A stretch of DNA of 64,000 nt, from positions 5,169,501 to 5,233,500 of the forward strand of contig NZ_CP109583.1 in assembly GCF_036250755.1 (NCBI RefSeq), in the 5' to 3' direction. Of this stretch, positions 1-64,000 are shown piece after piece. Under the pieces are notes generated by a model. The model had not been told where the DNA came from and made no database searches. It was given only the letters and a program-made list of their open reading frames with translations. How positions within the stretch are numbered: the first letter of the stretch is position 1; every line of letters starts with the position of its first letter. The position numbers and the translations under genes were made by a program. The DNA comes from Streptomyces uncialis (GTDB taxonomy: Bacteria; Actinomycetota; Actinomycetes; Streptomycetales; Streptomycetaceae).

Positions 1-134
1 CGGCTCTGTCAGTGGCGTCTGAGATGCTGGAATCCGCTCGCCTGAACGGGATGTGACGATGCGTCATGTCATCTGGGTCAGGTGGGCGGGGGGCAAGGCA
101 CGCAGTCCGGCAGCGGCTCTTCCGGGGGGAATAA

Positions 135-533
135 GTGACCAAGTGGGACATCGATCCTGGCGGAGTGGCGTCGATCCTGTCGCTGGTGGGCCTCGCCGCC
201 GATGACATGAGCAAGGACGTGAAGGGGTACGGCGAGGCCGTGACGGACGCGGCGGCATGGGCGGGCACCATCAGCGGCCCGTACTGCGGCAGCGCACCGG
301 CCGGTCCGGTGGGAGTGGCCGTCGCGACGTTCGCCTCCGACACCGAGGCGAAGATCAGGTTCCTGGCCGCCCGGACGAAGAAGTCGCTGGACGGCACGGT
401 CCAGGCGACCACCGCCTACGTCAACGGCGATCTGGACATGGCCGCCGAGGCCCAGCGCGCGGCGGCCAGGACGCCGGACCCGGCCGAGCTCAGAGCCGTC
501 GCGCAGAAGGACGACGGCCAGGGCGGGGGGTAG
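135..533 (+). CDS. WXG100-like (DUF6507-type) small secreted-protein candidate
   Basis: This 132-aa, mostly helical protein has a W-A-G motif at residues 42-44, in the middle of the chain, as expected of an ESX/WXG100-like helical hairpin. The GTG start follows a G-rich ribosome-binding site (GGGGGGA) by a few bases. It lies 5 bp upstream of a large polymorphic toxin gene, and a DUF6177-type gene follows two genes later; that arrangement recalls Streptomyces type VII secretion toxin loci. Seen: size, WXG motif, context. Inferred: it pairs with or escorts the toxin to a type VII secretion machine, which is not in this window. The exact family (DUF6507) is my recollection and is not verified. 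Confidence 0.6.
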   Translation: MTKWDIDPGGVASILSLVGLAADDMSKDVKGYGEAVTDAAAWAGTISGPYCGSAPAGPVGVAVATFASDTEAKIRFLAARTKKSLDGTVQATTAYVNGDLDMAAEAQRAAARTPDPAELRAVAQKDDGQGGG

Positions 534-538
534 CCGGC

Positions 539-2752
539 GTGATCTCCCCGGGTGGCATACCCCAGTACACCGGCGACTTCGCCGAACTGACGCGGTCCGT
601 CGAGCGGCTGCGCACCCGTGCCGTCGGCATCCGCGAGGGCGGGCAGGACGTGCACTCCCGGTTCCAGGCGACCGCCGGGTACTACGAGGCCCCCGAGGCG
701 GAACAGCTCTTCGCGTCGACCGCACCCGTCATGGACACCGCAGAGGAGTTCGCGGGGAACATCGAGGCACTGGCCGACGCGCTGGAGACCTTCGTCGCGC
801 AGGCCAGGCCGTACGCCGACCAGCTGCGGCAGCTCAAGCAGGACGCGTTCGACTTCGTCGAGGGCGTCGCGGACGACGACGACTGGACCGAGGACCAGGA
901 CAAGGTCGACGAGCACCAAGGGCTCATGGACGGTGTGGCGGCGGCGCGCGAGGGCTTCCAGACGGCGGAACGCGACGCTGCCAACGAGATCGGTGCGATC
1001 AGCCCGGTCATGTGCCGCCCCGACTGGGCCGTGGACGACGGTACGCACGCTCCGGGGATGTACGGCCAGGACGCCGCGGCCCTGAAGGGCGCCGGAGACC
1101 TGCCGTGGGGAAGCCCGGAGGGGCTCACGCACGAGCGCTGGAGCCTGGGCTGGTGGGGCCAGGGCGCCAAGAGCTGGGTGTGGGACGGGCTGGTCAAGGA
1201 CAGCGTCTGGGGTGGGGTCCAGGGCCTGGGCACCCTCGCCGGGTTCGACGGGGACCAGGCGCGCGACGACGCGTGGAACGGGCTGCGGCGTACCTTCGTC
1301 GGCGGCTACGCCTACGGGATGGACCTCGTCGGACAGGACGAGCACCTGTCCGGCTGGCAGCGCGGCAGCCAGCAGTACGCCAAGGAGTTCGGCAAACAGT
1401 TCATCGCGTACGACATGTGGCAGGAAGATCCCGCCCGCGCCCACGCGGCGGTGTCGTTCAACCTGCTCACGCTCGGCGCCGGTCCGCTCGCCGCAGCCTC
1501 GAAGCTCGGCAAGGGTGGTGTGGCCGCCAGGTCGGCGGGGGTCATGGGGCGGATCGGTGACGCCCTCGATCCGCTCTCCGGCGGTCTGAACGCCGCGAGG
1601 GCGGTCGCGGACCTGCCGAAGGTCTCCCAGGCACTGGCGAACATCAGCGACAGCCTGAAGTTCCCGCCCCCACGGTTCCCGGACGGCGCCCTCGACCTGA
1701 ACGACCGGTACCGGGTCGACAAGGACGGCACCCTCGTCCCCCTTGATCCGGACGGCAGCCCCAGCACCGGCCCGGTCGCCCGTGAACCCTCGGCCGCTGA
1801 GCGCGGCGCGGAGCGTGGAGCGGATGCCGCGCGGGAGCGGGACCGCGCGCGGGAACCGGAGTTGGTCGGTGCGGGGGGCCGGGGGCCGGAACAGTCCGGG
1901 GGTTCCGGGGCTGGTGGGTCCGGCGGTGCCGGGGACGGTTCTGATGGGGACGCCGGTGGTGGCTCCGGTGGGGACGGCCCGGGGGGTGGCTTCGGCGGGC
2001 CGGAGGGTCCCGGTGGGGGTGGCGAGGGGGGCGGCGGGGGCGGTGGTCCTGCGCGGCCCGGTGGGCCGTCACCCGGGGGGGAGCCCGCGCCGATGGTCCG
2101 GGGCGGTGAGACGGAACAGCGCTTCCGCGAGGCGGTCAAGGGCATGCCGGGCGCCAAGCGGCCGAAGCCCGACGTCCTCGAACGGGTGCTGGACCGGCTG
2201 GCGGCCGCGCCCGACGGTGAGCGGGTGGCCGAGGTCGTCGCGTCAGGCAAGTTCAGCCAGAGGACGAACTTCAGCGTTGTCGTCTCCGCGCTCGGCGCAC
2301 GGAGGGAGGGGATGTTCGGGCCCGCCGTCGACCAGATCCTCTTCGCCGAGGACCTGGTGCGGAGCGGAATCCCGGCACGCACCATCGACTTCGATCACCA
2401 GGTCCCGGCGACTTCCGACCTGGACGTCCGCATCGTCGACGATTCCGGAGAGGTCTACGGGTACCAGATGAAGCACCTCAAGGACCCGCTCGACCCTCTC
2501 GCCGAGATCACCCGGAAGAAGTACCTGGTGCAGCTCACGACATCCACAGCCGACCACAAGGTGCTGCTCGTGGACGCGGCACGGGGAACGCGTGCGGACT
2601 GGATGGCCGACGGTTCCTACGATGCCCTCATGGACATCCACCGGGGCGGCCGCGGCGGCAATGGTAAAGGCGTCGTCTTCGTCATACGCCTGGAGGAAGG
2701 ATCGCTCGTGATCCCGCCGGGCAGCAAGACCGATCCCAAGGACATGCTGTGA
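539..2752 (+). CDS. Polymorphic toxin: helical WXG-like N-terminus, Gly-rich linker, PD-(D/E)XK-like C-terminal domain
   Basis: The protein is 737 aa. Residues 1-150 form a charged helical region resembling WXG100/LXG trafficking domains. About 190-380 is a W/G-rich pre-toxin region. About 445-515 is an extreme Gly-rich linker. Residues 520-737 are a compact C-terminal domain. In that domain DLDVRI followed by YGYQMK (around 625-647) fits the D...(E/Q)xK core of a PD-(D/E)XK nuclease fold. The GTG start at 539 is preferred because the open frame upstream of it only overlaps the preceding gene. The stop overlaps the start of the next gene, the usual arrangement for a toxin and its immunity gene. 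Inferred: a contact-dependent DNA-targeting toxin delivered by type VII secretion. The nuclease call rests on one motif pair. Confidence 0.7.
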   Translation: MISPGGIPQYTGDFAELTRSVERLRTRAVGIREGGQDVHSRFQATAGYYEAPEAEQLFASTAPVMDTAEEFAGNIEALADALETFVAQARPYADQLRQLKQDAFDFVEGVADDDDWTEDQDKVDEHQGLMDGVAAAREGFQTAERDAANEIGAISPVMCRPDWAVDDGTHAPGMYGQDAAALKGAGDLPWGSPEGLTHERWSLGWWGQGAKSWVWDGLVKDSVWGGVQGLGTLAGFDGDQARDDAWNGLRRTFVGGYAYGMDLVGQDEHLSGWQRGSQQYAKEFGKQFIAYDMWQEDPARAHAAVSFNLLTLGAGPLAAASKLGKGGVAARSAGVMGRIGDALDPLSGGLNAARAVADLPKVSQALANISDSLKFPPPRFPDGALDLNDRYRVDKDGTLVPLDPDGSPSTGPVAREPSAAERGAERGADAARERDRAREPELVGAGGRGPEQSGGSGAGGSGGAGDGSDGDAGGGSGGDGPGGGFGGPEGPGGGGEGGGGGGGPARPGGPSPGGEPAPMVRGGETEQRFREAVKGMPGAKRPKPDVLERVLDRLAAAPDGERVAEVVASGKFSQRTNFSVVVSALGARREGMFGPAVDQILFAEDLVRSGIPARTIDFDHQVPATSDLDVRIVDDSGEVYGYQMKHLKDPLDPLAEITRKKYLVQLTTSTADHKVLLVDAARGTRADWMADGSYDALMDIHRGGRGGNGKGVVFVIRLEEGSLVIPPGSKTDPKDML

Positions 2753-3774
2753 TCACTTCAAGGGACCCAGTCGGTGACTGGACATGGGGAATCGATCCGC
2801 CGGCGGACGCGGGCGCCGTCCCGCCCTCCCGCGCGGCGGAGATCGCCTTCCAGGTGCGGGAGATCCTGGCACGGTACGAGCTGGCGGTGCCCACCGGAAA
2901 GGTCGACTTCCAGGTCCGGGCCACGTCCGACGGGCGGGACACCCCCGTCGATGCCGAGGGGATCGCCTGGGAGGAGGCGCCGCTTGCCCCGGGAACGGCA
3001 CTCTCGCGGATCGCGGCGCGGGCCGATGAGCTCCAGGAGTGGTTCATGGTGTTCCTGGGCCTGCAATGCCCCGGGATCTGGGTGGAGTCGGGGGTCAAGC
3101 ACCGTGCGGAGAAACTGTTCAGCATCTACGTCTATGTCCTGAGCGGCGGGTCCGTCGTGGTGACGCTGTCGACCTACTCCGACGCGTGGCTGACCCTCGA
3201 CACCCGTGAGCGTGAGCAGACGGACATCCACGCGGCGAACGCGCCCCGGCTCGCGGCGGCCTTGGCGGACATCTCCGCGCTGATGGGCGGACCGCCCGAC
3301 CCCGGGGACCAGAACCGGCACGCGGCGCCCACGGAGACAGGGTTCGAGGACCAGCGGGACGAGGGCACCGCCTTTGTGGACTCCTGGGGAACGTTCGAGA
3401 TCCTGGCGCGGAACGGGCGGATGTATCCCGCCGCGTCATCGGCCGAGGACGAATACGAGGTCTTCACCGAGCACCCCGTGCGGTACCTCGCGGTGCGGCG
3501 TGGTGAACGGGTCCTCGGGTACCTCTGGGTCTCCGTCGCCGGTGACGCCGTCGGGTACGAGCCGCGGACCGCAGCCGGTGACGAGGCGTTCGAGGCCGGG
3601 GCGCGGTGGGTGGCTCTGCTGGGCGCGGCCCACCGGGAGGGGCTCACGGCGCTCGCCGCGTTCGAACGGCTTCTCGGCCTCCCGCCCGAGGAGGAGAGGG
3701 GCACCCTCGCCGGACGGACCCCGGAGGAAGCGCCTTCGCTGGACGCCTTGCAGGACCTCTCCGGCCGTTACTAA
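2749..3774 (+). CDS. Candidate immunity protein for the upstream toxin
   Basis: This 341-aa acidic protein without signal peptide or membrane segment starts with GTG, overlapping the toxin stop codon (GTGA). It appears to have two parts. The N-terminal half (about 1-180) ends near PPDPGDQN, and the C-terminal half (about 200-341) has a DSWGTFEILARNGR opening. I do not recognise either as a named family. Its position directly after a polymorphic toxin and the translational coupling are the only basis for an immunity role. At 341 aa it is larger than most immunity proteins, so it may be a fusion of two units or a toxin-locus accessory protein. Confidence 0.5.
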   Translation: MITSRDPVGDWTWGIDPPADAGAVPPSRAAEIAFQVREILARYELAVPTGKVDFQVRATSDGRDTPVDAEGIAWEEAPLAPGTALSRIAARADELQEWFMVFLGLQCPGIWVESGVKHRAEKLFSIYVYVLSGGSVVVTLSTYSDAWLTLDTREREQTDIHAANAPRLAAALADISALMGGPPDPGDQNRHAAPTETGFEDQRDEGTAFVDSWGTFEILARNGRMYPAASSAEDEYEVFTEHPVRYLAVRRGERVLGYLWVSVAGDAVGYEPRTAAGDEAFEAGARWVALLGAAHREGLTALAAFERLLGLPPEEERGTLAGRTPEEAPSLDALQDLSGRY

Positions 3775-3895
3775 CCCTCCCCGTCCCCCCTTTCGCCGAC
3801 ACCGGTTGCCCGGGAGCCGCCTCCCGGAGGCACGCCTGCGGCACCTCCATGGGGCCCCTCCACGGCCCCGCCCAGAGCCCTTCGGAAGGCAGCGG

Positions 3896-5305
3896 ATGAC
3901 CCAGGACGCCATAGCCCTGACCCTCGTGATGCCGGACATCAGGACCCTGCTGGCCGCCTTGTACGCCGGGGGTCCCGATCTGCGGGTGAACCGGGCGGCG
4001 GGCGGCGCTGTCGCCCAGCTGTGCACGGACGACGGGCAGGTGCTCGTCTCGCTGGAGGCGCCCCGGTTCCTCCAGGTCCCGGGGGAGGTGGCGAGACTGC
4101 TCGGGCCGGGGACCGCCGCCGACGCGCCCGTGTGGTGGACGGAGGCACGGGCCACCACGGCGTCCGGCGAGGCCGGACGGCTGGCCGGGGCGATGGCCGG
4201 ACGGCTGTCGGCCGTGCTCGGCGGCACGGTCTGGCCGCCGGAGGCCGCCCGTACGGACATCGTCAGCGTGCCGCCCCGCACCGGTGCCGTGGTGCCGGGC
4301 GGTGTCGACGTGTGCACGGAGCGGACCCTCGTCGTCATCCAGGACCGTCCCGTCGTCGCGGCCACGGCATGGCTCACGGACCTGATGCGCACCTCCGTCG
4401 CCACCGGCCGTGAGCTGGGTGTCGTCACTCCGCCGGACACCCGGCTCACCATGGCGGCACGCGGTCTGCTCGGCCGCGGGCCCTTCCGCTGGGTCGTGTC
4501 CGACCCGGGGTGCGGCTACTACGACGGACTCACAGGAGTGGTCCTCGGCTGGGTGGACGGACGGTTCGTCCCGGCCGCCGGACCCGACGGCGAGCCGTGC
4601 GTCGCGGACGCCTTCCACACCCGGCCCGGCGCGGGGGACGGCGCGCGGCTGGCGTTGTCGATCCGCACCCTGCGTCCCGCCGACGGACAGCTCGTCCTCG
4701 GCGGTGCGCTGGAGCACGTCTGCCGGGTGCTGACCGGGGCGCCGCCCGCAGGCTGGTCCACCGCCGAGCCCGTCAACGTCCCTTGGTCACCGAGGCAGTT
4801 GACGGACCTCGCGCGGAGCCGGGCCCGGCGTTCGCTGCCCACCTGGTTCGCCGCCGTCGGCGGGCCCGGCCGCCCGCTGGCCGCCACCGTCCGCGTCGCC
4901 CACACAGCGGCCGGGATCGAGGAGCGGATCACCGTGACCGTGCCGCACCAGGCCGGTCACGCGCCGCCCGTGGAGACGCTCGCCGAAGTGGCCGGGACCC
5001 TGGCGCAGCGGCACGACCTCGCCACGATGGTCACCGAACTGCGTGCCGGGCGGACCGACCTGACCACGCCGGCCCGCTGGGAACCGCCGCCGGTGCCGTG
5101 CTCGGTCACCCTCGGCCCCGCTGCCGTGGCCGCGGCGGGAGCCGCGCGCCTGCGGCGCGCGCTGCCTGATGTCGTCCCCGACCCGCTCGGACCGCCCAGG
5201 GCTCCCGCCCTGCACTACCCGCTGGGGGACACCGCCCCGGCCGAAGCGTGGCGGCGTCTGGGACGGCTACGGGACGTGCTCGGCGGTCCCCCGGGAACCG
5301 GCTGA
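3896..5305 (+). CDS. DUF6177-type protein of the toxin locus
   Basis: This 469-aa soluble protein has no signal peptide. The open frame extends far upstream over the previous gene, but ATG 3896 is the first start after the preceding stop (3774) and has an AAGGCAGCGG site just before it. No catalytic motif is evident; there are alternating hydrophobic beta-like segments (for example TLVVIQDRPVVAATAW). From memory it resembles the DUF6177 family often encoded beside WXG100-like genes in Streptomyces. Its role is unknown; context suggests help in toxin export or assembly. The gene ends 49 bp before the convergent sulfatase gene. Confidence 0.5.
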   Translation: MTQDAIALTLVMPDIRTLLAALYAGGPDLRVNRAAGGAVAQLCTDDGQVLVSLEAPRFLQVPGEVARLLGPGTAADAPVWWTEARATTASGEAGRLAGAMAGRLSAVLGGTVWPPEAARTDIVSVPPRTGAVVPGGVDVCTERTLVVIQDRPVVAATAWLTDLMRTSVATGRELGVVTPPDTRLTMAARGLLGRGPFRWVVSDPGCGYYDGLTGVVLGWVDGRFVPAAGPDGEPCVADAFHTRPGAGDGARLALSIRTLRPADGQLVLGGALEHVCRVLTGAPPAGWSTAEPVNVPWSPRQLTDLARSRARRSLPTWFAAVGGPGRPLAATVRVAHTAAGIEERITVTVPHQAGHAPPVETLAEVAGTLAQRHDLATMVTELRAGRTDLTTPARWEPPPVPCSVTLGPAAVAAAGAARLRRALPDVVPDPLGPPRAPALHYPLGDTAPAEAWRRLGRLRDVLGGPPGTG

Positions 5306-5354
5306 CCCGTACCGGCCGAGGTACCGGCCGACGCGCCCCCGAGGACCCACCGGA

Positions 5355-7415
5355 TCACGGGGTGACGATCGCGAAGTCCGGGTCCGCGGTGTCCAGGACG
5401 GACAGCAGGGTCGTGAGGACCGCCGGGTCGCCGGTGTGGCGGACGGCGGTGAGGTCCGGGGGGTCCGGGGAGGCCGCCGCGTCCGCCAGGAGGGCCAGGA
5501 GCTGGGGGCGGGTCAGGGTGAGGGCGAGGTCGGTGTCGTCCACGGGGAGGGTGCTGCGGGTGTGGGTCAGGACGCCGTTGCGCAGGGTCATCCGGTACAG
5601 CTCACCGAGGTCGGTGAACGTCCAGCCCAGGGTGACCGAGTGGTCCCACGCGCGGGGGCCGTCCACCCGGATCGCGAGCGAGTCGAACAGCTGGCCCACG
5701 GTCAGGGCGCCCGCGAGGCTGCCCGCCCCGATGATCGTCGGCTTGACGCCGTGCCGCAGTTCGTCGGCGCCCGTGAGGTAGCAGTTGCGCCAGGTCGCGT
5801 TCTCCGCCCCGTACGCCAGCTTCTCGTAGACGGTGGCGAGCAGTTCGCGGGCGTCCGCGCTGTCCGGCGCGGCGAACACCGCGTGCTTCAGGAGCTGCGC
5901 CGCGAACCGGAGGTCGCCCTCGGCCACGTACCGCCGGGCCTTCTCCAGGACGGCGTCCGGGCCGCCGACGCAGTCGACGTACCGCTTGGCGCTCTCGGTC
6001 GGCGGATGCTCCCACAGGGACGACGGGTTGCCGTCGTACCAGCCCATGTACCGCTGGTAGACGGCCTTCACGTTGTGGCTGACCGAGCCGTAGTAGCCAC
6101 GGGTGTGCCAGGCCCGCGCGAGGACGGGCGGGAGTTCGATCAGCTCCGCGATCTCCGGGCCCGTGCGCCCCTGGTTCGTGAGCCGCAGCGTCTGGTCGTG
6201 GAGGTACGCGTAGAGGTCCCGCTGTTCGGAGAGGAACCGCCGCAGATCGTCCTTGCCCCAGGTGGGCCAGTGGTGGGAGGCGAAGAGGACCTCGGCGTCG
6301 TGCGTGAACAGCTCGATCGCCTCGGTGAGGTACCGCGACCAGATCCGCGCGTCCCTGACCTGGGCGCCCCGCAGGGTCAGGATGTTGTGCAGGTTGTGCG
6401 TCGCGTTCTCCGCCATGCACAGCGCGCGGTGCTCCGGCAGCAGGAAGTTCATCTCCGAGGGCGCCTCGGTGCCCGGTGTCATCTGGAACCGGAACCGCAC
6501 CCCGTCGATCGTCTCCTCCTGGCCGGTGTGCCGGATCTCCAGGGTCGGCGCCAGCAGCCCGGTCGAACCGGTCGACGCCGTGAAGCCGAGGCCCATCCCG
6601 ATGAGGCCGGCCGGGCCGCGCACCAGGTTCGATCCGGCGTAGTACGTGCCGCGCCGCAGCATGGCCGTCCCCGCGTAGACGTTCTCCGAGACGCTGTGCG
6701 CCAGGAACCCCTCCGGGGCGACGATCGGTACGTCGTCCGCCGCTGAGACCACCCCGAGCACCCCGCCGAAGTGGTCCAGGTGGGAGTGGGTGTAGACGAC
6801 GCCGGTCACCGGGCGGTCGCCGAGGTGGGCGCGGTACAGGGCGAGGCCCGCGGCGGAGCACTCCGCGGAGACCAGCGGATCGACGACGATCACCCCGCGC
6901 TCGCCTTCGATCAGCGTCATGTTCGACAGGTCGTAGCCGCGGATCTGGTGCACCCCGTCGGTGACCTCGTACAGCCCCGCCCGGGCGCACAGCTGCGACT
7001 GACGCCACAGGCTCGGGTGGGCGGTGTCCGGGCAGTCACCCCCGAGGAACGCGGTGGAGCCGAAGTCCCAGACGACCCGGCCGGGGTCGTCGGCGGCGGT
7101 GATGGTGGGGTGGGCGGGGGAGGCGACGAGACCACGGTCGGCGTTGACGAAGTCGGTGGTGTCCGGGGAGTCGGTGGAGTCGGGGGAGCCCGGGGAGTCG
7201 GTGGAGTTGTCGGGGGCGGTGGCCGGGTCGGCTGGGGCGGTGGTGTCGGTCGCGTTGGTGGGGGTGGCCGGCTCGGCGGGGGCGTCCGGTGCGGCGGGGG
7301 TGGGCGGCCCGTTCGCGGTGCCCGGGGTGTTCCCGGCGGGCGGGGCGGGGGTGCCGTCCGGGGTGGCGCCGGCGGCCGAGGGGTCGCGGGGCTCGGGGGT
7401 GTCGGGGGCCGTCAT
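5355..7415 (-). CDS. Alkyl/aryl-sulfatase of the SdsA1/BDS1 metallo-beta-lactamase type
   Basis: The 686-aa protein hydrolyses alkyl sulfate esters if it behaves like its family. The binuclear zinc motif THSHLDH lies near residues 208-214, followed further on by the conserved segments MAENATHNLHN and SHHWPTWG typical of SdsA1-like sulfatases. Helical dimerisation and SCP2-like C-terminal domains follow. The ATG at 7415 is chosen because GGAG lies 6 bases upstream. The first 75 or so residues are a low-complexity Pro/Thr/Asp-rich stretch without signal peptide, unlike secreted relatives. It is divergent from the Crp/Fnr gene across about 330 bp. Confidence 0.85.
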   Translation of the reverse strand: MTAPDTPEPRDPSAAGATPDGTPAPPAGNTPGTANGPPTPAAPDAPAEPATPTNATDTTAPADPATAPDNSTDSPGSPDSTDSPDTTDFVNADRGLVASPAHPTITAADDPGRVVWDFGSTAFLGGDCPDTAHPSLWRQSQLCARAGLYEVTDGVHQIRGYDLSNMTLIEGERGVIVVDPLVSAECSAAGLALYRAHLGDRPVTGVVYTHSHLDHFGGVLGVVSAADDVPIVAPEGFLAHSVSENVYAGTAMLRRGTYYAGSNLVRGPAGLIGMGLGFTASTGSTGLLAPTLEIRHTGQEETIDGVRFRFQMTPGTEAPSEMNFLLPEHRALCMAENATHNLHNILTLRGAQVRDARIWSRYLTEAIELFTHDAEVLFASHHWPTWGKDDLRRFLSEQRDLYAYLHDQTLRLTNQGRTGPEIAELIELPPVLARAWHTRGYYGSVSHNVKAVYQRYMGWYDGNPSSLWEHPPTESAKRYVDCVGGPDAVLEKARRYVAEGDLRFAAQLLKHAVFAAPDSADARELLATVYEKLAYGAENATWRNCYLTGADELRHGVKPTIIGAGSLAGALTVGQLFDSLAIRVDGPRAWDHSVTLGWTFTDLGELYRMTLRNGVLTHTRSTLPVDDTDLALTLTRPQLLALLADAAASPDPPDLTAVRHTGDPAVLTTLLSVLDTADPDFAIVTP

Positions 7416-7746
7416 GGGTGCTCCGTCCGTCCGCTCGGGGGCGTGGCCCGGTCCGCCGCCGCCTCGGTCCATGGGAACAGGTGGGGGAGCGGGGCGCATG
7501 TCGGTGGGGGCCGGAGGTGGGGTTCCCCGTACCCGCTGCCGTCCGACCTGGGTGGCCGCGCTCGCCGGACGACCGGTGCCACCGAGGGCTCCGCCCGGGA
7601 CGAGCTCCCGCGCACCGCCCGCTTTCCCCGGAGTCCCCGTCCCCGGGTCGTCGTCCCCGGATTCCCCGCCCCCGGGTCGTCGTCACCGGGGTGCGGACCG
7701 GGTACGTCTTCGCCTGGTACGTCACACGTGGCAGGAGGCCGGACAC
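7416..7746. other. Divergent intergenic region between sulfatase and Crp/Fnr genes
   Basis: This 330-bp region holds the promoters of both divergent genes. A 15-nt sequence (CCCCGGGTCGTCGTC) occurs twice, at about 7641 and 7670, which could be a paired operator. An AGGAGG ribosome-binding site sits at 7733-7738. No credible reading frame was seen. Confidence 0.4.
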
Positions 7747-8418
7747 GTGGGGGGCCGGATACAGGGAAGGCGACGGGTGCTGTCCGACGACGTGTGGTGC
7801 GAGTTACGGGGCCAGGGAACACCGAAGGTCTTCCGGGAACGCGGCGTGATGCTGCGCCAAGGGTCCCCGGGTACACATCTGCTGGCGCTCACGGCCGGGC
7901 TGGCGAAGGTCGTCCACCGGGAGCCGGGCGGCGCGGTGACCTGGCTCGCGTTCCGGGGGCCGGGGGATCTGCTGGGCGAGGTCTCGGTGTTCAACGGCAC
8001 CGCGCGGACGGCGGAGGTCGTCGCCCTGACCCCTTGCACGGCCGTGGTCCTGGAGGCCACGCGGTTCGTACGGTTCGTCGAGGAACGGGGCCTGGTGATC
8101 CATCTGATGCGTGAGGCACTCGGCAGGCTCCGGGAGTCCGACGCCCACCGCGCCGAACTCCTCACCGCGCCGCTGCTCGTCCGGCTGGCCCGGACGCTGC
8201 TGCGGCTCGCCGAACTGACCGCCCCGGGCACGGGCGCCGGGACGGTCCGGCTGACGGGCCTCAGCCAGGAGGAGATCGCGCAGGCCATCGGGGTGACGCG
8301 GAACGCGGTCGCCGACGGTCTGCGGCAACTCCGGGCGGACGGTGCGGTGGAGACGGCCCGCCGGGTCGTCGTCATCAAGGACACCCGGCGGTTGCGGCGC
8401 TTCGCCGCCATGGACTGA
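7747..8418 (+). CDS. Crp/Fnr-type transcriptional regulator with cyclic-nucleotide-binding domain
   Basis: This 223-aa regulator has an N-terminal cNMP-binding beta-barrel (about 20-130) and a C-terminal winged helix whose recognition motif is LSQEEIAQAIGVTRNAV. The phosphate-binding cassette region reads GEVSVFNGTARTAE, keeping the Gly-Glu and the Arg of cNMP binders. A perfect AGGAGG at 7733-7738 lies 8 bases before GTG 7747, which decides the start; the longer open frame upstream is antisense to the sulfatase. It lies 135 bp upstream of, and on the same strand as, a Pycsar-type cyclase gene. Inferred: it could respond to the cyclase product or control that operon. It is distinct from the core Crp at 46.3-47.0 kb. 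Confidence 0.8.
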   Translation: MGGRIQGRRRVLSDDVWCELRGQGTPKVFRERGVMLRQGSPGTHLLALTAGLAKVVHREPGGAVTWLAFRGPGDLLGEVSVFNGTARTAEVVALTPCTAVVLEATRFVRFVEERGLVIHLMREALGRLRESDAHRAELLTAPLLVRLARTLLRLAELTAPGTGAGTVRLTGLSQEEIAQAIGVTRNAVADGLRQLRADGAVETARRVVVIKDTRRLRRFAAMD

Positions 8419-8553
8419 GCGCCGTCCCGGTGTGATCCGGGGCACGCGGGAAGTGCCCAGCGCTGTGCACTTCGTCCCGGGCGGCGGCCGGATGCTCGAT
8501 GTGTCCGGTCCCGCCGCCGGGTTCACCGCCCGGCCCCCGCGAGGAGATCACCC

Positions 8554-9459
8554 ATGTCCGCGATCCCGCCCGTCCCGTACGGCGAGAGCCGTCCCCTGCC
8601 CCCCTACCGTGCCCTGTTCGCCGTCGACGCCAAGGACTTCACCGGGCTGCCCGCGGCCCAGCACGGCCCGGTCAGCGAACTGATCCCGCAGCTGGTCGAC
8701 ACCGCCCTCGAACGGGCCGGGCTGCATGAGTTGCGGGACGCCAAGCGCTTCCCCGCGAGCACCGGGGACGGGGTGATCTTCGGGTTCGACCCGGTCCATC
8801 TCCCGTTCGTCCTCTGGCCGTTCCTCGGGGTGCTCGACGAGGTGCTCGGCGCGTACAACCAGCAGTCGGTGGGACCGCAGGTCCGGCTCAGGGCCAGCGT
8901 CCATGTCGGCCCGCTGCCCGACGACGGCCGGCCGGGCGACGGGAACGGCACCGCCCGCAACGACACCCACCGGCTGCTGGACGCCCGCGCGGTCAAGGCG
9001 ATCCTCGCCGAGGGGAGCGAGCAGGTCACCCATCTCGCCGCGATCATCTCCGAACGCGTTTACGAGGACGTCGTACTCGGCGCCTACACCCGTCTGCACC
9101 CCGACCGCTGTGTCGAGGTCGCGGCCACCGTCGACGGCAAGAACTTCTCGCGGCGCGCCTGGCTCTACGTCCCCTCCCCGTCCGGGAACCTGGTCCGGGC
9201 CGGCGTCCTGCCCCGCGAGGAGCCCGCCCCGCCCGCCGCACCGCGGGAGGAGTCCGCCGGGTCGACGGAGACGGGGCCGGGGCCGGGGCACACGGGGAAC
9301 ACCCAGCGGGTCGGCGAGGGGATCGCCCTGATGGGCGATGTCGGCCGTGACCTCACCTACACCGGCGGCACCACGTACCGGGGCACCAACCAGCACTGGG
9401 GCGGCGGGGACAACGTCGCGGGCGAGAAGCGCGTCGGCGGGCCGGAGGACTCCCGGTGA
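8554..9459 (+). CDS. Pycsar-type class III nucleotide cyclase (PycC-like)
   Basis: This 301-aa protein has the class III cyclase layout. RALFAVDAKDFTG supplies the first metal-binding Asp (D25), STGDGVIFGF the second (D72), then RLRASVHVGPLP and NDTHRLLDA follow in the expected order through about residue 175. In known Pycsar systems such cyclases make cCMP or cUMP on phage infection and activate a membrane or TIR effector. Here a DUF5706-type membrane effector is encoded three genes downstream. Residues 215-301 are a Gly/Pro-rich tail containing VGEGIALMGDV, a motif echoed at the N-terminus of the next protein. GAGGAG at 8541-8546 sets the ATG. GTGA overlap with the next gene. Base specificity cannot be read from the sequence. 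Confidence 0.75.
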   Translation: MSAIPPVPYGESRPLPPYRALFAVDAKDFTGLPAAQHGPVSELIPQLVDTALERAGLHELRDAKRFPASTGDGVIFGFDPVHLPFVLWPFLGVLDEVLGAYNQQSVGPQVRLRASVHVGPLPDDGRPGDGNGTARNDTHRLLDARAVKAILAEGSEQVTHLAAIISERVYEDVVLGAYTRLHPDRCVEVAATVDGKNFSRRAWLYVPSPSGNLVRAGVLPREEPAPPAAPREESAGSTETGPGPGHTGNTQRVGEGIALMGDVGRDLTYTGGTTYRGTNQHWGGGDNVAGEKRVGGPEDSR

Positions 9460-11603
9460 ACGCGGAGCCCGGTCCTGTACCGCCCCGTGCGCCCGGTCAG
9501 GACGGCCGGCTGGACAGCGGCCCACTCTCCGGCCCGGCCCACGCCCCGGGCGGCAGTGAGGACGGCGCCGGTCGGGGAACCGGCGACGGGTTCGCCCCGT
9601 ACCCCGACCGGGGCGCCGATTTCCGGGACAACCGCCAGTCGGTCGAACAGGGCGCGGCGATCATGGGCGGCGTCCAGGGCGATGTCTACAACGTGGTGTC
9701 CGGCGGCCCGCTGGACGAGGCCCTCATCGAGGCCATCCGCAAACCACGGCTGCGCGAGGGCCCCTATCCGGCGGACGAGGTACGCGAACGGCTCGCCGGG
9801 TTCGTCGAGCCGCCCTCCTACCCCGAGGCACGCAAGGTGCTCGACGGCCGGGTGCTCCTGCTGCGCGGCGGGCCTGGCGCGGGCGCGGCCACGGCGGCGT
9901 TCGCCCTGCTCGCCGAGCGGTACGGGGAGGGCGGCGTCACGGGGCTCGACTCCGCCCAGGACCTCCTGGCCTGGCGGCCGAAGGGCCCGGGCGGCTACCT
10001 CCTCCAGGGACTGCCCCGGGACTCCGGGGAACCGCTCGGCGAGGTCGCGCTCACGGCCCTGGCCCGGACCCTGCGGCACGCCGGAGCCCATCTGGTCGTC
10101 ACCCTGGCGGGCGAGGTCCGCCTGCCCGCCGACACCGGACGATGGCAGGCATGGCACCTCCCGCCCGCGTCCCACAAGGTGGCCGCCCGGCGGCTGCGCT
10201 TCAACGTGCGGGAAGGCGGTCTCGACCCCGCCCACCTGGACGCGGCGCTCGGGTCCCTGGCATCCGCCCCGTTCACGGACTACCTCGCCGCGCACCCGCT
10301 GCCCGGGGACGCGGTCGACGTCGCCGACGCACTGTGCACCGCGGCGGCGACGGGGACCTCACCCGGCACCGTCCTGGACGAGCTGCGTCCCGGCAGCGCC
10401 ACGGCCGCCCGGGTCGCGCTCGACCGGGCCCGGCACAGTGCGGGCGCGCTCTCCCTGATGGCCGCCATCGCGCTGCTGGCCGAACAGGACCGTACGGTGA
10501 TCGAACAGTTCGCCGCGGTGCTGCGGCCCCTCATCGACGAGCGGGCCGGCCCGGCGCGGCACGCGCCCGCGACCGGGAACGACCACCCTCCCGACCTCCT
10601 CGGCCCGTCCTTCGAGGACCGGCTGGAGGCGGTCGGAGCGCGGCTGCTGCCGCCTGGCGAGACCTCCACGGTCCGGCACGGCCATCCGGTGCGCCGCGTC
10701 GTCTTCGCCGGGCGCCACCGCTCCGAGGCCGTACTGGGACAGTTGTGGCTGGACCACGAGGGCATGCCGGAACTGCTGTCGCGCGCCCTCACCGCACTGC
10801 CGCCCCTGCCCGGCGCCCAACTCGCCGCAGGGCTCGCCCTCGGCCGGGTCCTGGCCCACGCGACCGGTCCCGGGGCGCTCGGTCCGCTGCCGCGCTTCGC
10901 GGCCTCCGAGGAACGGCGGGAGCGCAGGCTCGCCGCCGTCGCCCTGGGCGAACTCGTCCAGCACCCCGCCCGCGGCGGCACCGTACGGGAACTGCTGCGC
11001 CGCTGGAGCTGCGCCACCTCGCTGCCGCTGCGCTGCACCGTCGCCGAAACCTGCGGGAGCGGTTTCGGCCTGGCCCGTCCGGCTCTCGCGCTGCGGTTTC
11101 TGGACAACGTCCTGGACGGGCCGGAGAGCAGGTCAGGACCACCCCTGCGGACGGCGGTGTCCTTCGCGTTGAGCGTGCTGCTGACCGAGGAGCCCCACCA
11201 CCCGCTCGTCCTCGACACCCTGCGGGAGTGGCTGACCGCACCGCCCGGAACCGCGCGCCGCGCCCAGGCCGGACATGTGATCGATGCGATGAGCCGGTCG
11301 GCCTTCCCACCAGGGGTGAACTCCGGGGCGAGCCGCACCACCCTGGCCATGCTCCTGCGCGACCACCCCGACCGCGCCCCCGGACTCGTCGCCCTCGCAC
11401 TGGGCGACCCCGCCGTCCATGAGGCGACCGCCCAGGGACTCGCCCGGATCGAGGCGGACCCGGACACCCGTATGAGCACGGCGTTCCCGCACTTCCTGAG
11501 CGCCCTGTCCACGCTGGCACCCGGCCACCGCGGAGTCGTCCGCTATCTGCTGCACCGCCACCGCGCCCGTACGACCGTGCCGACGGAAGAGGCCCTGACA
11601 TGA
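9456..11603 (+). CDS. Large P-loop-like / HEAT-like protein of the Pycsar-type operon
   Basis: The 715-aa protein begins at a GTG overlapping the cyclase stop. After a Pro/Gly-rich start, residues 60-85 contain VEQGAAIMGGVQGDVYNVV, resembling a motif in the cyclase tail. Around residues 135-150 LLRGGPGAGAATAAFALL looks like a Walker A loop in which the essential Lys is replaced by Ala. No clear Walker B was found. The rest is alpha-helical, and residues 420-700 have short hydrophobic repeats suggestive of HEAT-like helices. I do not recognise a named family. Inferred: a degenerate NTPase or scaffold acting with the cyclase, perhaps a sensor or regulator. It is unlike the usual two-gene Pycsar layout. 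Confidence 0.6.
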   Translation: MNAEPGPVPPRAPGQDGRLDSGPLSGPAHAPGGSEDGAGRGTGDGFAPYPDRGADFRDNRQSVEQGAAIMGGVQGDVYNVVSGGPLDEALIEAIRKPRLREGPYPADEVRERLAGFVEPPSYPEARKVLDGRVLLLRGGPGAGAATAAFALLAERYGEGGVTGLDSAQDLLAWRPKGPGGYLLQGLPRDSGEPLGEVALTALARTLRHAGAHLVVTLAGEVRLPADTGRWQAWHLPPASHKVAARRLRFNVREGGLDPAHLDAALGSLASAPFTDYLAAHPLPGDAVDVADALCTAAATGTSPGTVLDELRPGSATAARVALDRARHSAGALSLMAAIALLAEQDRTVIEQFAAVLRPLIDERAGPARHAPATGNDHPPDLLGPSFEDRLEAVGARLLPPGETSTVRHGHPVRRVVFAGRHRSEAVLGQLWLDHEGMPELLSRALTALPPLPGAQLAAGLALGRVLAHATGPGALGPLPRFAASEERRERRLAAVALGELVQHPARGGTVRELLRRWSCATSLPLRCTVAETCGSGFGLARPALALRFLDNVLDGPESRSGPPLRTAVSFALSVLLTEEPHHPLVLDTLREWLTAPPGTARRAQAGHVIDAMSRSAFPPGVNSGASRTTLAMLLRDHPDRAPGLVALALGDPAVHEATAQGLARIEADPDTRMSTAFPHFLSALSTLAPGHRGVVRYLLHRHRARTTVPTEEALT

Positions 11604-12529
11604 CCGGACCGCTGACCATCCCCGTCCCCGCACCCCTGCCGGCCCTGTTCCGGCAGCTCCTCGCCGCACGCCGGGACCACGCACTGGTGTTCCTGTCCTC
11701 CCGGGGCGAGGACTGTGTGCAGCTCCCGCGCGCCCATGACCGGTGGGGATACCCCCGGCCGGGCCTGGGCCAGGTGCGCCGGGGCGAGTTCTCCGTCGCC
11801 GCGTGGATCTCGCTCGTGCGCCGGGACCTGATGCTGGACATCCGCCTGCCCGAGGCCGCCCACCCTGCCCGCTACCAACTCGCCTGGGCGGTCTCCGACC
11901 CGGTGCTCGCCGTACGTGCGGAGGTCACCGAGGACCAGGTGGGGCAGCTGATCCGGGACGACCTGGGCCAGGGTGCCGCCCTGCCTGGTCCCCCCGACCC
12001 GTTGCGCGCGCCGCCCGGCCACCGCGGAACCGTACCGATCGGGCGGCCCGGCAGCCCCCGGGAACTCCAAGGCCGGGGACTGACGTACTGGTTCATGGAC
12101 CCGCCCGAAGCGTTCCACCCGCTCACCGGCCCGGACACGGCACCGTCCCCGCCGCCGGGTTACGGCGAGGCGTACCGCTTCTACCGGGAGGTGGTGGCGG
12201 GAGGCCCCGTCGGCCTGGCCGCCCTGTGGCTGCTCCAAAAACCCGCGGAGGCCAGGGAGGTGCTCGACTGGACCGTCGCCCACGCGGACCTCCTCACCGA
12301 CCGGGACGGCTGGGAGCGCACCCTCGCGGCGACACTCAAGGGACTGAACCGGGACGACCGGGCGTACGTGGGCGTGAACGCGGCCCGCCTCCTCGCCGAT
12401 GTGCGCGTCCCCCAGGGCGAGGAGGTCCTGACCCGGATCACGGGCGAGCCCGGAAGGGGCGCGGGCGACACCGGCGGGCCCATGGGCGGTCCCACCCACC
12501 CGGGAGGGCCGTACGGGGGCACCCGATGA
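11600..12529 (+). CDS. Unknown conserved-looking protein of the Pycsar-type operon
   Basis: This 309-aa soluble protein is coupled to its neighbours on both sides by ATGA overlaps. The N-terminal 120 residues read like a beta-rich domain (VAAWISLVRRDLMLDIRL) followed by AWAVSDPVLAVRAEV and a helical segment. That pattern faintly resembles SPFH/band-7 modules, but no membrane anchor is present. Residues 190-280 are helical. The C-terminus is a Gly/Pro-rich tail. No catalytic motif was found. Function unknown; the strict coupling implies it works in the same complex or pathway as the cyclase and effector. Confidence 0.55.
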   Translation: MTGPLTIPVPAPLPALFRQLLAARRDHALVFLSSRGEDCVQLPRAHDRWGYPRPGLGQVRRGEFSVAAWISLVRRDLMLDIRLPEAAHPARYQLAWAVSDPVLAVRAEVTEDQVGQLIRDDLGQGAALPGPPDPLRAPPGHRGTVPIGRPGSPRELQGRGLTYWFMDPPEAFHPLTGPDTAPSPPPGYGEAYRFYREVVAGGPVGLAALWLLQKPAEAREVLDWTVAHADLLTDRDGWERTLAATLKGLNRDDRAYVGVNAARLLADVRVPQGEEVLTRITGEPGRGAGDTGGPMGGPTHPGGPYGGTR

Positions 12530-13029
12530 GCGACGGCGGGGACCCGATCCGTACCCGCCCCGAGGACGACGTATCCGAGGGCGCGCTGTCCCGGGAGCTG
12601 ATCGCGCAGAACCAGCACGAGATCGGCCGCGCCGACGGCAAGGCCGCGATCCTGCTGGTCACGGGTGTCTCCTTGGTCGGCCTTCTGTTCGTCCACCGCC
12701 CCACGGCACCCGGTCTCCTGTGGTGGACGGCGTCGGCCACCACGACCACGGCGATCGTGTGCCTCCTGCTGGCCCTCTTCCCCCGCGGACGGGTCGCGCC
12801 CGGCGGTGATGTCCTCGCTCACACGGAAGACATCGTCCACGCCCACCACAGGGCGTCACTCACGACGTCCCTCCGCCGCGACACCGCCGACCCCCGCCCC
12901 CGCCTGCACCGCTCCCTCACGGAGACCAGCAGGATCGCCCGCACCAAGAACCGCTGCATACGCCACGCGGTCCGCCTCCTGCTCCCCGCGGTCCTCGCGA
13001 CCCTGCTCACCCCTTTGGCGTCCCGGTGA
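12526..13029 (+). CDS. Pycsar-type transmembrane effector (DUF5706/PycTM-like)
   Basis: This 167-aa protein carries the PycTM signature. An N-terminal helix leads into EIGRADGKAAILLV, immediately followed by TM1 (about 43-59), TM2 (about 70-92, ending LALFPRGRV), a basic helical linker with the ARTKNRCIRHAVRLLL segment, and TM3 to the C-terminus. In characterised Pycsar systems such proteins perforate the inner membrane when they bind cCMP or cUMP, killing the infected cell. The start is an ATG overlapping the previous stop. It is the last gene of the four-gene operon and the strongest evidence that the operon is an anti-phage cyclic-nucleotide system. Confidence 0.75.
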   Translation: MSDGGDPIRTRPEDDVSEGALSRELIAQNQHEIGRADGKAAILLVTGVSLVGLLFVHRPTAPGLLWWTASATTTTAIVCLLLALFPRGRVAPGGDVLAHTEDIVHAHHRASLTTSLRRDTADPRPRLHRSLTETSRIARTKNRCIRHAVRLLLPAVLATLLTPLASR

Positions 13030-13194
13030 GTACGGCGGGCACGAGCCGCGGCCGCGGCGCCCGTCGGGACGCACCGGGCTGTAGCGCCCCGAGCTGCTCT
13101 TCCCCGCCTCCGGGATGCTCTTCGGCAGAGCATTCCCAACAGGACTAGGCTGCAGTCAAGTTGACGACAAAGTGATCTTCATTGGAGGGCTGGG

Positions 13195-15885
13195 GTGGCA
13201 GGGAGGGACCTGCGAGCACTGTTCAGTACGAACGACCACACGCTTGGGACCGCGGAGGCATTCACGAACCGCCAGGCGCAGTGGGAGTTCGCGGTAGCCG
13301 CGCTCGCCGAGCACCTGCGACATGTCGACAACCCTGCCTTCGACCCCGAGGACCTGGAGGCCGCCCGGGACAACGTGGTGGTCTTCCATGGGATCGGTGG
13401 CATCGGGAAGTCCACGCTGTCGCGCAAGTTCGAGGCGTCCCTCGCCGACCCGGGGCAGCGCCCCTCTCAGTGGGTCGCTCCCGAATGGAGTCAGGCACGG
13501 ATCCTGCCCGTACGAGTCGATCTCGCGCGCTCCGCCAGTCCCGACTTCGAGAAGGTCGTGCTCTCCGTCCGCCTCGCGCTGGCCGCCGCGGGCCGGCCTC
13601 TTCCCGCCTTCGACTTGGCGTTGCGCCGCTACTGGGAGCATCAGCACCCCGGTGACCCGCTGGAGGACTTCCTGAACCGCGGCGGCCTGACCGCCCGGTT
13701 CGGCAAGGCGCTGCCGCAGCAGATGCAGTCTGCGCTTGCCGACGTCGCCCAGGCCCTGCTGCTGCCCGGCACGGTCGGCTCCGCGGTCGGGCAGGTGACC
13801 GGGGCACTCGTAGGAGCACTTCGCGAGCGTCGGCAGACCGTGCGTGCGCTCGCCGGCTGCGTGCGCCTCGCCGACCTTCTGGAAAGCGAACCGGATCTGG
13901 AATCCCTCTCCTACTACCCGCATCTGCTCGCCTGGGAGCTTGCCCGGACACCTGCCGCGAAGAGGATCACCCCAGTGATCCTGCTGGACGCCTTCGAGGA
14001 GATCGGGGACCGTACCCACCGGGACTTCGAGCGACTCCTGCAGCGCCTGGTGTGGCTGATGCCGAACGCCTTCTTCGTCATCACGGGACGCTCCCGCCTG
14101 CAATGGGCCGAAGAGTCTCTCCAAGGGCAGCTCGACTTCACCGGCCCCACCGCCTGGCCCGGCCTGGCCGCCCACGACATCCCCGGGCCTCGCTCGGAGT
14201 CCCAGGCCCCCGGCCGCGAACGGCAGATGCTGATCGGGGATTTCTCCTTCGAGGACTGCGACGACTACCTGGCCCGTCGTCTCTCCGCCCATGGCCGTCC
14301 CCTCATCAGCGACCCCATCCGCACGGTGATCGGACAGCGCTCGCACGGTCTGCCCCTGTACCTGGACCTCTCCGTGATGAGGTTCCTGGAACTCCGCCGC
14401 GGTGGGCGCGCCCCACAGCCGGCCGACTTCGACCATGACTTCCCCGCGCTGATTGCTCGCACTCTGTCCGACCTCACCGCCTCGGAGCGCCACGTCCTGC
14501 GCTCCGTCAGCCTCTTCTCCTCCTTTGACATCGCGCTGGCGACCCGGGCCGCGGGTGTGCCCCAACAAGCCTCGGCACTGCGGCTCGTCGAGCGTCCCTT
14601 CGTACGCGAGACCCCGTTCGGGCTGTGGCCCTTCCACCTCCATGGCCTCATCCGCGCGACGATCCGGGACGCCGACGACCGGACCGACGACCGGTGGTCC
14701 CCCGCCGACTGGCAGCAGGCCGCCATCCGGGCCCTCGCCGCCCTCGGAGAGCAGTGGAGCGGTGGCTCGGACCGGGACCGGCGGCTTCTTGTGGGCTGCT
14801 TGCGCCAAGGGCTGGCCATCGCCCGCGACTACCGCCTGGACCTCGGCTGGCTCACCGAGGCCGCCTGGACCTATGTCGGGGACTCCGTGTGGGAGCCGCT
14901 CGACCTGGCCGCCGGCCCTGAGGGGGCGGGCGCCGCGGCCACGGCCGCCGACGCACTGGTGGAGTTGCTCAGCGCGCTCGCCCGTCGGCAGCACGAGAAC
15001 CGGGCCCGCACCGTGGAGCGGCTGGCGGCGGTCGCGGATACCGGGTTGCTGCCTGCGGAGCTGTCTGAAATGGCCGTCTACTACCGGGCCAAGGCGCAGC
15101 GCGACCTCGGGCACACCGAGGGGTCCCGACAGGGCATGCAGGTGGTCGCCGGCGGTGGTGGGCGCCTGGCACCGAACGCCCGACGTGGGCTCGTCCACCT
15201 CTCACGGCTCGCCGGCGACTTCCCGACGGCTCTTGAGTCCGCTGAACGCCTGGGCTGGGAGGGGCGGCACCATCGCGTCGTGGGCGACGTGCAGTGGGTG
15301 CAGGGCGACATGTCTCTGGCCGCGCGCGCCTTCGGAGCGGCGCGTGCGGAGGGCGAAGAGCACGGCAAGATCGGGGAGGCGGCCATGTCGCAGGCCATGC
15401 GGGCTTTCGCTCTCGCCTTCACGAACGACCCCGGCATCGACGACGAGATCGACCTCGGTGAACACCTCCTGGCCCAGGTCGATCTGCGCGCCGCGACTCT
15501 GGACGTACGGATCGCGTCCCTTCTGCGTGACGCCGGCACCGACACGGGCGTCGAGGACCGGGCGCGGGTGCTCGCGGCGGAGATCAGCACGTCGGGATTG
15601 CTCTTCGTCCAGGCCAAGCTGGAGTTGGCACGCGCCTTCCACCATGCCGTCCGCGGCGACCGAGCGGGCGTCGCCTCCAGCGTCATCCGACTCCGTGAGC
15701 TGACCCGTGAGGGCTACTACGCCTACTACGTCGACATCGCCCACTTCATGGCCGACCTCGCGCTCGACACTTCCTCCCGCGCTCGGTGGCTCGACGATCA
15801 GCGGACGGTGCGCCGACGGTGGCGCGGCATGGTCATCGACCGACGGGCTCTGCTCACGTCAAGGCCAGGCACCGGAGCGCCGTAG
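13195..15885 (+). CDS. STAND-type ATPase with helical-repeat C-terminus
   Basis: The 896-aa protein has Walker A FHGIGGIGKST (about 64-74), Walker B VILLDAFEEIG (about 261-271) and a sensor-like FVITGRSR (about 294-301). A winged-helix-like region follows, then about 350 residues of TPR-like helical repeats. This is the layout of STAND NTPases, signal-sensing switches frequent in bacterial conflict systems. GTG at 13195 has GGAGGG five bases upstream. It begins 165 bp after the membrane-effector gene on the same strand, so it may be a separate unit or a further component. No effector domain (TIR, nuclease, protease) is visible at either end. Confidence 0.7.
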   Translation: MAGRDLRALFSTNDHTLGTAEAFTNRQAQWEFAVAALAEHLRHVDNPAFDPEDLEAARDNVVVFHGIGGIGKSTLSRKFEASLADPGQRPSQWVAPEWSQARILPVRVDLARSASPDFEKVVLSVRLALAAAGRPLPAFDLALRRYWEHQHPGDPLEDFLNRGGLTARFGKALPQQMQSALADVAQALLLPGTVGSAVGQVTGALVGALRERRQTVRALAGCVRLADLLESEPDLESLSYYPHLLAWELARTPAAKRITPVILLDAFEEIGDRTHRDFERLLQRLVWLMPNAFFVITGRSRLQWAEESLQGQLDFTGPTAWPGLAAHDIPGPRSESQAPGRERQMLIGDFSFEDCDDYLARRLSAHGRPLISDPIRTVIGQRSHGLPLYLDLSVMRFLELRRGGRAPQPADFDHDFPALIARTLSDLTASERHVLRSVSLFSSFDIALATRAAGVPQQASALRLVERPFVRETPFGLWPFHLHGLIRATIRDADDRTDDRWSPADWQQAAIRALAALGEQWSGGSDRDRRLLVGCLRQGLAIARDYRLDLGWLTEAAWTYVGDSVWEPLDLAAGPEGAGAAATAADALVELLSALARRQHENRARTVERLAAVADTGLLPAELSEMAVYYRAKAQRDLGHTEGSRQGMQVVAGGGGRLAPNARRGLVHLSRLAGDFPTALESAERLGWEGRHHRVVGDVQWVQGDMSLAARAFGAARAEGEEHGKIGEAAMSQAMRAFALAFTNDPGIDDEIDLGEHLLAQVDLRAATLDVRIASLLRDAGTDTGVEDRARVLAAEISTSGLLFVQAKLELARAFHHAVRGDRAGVASSVIRLRELTREGYYAYYVDIAHFMADLALDTSSRARWLDDQRTVRRRWRGMVIDRRALLTSRPGTGAP

Positions 15886-16180
15886 CCACCATGGCGATGA
15901 ATGCGCACAGGAGTTGTCGTCCCGGGCGGGCTACGGCGACAGCACCCGGCTCCATGGAGGCGTTCCCGAGCAACCTTGTGGGAACGCGTACGTCACCACC
16001 GGCGTCCCCGTCCAGGCGTGACCGATCTCCCCGTCACCGAGCAACCGCCAGGCACCCGACCGTCGGCTTCGAAGGGCATGAGCAGGTCCGAGCTGAGGCA
16101 TCCGACACTCTGATTCCACCACGATGCGCTACAGGGGCCGCTAGGCTCAGAGTACCGCAGAAAAGCAGCTAGGAGTTGGA
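15886..16180. other. Intergenic region before the DUF262-HNH gene
   Basis: No credible gene in these 295 bp. Short open frames here lack ribosome-binding sites and coding character. The downstream end holds AGGAG at 16171-16175, the ribosome-binding site of the next gene. Composition shifts from high GC to a more AT-rich state around 16150, marking a junction with acquired DNA. Confidence 0.4.
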
Positions 16181-17827
16181 ATGCCTAATTGGGTGAATCT
16201 AGATGCCCTAATCCCTCGCGAAGACTTTGAGGCAATAGATTCCGGGGGGCTCACTCAACCGTCCGCCATCTCGAGTACGCTCCGCGTTACGGACCTACTT
16301 CCGGACAGTATCGGCTATAGCGTTTTGCGAAAGCCGGATTTTCAGCGCGAAACAGCCAACTGGACGCCAGAAAAAGTAGCAGCGCTTGTCCGGAGCTTCC
16401 TGGAAGGTGACCTAATCCCTTCTATCATTCTCTGGCGTTCACCAAAGAGCGGCAGCGTTTTCGTTATTGACGGCGCTCACCGATTGAGCGCGCTTATGGC
16501 CTGGGCTCACGATGATTATGGAGACCGTCACACCTCCCGTCAATTCTTCGATAACGTAATCCCTGAAGATCAGAGAAAAGCTGCGGAGGCGACTCGACGT
16601 CTGATTCAGGAGAATGTAGGTTCGTTCAGCGACCTGAGTCTCGCCCTCAAAAATCCGCGCACAGTTTCTGAAGAAAAACTGCTCCTAGCGCGGAATCTGA
16701 GCGTCTTCTCTCTGCACCTGCAATGGGTGAACGGGGAGGCCGAAAAGGCGGAGAGCTCGTTCTTTCGGATCAATCAGCAGGCGACGCCGATTGATCCCAC
16801 AGAGCTCGACATGATTAAGGCGCGACGTAAGCCAAACGCCCTTTCGGCGCGTGCATTCATTCGGGCCGGTACAGGGCACAAGTACTGGTCATCGTTCGAT
16901 GAAACCACACAGTCGGAGATCGAGACTATCGCGAAGGAGGTATACGACCTCATCTTCCAACCCAACGTAGACCTCGCTATCAAATCTGCCGATCTCCCCG
17001 TTGCGGGAAGCAGATACTCGGCAGATAGCGTGAAGATGGTCTTCGAACTCGTCAACTTCACCAACGGCATGCAACCAGAGATGTGGCGCGATGAGACGGG
17101 GACCCGCCGCCGCAAGAGGAGCGGTGAGGTAGAACTAGCTCCACTCGGCGATGATCCCGACGGCACGGCCACCATTCAGTTCATGCGAGTTGTGAAAAGG
17201 GCATCCGAGCGAATCGCTGGAAATACCCCTGGCTCGCTAGGCCTGCACCCTGCGGTGTACTTCTACAGCTTCACTGGACGCTTTCAGCCGGCGGCCTTCT
17301 TGGCCGCAGTGGCCTTCGTTCAGGATCTCGCCGAAAAACGTCGCCTCTTGAAGTTCTCAGAAAAGCGGAGAGAGTTCGAAGAGTTCCTGGTCAAGCATAA
17401 GTATTTTTTGAATCAAATCGTACGGCGCTATGGTAGTCTGCAGCGCTCCGTTCCGCCAATTCAAAAGCTGTACACCGTCCTCTTTGAAGGCCTAAGGGAT
17501 AGTAAATCGGAAGGCGAGATTATTTCTCAACTTCAGGATTCCGCAACAAATCGTCTCCCCGTCAAGCTCGTCGATGCGGGCGACCGCGAGCATGGACGTG
17601 ATTTTTCGACGAAGACGGCTAACGCGGTCTACCTGGAATCAGTGCTACAGAGCGCCCCTAGGTGTGGTATCTGTGAGGCGCGCCTGCATATGAAGTCCGC
17701 AACCGTAGACCATAAGATTCGAAAAGAAGACGGAGGCACGGGAGCCCCGGCAAACGGGCAGTTGACCCACCCATATTGCAACTCCGGATACAAGGAGCAT
17801 CTCCATTCCGTCAAGTTGAAATCCTAA
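16181..17827 (+). CDS. DUF262-HNH nuclease-like protein (GmrSD-related fold)
   Basis: This 548-aa protein has an N-terminal DUF262/ParB-Srx-like domain with the signature VIDGAHRLSAL at about residues 93-103, preceded by FQRETANWTPEKV. A helical middle follows. The C-terminal HNH module has CGIC, then SATVDHKIRKEDGG, then HPYCN, with a zinc-binding Cys pair on each side. DUF262-HNH proteins relate to the type IV restriction enzyme GmrSD and include anti-phage nucleases that need an NTP. AGGAG lies 5 bases before the ATG. Codon use is clearly more AT-rich (AAA, GAA, ATT, TTT frequent) than flanking genes, a sign of horizontal transfer. It is monocistronic and flanked by decayed DNA. Confidence 0.8.
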   Translation: MPNWVNLDALIPREDFEAIDSGGLTQPSAISSTLRVTDLLPDSIGYSVLRKPDFQRETANWTPEKVAALVRSFLEGDLIPSIILWRSPKSGSVFVIDGAHRLSALMAWAHDDYGDRHTSRQFFDNVIPEDQRKAAEATRRLIQENVGSFSDLSLALKNPRTVSEEKLLLARNLSVFSLHLQWVNGEAEKAESSFFRINQQATPIDPTELDMIKARRKPNALSARAFIRAGTGHKYWSSFDETTQSEIETIAKEVYDLIFQPNVDLAIKSADLPVAGSRYSADSVKMVFELVNFTNGMQPEMWRDETGTRRRKRSGEVELAPLGDDPDGTATIQFMRVVKRASERIAGNTPGSLGLHPAVYFYSFTGRFQPAAFLAAVAFVQDLAEKRRLLKFSEKRREFEEFLVKHKYFLNQIVRRYGSLQRSVPPIQKLYTVLFEGLRDSKSEGEIISQLQDSATNRLPVKLVDAGDREHGRDFSTKTANAVYLESVLQSAPRCGICEARLHMKSATVDHKIRKEDGGTGAPANGQLTHPYCNSGYKEHLHSVKLKS

Positions 17828-17912
17828 CTGCGGTGCGTTGGCCGTCGACCTTTCGAGATGTGCGACAGTGGCGACCAAGTGGGATGACCAATGGCCGCAG
17901 CTCGGAAAGTAG

Positions 17913-18810
17913 TTGATGGGCCGCTGGCGGCGGCGCAACGCTGAGTTTGTCTGGACTGACATGGGCGGTGTGACTCCTGGAGCCCTGCTGGATTCACAGG
18001 CTCCAGGACCCAGCTCCTTTGGCCAGCGGGTGGCTACGCTGCTGCACGTGGATGATCTCTTGAGTAAGGTCATGGACCTGCTGCCGGTTTGGCAGGCGAA
18101 GAATTGGCCTTGGGAGCTCGGACGAAGCTTGGCCGCGGCTATGATCCGGGCCATGTGACCGCCATCGAGTACCGGCGCGACGCGCTGCCCGCGCCGAAGA
18201 GCCTTGCCGAGAATCTGCTGTTCATGGCGGGTCTCCTCGGGACCTTGTACAAGGCCGAAGAGGCTGCCGCCCAGGTATCGGGCGACGTCCCTGCCGTAGT
18301 ACGTGAGGCACAACAGAGTGCTAACAACACGGCTGGCCGACGTGCGTCACGAGGCTCGCGGCAAGGGTTCCTTCTGACCTCCGAGGAGCGCCAGGCGATC
18401 GAGCTACGGGCCGCCCTCCTTGCGACATAGCTTTCGAGGCCGGGGGGGGGGATCCGCCGAGGATGTCGGCGCTACTCGCTCCTACGAACTACTCCTGACC
18501 CGCAATGAGGAACGTCTGCATGTGGAGGTGAAGGGAACGACCTCCGATGGGCAGTCAGGTGATCCTGACACGCTCCGAGGTCGAACAGCAGCGCAAACTC
18601 GCCCCACACAATGCCCTCGTGGTCGTCCACTCGATCAGTCTCGACCGGACGGTGACACCCGCCTACGGCCACTGGCGGCACACTGCACCGAACCTCCCCC
18701 TGGTTTATCGAGGACGAGAGCCTGACCGTCATCTGTACGAAAGAGGCCATCACTGGGCCGCCCCTCCTGGGAGGAGGCAGGGCGGCACCGTACTCGCGGA
18801 TGGCCAGTAG
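17913..18810 (+). pseudogene. Decayed gene with a DUF3883-like C-terminal domain
   Basis: Three frames must be joined to read a DUF3883-like protein. One frame (to about 18430) ends GFLLTSEERQAIELRA. The second (about 18420-18550) reads EDVGATRSYELLLTRNEERL and HVEVKGTTSDG. The third (about 18550-18690) continues SQVILTRSEVEQQRK and NALVVVHSISLDR. DUF3883 modules are nuclease-like domains found in restriction and defence proteins. A run of ten G at 18442-18451 sits beside the first frame break. The upstream part (17913-18158) is open but unrecognised. Two or more frameshifts and no intact start make this a pseudogene, unless sequencing errors explain the breaks. Confidence 0.55.
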
Positions 18811-18905
18811 TGCGGTGAACGCGGCGAGCCACTGGTTAGACGTCCTTTGCGGTGGGCGAGGCTGATCGAATGGACCGGTGGCTAGTCCAGGAGTGTGGGC
18901 TGCAA

Positions 18906-19538
18906 TTAGCTGCGGCTGCCGTCTGTCGCCCCGAGGTAGTCCGGGTTGGGGACCATCTCACGATGCAGGTACCGGAGGTCCGCTCCACAACGCAGCGCGA
19001 GGCGATCCTGGCGCGTGTGCTCGGCCGTTGAGACAGTTTCGCCGTTGCGGGTCGTGATGACGATCGCGGGCCGCTCAGTCGAGTCGATGGCCTCGTTCAG
19101 CGCGGCCCAGACGAGGTCACGGAAGTTTGCGGCGCGGCCCCAACAAACGTATCGAGTGGCGTCGCCAGCGACGGCGTAGCAGTGGTTCGGCTTCTCCCCA
19201 ACGGAATCGGGCTTGATCGTCCAGCCGCTGCCACATGCCGCACGAACAATTTCCGCCGGACCCTGGAATCGATTTACCGCATAGCGGACATAGTTCCCGA
19301 TCCCTTCCTGTGCTCGGGCGTACTCCTTCATCGGGACGTCCTTGATCCAGACCCTGGCGTCCTTCTCTGGCCCGTAGGCGAGCAGGACGCCGCCAACCTT
19401 GGGGTCCTCGATCCATCGCCGGTACTGATTCGTCTTTTCTGTGTTACTCAAGAACTCCCAGTCCATGTCGTTGGCCTGTTGGTAGATCTCGATGAGAAGG
19501 CGCTCGCGAATGGGCGCAGGCAGATGCTGCAAGGCCAC
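18906..19538 (-). CDS. Unknown protein, last gene of the MORC-type restriction operon
   Basis: This 210-aa soluble protein reads MALQHLPAPIRERLLIEIYQ at the start. It has a helical N-terminal half and a mixed second half with WAALNEAIDSTERPAIVITT. No motif for a known enzyme was seen. It starts 5 bp after the helicase gene ends, so it is co-transcribed and probably coupled. I do not recognise the family. Context suggests a specificity, regulatory or immunity-like partner of the helicase or ATPase. Confidence 0.6.
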   Translation of the reverse strand: MALQHLPAPIRERLLIEIYQQANDMDWEFLSNTEKTNQYRRWIEDPKVGGVLLAYGPEKDARVWIKDVPMKEYARAQEGIGNYVRYAVNRFQGPAEIVRAACGSGWTIKPDSVGEKPNHCYAVAGDATRYVCWGRAANFRDLVWAALNEAIDSTERPAIVITTRNGETVSTAEHTRQDRLALRCGADLRYLHREMVPNPDYLGATDGSRS

Positions 19539-19543
19539 GGTGA

Positions 19544-21202
19544 CTACTCCTGGGGGGCGCGGGTGGAGGGGAATTGGAGTCGATGCTCGTCGTACGCGGT
19601 CTCAAGGCTGGCAGCATCCTTGATCCACTCGTCCATGAGGGTGGCCACCTTCTGGTCACTGAAGTCGATGTTCGACGGGGTGATCTTCGCCAGGGTCTCG
19701 ATCTCGCCCTCTCCGCCGAGCGCGCGTTTGAGCTTGAGCGCGGCGGCGATGCGGCGGAGGTCACTGACGAAGTCCAGCACTGTGACCCGATTCTTTCCCT
19801 CGCGCAAGCGGAGGCCTCGCCCAAGCTGCTGAACGAAGATGCGGCGGGAGTGAGTGACTCGCGCGAAGCAGAGGATATTCACGTCCGGCACATCGACGCC
19901 CTCGTTGAGGATGTCGATCGCCGTCAGGATGGGCACTTCGCCGGCCCGGAAGGCGAGTAGGCGGTTCTGTCGTTCCCTCTTGGCGAGTCCCGCGTGGATG
20001 GCGAGAGCGCCTGACCAAAGAGGGGTGCGTCGCAGCATGTCAGCGAGCCGCTCGGCATGTTCGATAGTGCGGCAGAAGACGAGTGCCCGGGGATTACGCG
20101 TGCTGGCCCACGCGGTGGCCAGCTCGTCGCGGATGGCTTCATCCCGCTGCGGCAAAAACAGCTTGGCGTTGAGTTCGGCCAGTCCGTATGAGTGGTCGCT
20201 GGCCTCGCGGACGATGTCCCAGTCGATGTCGTCGACGAACAGGCGGTAGTCGACCTGAGCGAGGTAGCCGCGCCGCATGCCCTCCTCGATCCCCAGGCTG
20301 AAGCTGGGGGCGCCGAGCTGATGGGTGATGTCGTGCTTGTCACCGCGCCAAGGGGTCGCCGTGACGCCCAGGTACCTCGCCGAGCTGAGAAATTCCAGCA
20401 GTTCGTCGTACTGGCCCTCTTCCCCCACGTGGTGCGCTTCGTCGATCATGACGAGGCCCGGTCGGTATCCGAATCGCGCGGCCGACAGCGCCGAGCCGAC
20501 CGTCGCGCAGGTGAGACCGGAGAGATCGTCGGGGCGGGTGTCACCCGTGAGGAGCCGCGTCGGGACATCTTTGGGAAGGTGCCGCCAGAGCGCCCGCTCT
20601 AGTTGCTGGACGAGGTCTTTCGCGTGCGCGACGACCAGGACCTGGTCGTGGGGGACGCGTCGCAGGTGCGCCGCGATCATCTCGCCCCCGACGACCGTTT
20701 TGCCCAGACCGGTGGCCAGGACGAGGAGCGCACGACCCGAGGCGTCGAGATCGGCGGTCAGTTCCTGAAGTGCCTCGGTCTGGTACGGGCGCGGTGTCAC
20801 TTGGCCGAAGCGGGGCGGTACCCGGTCGAAGCTCATCGTCAGGTCGGTTCCGCCCCACAGGAGGATCCCAGGACCGAGGCGTGCCAGATTCGCCACCCGC
20901 TTCCGGGCGTTAGGGCTGAAGCGGGTGTTGGTGACGACGACGGCTTCGTAGGCGCGATAGTGATCCCGGGCACGAGCGACCTCATCCACCGCGTCGGCCC
21001 CTACGGCTCCGTGCCGCTTCCACTTGCACTGAATCACCCAGGTCTCGCCCTTGTGGAGGGCAAGGATGTCGCCTCCCTTGTCACCGGAGCCATCGATGTT
21101 GGACACATCGGAGAAGCCCAAGTGCCACAGGAGGCGTTCGATGCGGCGAGGGAACTGCAGTGGGCCCGAGTCCAGCAGCGAGGCGGCGTCAAGGAATCGC
21201 AT
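19544..21202 (-). CDS. Mrr-like nuclease fused to a superfamily II helicase
   Basis: The 552-aa protein has an N-terminal Mrr/PD-(D/E)XK-type nuclease: DKGGDIL (D45) with QCKW (Q58-x-K60). Helicase motifs follow: ATGLGKT (163-169), DEAH (254-257), TATPWRGD and the motif VI QQLGRGLRLREG. This is a type I/III-like restriction translocase layout in one chain, able in principle to move along and cut DNA. It lies 11 bp downstream of the GHKL ATPase gene. The methyltransferase at the head of the operon would protect host DNA. Enzyme activity is inferred from intact motifs. Confidence 0.85.
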   Translation of the reverse strand: MRFLDAASLLDSGPLQFPRRIERLLWHLGFSDVSNIDGSGDKGGDILALHKGETWVIQCKWKRHGAVGADAVDEVARARDHYRAYEAVVVTNTRFSPNARKRVANLARLGPGILLWGGTDLTMSFDRVPPRFGQVTPRPYQTEALQELTADLDASGRALLVLATGLGKTVVGGEMIAAHLRRVPHDQVLVVAHAKDLVQQLERALWRHLPKDVPTRLLTGDTRPDDLSGLTCATVGSALSAARFGYRPGLVMIDEAHHVGEEGQYDELLEFLSSARYLGVTATPWRGDKHDITHQLGAPSFSLGIEEGMRRGYLAQVDYRLFVDDIDWDIVREASDHSYGLAELNAKLFLPQRDEAIRDELATAWASTRNPRALVFCRTIEHAERLADMLRRTPLWSGALAIHAGLAKRERQNRLLAFRAGEVPILTAIDILNEGVDVPDVNILCFARVTHSRRIFVQQLGRGLRLREGKNRVTVLDFVSDLRRIAAALKLKRALGGEGEIETLAKITPSNIDFSDQKVATLMDEWIKDAASLETAYDEHRLQFPSTRAPQE

Positions 21203-21213
21203 TCCGCTCCCCC

Positions 21214-23559
21214 CTACGCGTTGTCGGCGAGGTCGCGCGCGATGAGTCTGCAGCTGATTCTGATCCGGGACAGCTCCTCCACGTCGAGGCGTGGACGGTG
21301 CTGTTCCAGGAGCGCGAGGTCCCCCAAGGGGTTGATCAGTCGTTCCACGACGAGCGCCCGAGCGCCGGGATCGCTCAGAGCGATGTACCCGCGCTTGAAG
21401 ACGCAGCCGTCGAGGAAACTCTCCGGGGAGTCCTGGACAATACGGATGACCGCACTGGCCGGGACATAGCGTATGAATTCACCGCTGGAGATCGTGTCGT
21501 TCCAAGGAGACGTTCCGCCAGCTTCGACCGCGAACCGGCGCTCAGCATCGGCTCGTTCATCTTTCGTAAGTAGTAGCCAGTGCACCGCTGGGTTCGCCGA
21601 AACTGGCGCCACCATCGCCATGCGTACCTGTTCCAGCAGCCTCTCGGACTCCTCCGCAGTCGCCGCTGGCGTCAGCCGAGGACTGGAGGTGTGGCTCTTG
21701 AGCTGCGCCACGATCTCACTCAAGGGCATCGAGACGATGTTGGCCCGTACCCGCATAAACTCCGCGACCTCGACGAGTGCCAGGTCACGCAGGTCAGCCC
21801 CATGCTCTCGGAAGAGCGAGTGGCCGGTGTCGACGAAAACATCGAGGTGCGGGGCTCGGACCATCGAGACGATCGCAGGTGCGGGCCGCTCATCCTTGGT
21901 TACGAGATTCTGTCCGCGGACCGCCCAGGCCGTCAGATCCACGCGGCCCAGTTCTTCAAGGTAGTACGGGCCTGTCAGGTCCACGATGAGGTCGGCGTTA
22001 TCTCGGTATCGCTGGAGCCTTTGGTCCAGCGTCTCCGCCGGTGCGACTTCGCCCTCGGGGGGTTCTTGACCAGTTGCGGTCATGCTCGTCGCACCCGTCG
22101 CCGCACCGTCTTCCGGCTCGTCATCGAGGTCGAGGAGTCCAGCCCCGAACCCGGGGAGGATGTCGTCATTCTCCGGCTGCGGGTCCACCGCTATCGGGTT
22201 GTCGTGCTGATGAGCGGCTCGGTACCACACCTCATCGGTCTGGTACTCGTAGCCGCCCTTCCGCATCAATCCGGCCCACTTCGCCGCCGTCTCGTGGAGA
22301 GCGTTACGTCCGTCGCCGGGGATCAGGTAGTTGAGCCCCGGGTCCTGGCGTCGGAAGCCCGCGTAGAGCAGGGCGAGAGGACTGCGATTCTCCGGCAGCC
22401 CAAGGTTCTTGGCGATCTTAGGGCGGAGGGGACTGGTCCCGCGGACCTCGCGTAGGGCGTGACGCCATTCGGCAGTATCGAACTCGAAGGCGGTCTTCTG
22501 GTAGTTCGGAGTGACGTGGTCGCAATGGATCTCGCCGACGATCCGGCCCATCGGCACGGCTCCGGAGTCGATGGGGTACTCCAGCTCGGCCTCCGCGATG
22601 CCGTCCTCGTCCTCCCAGTAGAAGGCGCGCTTGTCCTTGAGCATGATCTTGCGCCCGTTACGGAGGAAGTCCAACCCGTAGTCGGTGCGGTGGAGGTAGC
22701 GCTGGATCCCGATCCAGCCCCAGATCCTGCGTTCCCGCAGTTCCAGGCGGTCCTGTCCGCATTCCTCGCAGCGTTCCGCGTCGGCGGTGCTCCAGTATCC
22801 GCACGCCATGCAGGCGTTCTTGGTACTCAGAACGCGGTCGACCCTCTGTACGGCATGGATCTCCACGCCCTGGCGTGTGACGGTCCGCTTCTCATCCCAG
22901 ACACAGGGCAGACGTGGCCTGACCTTCTTGCTGTTGAGCGTGAGCAGGAAGCCTTTCTCCGCCAGCAGGTAGCTATAGACGTCTCCGAGCTTCTCCCTGA
23001 TCACGGTCTGTGTCTGAGGGCGGCAGAGCGTCGCGTATTGCTCTTGCTTGAGCTCGCTGATGGTGACCGTGGTGCCGTGCTCGTCACGGCTGGCCTTTGG
23101 CATCAAGCGGTACGGTGCCTGGTACTCGGCGGAGTTGGCGATCCGGGTCAGATCCAGGGTCACCTCGATCCAGTCCGGATCGCCCGCACGACTGGTGCGT
23201 ACCGTGGTACACCGGCCGAGCCGGGCGGTGCTGATGTTGAAGCCCATGCCGAACAGTCCGAGGGAACCATGTCGACCGTTGCTCGTCCAGCCCGCGCTGA
23301 TGGCGTTGGTGACAGCCTCCAGGCTCATGCCCCGGCCGTTGTCCTGCACCTTGATCTCAGCCGTCGCGCGTTGTGAGTTCGCCGGCGGGAGCGAGACCGC
23401 GACCGAGGGGCGGTCCACAGTCCCGGCAGCCGCTTGGAACTCGTCGAAGGAGTTGTCGATCAACTCAGCCAGGCACTGCCAGTGAGAGAACTCGATGTCG
23501 CCCAGCACACCCAAGATGCGCGGGTGTGGCGTGACGTTGATGTACTGGCTCTCGGTCAC
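21214..23559 (-). CDS. MORC/MutL-like GHKL ATPase of a restriction-modification operon
   Basis: This 781-aa protein has a full N-terminal GHKL ATPase: ELIDNSFDE (N36 in the N box), DNGRGM (73-78) and GLFGMGFNIS (101-110). Around residue 240 a four-Cys zinc ribbon (CMACGYW...CEECGQ) is inserted. After an acidic linker (about 460-510) comes an unrecognised C-terminal region. Prokaryotic MORC/MutL-like ATPases linked to methyltransferases, Vsr nucleases and SF2 helicases have been predicted to form restriction systems (Iyer, Abhiman and Aravind, as I recall). The GTG start (23559) has a G-rich site upstream. Inferred role: an ATP-dependent clamp coordinating the partner nucleases on unmethylated DNA. 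Confidence 0.8.
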   Translation of the reverse strand: MTESQYINVTPHPRILGVLGDIEFSHWQCLAELIDNSFDEFQAAAGTVDRPSVAVSLPPANSQRATAEIKVQDNGRGMSLEAVTNAISAGWTSNGRHGSLGLFGMGFNISTARLGRCTTVRTSRAGDPDWIEVTLDLTRIANSAEYQAPYRLMPKASRDEHGTTVTISELKQEQYATLCRPQTQTVIREKLGDVYSYLLAEKGFLLTLNSKKVRPRLPCVWDEKRTVTRQGVEIHAVQRVDRVLSTKNACMACGYWSTADAERCEECGQDRLELRERRIWGWIGIQRYLHRTDYGLDFLRNGRKIMLKDKRAFYWEDEDGIAEAELEYPIDSGAVPMGRIVGEIHCDHVTPNYQKTAFEFDTAEWRHALREVRGTSPLRPKIAKNLGLPENRSPLALLYAGFRRQDPGLNYLIPGDGRNALHETAAKWAGLMRKGGYEYQTDEVWYRAAHQHDNPIAVDPQPENDDILPGFGAGLLDLDDEPEDGAATGATSMTATGQEPPEGEVAPAETLDQRLQRYRDNADLIVDLTGPYYLEELGRVDLTAWAVRGQNLVTKDERPAPAIVSMVRAPHLDVFVDTGHSLFREHGADLRDLALVEVAEFMRVRANIVSMPLSEIVAQLKSHTSSPRLTPAATAEESERLLEQVRMAMVAPVSANPAVHWLLLTKDERADAERRFAVEAGGTSPWNDTISSGEFIRYVPASAVIRIVQDSPESFLDGCVFKRGYIALSDPGARALVVERLINPLGDLALLEQHRPRLDVEELSRIRISCRLIARDLADNA

Positions 23560-23827
23560 AGTCGGCCCCCGTCTTCGTCATGAACGAACGCGTTGCTGGC
23601 AGCCTCGAAGGGCGCCCACCAGCGTCTAGACGCCCCCACCGCTCCCGGCCCCAGCGCATTCACCAGCATGGCGTCAACCCTAATGGGCGGCACCGGTACC
23701 TGCGGGACATACATCTCGAAACCCCTGCTGGACCCCACTCCGCACCCCGCCGCCGCGGTTCGCCGCGCGCCAGGATCGCCTCAAGCTCTGGGAACACGCG
23801 TAGGCCACCATCGACGCGAGCGGCCAG
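23560..23827. other. Gap inside the restriction operon
   Basis: About 420 bp separate the vsr and GHKL genes. No clear gene was found in this part. It may contain an internal promoter for the GHKL-helicase half. Open frames seen on the plus strand have no ribosome-binding sites. Confidence 0.3.
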
Positions 23828-24004
23828 GTGCAGATCTCCGTGGGGCCCCTCGGCGAGGCAGGTGTCGACGCGGGGAGTGCCGTCCTCGCATGCAGCGATG
23901 TCTACGGCCGCATCGTCCTAAGCAGGTTGGCCGATGAGATCGGCGGCCTACTACATGGAGAGGAGCTGAAGGCACAGCTAGGCGGTCGCACGGCGGACAG
24001 CTGA
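23828..24004 (+). CDS. Possible small gene or gene remnant opposite vsr
   Basis: An uninterrupted frame runs from 23804 to the stop at 24002-24004 and reads VQISVGPLGEAGVDAG, then VYGRIVLSRLADEIGGLL. That has a natural amino-acid mix unlike the Arg/Pro-rich shadow frames here. An in-frame TAG at 23801 means the start can only be a GTG such as 23828, with no convincing ribosome-binding site. It overlaps the 3' end of vsr convergently by 27 bp. It could be a small regulator or the tail of a lost gene. Confidence 0.25.
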   Translation: MQISVGPLGEAGVDAGSAVLACSDVYGRIVLSRLADEIGGLLHGEELKAQLGGRTADS

Positions 24005-24754
24005 GATGACCCGTCGCATCACCTTCTCCGGCGCCTCGTGCTCCCAAGCCCGGATGACCGTCCAGCCCGCCTCCTCAAGGATCCGGTTGGTCTCGGCGTC
24101 CCGCCGCTGGTTCTCGGTGGACTTCTCCGTCCAGAACTCCTTGTTCTTCGTCGACGGTCGATAATGCTCCGGACAGACGTGCCAGAAGCATCCGTCGACG
24201 AACACCGCGACTCGCGCCTTCGGGAACAGCACATCCGCGCTACGCCGGAGGCCCTGGATCGGCTGTGCGTTGACCCGGTAGCGAAGCCCTTCCTTGAAGA
24301 GGAGCGACCTGAGTACCTTCTCGGGCTTCGTGTCCCTTCCACGGTTGCCTTTCATGGAGGCACGGACCGCCGGCGTCGAAGCCGTCGAGCCTTCCGGCAA
24401 GGTCTGCTCCCGCAGAAGGCCCTTGACCCAGGCCAGTCGCCACCCCTCAGCGAGGTTGGCCTGACGGCTGGCGTGTTCGACCTCCCCCAGATAGCGCTCC
24501 GGGGACCTCCTCCCATCGCCCCAGCGCAGTGACGCGCGGATGCGTCGCGTCTTGGGCAGGACCCTCAAGGAGACCGAGGCGTGAACCACGCGGCCGTCAC
24601 CCAGGTCAACCTCGCGCCGATGGCGACCACCCGCAGCTTTGTCCTGTTCTGCGGACAGTGCCTTCCGGGTCCTTCCCGATCGCCCTTTCCAGGCGCGGTC
24701 GGGGGGCAACCTGTCGTTCCAACGACCCTGAGGCGGCCTCGACACGTCAATCAC
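23978..24754 (-). CDS. vsr: Vsr-type very-short-patch endonuclease with extra N-terminal domain
   Basis: Residues 125-258 are a Vsr domain: MKGNRGRDTKPEKVLRSLLF, then SADVLFPKARVAVFVDGCFWH and CPEHY, ending NRILEEAGWTVIRAWEHE. Vsr nicks at T:G mismatches made by deamination of 5-methylcytosine, matching the methyltransferase upstream. Typical Vsr proteins are about 140 aa. This one is 258 aa, with an unrecognised basic and beta-rich N-terminal extension. GTG start overlaps the methyltransferase stop (GTGA). In MORC-type systems Vsr homologues may act as the restriction nuclease rather than in repair. Confidence 0.85.
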   Translation of the reverse strand: MIDVSRPPQGRWNDRLPPDRAWKGRSGRTRKALSAEQDKAAGGRHRREVDLGDGRVVHASVSLRVLPKTRRIRASLRWGDGRRSPERYLGEVEHASRQANLAEGWRLAWVKGLLREQTLPEGSTASTPAVRASMKGNRGRDTKPEKVLRSLLFKEGLRYRVNAQPIQGLRRSADVLFPKARVAVFVDGCFWHVCPEHYRPSTKNKEFWTEKSTENQRRDAETNRILEEAGWTVIRAWEHEAPEKVMRRVISAVRRATA

Positions 24755-26076
24755 GTCCTCGGACCCGACGCCGTATCGAGGGCCTTGGCCACCGCATTGG
24801 CGAACACCGCGCCGAGCTTCACCGGGACCGCGTTGCCGAGCTGCCGCATCTTCTCTCCACGAGGCCCTTCAAGCTTCCAATCGTCGGGGAAGGTCATGAC
24901 GCGGGCCGTCTCTCGCACGGTCATATACCTGTGCTTGTAGGTAGTGCCTCCGGGAGTCTCCAGATCATCGGTCAGCATCACTGACTCCCCGCCCGGGACA
25001 CCGTGCACGCCAGCCTTCACGGTCTTGGCGGGACGGTCCAGCTCATTGGGTGTGTGGCCCTTATAGATCCGAGCCCCGGGCCACCCGATGTGGTCAGTGA
25101 ACCCCCCAGCGCGATGTTCCTGGCGGTCGAGCCTGTCCCAGGAGATCTTCGGCAGTGGATCACCCTCGTTCTCGTCGATACCGGCGATGGCGTCCCGGAA
25201 GGTCCGCCAGGGCTTCGATCCGTCCGGAATGAGCGCGACGCCCTTAGCGATCCCGGCCCTAGCCCTGGCCCTGGCCGCGGCGCGTACGGGTTCGGGAACC
25301 TCGGGATGGCGGCTCCAGTAGGAATCATCGAGCATGGCCCGAAAGAGCGCCTCCTCGGAGTACTGGGGAAGTACATCCTTCTTGAACTGCTCGACGTCGA
25401 CACCGAGGTCCTCCCGGAAGGCGACGATGATGATGCGATGCCTGATCTGCGGGACGCCGTAGTCCGCGGCGTTCACGCGCGTCATCACCACCTTGTAGCG
25501 CTCCGCCGGGTCACCCGAAGCCCTGTCTCTGGCCTCGATGAGGTCCATGAGGTCCTGATTGTGCCTCTGCCAAGGGGTGTTGGGGTCTCGCAGCTCGAAG
25601 GGCATCTCCATCTCACGCAGGATGTACTCGAGGTACCGCTTGAAGGACGGCCTAAGCAGCCCCACGACGTTCTCGCAGATCACGGCCTTGGGCCGGATCT
25701 GGCGCATCGCCTTGAACATCTGCGGGAACATGTTCCGCTTGTCCTCGTCCCCCTTCGCGATCCCCCCGAGGCTGAAAGGCTGACAGGGAGGGCCGCCGGC
25801 GAGCACGTCGACACGACCGAGCAGATAGCTCATGTCCAGGTCTTGGACGTCACCCGCCACCAGCGGCCACGGCTCCCCAGGCTCGGGGATGCGCTCCTCG
25901 TCCCCCCGAGGCTTCGCCCCGTTCGCCTCCAGGGTCTGACAGGCTCGCGGGGCGAACTCATTGAACAGCAATGGCCGGAAGCCCGCCTGATGGACCGCCA
26001 TGGCCAGGCCGCCCGCCCCCGCGAACAACTCGACCCCGGTGCGATCACGCTTTGGCTCTTCTTGCAGCTCAAGCAT
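24751..26076 (-). CDS. DNA (cytosine-5) methyltransferase
   Basis: This 441-aa protein has the ordered m5C methyltransferase motifs: FAGAGGL (motif I), GGPPCQPFS with catalytic Cys98 (motif IV), CENVVGL (motif VI), QIRHRIII (motif VIII) and GNAVPVKLG (motif X). The variable region between VIII and IX (about 230-340) would set target specificity, which cannot be read. It is the first gene of a five-gene minus-strand operon with vsr, a GHKL ATPase, an Mrr-helicase and an unknown gene. It presumably marks self DNA for that system. Confidence 0.92.
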   Translation of the reverse strand: MLELQEEPKRDRTGVELFAGAGGLAMAVHQAGFRPLLFNEFAPRACQTLEANGAKPRGDEERIPEPGEPWPLVAGDVQDLDMSYLLGRVDVLAGGPPCQPFSLGGIAKGDEDKRNMFPQMFKAMRQIRPKAVICENVVGLLRPSFKRYLEYILREMEMPFELRDPNTPWQRHNQDLMDLIEARDRASGDPAERYKVVMTRVNAADYGVPQIRHRIIIVAFREDLGVDVEQFKKDVLPQYSEEALFRAMLDDSYWSRHPEVPEPVRAAARARARAGIAKGVALIPDGSKPWRTFRDAIAGIDENEGDPLPKISWDRLDRQEHRAGGFTDHIGWPGARIYKGHTPNELDRPAKTVKAGVHGVPGGESVMLTDDLETPGGTTYKHRYMTVRETARVMTFPDDWKLEGPRGEKMRQLGNAVPVKLGAVFANAVAKALDTASGPRT

Positions 26077-26498
26077 TGCGAAAGCATACCGCGGATTAGA
26101 TGGTACATGTAACCGTTGTCGAGGAAGTTCGCTTCATTCCTGTGGGTGGCTGAGCATGGCGCGATTGGTGATCCCAACGTGGAGGGCGATCACTCGTCGT
26201 AGGTGGTCGACCACCGACTTCAAGGGACGAGGGCGTCTCGCCCAGGCCACGCACGGGCGGTGCCAGACAGGTCCGGGAGAGCGCGGCCTGCACGAGACCG
26301 CCGGGACATCGATGGGGGCATCCGTCGGATAAGTGCCGACGCGCTGCGTGCGCCGCTCGGTGATGGAGCCGGCGTCGGCCCGCCCTGCCGATCCATACGG
26401 GGATCGCTCGATGGATCGCGCGTGGGCCCGAGGGGCGCCTCGCGTGGTCCCATCAACAGGAGGCGAACATCGGCAACCGTCGGGGCCTTCACCGCGAC
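26077..26498. other. Intergenic region upstream of the methyltransferase
   Basis: About 420 bp with no supported gene. It should hold the promoter for the restriction operon. An AT-rich patch near 26090-26115 (read on the minus strand as TACCATCTAAT) is the best -10 candidate. Open frames on both strands are Arg/Pro-rich shadows. Confidence 0.35.
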
Positions 26499-26732
26499 TC
26501 ACGGTCTCGGCGGCCGGCCACGCCAGGCCGCGAACAGCCCCAACCCGACACTGCTGACCGCGGTGAACGCCTCGGGGCCGGCGAGCATGAAGACGCCCGT
26601 CGCCAAGGTGATCAGGATCAGCAGCGCGGCCAGGTCGAGCATCCGTTCGTGGATCGGCGCCTCCGGTGCCGGCTCCGCCGTGGCGGGAGTCCGAGGAGCG
26701 GGTGGCGCGGTGGTCTCTTCGTTTTCATCCAT
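26499..26732 (-). CDS. Small two-helix membrane protein
   Basis: ATG 26732 gives a 77-aa protein starting MDENEETTAPPAP, with a Pro/Ala-rich cytosolic start, then TM1 (LAALLILITLATGVFMLAG) and TM2 (AVSSVGLGLFAAW), ending in Arg/Pro residues. GAGGG precedes the start. The open frame continues upstream, but that part is Cys/Arg-rich and unlikely to be coded. It is divergent from the WD40 gene, with about 200 bp between. Function unknown. Confidence 0.5.
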   Translation of the reverse strand: MDENEETTAPPAPRTPATAEPAPEAPIHERMLDLAALLILITLATGVFMLAGPEAFTAVSSVGLGLFAAWRGRPPRP

Positions 26733-26932
26733 GCCCTCAGCACACCAGCCCGGCCAGCAATGCCCGGCACGGCACGATGAAACCCGGACAAGCTCGATCG
26801 GCGCAGGCCATCGCCGTACCGTGTGACCCGCCGAGCGAACGCACACTATGTATGGTGATGTTCGGCAGAGTTCGGTCCTGTTCGGTAAACCGCGTCCTAA
26901 GCTGAATTCCACAGACCATCAGGGGGACGCAC

Positions 26933-29380
26933 GTGGCGGACGAGGACGCTCCCGGAGCCGTGTTCCAGCGCGAACTCGAGGACTTCGCCTCCAATCTCGA
27001 GACGCTGCGGATCGATTGCGGCAAACCGGCCCAACGCGCGATCAGCCGTGCCGCGCCTCCGGGGCAAAGGTTGTCAGCCTCCGCGATCAGTGAAGCCCTT
27101 AACGCGAAACGTCTGCCCCGCCTCGACTTCCTCATCGCGCTCGTCCAGACACTTCTCAGCATCTCGAGCGGCAGCCGTCCAGTAGGCCGAGATCATCCAA
27201 CAGTCGAGTGGTGGCGCGCGGAGTGGACGCGACTCGAAAAGCTACGGGTTAGGGTCCGCCACGCGCGCTCGACATCCAAGTCCATGCGGACGCCCGTCCC
27301 GGCTAACGCCTCGCCGAACGCGTCGCTCTCCGATACGCCAGGACATTCGGCGAACTCGGCCGCATCCGTGGAGGGCGGTCGCGGCTCAAGATCTCGTCTC
27401 GAGACGCCGACGCTTCCACACTCCGGTTTCGTGTGGTCAGTGGCGTTTCGCTCCGCCGACAACCTGATGGCGACCGCTAGCGCATCTGGAGTGGTGACGC
27501 TCTGGGACCCGGTCACCCAAGAAGCGGTCGGTGAGCCCCTGCTTGGTCGCGCGAACATCACGCGGTCGGTCGTGTTCTCCCCCGATGGCAGCTTGCTCGC
27601 GACGGCCAACGACTACGGTGAGGTGAGCCTTTGGGATCCCGGCACCCACGAGGGGGTCAAGGCGTTCCTTACCACGGAGGATGTCGCGGTCACGGAGGTG
27701 GCGTTCTCCCCCGACGGCAGTCTGCTGGCCGCCGCCAGCTTCGATTGCACGGTACGCCTATGGGATCGATTCAGCCACGAACCCATAGGCAAGCCGCTGG
27801 CCGGCCACTCCGGACCCGTCACAGCGGTGAGGTTCTCCCCTGACGGCGGCCTGTTCGCTACGGCGAGCTTCGACGGCATGGTGCACCTTTGGGACCCGAC
27901 AACTCGCCGTACAGTCGGCAAACCCCTGATGGGCCACTCAGGCGCCGTCAGATCGGTCGCCTTCTCCCCTGACGGCGACCTGCTCGCCACCGCCAGTGAC
28001 GACGGCACGGTGCACCTTTGGAATCCCGCGACCCGGCGGACAGTCGGAGCGCCCCTCACAGGACACACAGGCTCCGCCACGGCCGTAGCGTTCTCCCCTG
28101 ATGGCGAACTGCTCGCCACCACCGACTTCGATGGCGTGGTGCGGCTTTGGGATCCCGCCACCGGGCAGGCTGTCGGCGCGCCCCTGATCGGCCATACCGG
28201 CAAGGCCACAGCCGTAGCCTTTTCCCCCGACGGTGGCTTGCTCGCCACCGCCGGATTTGATGGCACGGTGCGGCTGTGGACGGCCGAGGACATCCTGCCA
28301 GCGCCGGTTCCGACACAGCGTGCGCGGCATGAAAGCGACCCGCACGAGAACCTGATCACACAGCGCGCCGAACCACGTACCCGGCTCGATTTCCTGACCG
28401 CACGGGGGCTCGCCAGCAGGAGTGTCCTCACCGCACTCAAGAACGGGGAAGCCATCTCCTTGGCGCCTATGGTCGGGCACCGCGACGCGGTCCGCGCTGT
28501 GGTGTTCTCGCCGGACGGGACCCAACTCGCGACTGCCGGCGCTGACGATACAGTGCGCTTCTGGGACCCAGCCAGTCGGCGATCAGTCGGCCGGCCCCTG
28601 ACCAATCACCGTGACTCCGTGAGTGCGGTGACCTTCTCTCCCGACGGCACCCTGATCGCCACGGCAGACCGTGGCGGCGCGGTACGTCTATGGGATGCGG
28701 CCACTCGGACGCCAGCGGGCAGCCCTTTGACCGACCACCTCGGCCCCATCACGTCAGTGGTCTTCTCGCCCACCGGAACCCTCCTCGCCGTCGCCAATGA
28801 CGGAGGCGCCGTACGGCTGTGGGTGCCAACCACCCAGCAAGCCGCAGGTGAGCCGTTGACCGGCCACGACGGGCTCGTCACCGGCATCGCGTTCTCCCCC
28901 GACGGCAGGTTGATCGCAACCGCCACCGACGCCGGCACGGTGTGGCTGTGGGACTCCACGAGCCGAGTGTCAACAGGCAGGCTCCTGGACGGCCACGGTG
29001 GCTCCGTCACCTCGGTGGGCTTTTCGCCCGACGGCAGCCTGATCGCTACCGCTGGAGATGATCACTTGATTCAACTGTGGGACGTACCCACCCACCAGCC
29101 GGTAGGAAAGCCCCTGAAGGGCCATGATGATGCCGTTGCGGCCCTTGTTTTCTCTCCCGACGGTGGCTTGCTTGCTACGGCCAGCAACGATCGCACCGTC
29201 CGCCTTTGGGATCCTGTCACCCACCAGCCCGTCGGAGAGCCTCTCGCCGGTCACCACGACGCAGTGACGGCAGTCACCTTCTCGCCGGACAGCTCCGTGC
29301 TCGCCAGCGCTAGCGTCGACCGCACCGTTCGGTTGTGGGTGCCTCCGGCGGCAAGCAGCCCGCCTGGGCCCCAAGTTTGA
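26933..29380 (+). CDS. HTH-WD40 protein with fourteen blades
   Basis: The 815-aa protein has an N-terminal helix-turn-helix-like segment (SASAISEALNAKRLPRLDFL, about residues 43-62), a Ser-rich linker, and fourteen WD40 repeats. Each repeat ends with a VxLWDP-type motif and contains FSPDG. Repeats 1-7 end with VRLWTAED near residue 450. About 65 residues without repeats follow, then seven more repeats. That equals two seven-bladed propellers. GTG start after GGGGGAC. Such HTH/WD40 proteins are common in Streptomyces, often fused to NTPases or kinases; here no such domain is present. Likely a protein-interaction or sensor scaffold. Divergent from a small membrane-protein gene. Confidence 0.85.
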   Translation: MADEDAPGAVFQRELEDFASNLETLRIDCGKPAQRAISRAAPPGQRLSASAISEALNAKRLPRLDFLIALVQTLLSISSGSRPVGRDHPTVEWWRAEWTRLEKLRVRVRHARSTSKSMRTPVPANASPNASLSDTPGHSANSAASVEGGRGSRSRLETPTLPHSGFVWSVAFRSADNLMATASASGVVTLWDPVTQEAVGEPLLGRANITRSVVFSPDGSLLATANDYGEVSLWDPGTHEGVKAFLTTEDVAVTEVAFSPDGSLLAAASFDCTVRLWDRFSHEPIGKPLAGHSGPVTAVRFSPDGGLFATASFDGMVHLWDPTTRRTVGKPLMGHSGAVRSVAFSPDGDLLATASDDGTVHLWNPATRRTVGAPLTGHTGSATAVAFSPDGELLATTDFDGVVRLWDPATGQAVGAPLIGHTGKATAVAFSPDGGLLATAGFDGTVRLWTAEDILPAPVPTQRARHESDPHENLITQRAEPRTRLDFLTARGLASRSVLTALKNGEAISLAPMVGHRDAVRAVVFSPDGTQLATAGADDTVRFWDPASRRSVGRPLTNHRDSVSAVTFSPDGTLIATADRGGAVRLWDAATRTPAGSPLTDHLGPITSVVFSPTGTLLAVANDGGAVRLWVPTTQQAAGEPLTGHDGLVTGIAFSPDGRLIATATDAGTVWLWDSTSRVSTGRLLDGHGGSVTSVGFSPDGSLIATAGDDHLIQLWDVPTHQPVGKPLKGHDDAVAALVFSPDGGLLATASNDRTVRLWDPVTHQPVGEPLAGHHDAVTAVTFSPDSSVLASASVDRTVRLWVPPAASSPPGPQV

Positions 29381-29523
29381 TCTGGCAGGGGACCGAATAG
29401 ACGACATGGGACCTGTTCCGCCCAAGGATGAGCAGACCGAACCGAGCTGATGGCCACTTCCTGGGCTCAGGGAGGGGTAGCGCGCCTGCTCGGCGGCCCC
29501 TGCGGGGCTTCCAGAAGTTCCGA

Positions 29524-30066
29524 TCAGTAGTCGTTGATCCGCTCGAGCTGCTCCGCGAGGCCATCGACCCACTTCGGTTCTGGAAGCGCGTCAAACGCCT
29601 CTCGCTGTTCCAGGATCAACTGCCCAAGGGTGTGCATAGAGCTCACCGACTCGGCATACAGGTACCAGCGGCCCCACTGCTGCCCCATTCCGCAGCCGGC
29701 GCGTTCCACGAGTTCGGCGAGCAGGCTCGCTCGCTGAGCGTCAGGCACGACGCCCACCAGCGGGTACTCGGCATGGTGGTGACTATCGAGACCGCTGGAG
29801 CAGGAGTAGAAGGTGGCTCCCCGAGCCGCGTTGAGGGCCAAGCTCAGGCCAGCCACTCCGACATCGTTCCCGTAGAACGCCGCCATGAGCTCGGCGAATT
29901 CCACCCCGTCCTCGTCGTCGATCGCGTCAAGTACTTCTTTGATGCCGTCAGGAGCACTCGACTGCGCAGCCTGCGCGAGGATCTCGGCCTCAGTGCTGAG
30001 GCACTCCGCGACGTCCTGCCAACTGGGCAGGCCGAGGCTCTGGGCTTGTTCCGCTGTGACGGACAC
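29524..30066 (-). CDS. Truncated unknown protein whose reading frame starts inside an IS end
   Basis: The frame gives 180 aa, acidic, with segments VEFAELMAAFYGNDVG and GRWYLYAESVSSMHTLGQLI; I do not recognise the family. The GTG at 30064-30066 and the next nine codons lie in the terminal inverted repeat of the IS3-family element, so the native 5' end was probably lost when the IS arrived. The rest looks coherent and uninterrupted. It may be expressed from an IS-borne outward promoter, or be silent. Confidence 0.5.
   Translation of the reverse strand: MSVTAEQAQSLGLPSWQDVAECLSTEAEILAQAAQSSAPDGIKEVLDAIDDEDGVEFAELMAAFYGNDVGVAGLSLALNAARGATFYSCSSGLDSHHHAEYPLVGVVPDAQRASLLAELVERAGCGMGQQWGRWYLYAESVSSMHTLGQLILEQREAFDALPEPKWVDGLAEQLERINDY
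30041..30065. repeat. IS terminal inverted repeat, orfB side
   Basis: The 25-nt arm starts TGGGCTTG and ends TGACGGACA. It pairs with 31300-31324 with two mismatches. The outward frame on the minus strand supplies the first codons of the adjacent truncated gene. Confidence 0.75.
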
Positions 30067-30080
30067 CTTTGGTGTGGTGG

Positions 30081-30953
30081 TCAGGCTGCGAGTGCGGTCT
30101 CGTAATAGGCGGGGCTGCGGTAGCCGAGGCTGCTGTGCAGTCGGTGCAAGTTGTACCAGCCCTCGATGAAATCGAAGATCGCGGTGCGGGCCGCGGCCCG
30201 GCTGGGCCAGGCGGAGGTGCCGAGCAGTTCGCGTTTGACGGTCGAGAAGAACGACTCGGCGAGCGCGTTGTCCCAGCACTGGCCGGTTCGTCCGACCGAC
30301 AGCCGGATACCGAACTCGGCTGCCAGAGAAGTGAACTGTTGACTGGTGTACTGGCACCCGCGATCCGACTGGAAGATCACGGGGCGGGTGGGACGACGCT
30401 GCCTGCAGGCCGCTTTCAACGCGTCGGCCACCAGCTCGGTCCGCAGGTGATCGGCGGTCGCCCAGCCGACTACGCGCCGGGAGGCGATGTCGATGACCGT
30501 GGCCGGACAGAGCCGGCCCTCCTCGGTCGGAACATACTGATGTCACCGCACCAGCGGGCATCGAGCCCGGTGCGGTCGGGCCGGAAGTCCCGGACGATGA
30601 GGTCAGGACGGAGAGCCGCCCGGGGATCGGAGATCGTGGTCACATGCCGTCGTCGGCTGTGTCGGCCCTGCAGTCCGGCGGCCCGCATCAGCCGTGCGAC
30701 GCGACGGCGGCCGCACCCGGCACCCTCGCGCTTGAGCACAGCATGCACGCGCGGGGCCCCGTAGGTTCCGCGCGATTTCGCATGGACCGCAGTGATCTGC
30801 TCGGTCAGCCCGGCATCCCGCACCGCGCGAGGGCCGGACAGGGCGGGAGCGACGGGCACAGAAGGCGGTCCGGGAGACCTTCATCAGCTCACACGCCCGC
30901 TTGACGCTGTGACCTGCCTGCTTCTCCGCCTCGATGAACGGTTGCACCGTCAC
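30081..30953 (-). pseudogene. IS3-family transposase OrfB, frameshifted
   Basis: Three frames make up an rve-type DDE transposase. The first reads KRACELMKVSRTAFCARRS. The second has SRGTYGAPRVHAVLKREG and LDARWCGDI (first Asp). The third has FQSDRGCQYTSQQF (second Asp) and WDNALAESFFSTVKRELLG (Glu). The frame changes near 30850, and again near 30541 where one base appears lost between GACATC and TATGTTCCG. The enzyme cannot be made as one chain, so the element is immobile unless a helper is supplied. Confidence 0.8.
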
Positions 30954-31261
30954 CGGGTCTCCTTCGCGAAGAAAGCTGTGGCCCGCTTGAGGACGTCGAC
31001 ATCATCGCGCAGCCGGCGGTTCTCCCGCCGCAACGCGGCCAGTTCCTCGCGCTCGCTGCTGGTCGGCCCGTTGCGCTCGCCCGCGTCGACCTCAGCCTGC
31101 TTCACCCGGTCCCGCACCGCGGTCCCGGTGAGCTCGAAGTCCTTGGCGACCTGCCCGACCGAGCGGTCACCCCGTCGGCAGAGCCCGACGATCTCGGCCT
31201 TGAACTCCGGCGTGAACGAACGGCGAGGGCGGCGAGGCTTCTTCTTCCCCATGCTCTCCAT
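30950..31261 (-). CDS. IS3-family transposase OrfA
   Basis: This 103-aa protein has the OrfA HTH (RSFTPEFKAEIVGLCRRGDR, then SVGQVAKDFELTGTAVRD) and the C-terminal leucine-zipper-like helix ELAALRRENRRLRDDVDVLK. ATG 31261 is chosen because GAGAGG lies 6 bases upstream; a longer frame begins in the IS end. The stop overlaps the GTG of orfB. It appears intact. Confidence 0.8.
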   Translation of the reverse strand: MESMGKKKPRRPRRSFTPEFKAEIVGLCRRGDRSVGQVAKDFELTGTAVRDRVKQAEVDAGERNGPTSSEREELAALRRENRRLRDDVDVLKRATAFFAKETR

Positions 31262-31299
31262 GATGGACATCCTCTCGGGGCTGAACCCCTGATCTCGAA

Positions 31300-31324
31300 T
31301 GTCCGTCAAAGCGGATCAAGCCCA
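31300..31324. repeat. IS terminal inverted repeat, orfA side
   Basis: This arm starts TGTCCGTCA and ends CAAGCCCA, and is the inverted partner of 30041-30065. Read outward on the plus strand it opens with ATG TCC GTC, encoding MSVKADQAQ before running into a short dead-end frame. Confidence 0.75.
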
Positions 31325-31442
31325 GTACCCCAGGTCGCCAGTGCGGGTACTCGACGCACTCCTGCGGTCACATGTGGCCGCATCGTAGCCGTCTGCAGGT
31401 GTCTGCGCCTCGGAACCGGGGCGCGACACCTATCGTGGCCAA

Positions 31443-31686
31443 CGCCGGGCGACACCGGACCGGGGATGACGTCATCCATGTGTTCCTTGAGCGCATGCAC
31501 AAGGTTGGTGCCGTCTAGTTCGGGTCGCGTACCGCCGTTGGCGAACGCCTCGTTGGCCTGCCCGAACCCGGACGCCGTCACCAGAAGGCCCTTCGGTGTC
31601 GGCTTGTGTTCTAGGGCGTCGGCGTGTGCGGACACTGTCTCGAAGGTCTCACCTTGCTGGTGCGTTTGGCCTGTCCCGTTGGGAAA
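31443..31686 (-). pseudogene. Remnant of an Mrr-like restriction endonuclease gene
   Basis: One minus-strand frame reads KGLLVTASGFGQANEAFANG, then LDGTNLVHALKEHM. That resembles the C-terminal part of Mrr_cat-type restriction endonucleases (KGILVTTSGFG...LIDG.NLL.LL..H). No start codon, catalytic D-x(n)-E-x-K segment or ribosome-binding site accompanies it. It sits between the IS and the promoter of the next gene, so both ends appear lost. Recognition is by eye. Confidence 0.4.
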
Positions 31687-31747
31687 CATCAGCAAGCCCT
31701 CGCCGCGCTCACTACCATGTGGGCAAAATCCCCGCTGAGAGGCGCAC

Positions 31748-33310
31748 GTGGCGAGCACCCGTAACCAGCAAGTTCTGGCGGCGCACAAGGCAAGGTTTGA
31801 GCAGCAGGTCTCCGGCGGACGGGAGTTCACCAAACTCCTGCGGGAGATAGGTGCGGAGGCATACCGGTTCGAAGAGGACCAGTCTGATAGAGCACGCTGG
31901 TGGATCTACATCACCCTGCCTGCAAACGTCCGAGAGACCTTTGACCTGCGCCTCGATGTCCTCTGTCTGTCTGCCTCGTACGAGAGGGTGGAACCGCGAA
32001 CCCTCACCCTCATCGCGGAACGGCTGCACGATCGCGACGCCCGAGTAGACCCGGACTTCGCCATCCTCCTGACTTCGGATCCAGGTGCGTCTGAACTCGT
32101 TAAACGGCGCCGCGGCCAGCTCGCCATCCTTACGATCAACTCGCACGAATTGCTCAGCGGGCCTGGGATAGGGCTCCGTGAGCGCATCGCGGAGATCATG
32201 GTCACCCACGACCACTACGATCTGACGCGTCCCATTACCGAACCTGCTGCGTTCTACGGTCGACAGGCCGAGGTGGCTGAGCTCGAGTTCGCCTTGGACC
32301 GGGGGCAGTCCGTCGGAGTCTTCGGACTCCGCAAGGCAGGCAAGACTTCGCTGCTTAACTTCGTTGCTCGACAGCGCGAAGGCAGCGGCAAGCCCATGGT
32401 CTGGTTGGACATCAGCGTGTTGCAGGCCTCTGAGGCGTTCCAGCTCGCCTTGCTGGAGAAGTGCCACACGATCGTCCGGCAGCTTGGACAAAGGCCGCCC
32501 CGGCTGATGACGCTCACCCGAGAGGGCAACCCGAATCCAGCAGTCCAGATCGGCAGCTATTGGATTCGTGACCTTAACCTCCTGCTGGATGCGCTGCCAG
32601 ATCGTCTGGAGTTGTTTATCGACGAGATCGATCAGGCGTGGCCTAGCCGCTCCAATCTTGGCGCGGAACAGGCGACGGCTGTTTTGAGGTGTCTGACCCA
32701 GCTGCGTGGTGTGGTCCAGAGCCGTGAGGCCGAAGGCAAGCACGGCATCGGTGTTGTCTGTGCTGGGGTGGATCCCGCCATCTTCGAGAGGCCGCTCCTG
32801 GACGGGCGTGACAACCTGCTGTACAAGTTCGCCAGACTGGCCTTCCTCTCTCCCATGAAGCGCGAAGAGATGCAGGAGATGGTGCGTAGCCTCGGAAAGC
32901 GGATGGCGCTGCGCTACACGGACCACCGCACGATCGACTTCCTGTTTCAAGAGTTCGGTGGCCACCCGCTACTGACCCGGAAGGCGTGCTCTGTCGCGTC
33001 CCGCAAGCGGCCCCAGAACGAGATCCCCTGGCATGTTCCGCTCTCTGCGCTTGAAGAGGCGGCAGAGAGACGGGGGCCCAATACGCCCCAGTCGGAGGTT
33101 AAGGACGTGTTGGCCTCCTTCACCGAATGGTTCGGGGACGAGGCCGCCATGCTTCCACTGCTATGGTCCGAAGATCCGCAGGAGCGTGAGGAAGCGACGG
33201 AATGGGCTCGGAACGAGCCTGACACGGCGGCGCACTTGGTGTCGTATGGCATCACCGACGAGAACTGGTCGCCACGGATTCACGCCATGCGCGCGCTGGT
33301 GTTGCGATGA
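31748..33310 (+). CDS. AAA/STAND-like ATPase, first gene of a two-ATPase pair
   Basis: This 520-aa protein has an N-terminal alpha/beta domain (about 1-150, with VDPDFAILLTSDPGASELV and LAILTINSHELLSG) resembling restriction-endonuclease-like sensor domains. An archaeal-ATPase-type P-loop domain follows: Walker A VGVFGLRKAGKTSLLN (about 193-208), Walker B LELFIDEID (about 288-296). A winged-helix-like region ends the protein. GAGAGG lies seven bases upstream of GTG 31748. ATGA overlap couples it to the next ATPase gene. Related ATPases are frequent in defence loci; the role here is inferred. Confidence 0.65.
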   Translation: MASTRNQQVLAAHKARFEQQVSGGREFTKLLREIGAEAYRFEEDQSDRARWWIYITLPANVRETFDLRLDVLCLSASYERVEPRTLTLIAERLHDRDARVDPDFAILLTSDPGASELVKRRRGQLAILTINSHELLSGPGIGLRERIAEIMVTHDHYDLTRPITEPAAFYGRQAEVAELEFALDRGQSVGVFGLRKAGKTSLLNFVARQREGSGKPMVWLDISVLQASEAFQLALLEKCHTIVRQLGQRPPRLMTLTREGNPNPAVQIGSYWIRDLNLLLDALPDRLELFIDEIDQAWPSRSNLGAEQATAVLRCLTQLRGVVQSREAEGKHGIGVVCAGVDPAIFERPLLDGRDNLLYKFARLAFLSPMKREEMQEMVRSLGKRMALRYTDHRTIDFLFQEFGGHPLLTRKACSVASRKRPQNEIPWHVPLSALEEAAERRGPNTPQSEVKDVLASFTEWFGDEAAMLPLLWSEDPQEREEATEWARNEPDTAAHLVSYGITDENWSPRIHAMRALVLR

Positions 33311-34563
33311 AGCTCTTGCCGTCGCAGGGGCAATGGGTTCAGGCCGTATGCGAGCACTTGATCGACGGAGAGATCGTCATAGTCCGGGGAGTACCGGGCT
33401 CGGGCAAGACCACTCTGCTCAACGCGGTGGAGCGGGAACTGGGGGGCACGAGCGTGTCCACCCGCGGGCGCAGTTACACCGAGCAGGACCAAGACGTGCG
33501 CAGCTCGGACTTTCAGAGGCGGCTTGGCGAAGCACTCGGCAGGCATGGCACGGCACACCTCCTCTTCGATGACTACCCACACGCCCTTCGTCGGTCGCAT
33601 GGTCTGAGGCTGCAGCGGCAGCTGCTGCATCTATTGGTTGATGGCGAGCAGGCGGTCGACACCGGTGCCTTGCTGATGGGGCAGTGGGCGCGCAGCATGC
33701 ACCTGGTCAGCAGTGGTTCTCCACTCGTGGCGCGGGCGCGGGTAGTGCCTCTGCCAAGCACGATCGAGTCCGACTTCGAGGCAGTCGGCTGCCCCCAGTC
33801 ACGGGATGCCGCAGTAGCCGTAGGCGGCAATACCGCGCTGCTGGCGAAGGTGACTTCGGTCCTGGGCAGGCCAGCCCTCCACCAGATTCGCGAGGCGGCT
33901 GAGCTGCGAGCCCCCCAGTGGGTCCGGGACGTGCCGTGGGATGCCGTTCAATGGATCAAGAATGTAGTGCGTGACGGGCCGACCACGCTACCTTCAGACG
34001 ACTTCGCAGCCGAGGCCCTTGCTCCGTTGGTCTTCACTGTGGGCGACGGACGGTACGACGTGGTGAGCGCGCTTAGGTCGGGCGCGGCCCTCGCCGCACT
34101 GGACGGTAGGGCACCGACATGGCCCGATCGCTGGGCGGAGTCAGTTGCCACCTTCTGCGGGCTCCTCGCCGGTGCGTCGGCGGTTGTGTGGGTGGACCGG
34201 TACCTGGCCGTCGACCCACCAAGGCTGCTGCGATTCCTTCAGGCCGTGCGTGCGACCTGTGGGACTCAGATCCGGATACTTATCGCCAAGGACCAGGCCA
34301 AGAAGATCGACGCCTCTGCCATGGCCGCCTTCTCGGCGCTGGACTGCGCGATCAAGACGATGCATCCGGGTGACCGCAAACAGCTCCACGACCGGCATCT
34401 GATCTTCCTGGGCGGTCGCCAGGGCGGTGTGGTGATGCCGACGGGCGGGGTCGTGCTGTGCAAGGACCCCCCGGGAGCGGCTATGGCCGTTCAAGCACCG
34501 TTGCTTGACCAAAACCTGATACGCGAGGCTTGGGACAGGGGCCAAGTGCCTGTTGGGCCCTGA
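33307..34563 (+). CDS. P-loop ATPase with possible PLD-like C-terminal domain
   Basis: This 418-aa protein starts at an ATG overlapping the previous stop. Walker A is VRGVPGSGKTTLLN (about 26-39), and HLLFDDYPH is a Walker B candidate near residue 87. The C-terminal 130 residues have alternating beta strands (AVVWVDRYLAVDPPRLLRFL, then TQIRILIAKD) and a HDRHLIFLGGRQGG segment that resembles PLD-like or MIT_C-type HDR motifs. Together with the preceding ATPase it looks like a two-gene ATP-dependent switch with a phosphoesterase-like effector. That effector assignment is tentative. Confidence 0.6.
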   Translation: MKLLPSQGQWVQAVCEHLIDGEIVIVRGVPGSGKTTLLNAVERELGGTSVSTRGRSYTEQDQDVRSSDFQRRLGEALGRHGTAHLLFDDYPHALRRSHGLRLQRQLLHLLVDGEQAVDTGALLMGQWARSMHLVSSGSPLVARARVVPLPSTIESDFEAVGCPQSRDAAVAVGGNTALLAKVTSVLGRPALHQIREAAELRAPQWVRDVPWDAVQWIKNVVRDGPTTLPSDDFAAEALAPLVFTVGDGRYDVVSALRSGAALAALDGRAPTWPDRWAESVATFCGLLAGASAVVWVDRYLAVDPPRLLRFLQAVRATCGTQIRILIAKDQAKKIDASAMAAFSALDCAIKTMHPGDRKQLHDRHLIFLGGRQGGVVMPTGGVVLCKDPPGAAMAVQAPLLDQNLIREAWDRGQVPVGP

Positions 34564-34773
34564 CCTCCGGACCGCAGCCAGTGCCTTTCGGTCCACCATG
34601 GGGACGATGGATGGGTGGTTGGTTGTCAGCCTCGCAGTTGTTGCTCATCCAGGCGCGAACCCTGCGGTGTGTTCACCAGCCGAGGCCCATGGTTGGCCCA
34701 GCGAGCTAGCTTCTGGGAGCCGAAAATCGAGGTCGGCTCCCCGACGGCTCCCAAGACAGGGGCAAACGCCAAA
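34564..34773. other. Intergenic region at the island boundary
   Basis: About 210 bp without a supported gene, between the second ATPase gene and the hairpin next to tRNA-Pro. No copy of the tRNA 3' end was found here. Confidence 0.35.
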
Positions 34774-34808
34774 CAGGGGCCTGATCCACTGAGTGGATCA
34801 GGCCCCTG
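34774..34808. terminator. Strong hairpin downstream of tRNA-Pro
   Basis: Perfect 17-nt arms (CAGGGGCCTGATCCACT and its complement) flank a single G. It lies 16 bp beyond the 3' end of the minus-strand tRNA and downstream of the ATPase pair on the other strand, so it can serve both as terminator. Confidence 0.75.
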
Positions 34809-34824
34809 ACCTGGTCTTACGAAG

Positions 34825-34898
34825 TCGGGGTGGCGGGATTTGAACCCACGACCTCTTCGTCCCGAACGAAGCGCGCTGCCAAGCTGCGCCACACCCCG
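34825..34898 (-). tRNA. tRNA-Pro (anticodon CGG)
   Basis: A 74-nt cloverleaf on the minus strand. The acceptor is CGGGGTG pairing with CACCCCG plus discriminator A. The anticodon stem is CTTCG/CGAAG with loop TTCGGGA, giving anticodon CGG. The T arm GTGGGTTCAAATCCCGC is intact. CCA is not encoded. Its 3' end points to the accessory region on the left, the usual orientation for a tRNA used as an island attachment site. Confidence 0.92.
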
Positions 34899-35177
34899 AT
34901 GTCCCCGCTTGCGCGGCGACGACGCTTACTTTAGCCCACGGGGCCCCGGAGACGAAATCCGGTTTCGTCGGCGCTGAGCGGTCGTGACGGGTGGGTCCGG
35001 GCCGGGTTCCGGCGGGGGCCGGGGCGGCTCGGGCAGGCCGTGGGGCGCGGTACGCGGCGCTCCGTACAGCTGCTCGACTCCGTGGCGTCGGACCCGTCCA
35101 GCCGCTCCGCCCCGCGGGCGAGGGACGTCGGACGCTTTGCCCCGGGCCACCTGCGTCCGCGAGGGCCGTCGGACGCG

Positions 35178-36104
35178 CTACCCCCGCGCCACCAGCGTCA
35201 GCAACGACACCTCCGGGGGGCACGCGAAGCGGACCGGGGTGTAGCGGTTGGTTCCGCAGCCCGCGGATACGTGGAGGTACGACGTCCGCTCGTCGACCGT
35301 GTGTGTCGACAGGCCCTTCACCCGGTCGGTGTCCAGGTCGCAGTTGGTGACCAGCGCCCCGTAGAAGGGGATGCAGAGCTGGCCGCCGTGGGTGTGGCCC
35401 GCCAGGATCAGCGGGTAGCCGTCATCGGTGAACGCGTCCAGGACCCGCAGATACGGGGCGTGGACCACGCCCATCGAGAAGTCGGCGGCCTTGTCGGGTC
35501 CGCCGGGCACCAGTGTGTAGCGGTCCCGCTTGATGTGCGGGTCGTCGAGGCCCGTGAGCCCGATCTCGACGCCTTCCACCTTCAGCGTGCCCCGCGTGTT
35601 CGTGAGGTTCAGCCAGCCCGCCGCGTCGAAGCCGTCCCGCAGGTCCTCCCACGGATTACGGAGCACGTTCACCGCGGGCGGGTTCCCGTTCAGGCCGTGC
35701 TGCCCCCGGGCCTTCTCGAACAGATACTTCGCGGGATTGCCCAGCCTCGGCGCGTAGTAGTCGTTCGACCCGAACACATACGCGCCGGGGAACTCCATCA
35801 GCGGGCCCAGCGCGTCCAGGACCTCCGGGACGCCCTCCTGGTCGGACAGGTTGTCCCCGGTGTTGATCACGAAGTCGGGCCGCAGACCCGCCAGCGACTG
35901 CAACCACCGCTGCTTCTTCCGCTGACCGCTCACCATGTGGATGTCCGACACCTGAAGAACCCGCAGCGGGCGCATCCCGGGCGGCAGGACGGGGACGGTC
36001 ACTCGTCGAAGGCGGTACGAACGGGCTTCGAACCCCGCCGAGTAGAGCAGACCGGCGGCGCCCGCCGCCGCAATTCCGAGGGGTACTCCATATCGCGCGC
36101 GCAT
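35178..36104 (-). CDS. Membrane-anchored metallophosphoesterase
   Basis: This 308-aa protein has an N-terminal hydrophobic anchor (GVPLGIAAAGAAGLLYSAGF) followed by the calcineurin-like signature: SDIHMVSG, INTGDNLSD, GSNDYYAP (a GNHD variant with Ser) and LAGHTHGGQL. This is the YkuE/YaeI-like group of periplasmic or outer-face phosphodiesterases. It lies in a conserved Streptomyces neighbourhood next to the GatB/YqeY and penicillin-binding-protein genes. Substrate unknown. Confidence 0.85.
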   Translation of the reverse strand: MRARYGVPLGIAAAGAAGLLYSAGFEARSYRLRRVTVPVLPPGMRPLRVLQVSDIHMVSGQRKKQRWLQSLAGLRPDFVINTGDNLSDQEGVPEVLDALGPLMEFPGAYVFGSNDYYAPRLGNPAKYLFEKARGQHGLNGNPPAVNVLRNPWEDLRDGFDAAGWLNLTNTRGTLKVEGVEIGLTGLDDPHIKRDRYTLVPGGPDKAADFSMGVVHAPYLRVLDAFTDDGYPLILAGHTHGGQLCIPFYGALVTNCDLDTDRVKGLSTHTVDERTSYLHVSAGCGTNRYTPVRFACPPEVSLLTLVARG

Positions 36105-36283
36105 ACCCCTATCGTGTCAGACTCGATCAACTCCGCCACGTTCCGATGTGATCATCCGCCCGTCGGGCGCCCCGGTCCGGCCCCATCCCGAGCCCCCCGG
36201 TCCGCTGCGCGACCTGGCCCCCCCGGAAGCCCCGGCCCCCCGGATCACCCCCAGCCCCCGGACACCCCGGGACCCAGCGCCCC

Positions 36284-36337
36284 GATCACACCGATCACCC
36301 TGATCACCCCGGACACACCGATCACACCGGACACCGA
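36284..36337. repeat. Six 9-bp tandem repeats
   Basis: Units GATCACACC, GATCACCCT, GATCACCCC, GGACACACC, GATCACACC and GGACACCGA follow one another in the 290-bp gap between the divergent metallophosphoesterase and GatB/YqeY genes. A further GATCACCCC lies at 36243. They may be operator-like or a simple slippage array. Confidence 0.6.
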
Positions 36338-36393
36338 CCACCCCGACCCGAAATCCCGCGCGGCCCCGCCCCCACAGCTGCGACAATCCCCCC

Positions 36394-36858
36394 ATGACCA
36401 CGCTCAAGGCCAAGCTCAAGGAAGACCTCACCGCCGCCATCAGGGCGCGTGACGAACTGCGCTCGTCGACGCTCCGGCTGACCCTTACCGCTGTCACCAA
36501 GGAAGAGGTCGCGGGGACGACGGCGCGTGAGCTGTCCGACGACGAGGTGCGGCAGGTGATCGCCCGCGAGGCGAAGAAGCGGCGTGAGGCCGCGGACGCC
36601 TTCGCGCAGGGCGGCCGGGCGGAGTCGGCCGAGCGGGAGACCGCCGAAGGCGTGGTCCTCGCGGAGTACCTGCCCAAGCAGCTCTCCGACGACGAGCTGC
36701 GGGAGATCGTCACGCAGGCCGTCGCGGAGGCCCGCGCGGCCGGTGCGGAAGGGCCCCGCGCGATGGGCCAGGTCATGAAGATCGTCAACCCGAAGGTCGC
36801 GGGCCTGGCCGAGGGCGGCCGGGTCGCCGCCCTCGTCAAGCAGCAGCTGGCCGGCTGA
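36394..36858 (+). CDS. GatB/YqeY domain protein
   Basis: A complete 154-aa stand-alone YqeY-type protein (MTTLKAKLKEDLTAAIRARD, later VVLAEYLPKQLSDDEL and MGQVMKIVNPKVAGLAEGG). It shares the tRNA-binding helical tail fold of amidotransferase subunit GatB. Its cellular role is unproven. It forms its own unit and ends before a strong bidirectional hairpin shared with the convergent PBP gene. Confidence 0.9.
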   Translation: MTTLKAKLKEDLTAAIRARDELRSSTLRLTLTAVTKEEVAGTTARELSDDEVRQVIAREAKKRREAADAFAQGGRAESAERETAEGVVLAEYLPKQLSDDELREIVTQAVAEARAAGAEGPRAMGQVMKIVNPKVAGLAEGGRVAALVKQQLAG

Positions 36859-36971
36859 CCGGCCGTACACACGGCCGTCCACGGTCGTACGGCGGCTGTG
36901 CACGGGGGCGCACCCGGCTGTGAACGGGAGGTCGTACGCGGAAGGTCGTACGGCGGCTGTGCGCGGACCTG

Positions 36972-37016
36972 TACGAAGGGCGCCCCCGGTCGATGAGACC
37001 GGGGGCGCCCTTCGTA
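36972..37016. terminator. Bidirectional terminator hairpin
   Basis: Perfect 20-nt arms beginning TACGAAGGGCGCCCCC enclose the loop GATGA. It lies between the convergent GatB/YqeY and PBP genes in a 355-bp gap in which no gene is seen. Confidence 0.85.
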
Positions 37017-37213
37017 TGTGCGTCAGGCCGGGTACCGCCTGCTCCAGCCGCGTACCGCCTTGCTCAAGCCAGGCCCGGGTGACCCGCAGCCTTGGCCCCG
37101 ACGCCGGAATCCGCCCCGGCCCGGACCTCAGCCCCGACCGCCGCCCATCCCAGCTCCGGGATGAATCCTGAGACCGGCCCCTGGGAGAGTCCCCGGGACC
37201 ACCAGCCCCGGGA

Positions 37214-39427
37214 TCAGTCCTGCTCGTTGCCGTCACCGCGGCCGTCGCCGTCGTTGCCGCCGAGGAGGCCGGCGATCACGTTCTCGCCGGGCTTGCCGTC
37301 CTCCCGGTCGGGGTCACGGTCGCCGTCGCCGTCCTCTTCCTTGTCGCCCTTGTCCTTGTCCTTCTTCGGCGGGTCGGGGATGTCGATGATGTTGAAGCCG
37401 GTGGCGGGCCTGTCGGCGACGGCGCCGCTCATCGCGTCCCGCCAGATCGGACCCGGTACCTGACCACCGAAGACCTTGTCGTGGTAGACACCGCCGATGG
37501 TGATGTCGATCATCTTGCGCTCATGGGCCGGGTCGCCGACCCACACCGCGCCCGCGGCGTTCGGCGTGTACCCGACGAACCAGGCCGCGTAGCGGAAGTC
37601 CGTCGTACCGGTCTTGCCCGCGCTCGGCCGGGAGCCGAGACCGGCCTCCTGGCCGGTGCCGGCCTCGACCACGCCCTTCAGGAGGGTGTTGACGGTGTCG
37701 GCGGTCTTCTCGGACATCGCACGTGAGCACGTCGACTTCGGGACCGGCAGGGACTTCTTCTCGGCGTCGGTGATCGACTGGATCGCCACGGGGGTGCAGT
37801 ACGTCCCGCGCGAGGCGAAGGTGGCGTACGCGTTCGCCATGGTCAGCGGGGACATCTCCTGGGTGCCCAGGGCGATCGACGGCTCCAGCTGGAGCTTGCC
37901 GCCGTCGGCGCGCTCGGCGCCCATCTTCTTGGCCAGCTCGGTGACCGGGCAGATGCCGATGTCGCTGATCAGCTCGACGTAGTAGGTGTTGACCGACTTC
38001 GCGGTCGCCTCCTTCATGTCGTACGGGCCGACCTCGGTCTCGGTCTCGTTCTCCAGCTTCTGGCCGCTGGTGTTCAGCCAGGTCTTGCCGTCGCAGTTCG
38101 CGATCGGGCTCGGGTAGTCCATCTCGTACGGCGAGTCGTACACCTGGGTGGGGGGCTTGCCGCCCTCCATGGCCGCCGCCGCCACGATCGGCTTGAACGT
38201 CGAACCGGGCTGGAAGCCCGCGCCGCCGCCCATGTCGCTGTCGACCGAGAGGTTCAGCACGGTCTCGTGCTTGCCGAGGCCGTAGGGCCGGGACTGGCCC
38301 ATCGCGAGGATCTTGCCGGAGCCGGGTTCCACGATCGACATGGCCGAGGCGACGTCGTCGGACTTGTAGACGTGGTCCTTGATCGAGTTCTGGACGGACT
38401 CCTGTGCCTTGCGGTCCAGGGTCGTGCGGATCGTGAGACCGCCGCGGTTCCAGATCCTCGCGCGGTCCGCCTTCGTCTTGCCGAAGGTGGGATCGGTGAG
38501 GAAGACGTTGCGCACGTAGTCGCAGAAGAAGCCGCCGCCGTTGACCGCGGTGATGCAGCCGTTCTGCGGCTTCTTCACCTTCAGGCCGAGGGGCTTGGAC
38601 CTGGCCCGGACCTCGTCGGCCCGGCTGATGTCACCGACCTCGGCCATCCGCTGGAGGACGACGTTACGCCGCTTGGTGGCCTCGGCCTCGTCGTTCACCG
38701 GGTCGTAGCGGCTGGGCGACTGGACGACACCGGCCAGCAGCGCGGCCTCCTCGACGGCCAGGTCCTTGGCGGGCTTGGAGAAGTAGCGCTGGGCCGCGGC
38801 CTCGACGCCGTACGCCTGCTGCCCGAAGAACGTGATGTTCAGATAGTTCTCCAGGATGCGCTTCTTGCCCAGCTCCTCCTCGACCTGGATCGCGTACTTC
38901 AGCTCGCGGACCTTGCGGCCGACGGTCTGCTGGGTGGCCTGCGCGACCTTGGTCGGGTCGTCGCCCGCCTCCTCCACGAAGACGTTCTTCACGTACTGCT
39001 GGGTGAGGGTGGACGCGCCCTGGGTGACGCCACCGCTCTGCGCGTTCTCGTTCAGCGCGCGCAGGATGCCCTTGGCGTCGATCGCCCCGTGCTCGTAGAA
39101 GCGGGAGTCCTCGATCGCGATGATCGCCTTCTGCATGTACGGCGAGATGTCCTTGAGGGGCACCACCGTGCGGTCGCGCGAGTAGACCGTGGCGATCTGG
39201 CCGCCCGCGGAGTCCAGGATCGTGGTCCGCTGGCTCAGCGGGGGGCGCTTCAGGTTGGCGGGGATCTCGTCGAACCCCTCGACCGAGCCCTTCGCCGCGA
39301 GGCCGAGCGCGCCCGCCGCGGGCAGTGCGATGCCTGCCAGCACCACGCCGGCGAGGACGCTGACACCGAGGAACTTGGCGGCCTGTTGTGTGGGGGACAG
39401 CCCGCCGCCCGAGCGCTTGTTTGGCAT
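37214..39427 (-). CDS. Class A penicillin-binding protein (glycosyltransferase-transpeptidase)
   Basis: This 737-aa protein builds and crosslinks peptidoglycan at the membrane. There is one N-terminal TM segment (about 21-43). The GT51 domain has IEDSRFYEHGAID (catalytic Glu106) and GASTLTQQYVKN. The transpeptidase domain has SxxK in PGSTFKP (near residue 408), SVN and KTGTT (near 605). The tail is Asp/Lys/Gly-rich and acidic. It is divergent from wblA across about 430 bp, the arrangement known in Streptomyces. Confidence 0.92.
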   Translation of the reverse strand: MPNKRSGGGLSPTQQAAKFLGVSVLAGVVLAGIALPAAGALGLAAKGSVEGFDEIPANLKRPPLSQRTTILDSAGGQIATVYSRDRTVVPLKDISPYMQKAIIAIEDSRFYEHGAIDAKGILRALNENAQSGGVTQGASTLTQQYVKNVFVEEAGDDPTKVAQATQQTVGRKVRELKYAIQVEEELGKKRILENYLNITFFGQQAYGVEAAAQRYFSKPAKDLAVEEAALLAGVVQSPSRYDPVNDEAEATKRRNVVLQRMAEVGDISRADEVRARSKPLGLKVKKPQNGCITAVNGGGFFCDYVRNVFLTDPTFGKTKADRARIWNRGGLTIRTTLDRKAQESVQNSIKDHVYKSDDVASAMSIVEPGSGKILAMGQSRPYGLGKHETVLNLSVDSDMGGGAGFQPGSTFKPIVAAAAMEGGKPPTQVYDSPYEMDYPSPIANCDGKTWLNTSGQKLENETETEVGPYDMKEATAKSVNTYYVELISDIGICPVTELAKKMGAERADGGKLQLEPSIALGTQEMSPLTMANAYATFASRGTYCTPVAIQSITDAEKKSLPVPKSTCSRAMSEKTADTVNTLLKGVVEAGTGQEAGLGSRPSAGKTGTTDFRYAAWFVGYTPNAAGAVWVGDPAHERKMIDITIGGVYHDKVFGGQVPGPIWRDAMSGAVADRPATGFNIIDIPDPPKKDKDKGDKEEDGDGDRDPDREDGKPGENVIAGLLGGNDGDGRGDGNEQD

Positions 39428-39855
39428 GGAGGCAGCCTACGTTCTGATTCGCCGGACACACGTATATGCCTTGGCCTAAGCTGCTGCCAACTGTCACAGC
39501 AGTACGCCCGGGCATCAACCCTTCAGATGGTCAAACCCCCTTCGCCCCCGGAAAGTTCCCCCTCCCGCGGAGCGCGTGGCGGACGCCGGGCGGCTGCCCG
39601 AATCCGCACCCTGTGTCACCCGCCGTCCGATGTGGCGTCAGGGATCTGTCCCGCTTTGTGGCCTACGTCACGTATGCCCCGGGCTCACTCCGTTGGGTGA
39701 TCTGCCGCGTACGCATAGTCCGTTCGGACCATTCAAGATTGGGCCCGAAGGGGGTGTTGCGCTGTGCCCACCTTCCGTAACGTCCTCAACTGGCGGCGGT
39801 GCATATGCCGCTGCCGCCGTGGGGGAGCCTCGATTCGGGAGAGGACGGCGCCGGT
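39428..39855. promoter_or_regulatory. Divergent control region of the PBP gene and wblA
   Basis: This 428-bp region carries promoters for both genes. An in-frame ATG at 39799 could extend WblA by 19 residues, but that extension is not conserved in the WblA I recall. No single operator could be assigned by eye. Confidence 0.4.
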
Positions 39856-40236
39856 ATGGGCTGGGTAACCGACTGGAGTGCGCAGGCGGCCTGCCGCACT
39901 ACCGATCCGGACGAACTGTTCGTACAAGGAGCAGCGCAGAACAGGGCCAAGGCGGTGTGCACCGGATGTCCGGTGCGTACGGAGTGCCTGGCCGACGCGC
40001 TGGACAATCGCGTCGAGTTCGGCGTCTGGGGTGGCATGACCGAGCGGGAACGCCGCGCGCTGCTGCGCAGGCGGCCGACGGTCACGTCCTGGCGCAGACT
40101 GCTGGAGACCGCGCGCACCGAGTACGAACGAGCCGCGGGCCTGCTGCCCGTGGCCATGGGTGAAGAGGAGACATACGACCAGACGTACGAGGACAGGTAC
40201 GAGGACGCGTACGAGAGCTACGCGGCCGTCGGGTAG
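39856..40236 (+). CDS. wblA: WhiB-like iron-sulfur regulator WblA
   Basis: This 126-aa Wbl protein has four cluster-binding cysteines (C13, C35, C38, C44), the GVWGGMTERERRALLRRRPT motif, and the sequence start MGWVTDWSAQAACRTTDPDE, which I recognise as WblA. WblA binds a [4Fe-4S] cluster and is a global regulator of development and antibiotic production in Streptomyces. The C-terminus is an unusual acidic Tyr-rich stretch (TYDQTYEDRYEDAYESY). ATG 39856 is preferred, with GAGAGGA upstream. The gene order PBP // wblA // ArsA-like supports the call. Confidence 0.92.
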   Translation: MGWVTDWSAQAACRTTDPDELFVQGAAQNRAKAVCTGCPVRTECLADALDNRVEFGVWGGMTERERRALLRRRPTVTSWRRLLETARTEYERAAGLLPVAMGEEETYDQTYEDRYEDAYESYAAVG

Positions 40237-40874
40237 ACGGAACGCGCGGATCCGCTCCGCCGGACGCCGCCCTGGTGGCGGACGTGGGCGGGGGCGTGGG
40301 TACGCGGGAGTGTCCCGTGGTGTCCGCTTCCGCGCGGCTGTACGTCGTGTGTCACCGTGCGCCGACCTCGTCTCGTCGTCGGGGGTCCGCCGGTACAGGA
40401 CCGGATGCGGTCCGGTCCGTGCCGACGTGGGCATCCGCGACCGGGGCACGCGCGTGCGTGCTCGCGCCGGGGGCGTTCGCGGCCCGCCGGTGCCTGTCCG
40501 TGCGCGGTGTACGGGTGCGCCCGCGGGTGTCCCCGTGGCCGCTCCGCCGTACGCGCGCGTCCCGCTGGTGCTGGTCGGGTCGCGCCGGGTGTGGTGGGGG
40601 CTGTTCGTCAGGGAAGACGTGGTTTCGCGGCCGGAGGTTGCCCGGCCGTACGCACGGATCGCTCCGGCGGCCCGGTGGCCGTCGGTGTCCCGCGTACAGC
40701 CGTTCGGACGCGGTGTCCCACCGGCTGCCAGGTCGTACGTGGAGCTGTTCGGAGCGGTGACGGCGGTGACGCGAGCCGCTCGGCGCGGTGCTTTCCCGGC
40801 CGGTCGGCCGACCCGGTCGTCGTGTGTGCGGCGGGTCGGGCCGGTGTCGTCCCGGCCGTCCTTCGCGCGACCGC
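40237..40874. other. Intergenic region between wblA and the ArsA-like pair
   Basis: About 640 bp between convergent genes. The open frames are very Arg/Gly/Pro-rich with no ribosome-binding site and no family resemblance. I see no gene. Confidence 0.4.
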
Positions 40875-42494
40875 TCAGGCCGGTGGTTCCCCGGTGGGTC
40901 CGGGGCCGGCGAGGCGGTCACCGATGTCGCGCAGTCCCGCCAGGTCGTGGACGTCGCCGGGCAGCGCGCCCACCTCCGCCACGGCCACTTCGGGGTGCAG
41001 CGCGGTGAAGCGGTCGCGGGTGCGCCGTTCGCGGTCGAGGAGCTGCATCCGCTCGGCGTGCAGGCGCAGCAGACCGACCGTCAGCCGGGCCGGTCCCTGG
41101 GGGTCGGCGGAACGCTTCGTACGGTGCGTGTCACGTGGTGCGGGGGTGTCGTCGTGGTGCTCGGGGGAGTCCGGACGGGGCCGGTCGTGGTGCTCGGGGG
41201 GCGTGGGTGATCCGGGAGAAGCGGGGGTGCTCCGAAGTCCAGCTTGCCCGGCCGTCTGATCGACAATGCCGCTGTCGGCAAGATTTTCCGGATCGAGATG
41301 TTCCGCAGCCGGACCATCCGTATCCGGATGTCCACCGGGGGCGGCCCCCGCGCGCGTGGCGGACGGCTCCGCGGCCCGGGCGTGGTGATCGTCCGCACCG
41401 GGGCCGCGGCGGTGATCGTCCGCACCCGTCCCGTCGAGGTGATCGTCCGCACTCGGGCCGGTGTGGTGACCGTCCGTACCGGTCCCGGTGAGGTGCTCGC
41501 CGAGGCTCTCGGCGGCGGCCAGCGCGCGTTCGGCCGGGAGATGGGCCGCACCGCTCACATGCACCCGGTTGAGGACCAGTCCGGCGAGCGGCATGTCCTC
41601 CGCCGCGAGGCGTTCCACGAAGTACGCGGCCTCCCGCAGGGCGTCCCGCTCCGGCGCGGCGACCACCAGGAACGCCGTACCGGGGGCCTGGAGCAGCCGG
41701 TACGTGGCGTCCGCGCGGGTGCGGAAGCCGCCGAACATCGTGTCCATGGCGGCGACGAACGTCTGCACGTCCCGCAGCAGTTGGCCGCCGAGGAGCTTGC
41801 CGAGGGCGCCGGTCATCATCGACATCCCGACGTTCAGGAACTTCATACCGGCCCGGCCGCCGACCTTCGCGGGGGCCATCAGCACCCGGATGAGCTTGCC
41901 GTCCAGGAACGAGCCGAGCCGCTTGGGGGCGTCCAGGAAGTCGAGCGCGGAACGCGAGGGCGGGGTGTCCACGACGATGAGGTCCCACTCGTCCCGCGCG
42001 CGCAGCTGCCCCAGCTTCTCCATCGCCATGTACTCCTGGGTGCCCGCGAAACCGGCCGACAGCGACTGGTAGAAGGGGTTCCCCAGGATCGCGGCGGCCC
42101 GTTCGGGGTCCGCGTGCGCCTCGACGATCTCGTCGAACGTGCGCTTCATGTCCAGCATCATCGCGTGCAGTTCGCCGCCCGCGCCGTTGTCGATGCCCTT
42201 CACACGGCGTGGTGTGTTGTCCAGGGAGTCGATGCCCATGGACTGCGCCAGCCTGCGTGCCGGGTCGATGGTCAGGACGACCACCTTCCGGCCGCGTTCG
42301 GCGGCGCGCAGTCCGAGTGCGGCGGCCGTGGTCGTCTTGCCGACGCCTCCGGCGCCGCAGCACACGACGATGCGGGTCCTCGGGTCGTCCAGGAGGGGGT
42401 CCACGGCGAGCGTCCGCCGGGCGCGCAGCCCGTCCTCGCTGCCCGCGTCCTCGGCGGGCCCGCTGCCCGCGGTCCGGTCGGCGGATGGCGTCAT
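40875..42494 (-). CDS. ArsA-like ATPase, second of a tandem pair, with repeat insertion
   Basis: This 539-aa protein has a deviant Walker [18 protein letters not shown] (about 45-60) and the ArsA signature [15 protein letters not shown]. The ATPase domain spans roughly residues 35-330. A low-complexity Asp/His/Gly/Pro-rich insert (about 330-465) contains four 9-aa repeats encoded by a 27-bp tandem array. The C-terminal helix pair ([20 protein letters not shown]) then resumes. ATGA overlap with the upstream ArsA-like gene implies a heterodimer. Function in Streptomyces is not established; the family is linked to anion transport or tail-anchored protein targeting. Confidence 0.85.
41385..41492. 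repeat. Four 27-bp tandem repeats inside the ArsA-like gene
   Basis: Units start GTGATCGTCCGCACC at 41385, 41412 and 41439, with a diverged copy (GTGACCGTCCGTACC) at 41466. The 27-bp period keeps the reading frame and adds nine residues of the type GADDHxxGP per unit. Confidence 0.85.
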
Positions 42495-43498
42495 ACGGCG
42501 TCCTGCTTCCTCGGGTCCGTGTCCTGCTTCCTCAGGTCCGCGGCGAGGCGGTACAGGCCCGCGAGGTCCATTCCCCCGGCCAGCAGGGGCAGTTCCCCCA
42601 GCGGCAGCCCCAGATCGGCCAGGACGGCCCGCTGGGCGTGCTCCAGGGCATGCCGCTCGGCGTACTCGGCGGCCTGCGCGAGCAGCGGGTCGACGAGCCG
42701 CTCGGCGTTGCCGCCCTTGCGCGCGCCGCCGAGTCCGGCGCCGGCGAGCGACTTGGCGACCGCGGTCCGCGCGATACGGCCCTCCCCGCGCACCAGCGCG
42801 AGGGAGTCGTCGTCGAGGAGCTGGGGGCGTACCAGGTTGACGATGATCCGGCCCACCGGCAGCCCCGCGGCACGCAGTTCGGCGATGCCGTCGGCGGTCT
42901 CCTGGACCGGCATCTCCTCCAGGAGCGTCACCAGGTGCACGGCGGTCTGCGGTGACTTGAGGACCCGCATCACGGCCTGGGCCTGGTGATGTATCGGGCC
43001 GATCTTCGCGAGGCCCGCCACCTCGTCGTTCACATTGAGGAAGCGGGTCACCCGGCCCGTCGGCGGCGCGTCCATCACCACGTGGTCGTACACGAAACGG
43101 CCGCTCTTGTCCTTGCGGCGGACCGCCTCGCACGCCTTGCCGGTCAGCAGGACGTCACGCAGACCGGGAGCGATGGTGGTGGCGAAGTCGATGGCCCCGA
43201 GTTTCTTGAGGGCCCGGCCCGCGCCGCCGAGTTTGTAGAACATCTGGAGGTAGTCCAGCAGCGCCAGCTCGGGGTCGATGGCCAGGGCGAACACCTCCCC
43301 GCCCCCGGGAGCCACCGCGATCTTGCGCTCCTCGTACGGAAGGCTTTCCGTCTCGAAGAGCTGCGCGATGCCCTGCCGGCCCTCGACCTCGACCAGGAGG
43401 GTGCGCTTGCCCTCGGTCGCGAGGGCGAGCGCCAGTGCGGCGGCGACCGTGGTCTTGCCGGTACCGCCCTTGCCGCTGACGACCTGGAACCTGCTCAC
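42491..43498 (-). CDS. ArsA-like ATPase, first of a tandem pair
   Basis: The protein is about 335 aa with Walker [20 protein letters not shown] at its N-terminus, [16 protein letters not shown] (ArsA/Get3-type switch) and [14 protein letters not shown] at the C-terminus. GTG 43498 ([12 protein letters not shown]) is preferred over GTG 43516 because relatives start there as I recall. It overlaps the next ATPase gene (ATGA). The pair lies in the conserved block next to wblA. Confidence 0.88.
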
Positions 43499-43569
43499 GT
43501 ATTCGAGCCTAACCACTGGCGCGGCGGCCTACGCAGGAGGCCGCCTTTCGCAGCGGATACAGTCGCCGC

Positions 43570-43728
43570 ATGACCAAGTGGGAATACGCAACTGTGCCGC
43601 TGCTCGTCCATGCCACGAAGCAGATCCTGGACACCTGGGGCGAGGACGGCTGGGAACTGGTCCAGGTCGTCCCCGGACCGAACCCCGAGCAGCTCGTCGC
43701 CTATCTGAAGCGCGCGAGGTCGGCGTGA
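43570..43728 (+). CDS. DUF4177-type 52-aa protein
   Basis: A tiny gene: MTKWEYATVPLLVHATKQIL, then DTWGEDGWELVQVVPG and AYLKRARSA. The WGxxGWELV pattern is typical of DUF4177 proteins. It is divergent from the ArsA-like pair, with about 70 bp between. Its stop overlaps the GTG of the RidA gene (GTGA), so the two are translationally coupled. Function unknown. Confidence 0.85.
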   Translation: MTKWEYATVPLLVHATKQILDTWGEDGWELVQVVPGPNPEQLVAYLKRARSA

Positions 43729-44195
43729 GCGGCGCCGTCGAGGCCCGTCTCGCGGAGCTGGGTCTGACCCTGCCCCAGGTCGCCGCCCCGCTGGCCGCCT
43801 ACCAGCCCGCCGTACGCACCGGCTCGCATGTGTACACCGCCGGGCAGCTGCCCATGGTGGAGGGCACGCTCGCGGTGACCGGCAAGGTCGGCGCCGAGGT
43901 CACCGCCGAGGAGGCGAAGGAGCTCGCGCGCGTGTGCGCGCTGAACGCCCTGGCCGCCGTGAAGTCGGTCGTGGGCGATCTGGACCGGGTGGCGCGCGTG
44001 GTGAAGGTCGTCGGGTTCGTCGCCTCGGCGTCGGACTTCACCGGCCAGCCCGGGGTCCTCAACGGCGCCAGTGAGCTGCTGGGCGAGGTCTTCGGCGAGA
44101 AGGGCGTGCACGCGCGCAGCGCGGTGGGCGTCGCGGTGCTCCCGCTGGACGCCCCGGTCGAGGTCGAGCTCCTGGTGGAGCTCACCGCCGACTGA
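43725..44195 (+). CDS. RidA-family protein
   Basis: This 156-aa protein has the RidA/YjgF fold signature: VRTGSHVYTAGQLPMVEG near the start and EKGVHARSAVGVAVLPLDAP, EVELLVELTAD at the end. RidA enzymes hydrolyse reactive enamine/imine intermediates. This longer subclass may lack the canonical catalytic Arg spacing. GTG 43725 overlaps the DUF4177 stop; the open frame upstream is only antisense to the ArsA-like gene. Confidence 0.88.
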   Translation: MSGAVEARLAELGLTLPQVAAPLAAYQPAVRTGSHVYTAGQLPMVEGTLAVTGKVGAEVTAEEAKELARVCALNALAAVKSVVGDLDRVARVVKVVGFVASASDFTGQPGVLNGASELLGEVFGEKGVHARSAVGVAVLPLDAPVEVELLVELTAD

Positions 44196-44244
44196 CGGCC
44201 CGCCTGCCGGTCGGTGGGCCCATGGGGGCCCGACGGTCGGCGGA

Positions 44245-44271
44245 CCGCCCCACAGGGGCCCTGTGGGGCGG
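44245..44271. terminator. Hairpin after the RidA gene
   Basis: Perfect 13-nt arms (CCGCCCCACAGGG) flank one base, 50 bp after the RidA stop and 105 bp before the NUDIX start. There is no T-tract, which is common for Streptomyces terminators. Confidence 0.65.
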
Positions 44272-44376
44272 GTACGCGCGTTCCGGCCGTGCCCGTCGGC
44301 GCGCGGCCCAAAACGGTGTGATCCCGCACAACGGCGAACCCTCGAAGATCCACGCCCCCCGGGATAGCCTCCCGCC

Positions 44377-45336
44377 ATGGCGAACGGGCAGTGGTACCCC
44401 CCTGAGTGGCCGGACCGTATCCGCGCGCTGGCGGACGGCACGCTCGTACCCGCTCCGCCCAGACGCGCCTCCACCGTGATGCTGCTGCGGGACACCGCGC
44501 GCGGCCCCGCCGTGCACCTGCTGCGCCGCCGCGCCTCCATGGCCTTCGCCGGGGGCGCGTACGCGTATCCGGGCGGCGGCGTCGACCCCCGTGACGACGA
44601 CCCCGGCCTCCGCTGGGCGGGCCCCCCGCGCGCGTGGTGGGCCGAGCGGCTCGGCACCGACGAGGCCACCGCCCAGGCGATCGTGTGCGCGGCCGTCCGT
44701 GAGACGTACGAGGAGGCCGGGGTGCTGCTCGCGGGCCCCACGCCCGACGCGGTGGTCTCCGACACCACAGGGGCGGACTGGGAGGCCGACAGAGCGGCCC
44801 TGGCGGCCCGTGGGACATCGTTCGCGGAGTTCCTGGACCGCAGGGGCCTGGTGCTGCGCTCGGACCTCCTGGGCGCCTGGGCGCGCTGGATCACCCCCGA
44901 GTTCGAGCCGCGCCGCTACGACACCTGGTTCTTCGTCGCCGTCCTGCCGCCCGGCCAGCGCACCCGCAACGCCTCCACGGAGGCCGACCGCACGGTGTGG
45001 GCGCGCCCGGCCGAGGCCGCCGCCCGCTACGACCGGGGCGAGCTGACGATGATGCCGCCGACCATCGCGACCCTGCGCGGGCTCGCGGGCTTCGCCACCG
45101 CCGCCGACGCGCTCGCCGCCTCGGCGGACCAGGACCTGACGCCGGTCCTCGCGCGGGCCCGGCTGGAGGGCGACCAGGTGGTGCTGTCGTGGCCGGGGCA
45201 CGAGGAGTTCACCAAGCAGGTGCCCGCCGGGGGCGCCGACGGGGGTGGCGGGGGTACTGATCAAGGCTTGAGCAGTGGGGTGTCCTCCGGCGGCGCGGCC
45301 CGGGGCGGTACGTCCGGGGGAGAGGCCGCGCGATGA
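44377..45336 (+). CDS. NUDIX hydrolase
   Basis: This 319-aa protein has a NUDIX box GGGVDPRDD...AAVRETYEEAGVLL; the spacing between the Gly part and the REtxEEaG part is enlarged by an insertion of about 35 residues. That is typical of the actinobacterial NUDT19-like group that cleaves CoA-type substrates. A Gly/Ser-rich tail ends the protein. ATGA overlap with the following MBL gene. Confidence 0.85.
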   Translation: MANGQWYPPEWPDRIRALADGTLVPAPPRRASTVMLLRDTARGPAVHLLRRRASMAFAGGAYAYPGGGVDPRDDDPGLRWAGPPRAWWAERLGTDEATAQAIVCAAVRETYEEAGVLLAGPTPDAVVSDTTGADWEADRAALAARGTSFAEFLDRRGLVLRSDLLGAWARWITPEFEPRRYDTWFFVAVLPPGQRTRNASTEADRTVWARPAEAAARYDRGELTMMPPTIATLRGLAGFATAADALAASADQDLTPVLARARLEGDQVVLSWPGHEEFTKQVPAGGADGGGGGTDQGLSSGVSSGGAARGGTSGGEAAR

Positions 45337-46163
45337 CGGACGCCGCCGCACTTCCCGGCCAGCCGCGCGGCGAGGTCGTCTCCGGAGCGGCGACCACGCG
45401 CGCGGTGAACGTCCTCGCGCCGAACCCTTCGGTGATGACCCTGGACGGCACCAACACCTGGATCGTCTCCGAACCCGACTCCCCGCTCGCGGTGGTCATC
45501 GACCCCGGACCGCTGCACGACGGTCATCTGCGTGCCGTCGTCGCGGCGGCCGAGCGGGCGGGCAAGCGGGTCGCCCTGACCCTGCTGACCCATGGCCACC
45601 CGGACCACGCGGAGGGCGCGGCCCGCTTCGCGGAACTGACCGGTACGCCGGTGCGCGCGCTCGACCCGGCACTGAGGCTCGGGGACGAGGGGCTGGCGGC
45701 CGGTGACGTCGTCGGCACGGGTGGTCTGGAGCTGCGGGTGGTCGCCGCCCCGGGACACACCGCCGACTCGCTGTGCTTCCATCTCCCGGCCGATCAGGCC
45801 GTCCTCACCGGGGACACCGTCCTGGGCCGCGGCACGACCATGGTGGCCCATCCTGACGGCAGGCTGGGCGACTATCTGGACTCGCTGCGCCGGCTGCGCT
45901 CGCTCACGGTCGACGACGGCGTCCGTACGGTGCTGCCGGGCCATGGCCCGGTCCTCGACGACGCACAGGGTGCCGTCGAGTTCTATCTGGCCCACCGTGC
46001 CCACCGGCTCGCCCAGGTGGAGACCGCCGTCGAGGACGGTGTCGTCACGCCCGAGGCGGTCGTCGCCCGTGTCTACGCGGACGTGGACCGCTCGCTGTGG
46101 CCCGCGGCGGAACTGTCGGTGCGCGCGCAGCTGGAGTACCTGCGGGAGCACGGGCTCATCTAG
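45333..46163 (+). CDS. MBL-fold hydrolase (LACTB2-like)
   Basis: This 276-aa protein has zinc-binding motif LTHGHPDHAEG, then APGHTADS, LTGDTVLGRG and LPGHGP, all metal ligands present. A C-terminal winged-helix-like segment (VVARVYADVD...AQLEYLREHGLI) matches the LACTB2 group, some of which are ribonucleases. It is coupled to the upstream NUDIX gene and followed by a terminator facing crp. Confidence 0.88.
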   Translation: MTDAAALPGQPRGEVVSGAATTRAVNVLAPNPSVMTLDGTNTWIVSEPDSPLAVVIDPGPLHDGHLRAVVAAAERAGKRVALTLLTHGHPDHAEGAARFAELTGTPVRALDPALRLGDEGLAAGDVVGTGGLELRVVAAPGHTADSLCFHLPADQAVLTGDTVLGRGTTMVAHPDGRLGDYLDSLRRLRSLTVDDGVRTVLPGHGPVLDDAQGAVEFYLAHRAHRLAQVETAVEDGVVTPEAVVARVYADVDRSLWPAAELSVRAQLEYLREHGLI

Positions 46164-46235
46164 GACACCGGGTGCCGCCGGATGCCGTCCGGCGGCGGTG
46201 CCCGACGGGGTGGCCGGCCGTGCGGGGGTGACATG

Positions 46236-46267
46236 CCGAGGGCCCGCCTCGGTGGGCGGGCCCTCGG
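46236..46267. terminator. Bidirectional terminator between MBL gene and crp
   Basis: Perfect 13-nt arms (CCGAGGGCCCGCC) enclose the loop TCGGTG in the gap between convergent genes. Confidence 0.8.
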
Positions 46268-46277
46268 GTCACGCGCG

Positions 46278-46952
46278 TCAGCGGGAGCGCTTCGCCAGCC
46301 GCTCCACGTCCAGCAGGATGACCGCGCGGGCCTCCAGCCGGAGCCAGCCACGGCCCGCGAAGTCCGCGAGGGCCTTGTTGACCGTCTCGCGGGAGGCGCC
46401 GACGAGCTGGGCCAGCTCCTCCTGGGTGAGGTCGTGCACCACGTGGATGCCTTCCTCGGACTGCACGCCGAAGCGGCGGGACAGGTCCAGCAGGGCGCGG
46501 GCGACCCGGCCGGGCACATCGGAGAAGACCAGGTCGGACATCTGGTCGTTGGTCTTGCGCAGGCGCCGGGCGACGGCGCGCAGCAGTGCGGCGGCCACCT
46601 CGGGGCGGGCGTTCAGCCAGGGCTGGAGGTCGCCGTGGCCGAGGCCGAGCAGCTTGACCTCGGTGAGCGCGCTCGCCGTGGCGGTCCGCGGGCCGGGGTC
46701 GAACAGCGACAGCTCGCCGATCAGCTCACCCGGGCCGAGCACGGCCAGCATGTTCTCGCGGCCGTCCGGGGAGGTGCGGTGGAGCTTCACCTTGCCCTCG
46801 GTGACCACGTACAGCCGGTCCCCCGGGTCACCCTCGTGGAACAGGGCGTCACCGCGCGCGAGGGTCACCTCACTCATGGAGGCGCGCAGCTCCGCGGCCT
46901 GCTCGTCATCGAGCGCCGCGAAGAGCGGGGCGCGCCGCAGAACGTCGTCCAC
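46278..46952 (-). CDS. crp: Cyclic-AMP receptor protein Crp
   Basis: This 224-aa protein equals the length I recall for Streptomyces Crp. The cNMP domain has the phosphate-binding cassette GELSLFDPGPRTATA. The C-terminal winged helix has LTQEELAQLVGASRETVNKA. GTG 46952 follows AAGGAGAG by a few bases, which fixes the start. In Streptomyces Crp controls germination and antibiotic clusters. It is divergent from nth across about 185 bp, as in the conserved arrangement. Confidence 0.92.
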   Translation of the reverse strand: MDDVLRRAPLFAALDDEQAAELRASMSEVTLARGDALFHEGDPGDRLYVVTEGKVKLHRTSPDGRENMLAVLGPGELIGELSLFDPGPRTATASALTEVKLLGLGHGDLQPWLNARPEVAAALLRAVARRLRKTNDQMSDLVFSDVPGRVARALLDLSRRFGVQSEEGIHVVHDLTQEELAQLVGASRETVNKALADFAGRGWLRLEARAVILLDVERLAKRSR

Positions 46953-47124
46953 GAGTTCTCTCCTTGTCGACCTGACTTGACGGGGTGCGTGCTCCCCATC
47001 TTGCCGGACGGTCCAAACAGTGTGACCAGTCACAAGTCTGCCGCACGTACGTCCCACACAGTGCCCGTGGGGGCCAATTGGGGGCCGATCCTCCAGGTCC
47101 CGGGCAGGTGTCGGTGCCGGGCTC

Positions 47125-47130
47125 TAGGCT
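47125..47130 (+). promoter_or_regulatory. Candidate -10 element for a leaderless host nth transcript
   Basis: TAGGCT lies 6 bases before GTG 47137, with no ribosome-binding site between. The element-borne nth copy has TACGCT at the matching place (57938). Confidence 0.35.
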
Positions 47131-47136
47131 GGCCGG

Positions 47137-48078
47137 GTGTCCAAATCGCCGGTGAGAGCACAGGCCAAGGGGGCTGGGGAGGTGACGGTGCGCAGTGATT
47201 CCGCTGTGGGCGAACATTCGTCCGGGCCTGTCGCAAATGCGGCAAAACGGTCGGGTGGTTCGAGTGGCAGGAGTGGTTCGGGTGCTGGCGCGACGTCGTC
47301 CGGCGAGGCTCCGGTGACGGCCTCCGGCGCGGCGTCGACCAGCGATTCCGGAGGGGCCGCGGGGCGGGACGGGTCGGCCGCCGGGTCGGCTGCGGGAGCG
47401 TCCGGGGGCGCCCCGGCTGGTGCGTCCGGCGGTGCGCCCGCCAAGAGGTCCGCCAAGGCGCCCGCGAAGGCATCCAGGAAGGCGCCCGCGAAGGCGTCCA
47501 CCGAGGCGGCCGCGAAGGCTGAGGCGAAGGGGGCGTCCAAGGCACCCCCCAAAGCCGCGGCGAAGGGGGCGTCCAAGGAGCCCGCCAAGGCACCCGCCAA
47601 GGAGCCCGCCAAGGCGCCCGCCAAGAGCTCCGCGAAGCCACCCGTGAAGGCGGCACGCGGCGAGTCCCGTACCGCTCTCGTGCGGCGGGCGCGGCGGATC
47701 AACCGGGAGCTGGCCGAGGTCTATCCCTACGCGCACCCCGAGCTGGACTTCGAGGACAGCTTCCAGCTCCTCGTGGCCACGGTCCTGTCCGCGCAGACCA
47801 CGGACTTGCGGGTCAACCAGACCACCCCGGCCCTCTTCGCCGCGTACCCGGCCCCCGAGGACCTCGCCGCCGCCGACCCCGCGCGCGTGGAGGAACTGAT
47901 CCGGCCCACCGGGTTCTTCCGGGCCAAGACCAGGTCGATCATCGGGCTCTCCACGGCCCTGCGCGACGACTTCGGGGGCGAGGTCCCGGGCGAGCTCAAG
48001 GACCTGGTCAAGCTGCCCGGGGTGGGCCGCAAGACGGCGTTCGTGGTGCTCGGCAATGCCTTCGGGTTCGCCACTTAG
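47137..48078 (+). pseudogene. nth: Host nth endonuclease III, 3'-truncated by element insertion
   Basis: The 313-aa product has about 175 residues of Ala/Lys/Pro-rich low-complexity tail ([15 protein letters not shown], histone-H1-like). The N-terminal part of endonuclease III follows: [29 protein letters not shown] and the HhH with catalytic Lys, [17 protein letters not shown]. After GNAFG the frame enters the element and stops (FGFAT). It lacks the catalytic Asp segment (TVDTHFGRL) and the four Fe-S cysteines, so it cannot be an active glycosylase. The missing 3' half is at 58419-58811, now fused to an element-borne 5' half. Confidence 0.9.
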
Positions 48079-48092
48079 GTACCACGGTCTTA
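48059..48092. other. attL junction
   Basis: Host nth sequence up to the core CCTTCGGG, then the element P' arm (GCCACTTAGGTACCACGGTC). The inverted counterpart of this arm is in attR at about 58389-58416, reading ATTAGCACCATGGTC on the minus strand. Paired arms around a short core are typical for serine integrase attP sites. Confidence 0.75.
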
Positions 48093-48154
48093 ACAGACTC
48101 GCTCCCTCCTAAGTAGCGGCCCGCAGGGGTCACTACGACCCCAGGAGACAGAGC

Positions 48155-49939
48155 GTGTCCACTACTCAGCTTGCCGACGTACCGGCTAGCTTCCTCTCGG
48201 CCCCGGCCCTTGAGGCCGTTGCTGTCGGCTACGTCCGCCAGTCGTCGGCCAAGTCCAACAAGACAGAGGCATCCCCCCTCACACAGCGCGCAGCCATCGA
48301 GACGCGGGCCGCTGAGCTGAACGCGCGGTTCGTCCGGCACTACGAGGACATAGGCGTCTCCGGCTGGAACCCCGACGCCGAACGCCCCGGCTTTGAGGAC
48401 ATGCTGAAGGCCGCCCGCGCTGGCGCGTTCAACATGCTGATCGTCTACGACATCAGCCGCTTTTCCCGTCGTGAAGTAGTGGACGCGATTCCTATCGTCA
48501 CCGAACTTCACAGACTCGGCGTGACGATTGTCAGTGTCTGCGACGGCGTGTTCGCCCCGCGCGACACAATGGCGCTCATTTACCTAATCATGCGGCTTGA
48601 CGCTGCCAATAAGGAATCGGCGGTCAAGTCCAAGAAGGTGCGCGACATAAAGGCGGCGCAGCGCGCTATGGGCTCATGGCTTGGGGGGCAAACCCCGTAC
48701 GGTCTCGACGGCGAGAAGTACACGGCGGGAAAGCTCGACCTTATGCGTCTCGTCCACAACAAGGATGAGGCTGCAAACCTCCGCCGCATTGGCGCACTCA
48801 TCATCAAGCACATGCACGACCCGGTTACTCGCAAGCCTGGCCAGCGAAACCCCGGCACCCTCTCCGCGCTGTGCGACGACATGAATGCGAAGGGCATACC
48901 GACGCGTGGTCAGCGCACGGGGAAGGAACGGAAAAATTCCACTTGGCAGATTCGTACGCTCAAGTGGATTCTTCTCAATCCCTCTGTCGCCGGTATGCGC
49001 GCAGAGCCGATTTACAAGCTGCGCGACAACGGCACCCGGACTAGCACTCTGATCGGGTACCGGATCATCCGGGATGAGGACGGCCGCCCGGAAATGAGCT
49101 GTGAGCCGATCATTCCCCCGGCTCAATGGTTCATCATCCGGGATTGGCTGTTGGGGCGTGGCCAGGGCGAGGGGGTGGCGCACGGAACCTCTCTCCTTAG
49201 CGGCCTGCGGAGTGCTCCCCGTACACCGGTTCTCACGTGTGAATGCGGACGGCCCGGTAAGGCACAGAACAGCGGAGACAAGCCGGTGTATCTATGCACC
49301 CGAGGGACGACCGCTGCGACCAACGGCGACCACTCGGGGCTGAACAGGGTGATGCAAAGCCACCTCGATGACTACGTGGCGCGGCGCATCTTCGGTTTGA
49401 TTCAGAGCGCCACAGATGGCACAGCAGACGACGACACGGCGGACATCGTGGCGGAGGCAACGCGCGTGTTCTCACGATCGGTTGAACTGCCCGAGACGGC
49501 CGCAGAGCGCACCGAGGTAGTCACGGAACGGGCCGACGCGAACAACGCGCTGAGCGACCTTTACGACGACCTAGACGCGGGTCTCTATGAGGGCCGCATG
49601 GGACGCGATCGGTTCAAGGTAAAGAAGTCCCGCATTGAGGCCCGACTCAGCGCAGCGGAAACCCGCCTAGAGGAACTGTCCGACCCGGAAGCCGTGGAAC
49701 TCCCCTTCTCCGAATGGCTGGAGGGTTCCGAGGATGGTGACCCCCTTGGTAAGGGTTCGTGGTGGGCAAGGGTGGACATGGCCGACCGGCGCAAGTTCGT
49801 TGAGTTGTTCGTGCGCCGGATCACGGTTACGGCAGTGGCGAACTCACACCGTGGCCGGGTGCGTGGGGGGTACGACGTGTCGTCGCGCATCACGCTGGAA
49901 TTCGTCCGACCGCAGCAGGAGGGAGAGACCGAAGACTGA
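48155..49939 (+). CDS. int: Large serine recombinase (integrase)
   Basis: This 594-aa protein opens its resolvase domain with AVGYVRQSSAKS (catalytic Ser30 in YxRxS), and has MLIVYDISRFSRR and the recombinase domain WLGGQTPYGLDGEKY. The zinc ribbon is CECGRPG...YLC, followed by a long coiled coil (about 455-520). GTG 48155 has AGGAG seven bases upstream. It lies just inside attL, the usual place, and catalyses integration at the CCTTCGGG core in nth. No excision factor is recognised; the small Cys-rich protein downstream is one candidate. Confidence 0.93.
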   Translation: MSTTQLADVPASFLSAPALEAVAVGYVRQSSAKSNKTEASPLTQRAAIETRAAELNARFVRHYEDIGVSGWNPDAERPGFEDMLKAARAGAFNMLIVYDISRFSRREVVDAIPIVTELHRLGVTIVSVCDGVFAPRDTMALIYLIMRLDAANKESAVKSKKVRDIKAAQRAMGSWLGGQTPYGLDGEKYTAGKLDLMRLVHNKDEAANLRRIGALIIKHMHDPVTRKPGQRNPGTLSALCDDMNAKGIPTRGQRTGKERKNSTWQIRTLKWILLNPSVAGMRAEPIYKLRDNGTRTSTLIGYRIIRDEDGRPEMSCEPIIPPAQWFIIRDWLLGRGQGEGVAHGTSLLSGLRSAPRTPVLTCECGRPGKAQNSGDKPVYLCTRGTTAATNGDHSGLNRVMQSHLDDYVARRIFGLIQSATDGTADDDTADIVAEATRVFSRSVELPETAAERTEVVTERADANNALSDLYDDLDAGLYEGRMGRDRFKVKKSRIEARLSAAETRLEELSDPEAVELPFSEWLEGSEDGDPLGKGSWWARVDMADRRKFVELFVRRITVTAVANSHRGRVRGGYDVSSRITLEFVRPQQEGETED

Positions 49940-50200
49940 CGGCCCCTGAGCGGCACTGAGAGCCGTTGAGAGCCCCGGTGAGGGTATTCCCTTGCCGGGG
50001 CTCTCCCGCGTCCACAGGCGGGCGTACGGCCCCTCTCGCACCTGCGCTTGAAGCAAGTGGCCAGCGCACCCGAGAGAGGTTCTGCGGCCTAGCCGGGCTC
50101 GCTGTCCTTAACAAACACCCCCCCCTGTATGGCGAGGTGCCCGCCGAGGGTGCCTTTTCTTTGGCCCGCTTTTGGATTAATCCAAAAAGGAGATCTGCCC

Positions 50201-50332
50201 ATGAGTATCAAGTGCCCTTGCGGTACTCCGCTCCCCCTGTATTACGGGTCTGGACGGCACCCCATCTATTGCAGTCGATCATGCCGCAGCCGCGCCTACT
50301 ACCGGCGCAAGACGTGCGGCGCCGACCGCTAA
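50201..50332 (+). CDS. 43-aa Cys-rich zinc-finger-like protein
   Basis: ATG 50201 follows AAGGAG. The protein reads MSIKCPCGTPLPLYYGSGRH, then YCSRSCRSRAYYRR. Two Cys pairs (CPC, CxxxC) around a short loop suggest a zinc finger with a basic tail. It lies between the integrase and replication genes, where small DNA-binding or excision factors are common. Function unknown. A hairpin (CACACCC...GGGTGTG) follows at about 50335-50360. Confidence 0.6.
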   Translation: MSIKCPCGTPLPLYYGSGRHPIYCSRSCRSRAYYRRKTCGADR

Positions 50333-50380
50333 ACACACCCTAACTGTTTGGGTGTGCTCACCCCGAGAGGAATCCGAGTA

Positions 50381-50605
50381 ATGACCGAAGTAGAAAAGCA
50401 ACGTGCTCGCGTAGACGCGCTCATTGTGTGGGTTGAGGAAAAGGTAGAAGCCCTCAACTGCTACGGCGCTGGCTCGCTAAACCAAACCGACCTGATATTC
50501 CCCGATCCGCACCGGACGACTGATGCTCCCGAGAGCAAGCCGCGCCGTGACCGTAACACCCTCAACACCGCCGCCGCCCTCGCATTTCTGGAGAACGAAA
50601 AGTGA
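50381..50605 (+). CDS. 74-aa protein upstream of the primase/helicase
   Basis: ATG 50381 follows GAGAGGA. The protein begins MTEVEKQRARVDALIVWVEE and ends AALAFLENEK. Its stop overlaps the GTG of the primase/helicase gene, so the two are coupled. No family recognised; perhaps a replication accessory. Confidence 0.6.
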   Translation: MTEVEKQRARVDALIVWVEEKVEALNCYGAGSLNQTDLIFPDPHRTTDAPESKPRRDRNTLNTAAALAFLENEK

Positions 50606-52053
50606 CCACCTTTGGTGACGCCTACTGGGCGCGGCAGCGCGAACTACTAACCATTGACCCCGAGGTTCGGCACGTGAACTTCGCGCGATTTGTTGCCGAC
50701 CAGTGCGCGCACAAATTGCGGCACGTCCAGCACGTCGGCTGGTACCGCTGGAACGGAAGCATCTGGGAGGCGACCGGCGACGATGGTGCGGCAATGCGGG
50801 CCGTCACGGATGCTGCACGAGGCCTCATGTTGCACGGTGCTGAAAATTCCGCCGATATGAATTGGGCCGCAGCGGCAGCAAACAAAATGCTCGTAAACCA
50901 CCAACGGCGCGCCATGGTTTCGGAAATGGCGGTTCTCCCGCAGTTCCGCGCCACGGTCGATGAGCTGGACGCACAGCGGCACCTACTCACTTTCCGGAAC
51001 GGCACGGTGGACCTTCGCACCGGCGCACTCGGCCCCCACGATCCGGCCAACATGCTCACGCAAACGGCGAACGTCGAATATGTGCCCGATGCGGAATGCC
51101 CGCGCTGGCTGCAATTCGTTGAGGAAGTGTTTCCCGGCGAAACCGAGCTACAGCGGTACTATCAGACCTTCCTAGGAATGGCGATTACCGGCGAGGTGCG
51201 AGAGCACGCGCTAGGCGTTTGGTACGGCGAGCACGGCCGGAACGGAAAGGGCGCCACCATTCGCACCATGCAAAAGGTGTTCGGGCACGACGTAGTCCAT
51301 GAGGTGCCGTTTACCATCTTTGAGAACGTGCGCGGTCAGGCCGTTCACACCGAACAAATTGCAGCGCTGCGAGGAAAGCGGCTAGTTGTCGCGCAGGAGG
51401 GTAACCAGGGCGTGCCGATGAATACGGCGCTAATCAAGAATCTTTCCGGCGGGGACCGAATAAGCACGCGCCACCTTCACGGAAAGGTGTTCTCTTTCGA
51501 CCCCACGTTTACCATCGTGCTCGCTACCAACTACCTCCCAGAATTTGGCTCCGGCGGAGCCGCGCTGTGGGCCCGCAGTAAAGCAATGCTGTTCGGCGTC
51601 TCGTTTGCTGACCGGCGCGACCCGGACCTAGAGCCGACCATTCAGGGGCCCGAGCGGGAGGGCGTGGCCGCATGGGTAGTACGCGGTGCCGTCCGGTACT
51701 ACAGCGAGGGGCTGAGCGACCCGCTGAGCGTCGTTGCAGCCACCGAGCAACACAAGGAGGAGGTAGACCCGCTGCGGCCCCTTGTCGAGGAGGTTTTCGC
51801 CTATGACGACGACAGCGAGGTAAGGCGGTCCGATTTCAACCGGGAGTTGAAGGAATGGCGAGAGGCCAACGGCGATAAGTCGGCCAAGTTCTCACCGAGC
51901 AATGTCAAGAACCACCTAAAGACGAACGGGGTTACCGAGGTCCAGCGCAAGGGCAAGGGTTGGATGTACCGGGGTATCTACCTGCTGTCTGAGCCGCCCG
52001 CGCACCTAGCCGATTCGTTCGGGCCGGGCATTCTCGACCAGAGGCAGCGCTGA
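50602..52053 (+). CDS. P4-type primase/helicase
   Basis: This 483-aa protein has a D5/P4-like N-terminal helical domain (FRNGTVDLRTGALGPHDPAN) followed by an SF3-type helicase: Walker A YGEHGRNGKGATIRTM (about 206-221), Walker B-like KRLVVAQEGNQG and IVLATNYLPEF. The C-terminal winged-helix module has SNVKNHLKTNGV. No primase active site is visible, so it may act only as helicase. It implies the element replicates autonomously after excision. A large inverted repeat starts at its stop codon. Confidence 0.88.
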   Translation: MTTFGDAYWARQRELLTIDPEVRHVNFARFVADQCAHKLRHVQHVGWYRWNGSIWEATGDDGAAMRAVTDAARGLMLHGAENSADMNWAAAAANKMLVNHQRRAMVSEMAVLPQFRATVDELDAQRHLLTFRNGTVDLRTGALGPHDPANMLTQTANVEYVPDAECPRWLQFVEEVFPGETELQRYYQTFLGMAITGEVREHALGVWYGEHGRNGKGATIRTMQKVFGHDVVHEVPFTIFENVRGQAVHTEQIAALRGKRLVVAQEGNQGVPMNTALIKNLSGGDRISTRHLHGKVFSFDPTFTIVLATNYLPEFGSGGAALWARSKAMLFGVSFADRRDPDLEPTIQGPEREGVAAWVVRGAVRYYSEGLSDPLSVVAATEQHKEEVDPLRPLVEEVFAYDDDSEVRRSDFNRELKEWREANGDKSAKFSPSNVKNHLKTNGVTEVQRKGKGWMYRGIYLLSEPPAHLADSFGPGILDQRQR

Positions 52054-52190
52054 CAGCGAGAAAGGGTCGCTTTAGCGGAAGGGGTCATAGATTTCTGTGT
52101 CCCTGTAAGTTCTTCCCATATACGTATAGGGAGAACCTACAGGTCACAACAAATCTATGGCCCTCCTGCTAAAGAGCCCCTTTCTCGCTG
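52054..52190. repeat. 137-nt imperfect inverted repeat, candidate replication origin
   Basis: Arms 52054-52121 and 52125-52190 pair over nearly their whole length. Outer CAGCGAGAAAGGG pairs with CCCTTTCTCGCTG, then TTTAGC with GCTAAA, CATAGATTT with AAATCTATG, CCTGTA with TACAGG, and GTTCT with AGAAC, around the AT-rich centre ATACGTAT. I estimate about 85% pairing with a few one-base gaps. It begins directly after the primase/helicase stop, a natural site for an origin; a terminator or regulatory RNA role is also possible. Confidence 0.7.
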
Positions 52191-52199
52191 CGCCCCCCG

Positions 52200-52482
52200 T
52201 CGACCATCACGATCGAGTAACGAGCCCTCGCCGGGGTGTGAAACTCCGTGCCTTTTCCCTCTCTGCCCTTAACAAACCCACCCTCTTGAGAGTGAGGGTG
52301 TTACCTCTCGTCTCCGGGAACTTCGGTGTTCTCCTCTCGGCCGGCGCGTGGCCGGTCGGCTCTCCTCGGCCGGTCCGCCCGTCGGCATAGGCGACCCCTC
52401 ACACTGCGGCTGCTCCCGCAATCCCTGAAATCTTCGGCGAGTTGTAGTCACGCGCGCATAGTCGGCGCACTCCTCCCCGATG
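52200..52482. other. Non-coding stretch after the inverted repeat
   Basis: No supported gene. It contains CCTTAACAAAC (also found at about 50106, after the integrase) followed by a small hairpin CACCCTC...GAGGGTG near 52280-52302. Possibly the rest of the origin or a promoter region. Confidence 0.35.
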
Positions 52483-52538
52483 GGCCCCCTTGCCCGCTGT
52501 GATCTGAGCAGAGATCCGGCGAGTAAGGGGGCCTTTTT
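52483..52538 (+). terminator. Rho-independent terminator or attenuator upstream of the 288-aa gene
   Basis: GGCCCCCTT pairs with AAGGGGGCC, followed by five T (52534-52538). It lies just 22 bp before the next start codon, so it either ends upstream transcription or acts as an attenuator for the following gene. Confidence 0.7.
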
Positions 52539-52559
52539 GTGTACCCGAGAGGAAACCCA

Positions 52560-53426
52560 ATGTTTGAACTTGCTCCCGGCAACGTCCGCATCGCACTGAA
52601 TGCGGCCGACGCCGCTAAGGCCCGTGTCGCTGAGCTAGAGGGGAAGGTGAACCGGGCTAAGCACCCCGATGAAATTCTCACCGATAGCGTTCTAGCCCTC
52701 GGCTCTGGCCCGCTGCATTGTGATCTCGCGCCCGCTATTGCGGCGGAACGATGGGACGGAGTCCGAAAGGCGTACGAGGATTGCGAGGAACTTTCCGAGC
52801 GCTGGCACACCCTAGAAGGTGAGGCGGAGTCGGTACGCGTTAACGCTGTCCGCAAGGGTGCTGAGGCAATCCGTGCGGGCAAGAAGGCTCCGAGCGTGGC
52901 CGCTGCAATTCTGGACGCCGAGACGCAGCTAGAGAGCTGCTCTCTCGTGCTCACGGATGCTGTGGCCGATCTGCGTAAGGCTCGGTCGGCTTATGACGCG
53001 CTCTGGCGTGACCAGAAGTTCCTAGCCCCTTACCGCGATTCCGTGATTGCGGCTTTCAAGGAGCAGCGGGCAAAGGCTGCCGAGGCGTACAGCATCATCG
53101 CCGGTGCTGTAAGCGAGACGCGACGCCGATATGGCACGTTGCACGACCTTACGGTTAACCACCTAGACGCTATCCCGGAGGAGCCTTACAGCTACCTCCC
53201 AATTCGTAGTACCGGATGGGCGCAGGCTGATCTAGAAAATGCTCTTGGGGTTCTCGGCCGACAGGTCAGCGCGACCGATCCGCTACTGTCCGGCGACTTC
53301 CTGACGCTGCCACTAGAAGAGATCGCGGATGCAGCCGAGGAGGTAGCCGACAACATCAAGGGGACGGCTGATCGGCAGAATTACATGGTGCCCCGTGACG
53401 GCATCATCAGTACCCGACTGATTTGA
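52560..53426 (+). CDS. Unknown 288-aa coiled-coil protein
   Basis: ATG 52560 follows GAGAGGAAA. The protein is strongly helical with heptad-like stretches (ADAAKARVAELEGKVNRAKH; later KAPSVAAAILDAETQLE). No enzyme motif or membrane segment. The C-terminal 80 residues are less charged (EEPYSYLPIRSTGWAQADL). It looks like a phage-type structural or scaffold-like accessory, but no family is recognised. A terminator hairpin lies just upstream. Confidence 0.6.
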   Translation: MFELAPGNVRIALNAADAAKARVAELEGKVNRAKHPDEILTDSVLALGSGPLHCDLAPAIAAERWDGVRKAYEDCEELSERWHTLEGEAESVRVNAVRKGAEAIRAGKKAPSVAAAILDAETQLESCSLVLTDAVADLRKARSAYDALWRDQKFLAPYRDSVIAAFKEQRAKAAEAYSIIAGAVSETRRRYGTLHDLTVNHLDAIPEEPYSYLPIRSTGWAQADLENALGVLGRQVSATDPLLSGDFLTLPLEEIADAAEEVADNIKGTADRQNYMVPRDGIISTRLI

Positions 53427-53487
53427 GCAGTGGCGGGGGCGGCCCGGATATACACCGGCCCCGCTGCCATGGGAGGGACCGGCGCTT

Positions 53488-53805
53488 ATGACTTGGAAGT
53501 CCAGTAACCGGCGCGCGGAACTACCCCCCAATTGGGCGGCGCTGCGCCAGCGGGTTATTCGACGGGATAGGGGTTTTTGTAGGGGGGTCCTGTCTGAGGG
53601 TGCCCCCTGCACCTACCCGGGTACGCAGGTGGACCATATCCGCCCCGGTGCGGACCACAGCATGGAGAACTTGCAGCTACTGTGCACTTGGTGCCACAAG
53701 CGGAAGACGCAAGCCGAGTCTCGGGCCGCACGGGCCAACGCCAAGCCTTTGCCGAAAACACATATCAGGCGTGACCAGCGGGAAGCGGCACCCTCGCCCT
53801 GGTGA
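53488..53805 (+). CDS. HNH endonuclease
   Basis: This 105-aa protein has the HNH core: FCRGVL, then TQVDHIRPGADHSMENLQLL and CTWCHKRKTQAE. The H-N-H residues and flanking Cys pairs fit the small phage HNH family that often acts next to terminase or on DNA entry. GGGAGGG lies upstream of ATG 53488. No terminase is recognised nearby. Confidence 0.85.
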   Translation: MTWKSSNRRAELPPNWAALRQRVIRRDRGFCRGVLSEGAPCTYPGTQVDHIRPGADHSMENLQLLCTWCHKRKTQAESRAARANAKPLPKTHIRRDQREAAPSPW

Positions 53806-54061
53806 TCACATGCTTCGCGCTGTGTCAAGGTAAAAGCCGATGTAACTCTACGTAATGCCGGCGCGGGAAGCCGCCTTGGATTTGAAGGTGAGGGGGTGGG
53901 GGGTGACCCCTTTATGGCCCTCTTCCGGACCGCAAGCGTATAGCAGGTCACAAGTTGTACGAGTTACCAAGTCGTCCAACCGTGGAAGGCAAGGCCGACC
54001 TCTCCCCCGCTCTCACAGCGCGTGATATCGACACCGGCCCCGTGCCTGTCGCGTAGATAGC
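53806..54061. other. Gap between HNH gene and DUF397 gene
   Basis: About 260 bp between convergent genes with no supported frame. A hairpin at 54062-54098 closes it on the DUF397 side. Confidence 0.35.
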
Positions 54062-54098
54062 GAACCCCGCCCCTCAGCGGCAGAAAGGGGCGGGGTTC
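54062..54098. terminator. Hairpin downstream of the regulator pair
   Basis: Perfect 13-nt arms (GAACCCCGCCCCT) enclose an 11-nt loop. It lies 27 bp beyond the DUF397 stop on the minus strand. Confidence 0.7.
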
Positions 54099-54124
54099 AA
54101 GGGGGCTTTTCTGGTGCGCGCGGC

Positions 54125-54334
54125 CTACAGCTCCACGCGCTTCGCCAGCGTCACCAGTCCGGCAAACGCCTTGCTCGACACCATGAGGACCGGGCCGTCG
54201 GTGCACTTGCTATCCCGTATGGGAACGGCGCCGGTAGCGGATGCGTGCGCGGGCGCCCACTCGACGCACTGGCCCCCGTTGGGGTCGCTGTATGTGGACT
54301 TGACCCACGTGGTCAGGGAGGAAGTGTTGGTCAT
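54125..54334 (-). CDS. DUF397 protein
   Basis: This 69-aa protein has the DUF397 signature: WVKSTYSDPNGGQCVEWAP and VPIRDSKCTDGPVLMVSSKA. DUF397 genes commonly follow WhiJ-type XRE regulators in Streptomyces and are thought to modulate them. The ATG overlaps the regulator stop (ATGA), so the two are coupled. Confidence 0.9.
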   Translation of the reverse strand: MTNTSSLTTWVKSTYSDPNGGQCVEWAPAHASATGAVPIRDSKCTDGPVLMVSSKAFAGLVTLAKRVEL

Positions 54335-55155
54335 CGCGTGTACTCCTCAAAGGCTGTGCGGATGCGGCGAAGCGTCTTGTCCTGTCCTAGGGCTTCCGCC
54401 CGAAGTCGATCGTAAGTCTCCATGGCGCCGGACGTGATCTTGGGTGCATCTTGCGGCCGTCCACCTTGCGGACCTTCAGCGTGGAGCACCGTAGGCGCGC
54501 GCTCGAAGGTCAACAGTGTGAACGGGCGGCTTGTGACCGGTGTAGCCGAAAACGGGAGAAGTTGCAGAGAGACATTCGGCCGCTCAGCGTCTTCCATCAA
54601 GCTCTGGAGCTGCCGTGCCATCACGCCCTTACCGCCTACCTCTACCCGTAGGCACGCCTCATGGACCACCACCCACAGGGCAGGCGCGGGGGGATCGATG
54701 CGGTCAAGAGTTTCTCGCCGTGCCATCCTTGCGCCGACCTTGGCGTCTACCTGGCTGGCAGTCAGACGAGGGACGCTCATGCGGTACAGCGCACGGGCGT
54801 ACTCCGGTGTCTGCAACAGGCCCATTAGGTACAGCGTGGAGTAGTCGAAGATCCGCTGTGCCTTGCGTTCGTGTTGGAGATACGGCACGAACCATGACGG
54901 GTGGTCGCCCTCAAGGGCGTGTACGTACTGCCGGTAGAGCAACGTCCCAGTGCCGAAGACGCGGTCACACCCCACAGCGAACTTCTCGCTCGGCTCCATC
55001 TTGCCGCGCTCCACCTTGGACACATACGCCGCTGAGTATCCAACGGCTGTGCCAAGCCCTGTGGTTGTCATCTTGCGCGCCTTCCGCATCTCCCTTACGT
55101 CCGCACCGAAAGTCTCAAAGGGAGTCAAAAATTCTGCGGCGCCGTCTTCGTTCAT
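54331..55155 (-). CDS. XRE-family (WhiJ-like, DUF5753) regulator
   Basis: This 274-aa protein has an N-terminal helix-turn-helix (MTTTGLGTAVGYSAAYVSKV, then ERGKMEPSEKFAV) and a DUF5753-type C-terminal domain (LYLMGLLQTPEYARALYRMS; later ERPNVSLQLLPFSATP). The pair with DUF397 is the classic Streptomyces WhiJ-type switch. In this element it is divergent from the small-gene cluster and may act as its repressor. A 15-nt palindrome lies in the gap at 55189. Confidence 0.88.
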   Translation of the reverse strand: MNEDGAAEFLTPFETFGADVREMRKARKMTTTGLGTAVGYSAAYVSKVERGKMEPSEKFAVGCDRVFGTGTLLYRQYVHALEGDHPSWFVPYLQHERKAQRIFDYSTLYLMGLLQTPEYARALYRMSVPRLTASQVDAKVGARMARRETLDRIDPPAPALWVVVHEACLRVEVGGKGVMARQLQSLMEDAERPNVSLQLLPFSATPVTSRPFTLLTFERAPTVLHAEGPQGGRPQDAPKITSGAMETYDRLRAEALGQDKTLRRIRTAFEEYTR

Positions 55156-55188
55156 GTTCTGACCTCCTGCGTTGGCGTCGGCGTGGCA

Positions 55189-55203
55189 TCGAACGATGTT
55201 CGA
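55189..55203. promoter_or_regulatory. Candidate operator of the XRE regulator
   Basis: TCGAACGATGTTCGA is a perfect 6-3-6 palindrome in the 138-bp gap between the divergent XRE gene and the small-gene cluster. GTTCA half-sites follow at about 55219 and 55229. Assignment to this regulator is by position only. Confidence 0.45.
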
Positions 55204-55293
55204 GACTGTGAGAGACGCCGTTCAAAGTCCGTTCAGCTAGCTCTAGTTGTGCTCATCTGGTCACCCGCCGAAACCGGGGAAGGAGGTAGCCGG

Positions 55294-55578
55294 ATGACCA
55301 GGGGTCTCCACATCAGCGGCACAGAGCGCTGCGCCCTACTCCCCAGCGCCGACGTGGCGCCAACACGCACCCCTGCACTGGGACACGTTGAGCAGGCCCC
55401 CGTGGACCCCTTCGCGGGCACAGCGTACGAAGACAGCCCCGAAGGCTGGTGGACGCCCTTCGGGGGCGCCCTGGACGTTGCGTCAGGTGTGGTCTATCTC
55501 CCGCGTGGCTCCATGCACGTGCCGTGCCCCTGGACGGATTGCAAGAACGGGTGTCTAGACACGGAGGGCATGGCATGA
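55294..55578 (+). CDS. 94-aa protein, first of the divergent small-gene cluster
   Basis: AAGGAGGT lies 6 bases before ATG 55294. The protein reads MTRGLHISGTERCALLPSAD and ends with WTDCKNGCLDTEGMA. No family recognised. Its stop overlaps the start of the next gene. Confidence 0.6.
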   Translation: MTRGLHISGTERCALLPSADVAPTRTPALGHVEQAPVDPFAGTAYEDSPEGWWTPFGGALDVASGVVYLPRGSMHVPCPWTDCKNGCLDTEGMA

Positions 55579-55721
55579 CGGCAACGACTCGCAGACGACG
55601 AAACCGACGGCGACGCAAGGTTGTTCAGTGGGCCAACCGCTTCGGGTGGCTCGTGTTCGTCACCACCGTCACCGCGTTGTGCGCGCTGATCATCACCTTC
55701 GCCGCTACCGGCCAACTCTGA
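55575..55721 (+). CDS. 48-aa single-span membrane protein
   Basis: The ATG overlaps the previous stop. A very basic start (TTRRRRNRRRRKVVQWANRF) leads into one TM segment (GWLVFVTTVTALCALIITFA). It could be a small membrane-active or superinfection-type protein; function unknown. Confidence 0.55.
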   Translation: MTATTRRRRNRRRRKVVQWANRFGWLVFVTTVTALCALIITFAATGQL

Positions 55722-55735
55722 AAGGGAACCCCTGC

Positions 55736-55984
55736 ATGGACTTCTCGCCTGTCGGCCCTTCCTACTGGGTGGATGACGAACGCGTCGCAGCCGAGGAGGT
55801 AGCCACAGATTTCGTCAATGCCCTCCGTCGGGTTGAGGTTGATTTTGATGGGATCAGCATTGACCGCCCGTGCGACCGCTGCCACCTGGACGATTACCGG
55901 ATCGCGCTCGGGTTGATCACGTTGGATGAAGCGCGGCGGATGACGGCCACGGTGAACGCCGTACTGGACCGCCTTAACCTCTGA
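55736..55984 (+). CDS. 82-aa protein of the small-gene cluster
   Basis: AAAGGGAA precedes ATG 55736. The sequence is acidic, with YWVDDERVAAEEVATDFVNA and CDRCHLDDYRIALGLITLDE. No family recognised. It lies 14 bp after the membrane-protein gene. Confidence 0.6.
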   Translation: MDFSPVGPSYWVDDERVAAEEVATDFVNALRRVEVDFDGISIDRPCDRCHLDDYRIALGLITLDEARRMTATVNAVLDRLNL

Positions 55985-56121
55985 TCTTCTACCCCGCCGG
56001 ACGTAGCCGAATTCGGATTCCCGGTGAGGGTGGGGGCAAGCCCCCGCCTTGTGGGCGGGTAGATAGCGCACAACGGCGCGGGGAACGAATCTCCGCATTG
56101 CGATGTACGGAGGTAAGGAAA

Positions 56122-56361
56122 ATGGCGACGCCCAACCTGTATTCCCTCCCCACCGAGGGGGCCGCCTTCACGACCTACTGCGGTGGCAATCTCGGCGGCG
56201 AGAACGAGACGTGCGCGAAGGTTGCCGCTATCCCCGGTGCCGACGCATTCGTTGTCCGTGACACCAAAGAGGCCTCCGGCGGTGTGGAGCTGCGGTTCAC
56301 CGGCTCCGAGATGGACACGCTGGCCGTTCAGTGGGTCCGCGAACGGGGACTGACGGCCTAG
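56122..56361 (+). CDS. DUF397-like protein, second in the element
   Basis: GGAGGTAAGGA precedes ATG 56122. The 79-aa product has DAFVVRDTKEASGGVELRF and TGSEMDTLAVQW, which resemble the DUF397 core. It has no XRE partner next to it. It might act on the XRE regulator at 54331-55155 as a second modulator, or be a specialised variant. Confidence 0.55.
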   Translation: MATPNLYSLPTEGAAFTTYCGGNLGGENETCAKVAAIPGADAFVVRDTKEASGGVELRFTGSEMDTLAVQWVRERGLTA

Positions 56362-56442
56362 TCTGAGGCCCCCTCGCATCAACGCGGGCCGTCTTCAACG
56401 GACTTGAGGGCGGCCCGCCCTGGCCGAACGGAAAGTCACACC

Positions 56443-56901
56443 ATGGGATGGCACACCAACACGCCCGGACACTGGCACGGGTACGTGTGGACGGGAAGCG
56501 GCAGAGAGCACGCAGACGAATCCTTGCGCCGCCCCGGTTTGGCGCTCAACCAACCTCACACCCAAGCCTTTATCGCGTCCAAGCTTCCGCCCCTCATGAC
56601 TGGCCACTGGCTGTTGAAGCGCAGCCAGACTTCAGCTAGTCGGACGTGGACGGACGTAGCCGAAGCCGTTTCGTGGTTGATGGCGCAGTACGACAAGAAC
56701 CCGCCGATGAAACGCGAAGACGGGTTGAAAGCGTACGTCGATCGAGAGCGCTGGAAGGCAGGAGCGTGCGACCGCCTGCCCGGCGGAACGGATATCCACT
56801 GGTGTTACTGGACTCAGAGTGGTTCCAAGACGTCATTCGCCGCCGTGTGCTGTCCGAATCATTTCCACCCCGAAATCCCGTGCCCGCTCCCACCCTCATG
56901 A
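56443..56901 (+). CDS. Unknown 152-aa protein upstream of the JmjC/cupin gene
   Basis: ATG 56443 follows GGAAAG. The protein is rich in Trp, His and Cys: WHTNTPGHWHGYVWTGSGRE, later WCYWTQSGSKTSFAAVCC. No family recognised. It is 27 bp upstream of the JmjC/cupin gene and may be its partner or substrate. Confidence 0.5.
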   Translation: MGWHTNTPGHWHGYVWTGSGREHADESLRRPGLALNQPHTQAFIASKLPPLMTGHWLLKRSQTSASRTWTDVAEAVSWLMAQYDKNPPMKREDGLKAYVDRERWKAGACDRLPGGTDIHWCYWTQSGSKTSFAAVCCPNHFHPEIPCPLPPS

Positions 56902-56928
56902 ATCCGCCCGACTGAAGGAGATCCCGTC

Positions 56929-57843
56929 ATGTCGTTACGGTTCCTACTCCCCGAAAACGGCGTGCACGACCTGATCGAGTCCTGGCCGGACGACCCCCGC
57001 GTATACGAACGGGAGCCCTCGCCCATAGACCGGAGCATCACACCCGAATTCTTCGAGACATGGGCGTTCAGCGGATGCGTACCCGCTGACGAAATCGCTG
57101 TCATGAACCACGGAGCCAACCCGCCCCGCCCCAGCATCAACCCGGCCGGATACAAGACCAACGGCCGAACAGACGGCAAGAAACTCAGGCGGTACTACGA
57201 ACAGGGTTTCACCATCCGGCTGGGGAACCTGCAAAGGGTCGTGCCGTTCCTGCACGCAGTGACACACCAAATTCAGCAGGAAACGGGATTCTCCAACTAC
57301 GTGCACGCGTTCCTGACCCCTCCGGGCGGTCAGGGGCTCCGGCATCACTGGGATCAGCAAATGGCCATCATCGTGCAGATCGCGGGCACGAAGACATGGG
57401 AACTCTGGAAACCGAAATTCCCGGACCCGGTACGGACATACGCGGAGTCCACACGCGTATGGGATGAACGCTGGCGGGCGGAATGGGAAGCCAGCGGGCC
57501 GGACCACACCGTCGATCTGGCCCCGGGGCAGTCCCTCTTGCTCCCGCGCGGATGGGTACACAACCCGCATGCGCGCACCGCCAGCAAAAGCAGCATCCAC
57601 CTTACATTCGCTATCCGGGAGCGAACCCCGCTCTGGCTGGCCGAACAGCTCACCGCCGGTTTGATCGAACAGGCGGAATTCCGCGCCCTGGTCATGCCCT
57701 CGGAAATCCACGGAGCAGGGTTGGCCGCGCGGCTCGAAGACACCCGGGCACGGCTGATCCAGTACCTAGAGACGCTGAACCCGCACGAGCACGTCACGGC
57801 CGTCCGTGCGGCCGCGCGCACCGAGCTGGAGTACACCACCTAG
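56929..57843 (+). CDS. JmjC/cupin (Cupin_4-type) oxygenase
   Basis: This 304-aa protein has the Fe(II)/2-oxoglutarate ligands of ribosomal-oxygenase-type JmjC enzymes: HxD in LRHHWDQQM (about 137-145) and the distal His in [10 protein letters not shown] (about 204-213). [14 protein letters not shown] is typical of the Cupin_4 family. Such enzymes hydroxylate protein side chains. In this element the target is unknown; the small proteins upstream are candidates. GAAGGAGAT lies before ATG 56929. It is unusual cargo for a 10-kb element. Confidence 0.82.
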
Positions 57844-57937
57844 ACCCCAGGAGGCCCCGCCCCTCGGATTCCCCCATGGTCGACGGGCGGGGCGCTCTCA
57901 TGCCCACACACGGGCCATACCGGCCCTCTCTGCCCCG

Positions 57938-57943
57938 TACGCT
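57938..57943 (+). promoter_or_regulatory. Candidate -10 element for the element-borne nth start
   Basis: TACGCT lies 7 bases before ATG 57951 with no ribosome-binding site between, as for the host copy (TAGGCT at 47125). Suggests a leaderless transcript in both; no -35 is obvious. Confidence 0.35.
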
Positions 57944-57950
57944 GGCAGGT

Positions 57951-58811
57951 ATGGCGGAAGAGACCCGGCTAGCTCTCGTACGGCGAGCACGACGCATCAA
58001 CCGTGCCCTTGCCGAGACCTACCCGTACGCGCACTGCGAACTCGACTTCGTGAACGCGTGGCAACTGTTGGTAGCAACGGTGCTCAGCGCGCAGACGACG
58101 GACCTACGGGTAAACCAGGTGACGCCCGGACTGTTCGACAAGTACCTCCGTCCCGCTGATCTCGCCGGGGCTGAGACTGCGGACGTAGAGGCTCTGATCC
58201 GTCCTACGGGGTTCTTCCGGGCCAAGACCCGAAGCATCACCGGCCTAGCCGCTGTCATCGTGGCCGACTACGACGGCATGGTGCCGCGCACCCTCGCTGA
58301 CATGGTGAAACTCCCTGGTGTCGGCCGTAAGACAGCGTTCGTTGTGATGGGCAACGCGTGCGCGTGTGACGAGTGCCGGGCGGGTGCTGGCGACCATGGT
58401 GCTAATGTGCAGACCCCCTTCGGGCGGCCTGGCATCACCGTCGACACGCACTTCGGGCGGCTGGTGCGGCGCTGGAAGTGGACCGCGGAGACCGACCCGG
58501 ACAAGGTCGAGACGGCGGTCGGCGAGCTCTTCCCGCAGAGCGACTGGACGATGCTGTCGCACCGGGTGATCTTCCACGGCCGCCGGATCTGCCACGCCCG
58601 CAAACCCGCCTGCGGCGCCTGCCCGATCGCCCCGCTGTGCCCTGCGTACGGGGAGGGCGAGACCGACCCGGACAAGGCCCGCAAGCTGCTGAAGTACGAG
58701 AAGGGCGGCTACCCGGGCCAGCGGCTGAACCCGCCGAAGGAGTATCTGGAGGCGGGCGGTCTGCCCGCGCCCCCGCTCGGTGCGGCCACCGCCTCCGGGA
58801 CGGCCGGATGA
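57951..58811 (+). CDS. nth: Chimeric endonuclease III: element-borne 5' half fused to host 3' half
   Basis: This 286-aa protein carries all Nth essentials: [32 protein letters not shown], HhH with catalytic Lys in [13 protein letters not shown], catalytic Asp in [11 protein letters not shown] and the Fe-S ligands in [17 protein letters not shown]. Bases to 58418 come from the element; from TTC 58419 on they are host. Between GNA and FGRPG there are 20 extra residues ([20 protein letters not shown]), which are the translated attP arm. The host Lys/Ala-rich tail is missing. The element half matches the host half by my estimate at 65-70% of residues, so it is not a recent duplicate. It should replace the disrupted host enzyme. 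Confidence 0.9.
58389..58424. other. attR junction
   Basis: Element P arm (CGACCATGGTGCTAATGTGC) followed by the core CCTTCGGG and host nth sequence. The arm is the imperfect inverted copy of the P' arm in attL. Here it is translated as part of the 20-residue insertion in Nth. Confidence 0.75.
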
Positions 58812-58911
58812 CGGCACCGGCACCCGTGCGCCGGGCGGTGCGTACGGGTCCGGTGAGGGCGGAACCATCCGCGGGGGCGTGGGCGTTGAGGTCGTATGGA
58901 CGGGGGTGCCC

Positions 58912-59772
58912 ATGACGCACACAGGCAACGGCGACTTCGGCGGCGAGCGGGATCTCGCGCGCGGCGGCGCCGACCGTGACACGTCCCGGAACGGCCGTGC
59001 GGGCCCGGGGCCAGGTCGTCCGGGGCCGGGTCACAGAGCGCGCCCGGTGGGCCGTTCCGCGCCCGCCCCGGGAGCCGTGGAGATGGCCTACGGGCCCTTC
59101 CAGGGCGCTGTGGAGGTCCACAGCGGCGGTCTTCCGCCCTGGCTCGCCCCCGTCGCCCGGGCCGCCGAGACCGTCGAGCCCACCCAGCTCAGCAGATTCC
59201 TGCCGCCCGAGGACGGCGCGGGCCGTCAGTCCGCGGTGCTGGTCCTGTTCGGTGAGGGGCGCCGGGGCCCCGAGCTGCTGCTGATGGAGCGCGCGGGCTC
59301 CCTGCGGTCGCACGCGGGCCAGCCCTCGTTCCCCGGCGGCGCCCTCGACCCCGCCGACGGCGATCCGCACGGCGAGGGCCCGGTGCGGGCCGCGCTGCGC
59401 GAGGCGTGGGAGGAGACCGGTCTCGATCCGCACGGGGTACAGATCTTCGGCGTGCTCCCCAAGCTGTACATCCCCGTGAGCGGCTTCGTCGTCGCCCCTG
59501 TCCTCGGCTGGTGGCGTGAGCCCAGCCCCGTCGGGGTCATGGACCCCGCCGAGACGGCCCGGGTGTTCACCGTCCCCGTGGCCGACCTCACGGACCCCGA
59601 GAAGCGGGCCACCGCCGTCCACCCCGCAGGGCACAGCGGTCCGGCCTTCCTCGTGGAGTCCGCTCTCGTCTGGGGCTTCACCGCCGGTGTCATCGACCGG
59701 CTGCTCCACTACGCGGGCTGGGAGCGCCCGTGGGACCGCTCCAGACAGGTCCCGCTCGACTGGCGCGCGTGA
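58912..59772 (+). CDS. NUDIX hydrolase (CoA-pyrophosphatase-like)
   Basis: This 286-aa protein has the NUDIX box GGALDPADGDP...AALREAWEETGLD preceded by LRSHAGQPSFPGG, the UPF0035-type signature of CoA pyrophosphatases (NudL/PCD1 group). The first 60 residues are low-complexity Gly/Arg/Pro, so the start is uncertain; ATG 58912 is the best candidate in the intergenic position. It is downstream of nth in the conserved host order. Confidence 0.85.
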   Translation: MTHTGNGDFGGERDLARGGADRDTSRNGRAGPGPGRPGPGHRARPVGRSAPAPGAVEMAYGPFQGAVEVHSGGLPPWLAPVARAAETVEPTQLSRFLPPEDGAGRQSAVLVLFGEGRRGPELLLMERAGSLRSHAGQPSFPGGALDPADGDPHGEGPVRAALREAWEETGLDPHGVQIFGVLPKLYIPVSGFVVAPVLGWWREPSPVGVMDPAETARVFTVPVADLTDPEKRATAVHPAGHSGPAFLVESALVWGFTAGVIDRLLHYAGWERPWDRSRQVPLDWRA

Positions 59773-59921
59773 TCCTGGGTGCGCCCGCGCGGACCCGGGG
59801 CGCCCGCGCGCGGACCCGTGCGTGACAAGGTGGGCGACCGTGCGGTGCGCGACAGGGGCCCCGGCGGGCCCGGCCACGGCACGGAAATGGCGGACGGCGA
59901 GGCAATGCGAGGCGTGAAACG

Positions 59922-61124
59922 GTGAATGTGCTGGACATCCTGCTGCTGGTGGCCGCCGTGTGGTTCGCGATCGTCGGCTACCGCCAGGGATTCGTCGTCG
60001 GCATCCTGTCGGTCATCGGTTTCCTCGGGGGCGGGCTCGTCGCCGTCTATCTGCTGCCGGTGGTCTGGGACGCGTTCACGGACGACGCGGAGGTCGGGAC
60101 CACCGCGTCCATCGTCGCCGTCGTCATCGTCATCGTCTGCGCGTCGGTCGGCCAGGCGTTCACCACCCACCTGGGCAACCGGCTGCGCCGCCACATCACC
60201 TGGTCGCCCGCGCGCGTCCTGGACGCCACCGGGGGCGCCCTGGTCAACGTCCTGGCGATGCTGCTGGTCGCCTGGCTGATCGGCTCGGCCCTCGCCGGTA
60301 CGACGCTGCCCACGGTCGGCAAGGAGGTCCGCGGCTCCCGGGTGCTGCTCGGGATCTCCGAGACGCTGCCCGACCAGGCCGACACCTGGTTCGACGACTT
60401 CTCCTCGATCCTCGCGCAGAACGGTTTCCCGCAGGTCTTCAACCGTTTCTCCAACGAGCCCATCACCGAGGTCAGCCCGCCCGACGAGGCCCTCGCCAGC
60501 AGCGCCGTCGCCACCAACGCCAAGCGCTCCATCGTGAAGGTCCTCGGCACGGCGAGCAGTTGCGACAAGATCCTCGAAGGCACGGGCTTCGTGTTCGCCG
60601 ACCGCCGGGTGATGACCAACGCGCATGTCGTCGGAGGGGTCGACGAGCCCACGGTGCAGATAGGGGGTCTGGGCAGGCTCTACGACGCGAAGGTCGTGCT
60701 CTACGACTGGCGGCGGGACATCGCGGTGCTGGACGTGCCCGACCTCAAGGCGCCCCCGCTCCAGTTCGTCACCGACAAGGACGCGGTCAGCGGGGACGGC
60801 GCGATCGTCGCCGGGTTCCCCGAGAACGGCCGGTACGACGTGCGCCCCGCGCGCGTACGGGGGCGCATCACCGCGAACGGCCCCGACATCTACCACCGGG
60901 GCACCGTCCGCCGCGACGTCTACTCGCTGTACGCGACCGTCCGTCAGGGCAACTCGGGGGGACCGCTGCTGACGCCCGACGGGCGGGTGTACGGGGTGAT
61001 CTTCGCGAAGTCGCTGGACGACCCCGATACGGGGTACGCGTTGACGGCCGACGAGGTGCGGGAGGACATCCGGCTCGGCCGGATGTCCCAGCAGGAGGTC
61101 GACAGCGACAGCTGCGCGTTGTAG
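59922..61124 (+). CDS. MarP-type membrane serine protease (CvpA-trypsin fusion)
   Basis: This 400-aa protein has an N-terminal CvpA-like domain with four TM segments (first three at about 3-22, 26-48 and 60-78) followed by an extracytoplasmic trypsin-like domain. The triad is visible: His in TNAHVVGG (about 233), Asp in RRDIAVLDV (about 265), Ser in GNSGGPLL (about 345). This is the MarP layout from Mycobacterium, a protease for acid and oxidative stress. GTG/ATG start region near 59922 is supported by the conserved NVLDILLL opening. Confidence 0.88.
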   Translation: MNVLDILLLVAAVWFAIVGYRQGFVVGILSVIGFLGGGLVAVYLLPVVWDAFTDDAEVGTTASIVAVVIVIVCASVGQAFTTHLGNRLRRHITWSPARVLDATGGALVNVLAMLLVAWLIGSALAGTTLPTVGKEVRGSRVLLGISETLPDQADTWFDDFSSILAQNGFPQVFNRFSNEPITEVSPPDEALASSAVATNAKRSIVKVLGTASSCDKILEGTGFVFADRRVMTNAHVVGGVDEPTVQIGGLGRLYDAKVVLYDWRRDIAVLDVPDLKAPPLQFVTDKDAVSGDGAIVAGFPENGRYDVRPARVRGRITANGPDIYHRGTVRRDVYSLYATVRQGNSGGPLLTPDGRVYGVIFAKSLDDPDTGYALTADEVREDIRLGRMSQQEVDSDSCAL

Positions 61125-61975
61125 CTTCCAGCTCGGTTTCGGGGTTCCCCGCGCTGGGCGTACTTGTCCCGGTGCGGGTCGCCCGTGGGGTGCGCAGTTC
61201 CCCGCGCCCCTGGACGCTGCCCCATCACAGTCGCTCTTCGGGTGCGGGTCCGCCCTCGTCTTTCGCGCAGTTCCCCGCGCCCCTTCGGGGGCGCCTCAGC
61301 CTCCGGGGCTCGTCCGTCAGCTGCGGAACCCCCACCCCGAAGAACCGACAGGGGCGCCCCAAAGGGGCGCGGGGAACTGCGCAAACCCGCGAGCGACGGC
61401 ACAGGAAACACGTACGCCCAGCCGGGCGAACCCAGGGGCGCGAGGAACTGCGCACCCACGAACGACCCGCGCAGGGAACAGGTGCGCCCAGCCGGACAGA
61501 CCTCGGGAGCGCAAGCGAAGGCGACCTGCGAGGAACTGCGCACCCACGAACGACCCGTACAGGGACAACCGCGCTCAGCCGGGAAGACCCAGGGGCGCGG
61601 GCAACCACGGGGGAACCGTCGAGCCGCCCGCACGGGAACCGCGCAAGAACCGTCGGGCTCCCCGCACGGGGCTCAGCTTCTGGTGTGGCGCAAGCGGGCC
61701 GAGACCCACCGCGCACGGCGCCGCAGAATGCGGGGGATACCGATCGCCTCCGCGGTGGCGCCACCCCCGCTCACGTCCTGTGCCCCGCTCCGCCGCATCG
61801 CACCCCGCCCGGGGGCCGAGCGGCGGTCGCGTGCAGTGTCACTGTGGTCGTGCGTCCAGCCCATACCCCGACGTGTGCCCGGGGTCCAAGGTCGGTAATC
61901 GTGCCGAGCGCCCCCAATCGGCCTATGCGGGAGGCAATTGGCCAGACGTCACACGGCTGCTCCCGGAGGCGGGGG
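61125..61975. repeat. Repeat-rich intergenic region with tandem 71-88-nt units
   Basis: An 850-bp gap. Units beginning GAACTGCGCA start at 61374, 61445 and 61533, each followed by ACCCACGAACGACCCG-type and GCCCAGCCGG-type segments. Inverted copies of the core (GCAGTTCCCCGCGCCCC) lie at about 61194 and 61268. Similar GTTCCCCGCGCCCC palindromic repeats are frequent between Streptomyces genes. The long open frames across this region are shadows of the repeats. Confidence 0.7.
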
Positions 61976-62923
61976 TCAGCGGTCCGGCTCGGGGTCCTTC
62001 AGCCAGTTCACCAGCTCGGTGGAGAACGCCACGGGGTCCTCCTCATGGGGGAAGTGCCCGAGCCCGTCGAACAGCCGCCACCGGTAGGGCGCTTCGACGT
62101 ACTCGCCGGAGCCCGCGGCGCTCCGCGTCCGCATCACCGGATCGAGGGAGCCGTGCAGATGCAGGGTGGGCACCCGCACCGGCCGCTTCATCCGCCGGTT
62201 GAACTGGATACCGTCGGGCCGCGCCAGCGACCGCACCATCCACCGGTACGGCTCGACCGCGCAGTGCGCCGTCGACGGGATGCACATGGCCCGCTGATAC
62301 GTCTCCACCACCGGGTCGGAGGGGAACTCGCCGATCCCGGGCCCCGCCCAGTCCCGGATCAGACGCCCCACCAGGGCGCCCTCGTCCGCGACGAGCTGAC
62401 GTTCCGGCAGCCAGGGCCGCTGGAATCCCCAGATATGGCCCCCGGCCGCGGTCTGCCGCGGGTCCGACAGCATCGCGGAGCGCCAGCGGCGCGGATGCGG
62501 CATCGAGGACACGGCGAGCCGCCGCACCAGCTTGGGCCGCATCACCGCCGCCGTCCACGCCAGATAGCCGCCGAGGTCGTGGCCCACCAGGGCCGCGTCC
62601 GGCTCGCCCAGCGACCGCACAACCCCGGTGATGTCGAGCGCGAGGTTCGCGGGGTCGTAGCCGCGTGGGGTGCGGTCGCTGCCGCCCACCCCGCGCAGAT
62701 CCATCGCGACGGCCCGGAACCCGGCGTCGGCGAGCGCCACCAGCTGATGGCGCCAGGTCCACCAGAACTCGGGGAAGCCGTGCAGCAGCAGGACGAGCGG
62801 CCCGTCACCCAGCTCCGCGATATGGAAACGCGCGCCGTTGGCGGCGACGTCGCGGTGGGTCCATGGGCCCTCGATCCGTACGACCGAGGGAGGCTGCGCC
62901 GGAGGTGTGGCGGGGTCCGTCAT
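61976..62923 (-). CDS. Alpha/beta hydrolase (epoxide-hydrolase-like)
   Basis: This 315-aa protein has LLHGFPEFWWTWRHQL (oxyanion HGFPE motif of epoxide hydrolases), nucleophile Asp in ALVGHDLGGYLAW and catalytic His in FDGLGHFPHEEDP. The Asp in GHDLGG rather than Ser supports epoxide or dehalogenase-type chemistry. The ATG at 62923 overlaps the stop of the upstream holin-like gene (ATGA), so the two are coupled. Confidence 0.85.
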   Translation of the reverse strand: MTDPATPPAQPPSVVRIEGPWTHRDVAANGARFHIAELGDGPLVLLLHGFPEFWWTWRHQLVALADAGFRAVAMDLRGVGGSDRTPRGYDPANLALDITGVVRSLGEPDAALVGHDLGGYLAWTAAVMRPKLVRRLAVSSMPHPRRWRSAMLSDPRQTAAGGHIWGFQRPWLPERQLVADEGALVGRLIRDWAGPGIGEFPSDPVVETYQRAMCIPSTAHCAVEPYRWMVRSLARPDGIQFNRRMKRPVRVPTLHLHGSLDPVMRTRSAAGSGEYVEAPYRWRLFDGLGHFPHEEDPVAFSTELVNWLKDPEPDR

Positions 62924-63405
62924 GAGGTCGAGCGTGCCACAAGCTCGGGTGTTTCCAGGAACTCGTCGTCCTTGGGTGCCGGGCGCGGGTGAGGCTTGGC
63001 GTGCTGGAGCACGGCGGCCGTCTGCTTGGCCGACGCGGCGACCTTCTGCGGGCCCTTGCCCTTCTTGGCCTTCTTCGCGAAGGACACACCGATGAGCCCG
63101 AGCACGGCGGCGACGATGATGTTCGCGGCGAACGACAGCAGGAAGCACACGGAGATGTGCCAGCCGCTCCACGCCTGGATGCCGTACGCCAGGGCGAAAC
63201 TGAGCATCGGCAGGGAGAAGAGCAGCACGGTCCCGGCGGCGATGAACGCGCCGCCGCTGAAGGCGCCGCGCTTGACGTCCTGCCGGAGCTGGGCCTTGGC
63301 CAGGGCGATCTCGTCGTGCACCAGTGCCGACATCTCGCTGGTGGCGCCGGCCACCAGGGTGCCGAGGCTGCGTTCGGCGCCGACGGGGGCGTCGGGTGCG
63401 CTCAT
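62920..63405 (-). CDS. Holin-superfamily-like (DUF1469) membrane protein
   Basis: This 161-aa protein has a helical N-terminus (ATSEMSALVHDEIALAKAQL) and two TM segments (AFIAAGTVLLFSLPMLSFAL and VCFLLSFAANIIVAAVLGLI), then a basic tail (KKAKKGKGPQKV). The pattern is the actinobacterial Phage_holin_3_6/DUF1469 family, which is chromosomal and not tied to a prophage. The start at 63405 is followed by SAPDAPVGAERSLGTLV. Confidence 0.82.
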   Translation of the reverse strand: MSAPDAPVGAERSLGTLVAGATSEMSALVHDEIALAKAQLRQDVKRGAFSGGAFIAAGTVLLFSLPMLSFALAYGIQAWSGWHISVCFLLSFAANIIVAAVLGLIGVSFAKKAKKGKGPQKVAASAKQTAAVLQHAKPHPRPAPKDDEFLETPELVARSTS

Positions 63406-63807
63406 CGCGTTCTTCCTCTCCTTGAGCTGCTCGGAGCCTCAGGGCTGCGAGCGCTGCTGCGGCTGATCCTCACATCCGCGGCGTCCGGGGAGCCGGACAC
63501 CACGCGCGTCATCGCCGCCGCGAATCCGGTGCCCCGGCGATGAGGCCGTCCGGGGCCACGGACCGGGCGGTGCGGTCCCGGCCCGGGGGCCGGGGTCCCG
63601 GGGGCGGCCGGGGTTCCGCGGTGATGACGCTTTGATGTCAGATCATGCCGGACTGTCGGGGCTTCTGCCCGACCTGGGGGTAGGTCATGTCACCTGCTTC
63701 TGAGCTGCGGCCAAGGTGTCGTCATTGGTCGTTGTCGACCGTTGCTGGTCGTGCTCGGACGGCCCACAGGCGGCCCGGACCCGCGCCGGTCCTGGTGGCG
63801 ACTTCGC
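63406..63807. other. Intergenic region at the right edge
   Basis: No supported gene. Presumably contains the promoter of the holin-like/hydrolase operon. Frames seen are Arg/Ala-rich shadows. Confidence 0.35.
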
Positions 63808-63968
63808 AGGTAGAGGGGCCCCCTCTACCTGTCCCCGGATCACACCCGTGCAAGCGCCCCCTCTACCTGCCCTCTACCCGACCTCTCGAAGTAGAGGGGC
63901 CCCTCTACCCCGGTAGAGGGGGTGGTAGTGGGGTCTGACCTGCGAGGTAGGGGGGGTAGAGGGGGTCC
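63808..63968. repeat. Cluster of GGTAGAGGG / CCCTCTACC palindromes
   Basis: At least eight copies in either orientation within 160 bp. Perfect palindromes are AGGTAGAGGGG-C-CCCCTCTACCT (63808-63830) and GTAGAGGGGCCCCTCTAC (63891-63908); single copies lie near 63858, 63870, 63912 and 63956. It may be an operator array for a gene beyond the right edge, or a repeat-rich terminator region. Confidence 0.8.
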
Positions 63969-64000
63969 GGGTGTTGTCGTCCCAGGGGCGTGGTGGGGGT

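Follow-up and report, generated by a model that had tools for sequence, protein, structure and literature searches.

A phage-related element within nth of Streptomyces uncialis that appears to rebuild the gene with its own catalytic half

Introduction

The phage phiC31 interrupts its target gene and is not known to restore it. Phage 21 and e14 supply a diverged piece of icd, a metabolic enzyme gene, and keep icd whole; they act at the 3′ end of the gene and use a tyrosine integrase. The integrases associated with dusA are tyrosine recombinases, and for SXT/R391 in prfC the extent of coding replacement is small.

Integrases and islands associated with dusA integrate into the 5′ end of that gene and supply replacement sequence, and the available sections of the published account argue that restoration of function is possible (Farrugia et al. 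2015, PMC4482086). The same sections describe putative promoters before and after the insertions, and give the replaced piece as one β strand, without any of the known FMN- or tRNA-binding residues (PMC4482086). SXT/R391 ICEs integrate site-specifically at the 5′ end of prfC (PMC2791158), and in Bacillus the prophage SPβ lies inside spsM, which is regained through excision (PMC4191935), as stated in the accessible parts of these two papers. With dusA and prfC as precedents, gene-restoring insertion in the 5′ part of a gene is therefore not new in kind. Our literature search, which most subscription journals lay outside, found nothing on nth or endonuclease III as the attB of a prophage or of a Streptomyces serine integrase, and ‘nth’ does not occur in the accessible main text of a paper on phiC31-family integrases (PMC11530663).

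In the stretch of S. uncialis DNA analysed here (the window: 64,000 nucleotides of contig NZ_CP109583.1, positions 5,169,501 to 5,233,500), a 10.36-kb element splits nth, encoding endonuclease III, between the codons for the catalytic lysine and the catalytic aspartate (window positions 47137–58811). As far as the accessible descriptions allow comparison, the element resembles the dusA islands in that the 5′ part of a conserved protein gene is replaced by element sequence; unlike them, it has a serine integrase system, replaces half an enzyme including the catalytic lysine and has attP inside coding sequence. SXT/R391 likewise targets the 5′ part of a conserved gene, but those same descriptions give it a tyrosine recombinase and near-identical attP and attB. 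With phage 21 and e14 the element shares the supply of a diverged gene piece, differing from them in the end of the gene affected and the class of integrase. Its integrase is homologous to that of phiC31 (40% identity over 96%), which, unlike the nth element, is not known to mend its target. In the accessible account of SPβ and spsM the composite gene arises by excision, whereas nth should be functional in both states. An element that replaces a catalytic half and has its attP in a coding loop seems to be a variant not described before.

Results and Discussion

The split nth gene

The host remnant on the attL side (47137–48078, + strand) encodes 313 residues, comprising a Lys/Ala/Pro-rich tail and the N-half, and ends ...GNAFGFAT at a stop codon three codons beyond FG. 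In a domain search its HhH-GPD match ends at profile position 70 of 108 and the Fe-S domain is absent, in agreement with the original prediction that the left copy had lost the catalytic aspartate and the Fe-S ligands. On the attR side a chimeric nth is open from an ATG at 57951 to 58811 (286 residues); the open reading frame called at 57483–58811 overstates the gene. An alternative, longer start is possible at 57900. The N-half supplied by the element, with the HhH and the catalytic lysine, spans 57951–58421 (+) and ends at the crossover, and the host C-half, with the catalytic aspartate and four Fe-S cysteines, completes the chimera at 58425–58811 (+). The chimera matches HhH-GPD to position 107 of 108, plus EndIII_4Fe-2S. 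The features of endonuclease III, namely an HhH-GPD domain with the Lys and Asp that we take to be catalytic in Nth and a CX6CX2CX5C Fe-S cluster, are found together in the chimera and not in the remnant. The part of nth lost to the insertion is supplied in frame, as in a gene-restoring element.

The host and element N-halves in the window are 72% identical over 121 residues. The predicted exchange of N-termini stands as regards a diverged element half, but a 20-residue insert at the seam makes it more than a simple exchange of halves. The Lys/Ala/Pro-rich tail of the host copy is missing from the chimera.

The same layout in other genomes and in free phage form

A stump and an in-frame chimera recur in all eight other genomes found via the integrase, which bears out the claims that the element inserts within nth codons and that a diverged element-borne 5′ half rebuilds the gene. 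Both parts lie on one contig in six of these genomes and are split across contigs in two, one of them truncated at the start of a contig; nearly identical phage are present in two of the eight. The carriers are 10-kb elements or 39–46-kb prophages. No junction frameshift was found in the ten fused genes read. Neither the duplicated arrangement nor the 20-residue insert occurs in the 26 intact Streptomyces nth genes taken from relatives (loci L023–L048, the best-scoring ordinary ones and not a random draw); the insert is also absent from all nine remnants. Repeating the genus search around S. pacificus covered almost the same 392 genomes, so that its 3/392 is not an independent count; the genome of the window lies outside this set. 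Another four genomes, in which nth hits were broken or missing, were rejected as further insertions, none having the integrase at E 1e-40: nth is split over two contigs in G130 and lies in three pieces on one contig in G339; G046 has only a 30% relative and G139 none. G001 and G050 also gave no nth hits and stood outside this recheck.

An uninserted form is present in two viral contigs, L014 and L015, where N-half, core and integrase are adjacent. N-half-only open reading frames (P0027, P0030 and P0031) extend past the core. Searching viral contigs with only the N-half brought up no relatives, though L014 and L015, found via the integrase, encode N-halves; of the phage records giving an nth-like match, 15 in all, none comes from Streptomyces, and the best match is 60%.

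Predicted crossover core and attP arms

The attP and attB sites are deduced from the junctions and the free-form contigs. An identical 8-mer, CCTTCGGG, is the putative crossover core at attL (48059–48066, +) and at attR (58417–58424, +). The 20-codon insert between GNA and FG (58359–58418, +) contains the P half-site of attP. Within it, the predicted P arm GACCATGGTGCTAATGTG (58392–58409, +), formed by the codons for D-H-G-A-N-V, is marked by synonymous-site conservation and shows modest arm pairing; the predicted P′ arm CACTTAGGTACCACGGTC (48072–48089, +) is inverted relative to it. Synonymous comparisons are identical in 81.6% of cases in the insert's attP arm, against 56.3% in the body, and the eight best-conserved of 140 overlapping synonymous-site windows all fall within the insert. 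The inverted-arm match is modest both in the window (equalled by 61 of 1000 shuffles) and in Streptacidiphilus melanogenes (34 of 1000), and is absent in L015 (470 of 1000). The best arm pairing in ATCC 21481 scores 15 (1 of 1000 shuffles) at an offset that differs from that of the window, and may be another feature.

Inheritance and selection

The N-half tracks the integrase; the C-half tracks the host. The N-halves of ATCC 21481 and NRRL B-1698 are identical (1.00) and their C-halves 0.77 identical; conversely, between the window and S. uncialis DCA2648 the N-halves are 0.83 and the C-halves 1.00 identical, with flanks 98.4% identical on both sides and integrases 77% identical. Over nine genomes, the matrix correlation of integrase with N-half is 0.85, a value reached in none of 5000 permutations, and that of integrase with C-half is weak (0.41, p 0.012); stump correlates with C-half at 0.72 and with the element N-half at 0.18 (p 0.16). 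Median dN/dS is 0.133 over 36 element pairs and 0.153 over 45 host or stump pairs; these ratios indicate strong purifying selection on the phage half-gene, like that on the host gene.

Upstream signals

A putative −10 box for a leaderless host nth promoter, TAGGCT (47125–47130, +), can be read 6 nt before the GTG start. The sequence TAGGCTGGCCGGGTG occurs upstream of host nth at seven loci and in a one- to two-base variant at three, giving 10 of the 13 examined; at the remaining three the anchor used gave no match. The element carries a comparable candidate, TACGCT (57938–57943, +), 7 nt before the chimera ATG. A TANNCT box stands 6–7 nt ahead of the ATG in all seven other Streptomyces fused genes having upstream DNA, as well as in S. 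melanogenes, and is not evident upstream of the N-half in L014 and L015. Ahead of the chimera lies a GC-rich hairpin (57854–57893, +; −27.1 kcal/mol, z −1.64), a weak candidate terminator for which 13 of 200 shuffles fold equally well.

Genes of the element

The phiC31-type large serine integrase (48155–49939, +; 594 residues) contains Resolvase and Recombinase domains (PF00239, PF07508), and these together with a length of about 600 residues support its class, the zinc ribbon and coiled coil giving no separate match. It is followed by a phage-type D5_N primase/helicase-like protein (50602–52053, +), an HNH endonuclease (53488–53805, +; best match phrog_333), an HTH/DUF5753 regulator (54331–55155, −) and a JmjC_2/cupin protein (56929–57843, +), the last two identified by domain search. 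The regulator and an adjoining 69-residue open reading frame, presumably DUF397-like, have relatives in the prophage of ATCC 21481, where a JmjC relative is likewise placed between the regulator and the nth half. Among the ten open reading frames scanned there is no capsid, portal or large terminase, and the only match to a structural or packaging gene of a temperate phage is a weaker one of the HNH protein to a terminase small subunit family. The relatives L005 and L014 encode a large terminase and portal, and L005 a major head protein in addition. AICEs are defined by an FtsK-like Tra protein and a tyrosine integrase. We rejected this identity for the element, given its serine integrase and the lack of FtsK/Tra among the ten proteins scanned.

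Mechanism and alternatives

We consider it very probable that a phage or element integrates into nth in a gene-restoring manner, bringing an N-half and a promoter of its own. A phiC31-like serine integrase would recombine attP, carried by a temperate phage or a phage-derived element, with an attB in the conserved nth codons for GNA-FG, positioned between the catalytic lysine of the HhH and the catalytic aspartate. The N-half of the element and its probably leaderless promoter would directly abut attP, one half-site of which would be encoded as in-frame codons within the 20-residue insert. With promoter and half-gene so linked to attP, integration would yield a host stump at attL and an element-driven hybrid nth at attR. 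Excision would restore host nth, and loss of the element body could leave the hybrid as a permanent gene, as may have happened in S. pacificus.

Both N-halves are nth and the right-hand one could be a pseudogene, as would follow if a fragment of nth had been duplicated in the chromosome or acquired horizontally next to an unrelated integrase, with an accidental and non-functional fusion. We find this scarcely credible in view of the identical codon, core and frame in all eight other genomes, the co-inheritance of N-half and integrase, a dN/dS of about 0.13 and the existence of a free attP form. That the fusion is genuine but the attP-encoded loop inactivates or alters the enzyme, leaving lysogens nth-null or changed and the phage benefiting from altered repair, is suggested by a long insert near the catalytic helices and by the loss of the Lys/Ala/Pro-rich tail. 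It seems to us very unlikely: all 39 aligned proteins have the Lys, the Asp and the four Cys in place, selection resembles that on the host gene, alignment to the solved enzyme 1p59 puts the insert in a gap of 20 residues that separates the HhH from VDTH, and S. pacificus has retained an insert-bearing chimera as its only nth. An AlphaFold model of the chimera is of middling confidence (mean pLDDT 65.5, pTM 0.58), too weak for placement of the loop. Under gene-restoring integration, the chimera is presumably active.

The element itself could be a defective prophage that has lost its structural genes, as opposed to a satellite that follows a life cycle of its own. Besides the missing capsid, portal and large terminase, its early and lysogeny genes are akin to those of the 40-kb ATCC 21481 prophage (primase 36%, small open reading frame 51%, regulator 34%, JmjC 26%); against this, two other elements of 10.0–10.1 kb have mostly different cargo, which fits a separate size class, and we place a defective prophage just under an even chance. 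The nth mechanism is unaffected by this choice.

Chimeric nth without the element

In the genome to which the window belongs, the chimera is the only complete nth found, the next match being a 30% relative. The proposed dependence of the enzyme on the element is not necessarily permanent: in S. pacificus the single nth is a chimera without the element. A second copy of the nth core was not found in that genome, and the search for the integrase gave only a 40% match, located on another contig. This Streptomyces case, from one draft genome, points to a permanent swap.

A second type of insert, eight residues long and RDPKTGEP-like, occurs on elements of S. melanogenes and strain NRRL WC-3742, and a similar one in the single-copy nth of two order-level relatives. 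Compared with five congeners, these two have N-halves 0.79–0.81 and C-halves 0.91–0.95 identical. We did not accept the eight-residue insert as an invariable scar of an element. Two genomes of genus g3, one with the insert and one lacking it, share 84% identity over the 73 bases immediately upstream of nth, and a related integrase is absent from the 15.8-kb contig; in Kitasatospora, the N-halves of insert and non-insert proteins diverge no more than their C-halves would suggest.

Implications

If nth is used as proposed, a phage can integrate safely at a mid-gene point flanked by two catalytic residues, bringing a spare half-enzyme and concealing the site of recombination within protein sequence that tolerates it. 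A serine integrase and attB pair within a conserved gene is also a possible genetic tool. Prophage loss would be a route to a permanent chimeric core gene, a possible explanation for unusual alleles and indels of nth among actinomycetes. We advance more tentatively, as something possible but short of probable, the idea that these phages repeatedly drive domain swaps in nth, a process in which a dual-coded in-frame attP allows exchange of the catalytic N-half and loss of the element fixes the swap. If this is true, such swaps may have shaped nth across the actinomycetes.

The split nth gene and its element

Two nth-like open reading frames, in the same orientation, lie in the window, which is part of one contig of a 9.26-Mb genome. 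The left copy, at 47137–48078, is the truncated host gene, in which a long Lys/Ala/Pro-rich tail and a normal N-terminal half are followed by three codons and a stop. The right copy, starting at 57951 and ending at 58811, is a chimera whose element-borne N-half runs on into the host C-half. The N-halves are 72% identical, and a near-full HhH-GPD region with the Fe–S motif is found in the right copy only. Both junctions, 10.36 kb apart, share the predicted crossover core CCTTCGGG, and the interval encodes a phiC31-type serine integrase, a D5-type primase/helicase, an HNH endonuclease, a DUF5753 regulator and a JmjC protein. A search of the 9.26-Mb genome revealed no second complete nth. The breaking and in-frame rebuilding of nth claimed in the original prediction is thus real. 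Repeats of 12-bp period at 47393–47675 encode the Lys/Ala/Pro-rich tail, which differs in length between the stumps of the window and of S. uncialis DCA2648 and is absent from the fused genes read.

In two viral contigs, L014 and L015, the host C-half is missing: the N-half leads directly into the core, the P′ side of the predicted attP and the integrase. Three proteins (P0027, P0030 and P0031) are N-halves that read through the core and stop shortly afterwards. Such arrangements are those expected of an attP before insertion.

Recurrence of the nth elements

Scanning with the integrase yielded eight actinomycete loci and one distant Lachnospiraceae match in genome contigs, and six loci in viral contigs. 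All eight genomes behind the integrase loci have a truncated nth copy and an in-frame chimera, on one contig in six and split over contigs in NRRL B-1698 and NRRL WC-3742; the chimera of the latter is incomplete because the contig start cuts into the gene, and the TAG flagged in the NRRL B-1698 match is the end of the open frame, at the end of the C-half. Of five virus records searched for nth, only that of L014 gave a match. The elements fall into two sizes, about 10 kb (10.1 in CB03234 and 10.0 in S. albus chlorinus) and, judged from match positions, about 39–46 kb. The S. uncialis prophage (L005) encodes a major head protein in addition to the large terminase and portal that L014 encodes as well, so the large elements are phages. 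Two other 10-kb elements (L004 and L006) have a few small open reading frames in common with each other; with the window element they share only the integrase, the N-half and a distant regulator.

An nth N-half match was found in 388 of the 392 genus members sampled (our own genome included), and element-type nth, among the matches listed in order of E-value, in four: the window, CB03234, S. diastatochromogenes ATCC 21481 and S. pacificus. Among the best 120 of 7994 matches listed by a protein search, a score gap (220 versus 203 bits) sets off 32 element-type proteins. All 32 were read: 28 run into a C-half, some of them being near-duplicates or the same gene read from another start, and four are N-halves only. 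Integration at nth is more general than the original prediction could see, being shared by a family that includes serine-integrase phages as well as small elements.

A predicted attP arm written in codons

Between GNA and FG, each of the 10 Streptomyces-type element halves contains an insert of exactly 20 residues. Alignment to the endonuclease III structure 1p59 places them in a gap between the HhH lysine helix and VDTH, and a predicted structure model of middling confidence agrees. The last 11 codons of the insert contain CAT-GGT-GCY-AAN-GTG in 8 of the 10. Over nine rows (B-1698 was dropped as a near copy), codon identity at shared residues is 230/282 (81.6%) in these 11 codons versus 2078/3690 (56.3%) in the body of the gene, and when 140 overlapping 11-codon windows are ranked, the top eight all begin within the insert. 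The P arm, GACCATGGTGCTAATGTG, is similar to the reverse complement of the P′ side (GACCGTGGTACCTAAGTG). Shuffling gives this pairing fair support in L014 (13/1000), modest support in S. melanogenes (34/1000) and the window (61/1000), and none in L015 (470/1000); in ATCC 21481 the best pairing sits at a different offset. In S. melanogenes and NRRL WC-3742 the elements carry a distinct 8-residue insert (RDPKTGEP), whose 24 bases are A/T-rich at third positions and identical at 23 of 24 between the two, as would be expected of a recombination site in codons. We conclude that this family of phages and elements encodes a predicted attP arm as part of the Nth protein.

In the Streptomyces fused genes, a TANNCT box lies 6–7 nt upstream of the ATG of the element half; it is not evident in the two viral contigs. 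The box is similar to the host nth start, TAGGCTGGCCGG-GTG, and on sequence grounds suggests leaderless transcription. Median dN/dS is 0.133 for element N-halves (36 pairs) and 0.153 for hosts and stumps (45 pairs). Constraint on this half-gene, which should be inactive by itself, matches that on the complete gene, so it probably acts after fusion.

Separate inheritance of the two halves

ATCC 21481 and NRRL B-1698 have identical N-halves and C-halves of 77% identity; the window and DCA2648 have identical C-halves and N-halves of 83% identity. In the latter pair, the flanks are 98.4% identical on both sides, megablast gave no match between element interiors in the stretch compared, and the integrases share 77% protein identity. 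Near-identical flanks around unlike interiors therefore indicate different elements at the same codon in two strains of one species or close relatives.

Across nine genomes, the integrase identity matrix correlates with that of the N-half (r = 0.85, with none of 5000 permutations as high) more strongly than with that of the C-half (r = 0.41, p = 0.012). Stump and C-half correlate with r = 0.72, and stump and element N-half show no clear correlation (r = 0.18, p = 0.16). An N-half tree of 46 rows, built without the partial WC-3742 half, unites the 10 Streptomyces-type element halves in one group (support 100/99) and places the Streptacidiphilus element half with the stump of the same host (100/98). 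This topology requires two or more captures, or else a later gene conversion. Identity is 90% between element half and stump in S. melanogenes, likewise in WC-3742, and also between the two element halves. Two strains named S. diastatochromogenes (L008 and L009) differ by 12–20% in aligned flank pieces and share a stretch of 12.3 kb at 97.9% identity that extends from stump to prophage; they are probably different species carrying the same phage.

Probable permanent replacement of the N-half

The chimeric nth of S. pacificus (locus L053, 6075–6929) is open and retains the insert without an element. Upstream of it, beside a CRP-type regulator gene, the eye can still make out a 5′ tail left from the former host nth, and the two genes downstream are those of the window; the neighbours at this locus are what we take to be CRP, Nudix and marP genes. 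The genome has this single nth match plus a 30% relative, and the one integrase in it that is related, at 40%, lies on another contig. Most simply, the element integrated and was later deleted together with the old N-half. Of the nine copies, only that of S. pacificus carries the arm changes GCT to GCC and ACC to GTC, as expected, in this single case, if the site is no longer used. The locus points to a swap that can become permanent. A protein of Streptomyces sp. NPDC093675 (P0032) is element-type with an altered core, TPFPETGL instead of TPFGVPGI, and is possibly an old domesticated chimera.

A related but weaker case may be seen in genus g3 (order-level), where nth is single-copy and carries an 8-residue insert in two of the seven genomes searched; in one of the seven, the better of two nth-like matches was taken. 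The insert pair shows identities to the five non-insert congeners of 0.79–0.81 in the N-half and 0.91–0.95 in the C-half, versus 0.87–0.95 in the N-half among those five themselves. Because its codons are GC-rich, no related integrase lies nearby and the DNA upstream is shared in part, the insert may instead be native length variation. Among 20 proteins read of 120 listed in a database search with this type, the 8-residue insert occurs in 15/15 at ≥98 bits and 0/5 at ≤88 bits. In Kitasatospora sp. MAP12-15 (8.84-Mb contig), an N-half that already has the 8-residue insert (P0161) ends soon past FG, which would fit entry of another element into an nth of the insert type. Elsewhere, an nth match in three pieces without a related integrase (G339:C11:883122–883894) is a pseudogene or an assembly error.

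Relation to known systems

Gene-restoring integration is an established kind at dusA (PMC4482086) and at prfC (PMC2791158). The use of nth as attB together with a carried half-enzyme is a variant of it, set apart by replacement of a catalytic half and by a dual-coded attP, with signs that the exchange can become fixed.
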